Shown here piece by piece: positions 1-13,327 of a stretch of 13,327 nt of DNA (its first letter is position 1; each line of letters opens with the position of its first letter). Source of the DNA: an uncultured Gemmatimonadota bacterium (GTDB lineage Bacteria > Gemmatimonadota > Gemmatimonadetes > Gemmatimonadales > GWC2-71-9); assembly GCA_946480845.1 (NCBI GenBank), contig CAMLLJ010000060.1:1-13327 (forward strand). Direction: 5' to 3'. Both the position numbers and the translations under genes were made by a program. The notes below the pieces were generated by a model. The model was not told where the DNA came from. It saw nothing but the letters and a program-made list of their open reading frames with translations, and ran no database searches.

Positions 1-227
1 ACCCGACGGGCGTGCTCGACCGGAGCTACTTCCGCTCGGTGTACTTCCGCCAGCTCCACGGGGTGCTCTTCGAGATCGCCACCGACGATCCGGGCTTCCT
101 GATCGACGAATCGGCCGAAGGGCTGGGCACCGAGCTCCGGCTGCCGCCCTGGCTCGAGCCGTCCCGCGTCGCCATCGAGGCGAACCTGCCGCCGCTCCAC
201 GCGTGGCAGGCCCCGGAGGTCGCATGA
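1..227 (+). CDS. Ring-cleaving dioxygenase, glyoxalase/VOC family (C-terminal fragment)
   Basis: The reading frame is open from the left edge (first full codon at base 3), so only the last 74 or so residues are present and the start lies outside the window. The fragment reads [15 protein letters not shown], then [13 protein letters not shown], then LPPWLEP. This is the characteristic C-terminus of the MhqO-like ring-cleaving dioxygenases, which are built from repeated VOC modules. The Glu in FEIATD is the expected last metal ligand. Known relatives cleave hydroquinone- or catechol-type rings in the cytoplasm and are linked to quinone resistance. The stop codon overlaps the ATG of the next gene (ATGA at 224-227), so the two are probably translated together. 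The family is clear from the motif; the true substrate cannot be read from it. Confidence 0.88.
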
Positions 228-853
228 CCGGCAGCGCGCCGGAGTTCGCGCATCGCTGGGTGCCGCCCGCATCCGGCGGCGAGGAGACGCTGCTGCTCCT
301 CCACGGCACCGGCGGCAACGAGGACGACCTCCTGCCGCTGGGCCGGGCCATCGCTCCCGCCGCCGGGCAGCTGAGCCCGCGCGGCCGGGTGCTCGAGCGC
401 GGGATGCCGAGGTTCTTCCGCCGGCTCGCGGAGGGCGTGTTCGACGAGGCCGACGTGGTGCGCCGGGCCGGCGAGCTGGCCGACTTCGTGGCCCACTCGG
501 CCGGGCGCTACGGCTTCGACCCGACCCGGGTCACCGCGGTGGGCTTCTCCAACGGCGCCAACATCGCCGCTGCCCTGCTGCTGCTCCGGCCCGAGGCGCT
601 CGCCGGTGCGGCGCTCTTCCGCGCGATGGTGCCGCTCCGGCCGGCGCAGCTCCCCGTCCTCCGCGGACGGCGGGTGCTGATCTCGGAGGGGCGGACCGAT
701 CCGATCGTCGCGGCGGCGGACGCGGAGTCGCTCGCCTCCATGTTGCGCGGCGCCGGCGCCGAGGTCACACTTGCATGGCAGGACGCCGGCCATGGGCTGG
801 TCGGCGCCGACGTGGATGCGGCGCGCGCGTGGCTCGGCGCCGCGGCGCGATGA
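224..853 (+). CDS. Alpha/beta hydrolase, phospholipase/carboxylesterase family (MhqD-like)
   Basis: A 209-residue cytoplasmic serine hydrolase with no signal peptide. The oxyanion-hole segment [16 protein letters not shown] lies near residues 23-38. The nucleophile elbow GFSNGAN places the catalytic Ser at 109, the Asp of GRTDPIV is at 159, and the His of DAGHGL is at 190, so the catalytic triad is complete. About 200 residues is normal for this family. The ATG at 224 is preferred over an in-frame GTG at 203, because the 224 start makes a 4-base ATGA overlap with the upstream gene and the earlier one would run deep into it. Pairing with a ring-cleaving dioxygenase matches the MhqO/MhqD arrangement known from Bacillus, where the pair responds to quinones. 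The esterase fold is certain; a role in aromatic or quinone turnover is inferred from the neighbour. Confidence 0.87.
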
Positions 854-1012
854 TCAGTTCGGGATTTCTTCTCTAACGCCCCGACCTGCCGCGGGCGATA
901 TGAGTACATCGGGTGCAATGCCCGCCTTCCTGCGGCGACCGGCGCCGCCGGAACGATGCCATCGCCGACCGGCGTGCCGGACGGTCGGCCCTGCCAAATG
1001 AGGTACTATGTG

Positions 1013-1321
1013 ATGGCGACAGTCCTCCTCGAGCAGGAACGCCTCATCGTGGCCGAGCGGATCCTGCGGGAAATCGAGCGCCGCCACGGTCTGCCCCGAT
1101 CCGACCATCCCGACCTCCAGCCAGCAGTCGTAGACCGATACCTCGCCGCGTACCTCCCCGAGACACGCGAAGGCGAGCCGGCGCCCAATTCCATCGAGTA
1201 CGCCTTCACACCGAGCTTCAGCGAAGCCGTCGAGCTGCTCCGCCGCGTCGTGGACGAGTCCCCGGGCGGATGGGGCGCCGCGGCCTACGTGCACGATCTC
1301 GACACCGGCTCCGGGGGATAG
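1013..1321 (+). CDS. Small hypothetical protein
   Basis: I do not recognise this 102-residue protein. The frame shows the codon use of a real gene here, with G or C dominating third positions, though slightly less strictly than in its neighbours. The ATG at 1013 is chosen because GAGGT (1000-1004) sits at a suitable distance upstream; ATG at 998 or 956 would be in frame but lacks a ribosome binding site. The N-terminal third looks helical and charged (EQERLIVAERILREIERRHG), and a second probable helix follows near SFSEAVELLRRVVDES. No signal peptide, membrane segment or cysteine is visible. Its stop lies 13 bases before the most likely start of the next gene, so the two may be co-transcribed. 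The 159 bases between the hydrolase and this gene show no convincing promoter or terminator. Confidence 0.6.
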   Translation: MATVLLEQERLIVAERILREIERRHGLPRSDHPDLQPAVVDRYLAAYLPETREGEPAPNSIEYAFTPSFSEAVELLRRVVDESPGGWGAAAYVHDLDTGSGG

Positions 1322-1334
1322 CTTCCGCACCATC

Positions 1335-2282
1335 CTGAATTCTCTGCCGCGGCGCGCGCCGGTCCTGCTGGCCGCGCTGCTCACGGGCGGCGTCCTGCAT
1401 GCGCAGGCGCCGCCTGCTTCGGCTGCGCTCACGGCGCGGCTCGCCGCGATCGCGGCCCCTGTCGGCTACGAGACCGCGCTCGCCGATACCCTGCTCGCCC
1501 TGGTCCCCGGCGCCCGGCGCGACCGGGCGGGGAACGTCGTCGTGGTGCGGGGGACGGGAACGCCGCGGCGGCTCATCGCCTGCCAGCTCGACGAGCCGGG
1601 CTGGATCGTCGGCGGCATCCGGCCCGACGGGTGGCTTACCGTCCGGCGGCTGCCGGGCCGGGTGCCGCCGCTCTTCGACCAGCAGATGGAAGGGCAGCTG
1701 GTGTCGCTCCTGGGCGACCGGGGCCAGGTGCCCGGCGTGGTCGGGGTGCGCTCGGTGCACCTCACGCGGGGGAGGGTCACCGGCGAGGGGCCGTTCACCT
1801 CGGATGACGCCTACGTGGACGTGGGCGCCCGGAGCGCGGCGGAAGCGCGCGCGCTCGGCATCCGTGAGACGACGCCGTTCGTGCTGGCCAAGCGCCCGCA
1901 TCGCTATGGCGATTCGCTCCTTGCCGCGCCGGTGGCGGGGAGGCGCGCGGGGTGTGCGGCGCTGGCGGCGGCGGGTTCGGCACGGCCCGCGCGCGGCAGC
2001 GTGACCCTCGCGTTCGTGGTGGAGCAGGGGCTCTCGGCCCGGGGACTGCTCACGGCCGTGAACGCCGCCGGGCCGTTCGAGGAAATCGTGCTGCTCGATA
2101 TGGGGGACGACGCCGGCATCGCAGCCCGGCCGGACTCCGCGCTCGGGCGCGCGGCGGGCGCGCCGGTCACGCGGTGGCGGCTCGGCGTACGGCATGCCGG
2201 CACGCCGGTGGAGACGGTGCGCCAGGGCGACGTGGCGGCGCTGGAGCGGCGGGTAGCGGCGTGGATCGGAGGGGGGCGATGA
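1335..2282 (+). CDS. Secreted M42-like peptidase homologue, probably catalytically inactive
   Basis: About 315 residues. The N-terminus reads as a good signal peptide: NSLPRR, then a hydrophobic core [11 protein letters not shown], then cleavage after HAQA. The rest follows the M42 aminopeptidase layout: the LDEPGW segment, a [13 protein letters not shown] segment, [18 protein letters not shown], and [11 protein letters not shown]. The residues that bind the two metals are mostly gone. The usual AHxDE is CQLDE (His to Gln, near residue 84), the DDRxG segment reads GRRAG, the catalytic Glu-Glu reads Gln-Gly, and the final HSPxE reads GTPVE. Only the LLD aspartate seems kept. No ATG, GTG or TTG is available before the signal peptide; CTG at 1335 or ATC at 1332 is the likely start, with GGGGGA at 1313-1318. 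The gene overlaps the next, intact M42 gene by 4 bases (ATGA). Pseudoenzyme status is inferred from alignment by eye. Confidence 0.72.
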
Positions 2283-3415
2283 GCGGCGCGATGCGGCGCG
2301 CGGGCGTGCGGGCGCTGGCCCCGCTGGTAGCCTCCGGCGTGCTGGCAGCAGGGCCCGGGGCCGCGTTCGCGGGTGCCGGGCTCGCGGCGCAGGAGATCGA
2401 GATCGCCGAAGCCGAGCGCACCCTCGAGACGCTGGTCGAGTCGTACGGGGCCTCCGGCATGGAAGGTCCGGTGCGCGAGCAGGTGCAGCGGATGCTCCCC
2501 GGCTGGGCAACGAGCGAGACCGACACCGCCGGCAACCTCTGGGTCCGGGTGGGCCGCGGCGATCCGGTGGTGGTGTTCGTGGCCCATCTCGACGAGATCG
2601 GCTTCCGGGTGAGCGCGGTGCGGGAAGACGGCACGCTCGAGCTGGAGCGCCTGGGCGGGTTCTTCCCGTCGGTCTTCGAGGGGCGGCCCGCGCTGGTGCA
2701 CACCGGCTCGGCCATGGTGCCGGGCATCATCCTGCCGCGCGACTCGCTCGGCGCTGCACCGGCGCGGACGCCACCCGCGCTGCGCGCCGACATCGGGGCC
2801 GGTTCGCCCGCCGCGGTGCGGGCGCGGGGCGTCGAGGTCGGCAGCACCGTCACCATGCCGAAGGAATACGCGCGGCTCGCCGGCACCCGGGCTACCGGCC
2901 GCTCCTTCGACGACCGCGTCGGCAGCACGGCGCTGGTGCTCGCGCTCCGCCATCTGGACCGGACCAAGCTCAGGCACCAGGTGATCTTCCTCTGGAGCGT
3001 GCGCGAGGAGGTGGGGCTCGAGGGCGCGGCGGCGGCGGCGCGGGCGCTGGGCACCACCGCCGCGCGGGTCCATGCGGTGGACACCTTCGTCTCGGCGGAC
3101 GCGCCCTTCGAGATCCAGTCCTTCGGCCACGCGCCGCTCGGCGCGGGCGCGGTCATCCGGGCGGTGGACAACAGCGCGGTGGCGCCGCGGCCGCTGGTGG
3201 ATTCGCTGCTCGCGCTTGCCGCCGAGCGGCGCATCCCGATCCAGCTCGGCGGCACCAACGGCGGCAACGACGGGTCGGCGTTCGCGCCGTGGGGCGTCCC
3301 CGACGTGGCCATCGCGTGGCCGCTCCGGTACTCGCATTCTCCCGCCGAGGTCGCCGACCTCGCGGATGTCGCGGCGCTGGCGCGGCTGGTCCGGGCCATC
3401 GCCGAGGAGTGGTAA
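2279..3415 (+). CDS. Secreted M42-family aminopeptidase
   Basis: A 378-residue metallopeptidase of the M42 family (glutamyl aminopeptidase / TET / CelM type), which removes N-terminal residues from peptides using two metal ions. All expected residues are present: His103 and Asp105 in AHLDEIGF, Asp211/Asp212 in SFDDRVG, the base Glu243 and ligand Glu244 in REEVG, Asp268 in AVDTF, and His353 in RYSHSPAEV. The N-terminus ([20 protein letters not shown], then an Ala-rich run to about residue 37) looks like a signal peptide. That would place this copy outside the cytoplasm, unusual for M42 enzymes, which are mostly cytosolic. The ATG at 2279 has a strong GGAGGGGGG upstream and overlaps the previous stop; ATG at 2291 is an alternative. 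The inactive paralogue directly upstream suggests that the two work as a pair, possibly in one oligomer. Confidence 0.87.
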
Positions 3416-3438
3416 AACCGATCCCACCGGGTAGTCGC

Positions 3439-3819
3439 ATGCCGCTCTCGATTCTCCTCGTGGACGATGACGACCTGGTGCGGCGGACGGTGGCGCGCAT
3501 GCTCCGGCTCGACGGGCATGAGGTGACCGAGGCCGGGTCCGGCGCGGAGGCGCTGGCGGCACTCGATGAGCGGGCCGCGGACCTGGTGCTGTGCGACGTC
3601 ATGATGCCCGACATGAACGGCTGCGACCTGGGCCGCCGCATCGCGAGCCGCCACCCGGAGCAGCGGCTCCTCTGGTACTCCGGGCACGTCTTCGCCTCCC
3701 TCTTCTCCTCGGGCATCTGCCCCGAGGACCTTCCCTTCATGCAGAAACCGTTCGGCGCGGAGCTGCTCCGGCAGCGGATCGCCGAGTGCCTGGCGGCGCC
3801 GGCGTACCGGTTCCGCTAG
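3439..3819 (+). CDS. Stand-alone receiver-domain response regulator
   Basis: A 126-residue protein made of one CheY-like receiver domain and no output domain. The acidic pocket is Asp9/Asp10 in LLVDDDD, the phosphorylated residue is Asp53 in [10 protein letters not shown], the switch Ser is Ser81 in LLWYSGH, and Lys103 lies in MQKPF, so phosphorylation chemistry is intact. After Ser81 the sequence [16 protein letters not shown] is longer and less regular than in typical CheY, where helix alpha4 would be. Such single-domain proteins act as phosphorelay intermediates or bind a partner. No histidine kinase lies in the window, so the partner is unknown. The start at 3439 gives the usual short lead to the first beta strand, although the ribosome binding site (GGGTAG) is weak. 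It lies 23 bases after the M42 gene and may be transcribed with it. Confidence 0.9.
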
Positions 3820-3828
3820 CGGCGCGGA

Positions 3829-3847
3829 CCCCGGACCTTCGCCGGGG
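3829..3847 (+). terminator. Possible weak terminator hairpin
   Basis: CCCCGG (3829-3834) and CCGGGG (3842-3847) form a perfect 6-base-pair stem with a 7-base loop, 9 bases after the response-regulator stop. There is no T run after the stem, so it is not a standard intrinsic terminator. In DNA this rich in GC such a hairpin can arise by chance. Confidence 0.25.
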
Positions 3848-3854
3848 GCGGGGA

Positions 3855-3883
3855 TTGCGGCGCGGGCCGAGGCACCGCATATT
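3855..3883 (+). promoter_or_regulatory. Possible promoter of the arginine operon
   Basis: TTGCGG (3855-3860) and CATATT (3878-3883) are 17 bases apart and match the sigma-70 -35 and -10 boxes at 3 and 4 of 6 positions. The region around 3878-3903 is an abrupt AT-rich island in very GC-rich DNA. Transcription would begin near 3890-3892, at or just before the argG start codon, and the -10 box abuts the palindrome. The shifted -10 candidate TATTTA (3880-3885) fits as well. This is inference by eye. Confidence 0.4.
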
Positions 3884-3899
3884 TATGCATTATGCATAA
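3883..3899. promoter_or_regulatory. Palindromic operator, probable ArgR binding site (ARG box)
   Basis: TTATGCATTATGCATAA is a perfect palindrome with 8-base arms around one central T. It is AT-rich, of about the size of an ARG box (around 18 bases), and sits between the likely -10 box and the first codons of argG, with the ATG at 3892 inside its right arm. It is not a close match to the E. coli consensus half TGAATWW, but ArgR sites vary between phyla. An ArgR protein is encoded at the end of the same operon. Binding here would block transcription initiation. I see no second copy of the palindrome in the window; ARG boxes often come in pairs, so this single copy is a weakness of the call. 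Confidence 0.65.
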
Positions 3900-5112
3900 T
3901 TCTCGCGGCTCCGGCTCTCGCGGCACCCTGGTCCTCGCCTTCTCCGGCGGCCTGGACACCTCCTACTGCGTACCCCGCCTCGCCGAGGACGGGTGGGCGG
4001 TGCACACGGCGTTCGTCAACACCGGCGGCACCACACCCGCGGAGGCCGCCGCCGTCCGCGCGCAGGCGCTGGCCGTCGGCTCGCTGGGCCACCACGAGAT
4101 CGACGCCCGGGCACAGGTCTTCGACCGGTTCGTCCGCTACCTCATCCAGGCCAACGTCCTCCGCGGCGAGGTCTATCCCCTCTCCGTAGCGGCCGAGCGC
4201 ACCCAGCAGGCGATCTCGGCGATCGAGGCGGCGCGCGAGATCGGCGCCGCGGCCGTCGCCCACGGCTCCACCGGCGCGGGCAACGACCAGGTCCGCTTCG
4301 ACATCGCCCTCCGGGTGCTGGCGCCCGACCTCGCCATCGTGACACCGATCCGCGACCAGGGCGTCCGCCGCGAGGAGGCGATCGCCTATCTCGAGGCGCG
4401 CGGCCTCCCCGTCCCGGCAAAGGCCGGCGCCTACAGCATCAACCGCGGCCTCTGGGGCACCACCTGGGGCGGCGGCTGGACCCACGACACCTGGGCGGGC
4501 CCGCCCGCCGAGCTGACCACGCCGCCCGCGGATGCGCCGGCACCGGCGGAGCATGTGATCGAATGGCGCGAGGGGCTGCCGGTGGCGCTCGACGGGCAGC
4601 CGCTCGAGGGCGCGGCGCTGGTGGACCGCCTTGGCGAGCTGGCCGCTTCCTTCGGCATCGGCCGCGGCATCCACGTCGGGGAGACCGCGCTCGGCATCAA
4701 GGGCCGCATCGGTTTCGAGGCGGGGGCGGCGCTCATGCTCATCGGAGCGCACCGCGAGCTGGAGAAGCTGGTGCTCACCAAGTGGCAGGCGTTCTGGAAG
4801 GACCAGCTCGGCCGCTTCTATGGCGACCGCCTGCACGAGGGCCATTACTTCGATCCGGCGCTCCGCGACATCGAGGCGCTCGTCGCCAGCTCGCAGCAGC
4901 GGGTGACCGGCGAGACCCGGCTCCTGCTCGCGCCCGGCCGCTTCCAGGTGGTGGGCACCCGGAGCCCCTTCTCGATGATGGACACCTCCGTGGCCACCTA
5001 CGGCGAGGAGAACCGGCTCTGGACCGGCGACGAGGCGCGCGCCTTCGCGCGCGTCGGCGCGATTCCGTCGCTGCTCGCCGCGCGTGCCGGCGCGGCGGGC
5101 GGGGAGGACTGA
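3892..5112 (+). CDS. argG: Argininosuccinate synthase
   Basis: A 406-residue enzyme that joins citrulline and aspartate with ATP to make argininosuccinate, the penultimate step of arginine synthesis in the cytoplasm. The N-type ATP pyrophosphatase loop AFSGGLDTS lies at residues 16-24, the GSTGAGNDQVRFD segment starts at residue 125, and SINRGLWG follows near 183. Length is normal for the family. The ATG at 3892 has no Shine-Dalgarno sequence in front of it, and the likely promoter is so close that the mRNA may be leaderless. The next in-frame conserved residues (LVLAFSGG) begin at residue 13, so no later start is attractive. The first codons also belong to the palindromic operator. First gene of the nine-gene arginine operon; its stop is one base before the next ATG. 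Confidence 0.96.
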   Translation: MHNSRGSGSRGTLVLAFSGGLDTSYCVPRLAEDGWAVHTAFVNTGGTTPAEAAAVRAQALAVGSLGHHEIDARAQVFDRFVRYLIQANVLRGEVYPLSVAAERTQQAISAIEAAREIGAAAVAHGSTGAGNDQVRFDIALRVLAPDLAIVTPIRDQGVRREEAIAYLEARGLPVPAKAGAYSINRGLWGTTWGGGWTHDTWAGPPAELTTPPADAPAPAEHVIEWREGLPVALDGQPLEGAALVDRLGELAASFGIGRGIHVGETALGIKGRIGFEAGAALMLIGAHRELEKLVLTKWQAFWKDQLGRFYGDRLHEGHYFDPALRDIEALVASSQQRVTGETRLLLAPGRFQVVGTRSPFSMMDTSVATYGEENRLWTGDEARAFARVGAIPSLLAARAGAAGGED

Positions 5113-5113
5113 C

Positions 5114-6190
5114 ATGGTCGTCACCACGCGCGTCCGGCTCGACCGGATCGCCTCGAGCACCCGGAACGCCCATCTCGCCGACGAAGTCATCGTCGGCGAC
5201 GAGATCATCGCGGCGGAGGGCTACGTGCTCGCGGTGCGGATCCTCGAGGACAAGCCGACCTACAACACCGTCGAGGACCTCACCGGCCGCATGGTCCCGC
5301 TCCGCGCGGGTGACGTGCTGGCCGGCACGCTGGGCGCGCGCCGCGCACTCCGCGGCTACGCCGGCGAGGTGCCCCCGCACCTGGCGATCGGGGACAGCGT
5401 GCACGTCCTCAACCTGGGCGGCATCCTCGGGCGCTGCACCTCGGTGAACCCGGAGATCGGCCCGCCGTTCCGCGCCGAGGTGCTGGGGGCGGTGCTCACC
5501 TTTCCGGCGCTCGGTGACCGGGTGGGGCGACCCGCGCACATCCGCGACGGCGCGGTGCCGCCGGCCGACTCGCTCGACACGCGGATCCCCGTGGTGTACG
5601 TGGCCGGCACCTGCATGAACGCAGGGAAGACGGTGGCGGCCGCGGAGCTGGTGCGCGGGCTCTCGCGCGGCGGCCTCCGGGTGGCGGCGGCCAAGCTCAC
5701 CGGCGTCTCGCTGATGCGCGATGCGCTGAGCATGCGGGACGCCGGCGCGATCGCGGCGCTCACCTTCAACGACGTGGGCGTGGCCACCACGCATGCGGGT
5801 GTCACCGTCGCGACGGCCAAGGGCATCTTCAACCGCCTCGCCGCCAGCAAGCCCGACGTGATCGTGGCCGAGCTGGGCGACGGCATCCTCGGCGAGTACG
5901 GCGTGCAGGACATCCTGCGCGACCCGGAGCTGGCCTCGGTCGGCGCGGCGTGGATCATGGCGGCGCCCGATCCGGTCGGCTGCTGGGGCGCGCAGCAGCT
6001 CATGCAGCACGAGTTCCGCCTGCCGATCACGGCGGTGACCGGTCCGGCGACCGACAACGATGTCGGCCAGAGCTACATCCGCGCGTCGCTGGGGCTCCCG
6101 GCGTGCAATGCGCGGCGGAACCCCGAGGGGCTGGTGGCGGCGGCGCGGCACTCGCTCGAGGCGTGGATCGCCGCGGACCGCGCGGCGTGA
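5114..6190 (+). CDS. Uncharacterised BioD-like P-loop protein of the arginine operon
   Basis: A 358-residue protein that I cannot assign to a known function. The C-terminal half is a P-loop NTPase domain: Walker A GTCMNAGKT at 165-173 after a beta strand VVYVA, then AAKLTG, then IVAELGDG with Glu253. This order resembles the SIMIBI proteins BioD, CobB, MobB and DUF1611 (GTxxNxGKT loop; Glu-Gly segment on a later strand). The N-terminal 150 residues look beta-rich, with PLRAGDVLAGTLGARRALRGY and VHVLNLGGILGRCTSVNP, and I recognise no domain. There is no signal peptide or membrane segment. ATG at 5114 is preceded by GGGGAGGA at good spacing. It lies one base after argG and overlaps argC by 4 bases (GTGA), so a role in arginine synthesis or its control is likely. 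Candidate roles include ATP-dependent activation of a carboxylate, or supply of acyl groups. None of these is shown by the sequence. Confidence 0.85.
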   Translation: MVVTTRVRLDRIASSTRNAHLADEVIVGDEIIAAEGYVLAVRILEDKPTYNTVEDLTGRMVPLRAGDVLAGTLGARRALRGYAGEVPPHLAIGDSVHVLNLGGILGRCTSVNPEIGPPFRAEVLGAVLTFPALGDRVGRPAHIRDGAVPPADSLDTRIPVVYVAGTCMNAGKTVAAAELVRGLSRGGLRVAAAKLTGVSLMRDALSMRDAGAIAALTFNDVGVATTHAGVTVATAKGIFNRLAASKPDVIVAELGDGILGEYGVQDILRDPELASVGAAWIMAAPDPVGCWGAQQLMQHEFRLPITAVTGPATDNDVGQSYIRASLGLPACNARRNPEGLVAAARHSLEAWIAADRAA

Positions 6191-7230
6191 GCGGGCTCCG
6201 GGTGGCCGTGGTCGGCGGCGCGGGGTACGCGGGCGGCGAGCTGCTGCGCCTCCTGCTGCAGCATCCCTCGGTGGCCGAGTGCGTGGCGACGAGCCGGAGC
6301 CAGGCGGGGAAGCCGATCGCCGAGGTGCATCCCGCGCTCGCGCCGCTCACCGACATGCGCTTCTCGGGGGAGACCGCGGCGGGGATCGCGCGCGGGCGGG
6401 ACGTGGTCTTCCTCGCGCTCGAGCACGGCGAGTCGTCGAAGATGATCGACGGCATCATCGAGGCGGGGCCGGGGATGATCGTGGACCTCGCGGCCGATTT
6501 CCGGGTCGCGGCGCCGCGGCTCTACGAGAAGTACTACGGGCCGCATGCGGCGCCCGAATCGGTGGGGCGGTTCACCTACGGGCTCGCGGACGTGCTGGGC
6601 GAGTCGCTCCGTGGGAAGGCCGCCATCGCAGCCCCGGGATGCTTCGCGACGGCGGCGCAGCTCGCGCTCTTTCCGCTCTCGGCGGCAGGGAAGGACATCG
6701 CGCCGGCGCTCTTCGCCGTGACCGGCTCGAGCGGCGCCGGTGTGCAGGCCAGGCCGACCACGCACCATCCTGCGCGGGCGCACAACCTCTTCGCCTACTC
6801 CGTGCTCTCGCACCGGCATGAGGCCGAGGTGCTCGGCGCCTGGCGCGAGTGGACCGGCCGCGACGGCGCGCAGGTGCGCCTCATGGCGCACTCGGGCCCC
6901 TTCGTGCGCGGCATCCACCTCACCCTGCACGCCTGGCTCGGCGAGGGTCATGCGCTCGGGCGCGACATCGCGGGCACCTACCGGCACGCGTACGCCGGCC
7001 GGCCCTTCGTGCGGATCACGGAGAAGCCGCCCGAGCTGACTCATGTGGTCGGCACCAACTACGCCCAGATCCATGCGGCGGCCAGCGAGGACGGAACGGA
7101 GATCCAGGTGATGGTGGTGCTCGACAATCTCATCAAGGGCGCCGGCGGGCAGGCGGTGCAGGCCATGAACCTCTCGCTCGGCCTACCGGAGACGGCGGGG
7201 CTCGAGGCCGTGGGGATGTTCCCGTGCTGA
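6187..7230 (+). CDS. argC: N-acyl-gamma-glutamyl-phosphate reductase
   Basis: A 347-residue NADPH-dependent reductase that turns N-acylglutamyl phosphate into the semialdehyde, the third step of arginine synthesis. The nucleotide-binding motif GGAGYAGGEL is at residues 10-19, the catalytic Cys is Cys152 in APGCFATA (usually NPGCYPT), and the partner His is His235 in HSGPFVRG. Segments such as THHPARAHN and HRHEAEV are typical of the ArgC/LysY family. The GTG start at 6187 overlaps the upstream stop as GTGA and gives the right distance to the Rossmann motif. The family normally acts on N-acetyl substrates. Because of the transcarbamylase two genes downstream the acyl group here could be succinyl; I cannot tell this from ArgC itself. 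Confidence 0.95.
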   Translation: MSGLRVAVVGGAGYAGGELLRLLLQHPSVAECVATSRSQAGKPIAEVHPALAPLTDMRFSGETAAGIARGRDVVFLALEHGESSKMIDGIIEAGPGMIVDLAADFRVAAPRLYEKYYGPHAAPESVGRFTYGLADVLGESLRGKAAIAAPGCFATAAQLALFPLSAAGKDIAPALFAVTGSSGAGVQARPTTHHPARAHNLFAYSVLSHRHEAEVLGAWREWTGRDGAQVRLMAHSGPFVRGIHLTLHAWLGEGHALGRDIAGTYRHAYAGRPFVRITEKPPELTHVVGTNYAQIHAAASEDGTEIQVMVVLDNLIKGAGGQAVQAMNLSLGLPETAGLEAVGMFPC

Positions 7231-8378
7231 CGCGCACGGCCGGCGCGGAGGCGCTGCTCCCGGTCTACGCGCAGATGCCGGTGCGGCCGGTGTCGGGCCG
7301 CGGCTCCTGGCTCACCGACGAGAACGGCGAGGAGTGGCTCGACGCCTACGGCGGGCATGCGGTGGCGTCCACCGGGCACAGCCATCCCGACGTGGTGCGC
7401 GCCATCGCGGAGCAGGCGGCGAAGCTGCTCTTCTACTCGTCGGTGCTCCCGCACCCCAACCGCGAGGAGCTGGCGGGCGCCATCGCGCGGCTCTCGCCCG
7501 ATCCGCTGGAGCGGGTCTTCTTCTGCAACTCGGGCGCCGAGGCGAACGAGAACGCGCTGCTGATCGCCCGGAAGATCACGGGGCGGCAGCGGATCGTCTC
7601 GCTCGCCGGTGGGTGGCATGGCCGCACCGTGGCCACGCTGGCCGTGACCGACGGCGAGAAGTACGAGGCCGGCGCCCGGCGCGCCGGGATGCCGCTCTCG
7701 GTGAAGGTGCCCTTCGACGATGCCGCGGCACTCGCCGCGGCGGTGGACAGCGCGGTGGCGGCGGTGATCATCGAGCCGGTGCAGGGGATGAGCGGCGCGC
7801 GTGACTGCGCGCCGGCGTTCCTCGCCGCCGCGCGGCGCATCTGCTCCGAGCGCGGCGCGATGCTGATCTTCGACGAGGTGCAGTGCGGCGTGGGCCGCTG
7901 CGGCGCGTTCACGGCGGCCGAGTCGTTCGGCGTCGTCCCCGACCTGCTCACCATGGCGAAGGGGCTCGGCTCGGGGATCCCGATCGCGGCGACGGTGACC
8001 ACCGGAGCGATCGCCGGCCACCTCCGCATCGGCGACCTCGGCAGCACCTTCGGCGGGGGTCCCGTGCCGACCGCCGCCGCGCTCGCGACCATCGGCGTGA
8101 TCGAGCGGGAGGGTCTGATCGAGAACGCGATGGCGGTGGGCGCGCAGCTCCGCGAAGGCGCACTCGCGCTGGGCGTGCCTGCCGTGCAGGGGCGGGGCCT
8201 CCTGCTCGGCCTCCGGCTCGGGCGGCCGGCCGCGGCGGTGCAGGCCGCGCTGTTCGAGCGGCGGATCCTCACCGGGACGGCGAGCGATCCCGAGGTGTTG
8301 CGGCTTATCCCGCCGCTCTCATTCAGCGCGCACGAGGCGGACCTCCTGCTCGCGGCGCTCGGCGAGGTGCTCCGGTGA
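7224..8378 (+). CDS. argD: N-acylornithine aminotransferase
   Basis: A 384-residue class III pyridoxal-phosphate aminotransferase that converts the N-acylglutamate semialdehyde to N-acylornithine with glutamate as amino donor. The phosphate-binding segment CNSGAEANENAL lies near residue 100, FDEVQCGVGRCG carries the PLP-ring Asp, and the Schiff-base lysine is Lys246 in MAKGLGSG. LGSTFGGGPVPTAAA is the expected phosphate loop from the other subunit. The GTG at 7224 overlaps the end of argC by 7 bases, with GGGGA at good spacing, and starts the protein at MLTRTAGAEALL. Related enzymes act on 4-aminobutyrate, ornithine or LysW-linked substrates, but the operon makes the arginine role secure. Confidence 0.95.
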   Translation: MLTRTAGAEALLPVYAQMPVRPVSGRGSWLTDENGEEWLDAYGGHAVASTGHSHPDVVRAIAEQAAKLLFYSSVLPHPNREELAGAIARLSPDPLERVFFCNSGAEANENALLIARKITGRQRIVSLAGGWHGRTVATLAVTDGEKYEAGARRAGMPLSVKVPFDDAAALAAAVDSAVAAVIIEPVQGMSGARDCAPAFLAAARRICSERGAMLIFDEVQCGVGRCGAFTAAESFGVVPDLLTMAKGLGSGIPIAATVTTGAIAGHLRIGDLGSTFGGGPVPTAAALATIGVIEREGLIENAMAVGAQLREGALALGVPAVQGRGLLLGLRLGRPAAAVQAALFERRILTGTASDPEVLRLIPPLSFSAHEADLLLAALGEVLR

Positions 8379-9403
8379 CCATGGTATCTGCAACGAAGCG
8401 CGACTACCTCGCCATGGAGCAGTGGAGCGGCGCCGAGATCGAGGCGCTGCTCGAGCTCGCGGCGCGGGTGAAGCGCGGCGAGGTGCCGGGCGGGCTCGAG
8501 AAGAAGGTGCTGGCCATGATCTTCATGGACCCGAGCCTCCGTACCCGCAGCAGCTTCGAGACGGCGATGTTCCTGCACGGCGGGCACGGCCTCGTGCTCG
8601 AGCCGGGGAAGGGGAGCTGGACGCTGGAGACCGAGCATGGCGTCGTCATGGACGGGACCTCGGTGGAGCATGTGGTCGAGGCGGCGCGCGTGCTCGGGCG
8701 CTATGCCGACGCGCTCGCGGTGCGCGCCTTTCCCAGGGGCACCGACTGGAGCGTCGAGCGGGAGGACCGGGTGATCAACGACTTCGCGCGCTACTGCGAG
8801 AAGCCGGTCATCAACATGGAGAGCACGCGCCGGCACCCGTGCCAGGGCCTCGCCGACGCGATGACCCTGCGCGAGAAGCTCGGCGACACGCGCGGCCGCC
8901 GCTTCGTGCTCGCCTGGGCCTGGCACCCCAAGGCGCTGCCCACGGCCGTGCCGGCGAGCGCGGCGATCGCCGGCGCGCGCATGGGGATGGACGTCGTGGT
9001 GGCGCGGCCGCCCGGGTACGACCTCGATCCTGACGACATGCGCACCATCGGCGCGGTGGCCGCGGAGTCGGGGGCGTCGGTCTCCGTGACCGAGGACCTC
9101 GATGCGGCGATGGAGGGAGCGGACGCCGTCTACGTGAAAGCGTGGGGCTCGATCGAGCGCTTCGGGAAGCCGGAGGAGGAGCGAGCCCTCCGCGAGGGCC
9201 GGCGTGACTGGCGGATGACCGCGGCACGCGCCCGGGCCACCCGCGGCGGCCGCGGCATCGTGATGCACTGCCTGCCCGTGCGCCGGAACGTCGAGATCGA
9301 CGACGCGGTGCTCGACGGCCCGCAGTCGGTCGTGGTGGACCAGGCCGAGAACCGGCTGCACGCGCAGCGCGCACTGCTGCTGAACCTGATCGGAGGGCGC
9401 TGA
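8375..9403 (+). CDS. argF': N-acylornithine carbamoyltransferase, probably N-succinylornithine-specific
   Basis: About 342 residues. Transfers a carbamoyl group from carbamoyl phosphate to N-acylornithine, giving N-acylcitrulline. The carbamoyl-phosphate loop is DPSLRTRSSF, followed by HPCQGLAD and HCLPVRRN, as in all transcarbamylases. The segments LVLEPGKGSW, VMDGTSVEH and FPRGTDWSVEREDRV place it with the Xanthomonas acetylornithine and Bacteroides succinylornithine enzymes, not with classical ArgF. At the discriminating Glu92 position (Xanthomonas numbering) it has Val (codon 8663-8665), and at Asn185 it has Pro (codon at 8939). Mutating Glu92 to Val, Pro, Ser or Ala is reported to turn the acetyl enzyme into a succinyl one. 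The GTG at 8375 makes a GTGA overlap and has GAGGTG at proper distance; ATG at 8381 is the alternative. Class is certain; acyl specificity is a strong inference. Confidence 0.92.
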   Translation: MTMVSATKRDYLAMEQWSGAEIEALLELAARVKRGEVPGGLEKKVLAMIFMDPSLRTRSSFETAMFLHGGHGLVLEPGKGSWTLETEHGVVMDGTSVEHVVEAARVLGRYADALAVRAFPRGTDWSVEREDRVINDFARYCEKPVINMESTRRHPCQGLADAMTLREKLGDTRGRRFVLAWAWHPKALPTAVPASAAIAGARMGMDVVVARPPGYDLDPDDMRTIGAVAAESGASVSVTEDLDAAMEGADAVYVKAWGSIERFGKPEEERALREGRRDWRMTAARARATRGGRGIVMHCLPVRRNVEIDDAVLDGPQSVVVDQAENRLHAQRALLLNLIGGR

Positions 9404-10338
9404 TGGCCATCGACCCCACCCGCGGCATCGCCGGGCTCAAGGGCGCGCTCCGCTACGTGCGCGAGTACCGCGACCACGTCTTCGTGGTGAAGCTGGGCGG
9501 CGACGTGCTCCGGGACGCGGAAGTGCTCGACCAGGTCGCGGCCCAGCTCGCGCTGCTCTCCTCGCTCAGCATCCGGCTCGTGGTGGTGCACGGCGGCGGG
9601 CCGCAGGCCTCGGCGCTGAGCCGCCGGCTGGGGCAGGAGCCGGAGATGGTGGCCGGCCGGCGCATCACCGACGATGCGGCGCTCGAGGTGGCCAAGATGG
9701 TCTATGCCGGCCAGCTCAACACCGACCTCATCGCCGCGCTGCGCGAGCACCGGGTGCAGGCGGTGGGGCTGAGCGGCGTGGACGCCGACCTGATCACGGC
9801 GCACCGGCGCCCGCCCGTCTCGGTGGTGGACGATGCCGGGGAGACCCGCACCGTGGACTACGGCCACGTGGGCGATATCGACCGGGTCGACCCGCGGGTG
9901 CTCACCACGCTCATGGAGTCGCGCTTCGTGCCGGTGGTGGCGAGCCTCGCGGGCGACGACGAGGGCAGCGTCTACAACGTGAACGCGGACACCGTGGCCG
10001 AGACGCTGGCCACGGCGCTCCGGGCGCAGAAGCTCATCTTCCTCACCGGTGCGCCCGGCGTGCTCCGGGACCGCGAGGACCCGTCCACGCTGGTCACCTT
10101 CGCCGACCCCGACGATCTCGCGGAGCTGATGCGCACCGGCGCGCTCGCCGGCGGGATGCGGCCCAAGGTCGAGGCGTGCATCCGCGCCGCGACGGGCGGG
10201 GTGGAGCGCACCCACATCATCGACGGCCGGGCGCCCGATGCGCTGCTGCTCGAGGTGTTCACCGGCTCGGGCTGCGGCACCATGATCGTCGGCAGAAAGG
10301 AGAAGGCGACCTACCTTGGCGTTGACCTGGCCGGCTGA
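9403..10338 (+). CDS. argB: N-acylglutamate kinase
   Basis: A 311-residue amino acid kinase that phosphorylates the gamma-carboxylate of N-acylglutamate, the second step of the pathway. KLGGDVL near residue 30 holds the ATP-binding Lys, and VHGGGPQ is the substrate glycine loop. GRRITDDAALEVAKMV, VNADTVAETLA and LIFLTGAPGVL follow in the usual order, then GGMRPKVEACIRA. It is longer than the roughly 258-residue E. coli enzyme: there are about 25 residues before the first beta strand (IAGLKGALRYVREYRDHV) and a short tail after CGTMIVG. N-terminal helices of this kind occur in arginine-inhibited hexameric kinases, so feedback control is possible but not shown. The ATG overlaps the previous stop by one base (TGATG) after GGAGGG. 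Its last 23 bases are shared with argE. Confidence 0.94.
   Translation: MAIDPTRGIAGLKGALRYVREYRDHVFVVKLGGDVLRDAEVLDQVAAQLALLSSLSIRLVVVHGGGPQASALSRRLGQEPEMVAGRRITDDAALEVAKMVYAGQLNTDLIAALREHRVQAVGLSGVDADLITAHRRPPVSVVDDAGETRTVDYGHVGDIDRVDPRVLTTLMESRFVPVVASLAGDDEGSVYNVNADTVAETLATALRAQKLIFLTGAPGVLRDREDPSTLVTFADPDDLAELMRTGALAGGMRPKVEACIRAATGGVERTHIIDGRAPDALLLEVFTGSGCGTMIVGRKEKATYLGVDLAG
10297..10306 (+). promoter_or_regulatory. Ribosome binding site for a TTG start of argE
   Basis: AAGGAGAAGG lies inside the 3' end of argB. GAAGG (10302-10306) is 9 bases before TTG at 10316, and AGGAG is 13 bases before it. A second in-frame TTG stands at 10322; no ATG or GTG is available before the conserved start of the protein. 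This site therefore decides that argE begins with TTG and overlaps argB. Confidence 0.55.
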
Positions 10339-11392
10339 GATCGAGCTGCTGCGCGAGCTGGTCGCCACGCCGTCGGTGAGCGGCGACGAGGCCGCCGTGG
10401 GCGCGCTGGCCGAGCGCACCGTGCGCGAGTGGGGCCTCGACGTGGTGCGCGACGACGCGGGCGTGCGGGTGACCGTGCCCGGCCGTGCGCCCGGGCCGAC
10501 GCTCGCGCTCGTGTCCCATCTCGACGTGGTCCCGCCCGGCGAAGGGTGGGCGCGCGACCCGTTCCGGCCCAGCATCGAAGAGGGCCGCCTCTACGGCCGC
10601 GGCTCCGGCGACGCCAAGGCGTCGGTGGCCGCGATGCTCTGGGCCGCGCGCGACGTGGCCGATGGCGGCGGCCCCGCGCGGGGACGGCTGCTCGTGATCC
10701 TCGGTTACGGAGAGGAGACGCGGAACACGTCGATGCCGGCGGCCCTCGAGCGCGCGGGCGAGGTGGACGCGGCGATCGTCGGCGAGCCGACCAACCTCGA
10801 GTTCGCGGTGGCCCAGCGCGGGCTCATGATGGTGGACCTCGTCGCGCGCGGCGACCAGCGGCACGCCGGCTACGCGGCCGACGACGGTTCGTTCACCAAC
10901 GCGGTGGTGGCCCTGGCGCGCGACCTGGTCCGGCTCGACGGGCTCTTCGCCGAGCGGGGCCACCCGGTGCTCGGCGCCCCGACGGTGACGCCGACGATGC
11001 TCGAGGCCGGCGTCAGCCGGAACGTCACGCCGCCCCAGGCGAAGGCCGTGCTCGACGTGCGCAGCACGCCGGCCTGGCCCCACGATGAGATCGCCGCGGT
11101 GCTGCGCCGCGAGCTGGCGAGCGAGGTGATCGTCACCTCCGACCGCCTGGTGCCGTGCGAGACGCCCGCCGGATCGCGCCTCGTGGCCGCCGCCGAGGCG
11201 GTGCGCACGCGCGCCCGGCGCTACGGCAGCCCCACCTGCTCCGACTGGGTCTTCCTTCGCCACCTCGATGCCTTCAAGTGCGGACCGGGCACCAGCCGGC
11301 GCTCGCACACGCCCGACGAGTACGTGGACCTGCACGAGGTCAGCGCCGCGCGCGAGTTCTACGCGCGGGTGGCGGAGGAGTACCTCCGGTGA
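10316..11392 (+). CDS. argE: M20-family deacylase, probable N-acylcitrulline deacylase
   Basis: A 358-residue metal-dependent hydrolase of the ArgE/DapE (M20) family. Metal and catalytic residues are all visible: His68 and Asp70 in SHLDVVP, Asp99 in GRGSGDAK, the base Glu133 and ligand Glu134 in GYGEETRN, Glu157 in GEPTNL, and His331 in RSHTPDEYV. In pathways with an N-acylornithine transcarbamylase the acyl group stays on until citrulline, so this enzyme should release citrulline from N-acylcitrulline rather than ornithine from N-acetylornithine. If the transcarbamylase is succinyl-specific, the substrate would be succinylcitrulline. The start is TTG (10316, or 10322). The end overlaps argH by 4 bases (GTGA). 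Amidohydrolases of other specificities share this fold, but the operon position makes the arginine role firm. Confidence 0.92.
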   Translation: MALTWPAEIELLRELVATPSVSGDEAAVGALAERTVREWGLDVVRDDAGVRVTVPGRAPGPTLALVSHLDVVPPGEGWARDPFRPSIEEGRLYGRGSGDAKASVAAMLWAARDVADGGGPARGRLLVILGYGEETRNTSMPAALERAGEVDAAIVGEPTNLEFAVAQRGLMMVDLVARGDQRHAGYAADDGSFTNAVVALARDLVRLDGLFAERGHPVLGAPTVTPTMLEAGVSRNVTPPQAKAVLDVRSTPAWPHDEIAAVLRRELASEVIVTSDRLVPCETPAGSRLVAAAEAVRTRARRYGSPTCSDWVFLRHLDAFKCGPGTSRRSHTPDEYVDLHEVSAAREFYARVAEEYLR

Positions 11393-12765
11393 AGCGCGCC
11401 GAGACGCTCTGGTCGCAGGGCAAGGCGCTGGACGCGCAGATGCTGGCGTACACCGTGGGGGACGATCCGGTCTGGGATGCGCGGCTGCTCCGCTGGGACA
11501 TCCTCGGGAGTCTCGGCCACGCCGAAGGGCTGCGGCGCTCGCGGCTGATCTCGGATGCGGAGCATGCGCGCATGCGCGGTGCCCTGCGCGGCGCGCTCCG
11601 GGCGGCCGCGGCCGGCAAGCTGCGCATCGGGCCGGCGCACGAGGACGTGCACTCGGCGGTCGAGCTCTGGCTGACTCGGCATCACGGTGCGGTCGGCGAG
11701 CGCCTGCACACCGGGCGATCGCGCAACGACCAGGTTGCGGTGGACCTGCGGCTCTTCCTCAAGGACCGGGTGCTCGCGCTGCACCAGCAGGCGGGGCTGG
11801 TCGCGGAGGCGCTGGCCGGGTTCGCGTCGGCGCACCGGCGGGTGCTCTGGCCCGGCTACACCCACCAGCGGAAGGGGATGCCGTCGTCCGCGGGGCTCTG
11901 GGCCGGCGCGTACGCGGAAGGGGTGCTCGATACGATGGAGTCGGTCGCCGGCATCTGGCCTGCCATCGACCGCTCGCCGCTGGGGAGTGCCGCGGGCTAC
12001 GGCGCCCCGCTCCCGCTCCGCCGCGAGGCCGCGGCGCGCGCACTGGGCTTCGGGGGACTCGACCGGAACGTGGCCACCGTGCAGAACGGGCGCGGCAAGC
12101 TCGAGGCGGCCGTGCTGTTCTGGTGCACGCAGCTGGGACACGAGCTCGGCCGGCTCGCCACGGACGTGATCCTGTTCAGCGCGGAGGAGTACGGGTACCT
12201 CGTGCTGCCGGCGGAGCTGGCGACCGGGTCGAGCATCATGCCGCAGAAGCGGAACCCCGACCTGTTCGAGCTGACCCGCGCGCGCGCCGCGGCGCTGCAC
12301 GGCGAGCTGGCGCAGGTCCTTGCCCTGTCTGCGAAGCTGGGCGGCGGGTACCATCGCGACTTCCAGCTCCTCAAGGCGCCGCTCATGCGCGGCACCGATG
12401 CCACGGGCCAGATGCTCGCGATGATGGCGGCGGCGATCCCCCGGCTCGGCGTGGATGCGGAGCGCGGCATGGCCGCGCTCGCGGGCCCGACGCTCGCCAC
12501 CGACGAGGTGATGCGGCGGGTAAGTGGCGGCGCGCCGTTCCGCCGCGCCTACCGCGAGGTGGCGGAGTCGGTGCGGCGCGGGGAGGAAATGCCCGCGCTC
12601 GGCGCGGCGGAGATCATCGCGGCGCGGAAGAGCACGGGGTCGCTCGGCAACCTGGGGCTCGGCGAGGTGCGCGCGCGGATCGCCGCGGCGCGCCGCTGGA
12701 ACCGGCGCGAACGTGGCCGCTTCGACGCGGCGATGCGCCGGCTCGCGGGCCGGGGGGCATCATGA
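11389..12765 (+). CDS. argH: Argininosuccinate lyase
   Basis: A 458-residue lyase that splits argininosuccinate into arginine and fumarate, the last step of the pathway. HTGRSRNDQVAVDLR begins at His107, the Thr-His pair of GYTHQRKGMPSS is at 158-159, and the flexible signature loop GSSIMPQKRNPD contains the catalytic Ser at 281-282. These are the three conserved regions of the fumarase/aspartase superfamily, and the length is normal. The Gln-Arg-Lys after the catalytic His differs from the usual Leu-Gln-Arg of proteobacterial enzymes. The GTG at 11389 overlaps the argE stop, has GGAGGAG upstream (11374-11380), and gives the expected N-terminus (LWSQGKALDAQMLAYT). The stop overlaps the argR start (ATGA). 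Confidence 0.95.
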   Translation: MKRAETLWSQGKALDAQMLAYTVGDDPVWDARLLRWDILGSLGHAEGLRRSRLISDAEHARMRGALRGALRAAAAGKLRIGPAHEDVHSAVELWLTRHHGAVGERLHTGRSRNDQVAVDLRLFLKDRVLALHQQAGLVAEALAGFASAHRRVLWPGYTHQRKGMPSSAGLWAGAYAEGVLDTMESVAGIWPAIDRSPLGSAAGYGAPLPLRREAAARALGFGGLDRNVATVQNGRGKLEAAVLFWCTQLGHELGRLATDVILFSAEEYGYLVLPAELATGSSIMPQKRNPDLFELTRARAAALHGELAQVLALSAKLGGGYHRDFQLLKAPLMRGTDATGQMLAMMAAAIPRLGVDAERGMAALAGPTLATDEVMRRVSGGAPFRRAYREVAESVRRGEEMPALGAAEIIAARKSTGSLGNLGLGEVRARIAAARRWNRRERGRFDAAMRRLAGRGAS

Positions 12766-13217
12766 GCGCGGACCGCCGCAAGCGGCACCTCAAGATCCTG
12801 GAGCTGATCTCGACCCGCGGGCTGCACACGCAGGAAGAGCTGGCGGCGGCGCTGGCGGAGGAGGGGTGGGAGGTCACCCAGTCGAGCGTGAGCCGCGACA
12901 TCGCGGCACTCGGACTGGTCAAGGTGGCGGGCGCCTACCGGAAGCCGGAGCCCGCGGCCGTGCGCTCGGATGACCCGGACGAGCGGCGGATCGCCGACGG
13001 CCTCATCGGCATCGACCCGGCGGGCAGCGCCCTCCTGGTCCTCCACACCCTCCCCGGCGAAGCGGGCCGCGTCGGCGCCGCCCTCGACCGCCTCGCCTGG
13101 CCCGACGTCGTCGGCACCCTCGCCGGCGACGACACCATCTTCGTGGCCGTCCGCGACGCCCCGGGCCGGCGCCGGGTCGCCAAGGCATTGGAGCGGCTCA
13201 CGCGCATAGAGACATAA
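12762..13217 (+). CDS. argR: Arginine repressor ArgR
   Basis: A 151-residue transcription factor that binds ARG boxes as a hexamer when arginine is present. The N-terminal winged helix (about 1-65) contains the recognition helix TQSSVSRDIAALGLVK, with Ser44 and Arg45 matching the DNA-contacting pair of E. coli ArgR. The C-terminal domain has the segment LHTLPGEAGRVGAALDR and the arginine-binding and trimer motif GTLAGDDTIFVAVRD, whose Asp-Asp contacts arginine. The linker around residues 66-75 (PEPAAVRSDD) is typical. ATG at 12762 overlaps the argH stop. As last gene of the operon it is presumably autoregulated through the palindrome at 3883-3899. Confidence 0.95.
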   Translation: MSADRRKRHLKILELISTRGLHTQEELAAALAEEGWEVTQSSVSRDIAALGLVKVAGAYRKPEPAAVRSDDPDERRIADGLIGIDPAGSALLVLHTLPGEAGRVGAALDRLAWPDVVGTLAGDDTIFVAVRDAPGRRRVAKALERLTRIET

Positions 13218-13327
13218 GGAATTTTTCTTGTTCGAGCGCGGAGACGCGGAGAACGCGGCCGGCCACGGAAAGCCCACACACACGTAATGTATGGTGGGGG
13301 TATGAAAAAAAATTAGAGATTGTGTTC
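13218..13327. other. Non-coding, lower-GC stretch after the arginine operon
   Basis: Composition changes sharply here, with runs such as ATTTTTC near 13221 and AAAAAAAATTAG near 13305. I see no stem-loop followed by a T run, so no terminator for the operon is evident. A start at 13302 after GGTGGGGG gives only four codons (ATG to TAG at 13314-13316). The stretch is cut by the window edge and may hold a promoter for the next gene. Confidence 0.5.
13237..13258. repeat. Short GC-rich tandem repeat
   Basis: The unit CGCGGAGA occurs twice in tandem (13237-13244 and 13245-13252). After one extra A, CGCGG (13254-13258) follows as a partial third copy. It stands in otherwise AT-rich intergenic DNA, so it is not simply background composition. 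It could be part of a dispersed intergenic element; only a search of the genome could tell. Confidence 0.45.

Follow-up and report, generated by a model that had tools for sequence, protein, structure and literature searches.

A P-loop protein encoded upstream of argC likely N-succinylates L-glutamate as the missing first step of arginine synthesis

The window (the whole stretch of DNA analysed, 13,327 nucleotides from an uncultured Gemmatimonadota bacterium) contains an arginine operon in which a gene for a P-loop protein lies directly upstream of argC. Judging from its genomic context, this protein is probably the otherwise missing first-step enzyme of arginine synthesis. The full reading that we favour, with a probability of about 0.6, is that it N-succinylates L-glutamate as this missing step. 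At this step glutamate is committed to arginine, and the enzyme responsible is usually an arginine-inhibited control point. The first-pass annotation, made from the sequence alone, had guessed at a role in the acylglutamate step; this is now the best-supported reading, based on the position of the gene, the absence of ArgJ and the residues of the carbamoyltransferase ArgF'.

Gene, operon and predicted fold

The P-loop protein gene is an ATG-started ORF of 358 aa on the forward strand, free of internal stops. The stop codon of argG (5110-5112) is followed by a 1-base gap and the ATG at 5114, and the GTG start of argC at 6187 overlaps the TGA of the P-loop gene (6188-6190) by 4 bases. The ORF, its Walker A motif, the gap and the overlap were all as first annotated. 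The operon order is argG, P-loop gene, argC, argD, argF', argB, argE-like M20 hydrolase gene, argH and argR, with the following features:

3892..5112, +, argG, argininosuccinate synthase (Pfam/NCBIfam matches)
5114..6190, +, P-loop protein gene (ORF, homologues and structure model; putative role)
5114..5578, +, N-terminal beta-rich domain, residues 1-155, without a solved relative in the search
5579..6187, +, C-terminal P-loop domain, residues 156-358, with the fold of DUF1611, BioD and CTP synthase
5606..5632, +, Walker A motif GTCMNAGKT, residues 165-173 (GKT in 27/27 aligned family rows)
5693..5695, +, Lys194, aligned by HMMER with BioD Lys37 in a non-significant match (E 0.2); in 27/27 family rows
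5870..5872, +, Glu253, conserved acid of the next motif (all 37 aligned rows, DUF1611 included)
6187..7230, +, argC, N-acylglutamyl-phosphate reductase (Pfam/NCBIfam matches)
7227..8378 (start approximate), +, argD, acylornithine transaminase (Pfam/NCBIfam matches)
8375..9403, +, argF', carbamoyltransferase of N-acylornithine (NCBIfam match; residues at three sites of succinyl type)
8663-8665, 8939-8941 and 9293-9295, +, succinyl-type residues Val97, Pro189 and Glu307 of argF'
9403..10338, +, argB, N-acylglutamate kinase without an acetyltransferase domain (Pfam/NCBIfam matches)
10316..11392 (start approximate), +, argE-like M20 hydrolase, candidate desuccinylase (Pfam/NCBIfam matches; putative role)
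11389..12765, +, argH, argininosuccinate lyase without a fused acetyltransferase (family match)
12762..13217, +, argR, arginine repressor (Pfam/NCBIfam matches)

As the first-pass annotation had claimed, the operon has no recognisable argA or argJ: Pfam and NCBIfam found neither argJ nor a GNAT gene among the arginine genes of the window. A GNAT domain fused to ArgB or ArgH was ruled out, as ArgB (311 aa) consists of the kinase domain alone and ArgH (458 aa) of the lyase domain alone. A LysW-type carrier route was also dropped, ArgB scoring 231.6 bits on the ArgB model (cut-off 151.3) and, on the best LysW-type kinase model, 166.1 of 223 bits. A stand-alone response-regulator receiver domain (3442-3819) lies just upstream of the operon, preceded by two neighbouring ORFs matching M42-type aminopeptidase (1542-3415; 64 and 199 bits).

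At E≤0.001, 3,274 of 7,997 scored candidates were homologues of the P-loop protein, and the ORF is therefore not a chance one; each of the 120 homologues listed was at least 78% identical to it. No Pfam or NCBIfam family matched over its cut-off, and P-loop families were the only matches below threshold. The best of these in Pfam was the DUF1611 P-loop domain (PF07755, 17.8 of 25 bits), which was likewise the family most often matched by 40 diverse relatives (35/40 at E up to 1; best E 2e-4). DUF1611_N (PF17396), present in the 120 DUF1611 proteins listed, had no match in the P-loop protein up to E 1 and was not among the families listed for the 40 relatives. Pfam matched no GNAT acetyltransferase domain up to E 1 and no ArgJ domain (PF01960) in the protein. 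A PDB search with its single sequence returned no match, and a profile search of the PDB matched BioD alone, at a non-significant E of 0.2. The viral contigs searched contained no relative.

The structure model was confident (pLDDT 93, pTM 0.90). The N-terminal half, first described as beta-rich and left unassigned, was modelled as mainly strand plus one short helix (residues 1-130), and no solved fold was among the matches listed for this domain. Residues 156-358 form an alpha/beta P-loop domain in the model, which structure searches grouped with DUF1611, BioD and CTP synthase, in agreement with the BioD/MobB-like P-loop proposed earlier. DUF1611 proteins were its nearest structural neighbours, and DgcN (7xrj), also among the structures listed, had the same VIA Z as CTP synthase and BioD; plain Foldseek ranking placed SRP GTPases on top. 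Comparison of the family with DUF1611 by hhalign gave only 66.5%; this value, the Foldseek ranking and the VIA tie count against the favoured reading. The domain was assigned to the DUF1611 fold. We have high confidence in the predicted resemblance of the P-loop domain to DUF1611/DgcN, BioD and CTP synthase. The nearest named family was not one of unrelated reaction, the case that had been named as counting against the annotation, since DgcN presumably N-acetylates D-glutamate, a related reaction. The P-loop protein shares its P-loop domain fold with the DUF1611/DgcN structures (7xrj, 2obn, 2g0t), but differs from them in its beta-rich N-terminal domain, its P-loop Thr and its location in arginine clusters. 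From BioD and CTP synthase it differs in its extra N-terminal domain and its operon, and it did not reach the NCBIfam bioD model (TIGR00347, 13.2 bits vs a cut-off of 83.3).

Genomic context and the search for a first enzyme

We scanned the contigs of one genome per species and kept the best 80 of 94 relatives as a close set. These came from Gemmatimonadota, Myxococcota, Elusimicrobiota, Acidobacteriota (many Geothrix and other Holophagaceae), Deltaproteobacteria, one Planctomycetota and gammaproteobacterial MAGs. Arginine genes adjoined the P-loop gene in all 80 loci. Directly upstream was argG in 77 and argB in one, two having nothing upstream in the contig; directly downstream was argC in all 75 readable loci, the other five ending within 255 bases. 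A permuted Holophagaceae cluster (argD-argF'-argB-argE-argH-argG-gene-argC) keeps the argG-gene-argC order.

As the best 80 of 94 are the closest relatives alone, we sampled two phyla more deeply with a family profile, which matched 44 of 149 Acidobacteriota and 26 of 121 Gemmatimonadota genomes. Regions picked for lower scores and exceptions were fetched for context (20 from Acidobacteriota, 17 from Gemmatimonadota), the carriers G156 and G282 (partial, contig edge) lying outside this set. Divergent copies adjoined argC in 19/19 readable clusters, 14 from Acidobacteriota (231-382 bits) and five from Gemmatimonadota (361-414 bits); the contig of a sixth Gemmatimonadota copy (L136) ends after argG. 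With argC adjoining in every readable arginine-cluster locus, close or divergent, the link to arginine metabolism drawn from the window is borne out. In nine minimal clusters (L105-L109, L120-L123; L108 is a 6-kb contig) the P-loop gene stands with argC, argD and argB alone, apart from an additional argR in L120-L123. If the P-loop gene encodes the first step, these clusters are the acylglutamate steps.

The first-pass annotation had set against its own proposal the case of homologues lying mostly away from arginine genes. This was not seen above approximately 230 profile bits, but held for a more distant branch, whose 11 fetched copies (103-150 bits; six Acidobacteriota, five Gemmatimonadota) were all outside arginine clusters. 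Six of them (L115, L130-L134) adjoin an M20-type hydrolase gene, identified by tblastn or Pfam, and some of these are also beside a flavin-reductase-like gene. In loci L132 and L133 a nearby enolase-superfamily protein exceeds the TIGR01928 (o-succinylbenzoate synthase) cut-off, an arrangement like the DgcN-DgcA pairing, and a gene in L133 that matches GNAT below threshold may encode the acylating enzyme there. In the other five loci (L112-L114, L116, L117) no M20, flavin-reductase-like or enolase-type neighbour was seen. Related enolase-family enzymes include N-succinylamino-acid racemases, according to an excerpt of PMC8142540. The context of the distant relatives fits a family acting on N-acyl amino acids, and L115 and L130-L134 are possible clusters for N-succinyl amino acid conversion.

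The survey for argA and argJ that had been suggested detected ArgJ in none of the carriers tested, a carrier being a genome with a copy at about 228 bits or more, in assemblies that come without completeness values. Genomes of 49 of the 80 close loci entered the ArgJ and NAGS searches, the other 31 falling outside. ArgJ (PF01960) was found in 0/49, with 10 of 14 control genomes positive, and in 0/23 further genomes with divergent copies. ArgJ was likewise absent from all 18 Gemmatimonadota carriers vs present in 51/103 other genomes of that sample (Fisher p 3e-5, which ignores kinship), and from all 36 Acidobacteriota carriers vs present in 47/113 others (Fisher p 2e-7, likewise blind to kinship). 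Joined, the two phylum samples gave 0/54 carriers vs 98/216 other genomes. Two genomes per phylum with distant copies only do have ArgJ (G284, G306; G068, G110 (20-bit match)).

Full-length NAGS (TIGR01890) over cut-off occurred in 0/49 carriers vs 1/14 controls; below cut-off the model matched in 49/49, 48 of them via the kinase half, which we took as ArgB. The short GNAT model NF005840 exceeded its cut-off in 0/49 carriers vs 3/14 controls, and NF005921 in 0/49 carriers and also 0/14 controls, the latter zero being hence a weak one. Weak GNAT matches were found to NF005840 in 42/49 carriers and to NF005921 in 30/49, and carriers in general may thus encode a diverged GNAT. Six genomes (G007, G009, G016, G020, G021, G041) matched neither GNAT model at E≤0.001 and had a single kinase-half match to TIGR01890. 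The models searched recognised no first enzyme in the carrier clades, cultured Geothrix species included; the orthologue of Geothrix fermentans DSM 14018 is at L054:8004-9053.

Acyl group predicted from ArgF'

N-acetylornithine transcarbamylase has Glu92, Asn185 and Lys302, and the N-succinylornithine type has A/S/P/V/Q, P and V/I/E at these sites, as given in an excerpt of PMC4581275. We mapped the three sites through the X. campestris enzyme. The ArgF' of the window has Val, Pro and Glu and groups by these residues with the N-succinylornithine transcarbamylases. NCBIfam NF003384 calls its class N-acetylornithine carbamoyltransferase, against these residues, and gene names derived from it may be incorrect in these phyla. 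The residue survey covered the window and 60 loci (20 of the 80 had no complete ArgF'), with A29, V21, P5, Q3, S2 and T1 at site 92, Pro in 61/61 at site 185, and E51, V9 and K1 at site 302. At 29 more succinyl-type Acidobacteriota loci (six genomes shared with the first set), site 92 was A17, T8, P2, V1 and I1, site 185 was Pro in all 29, and site 302 was E/V/I in 28 and K in one. The published succinyl list includes neither Thr nor Ile at site 92, yet these residues are not Glu. From these residues we therefore predict a pathway with succinyl intermediates, like that of Bacteroides, a prediction that narrows the acylglutamate starting compound suggested by the first-pass annotation to N-succinyl-L-glutamate, with the P-loop protein as its putative enzyme.

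We also followed the co-occurrence of the P-loop gene with argF', another of the suggested checks. Of 121 Gemmatimonadota genomes, 13 have a class ArgF' over the NF003384 cut-off and 12 of these are carriers; the contig of the thirteenth, G297, stops inside argC. In Acidobacteriota, 34 of 149 genomes have such an ArgF' and 30 are carriers. The residue check took in 30 of these 34 ArgF' genes (G112, G169, G100 and G144 were outside it) and identified a sole acetyl-type enzyme (Glu, Asn, Lys), in G113, a genome without the P-loop gene. The ArgB of G113 (L167:6068-7384) comprises 438 aa and carries, joined to its kinase, a NAGS acetyltransferase domain (PF04768, 129.9 bits), and because of this domain G113 has its own first enzyme. 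Its combination of acetyl-type ArgF' and kinase-NAGS fusion is like that described for Xanthomonas. A second non-carrier, G130, has its contig cut inside argC. The remaining two, G186 and G177, are true exceptions to the pairing: they have a succinyl-type ArgF', argC directly after argR, and no copy of the P-loop gene. Their succinyl-type clusters (L168, L169) have no recognised first enzyme, and in L168 a 181-aa ORF that matches no known family separates argF' from argB.

These observations bear on whether the protein might be a regulator or assembly factor, with a P-loop switch that senses nucleotide or arginine while an unrecognised GNAT elsewhere catalyses the first step. Such a role would suit relatives of the P-loop by fold (SRP GTPases, HypB and MeaB-type proteins), which are switches or chaperones, the weak GNAT matches in most of the 49 carriers, and the two genomes that manage without the gene. 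We nevertheless consider it improbable, as ArgJ and the P-loop gene are mutually exclusive (0/54 carriers), the gene is absent beside the sole kinase-NAGS fusion found, and the minimal clusters with only argB, argC and argD (some with argR) better suit an enzyme of the acylglutamate steps.

Conversely, in 12 of 54 carriers (6/18 Gemmatimonadota, 6/36 Acidobacteriota) no class ArgF' exceeds the cut-off, and for these 12 the succinyl group is not proven. The P-loop gene adjoins argC in all 10 of them that were fetched, and it is thus tied more closely to the acylglutamate steps than to ArgF'. The ArgF'-like genes of 222-237 bits in G212, G295 and G308 were not counted as succinyl-type; by eye, their neighbours resemble hydantoinase- or deaminase-type genes rather than arginine genes. 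At L125, L127 and L128, in three Gemmatimonadota genomes, ArgF'-like genes of this score stand beside an M20 gene and such hydantoinase- or deaminase-like genes, and these are perhaps YgeW-type clusters. The G230 gene, in the same band, is on a 6-kb contig where no other arginine gene was found. Clusters L105-L109 and L120-L124 have no ArgF', and the five Gemmatimonadota clusters among them reach only ordinary-carbamoyltransferase scores (177-186 bits vs a cut-off of 288). Both observations would suit a first-step enzyme whose acyl group is not generally succinyl, with N-acetyl- or another N-acylglutamate as product and a donor that differs between clades. This is unlikely in our view, given that the window and 60/60 loci have a non-Glu residue at site 92 and Pro at site 185, and that the sole acetyl-type cluster, in G113, is without the P-loop gene.

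Proposed chemistry and known systems

Under the favoured reading, the P-loop protein would bind L-glutamate, and a succinyl group would go onto its alpha-amino group. The resulting N-succinyl-L-glutamate would feed ArgB, ArgC, ArgD and ArgF', and succinate would be split off from N-succinylcitrulline by the ArgE-like hydrolase. For the energy source, we aligned 18 arginine-type proteins, nine distant relatives and 10 DUF1611 proteins (37 rows). GKT and a Lys approximately 21 residues on are present in all 27 arginine-type and distant rows, whereas the DUF1611 rows have GKM or GKR in 10/10 and a varying Lys column (Lys in 2/10); a conserved Glu in the next motif occurs in all 37 rows. The three solved DUF1611 chains are likewise without the P-loop Thr. 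In M. tuberculosis BioD, residues Gly8-Thr16 form the P-loop that holds the nucleotide phosphates, and Lys37 is at the substrate site, according to an excerpt of PMC8659263.

The kept Thr and Lys suggest that ATP, not CoA, drives the reaction. ATP use is the least certain part of the proposal: by analogy, and given the first-step role, we lean only slightly towards it. ATP would sit at GTCMNAGKT, with Lys194 and Glu253, and succinate would be activated as an acyl phosphate, as in BioD and CTP synthase by analogy. The amino group of glutamate would then capture succinyl phosphate. Taken as a whole, an ATP-dependent N-succinyl-L-glutamate ligase, composed of a BioD-like P-loop domain and a new beta domain, is a tentative proposal. 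Somewhat less probable is the same role with other chemistry, a succinyl-CoA (acyl-CoA):L-glutamate N-succinyltransferase whose P-loop holds the CoA phosphates, as it may in DgcN; the Thr in 27/27 family rows, against Met or Arg in 10/10 DUF1611 rows and the three solved chains, points instead to Mg-ATP. DgcN is presented as a D-glutamate N-acetyltransferase in the title of PDB 7xrj and in excerpts of PMC12363236 and PMC10845958, and protein names given in the sources agree.

The step proposed here for the P-loop protein is filled elsewhere by ArgA, NAGS-K, S-NAGS, Bacteroides ArgA2/BT3761 and ArgJ. In contrast to these GNAT synthases and ArgJ, the P-loop protein has no match to their models, and in our samples it does not occur together with ArgJ. 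The succinylated arginine pathway of Bacteroides has the same succinyl-type ArgF' residues (excerpts of PMC4581275, PMC7311316), but there a GNAT, BT3761/ArgA2, has been proposed for the first step (excerpts of PMC7311316, PMC9026213). A 2015 review stated that the glutamate-succinylating gene was then not identified (PMC4490483). In the literature searched, with subscription journals and preprints mostly outside it, none of the papers listed names a P-loop protein as the first enzyme of arginine synthesis.

In the carrier clades, automatic annotation would report an incomplete pathway or classify the organisms as auxotrophs. If the proposal is true, the protein would be the founding member of a family not described by Pfam or NCBIfam and unrelated to GNATs and ArgJ, and its thousands of members, labelled 'hypothetical protein' in the sources, would receive a name. 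It would also represent an unrelated solution at a step already rich in replacements (ArgA, ArgJ, NAGS-K, C-NAGS, LysW), and the succinylated pathway would reach beyond Bacteroidetes. Were the enzyme an ATP ligase, arginine synthesis in Gemmatimonadota, Holophagae, Elusimicrobiota and others would start from free succinate and ATP, not from an acyl-CoA.
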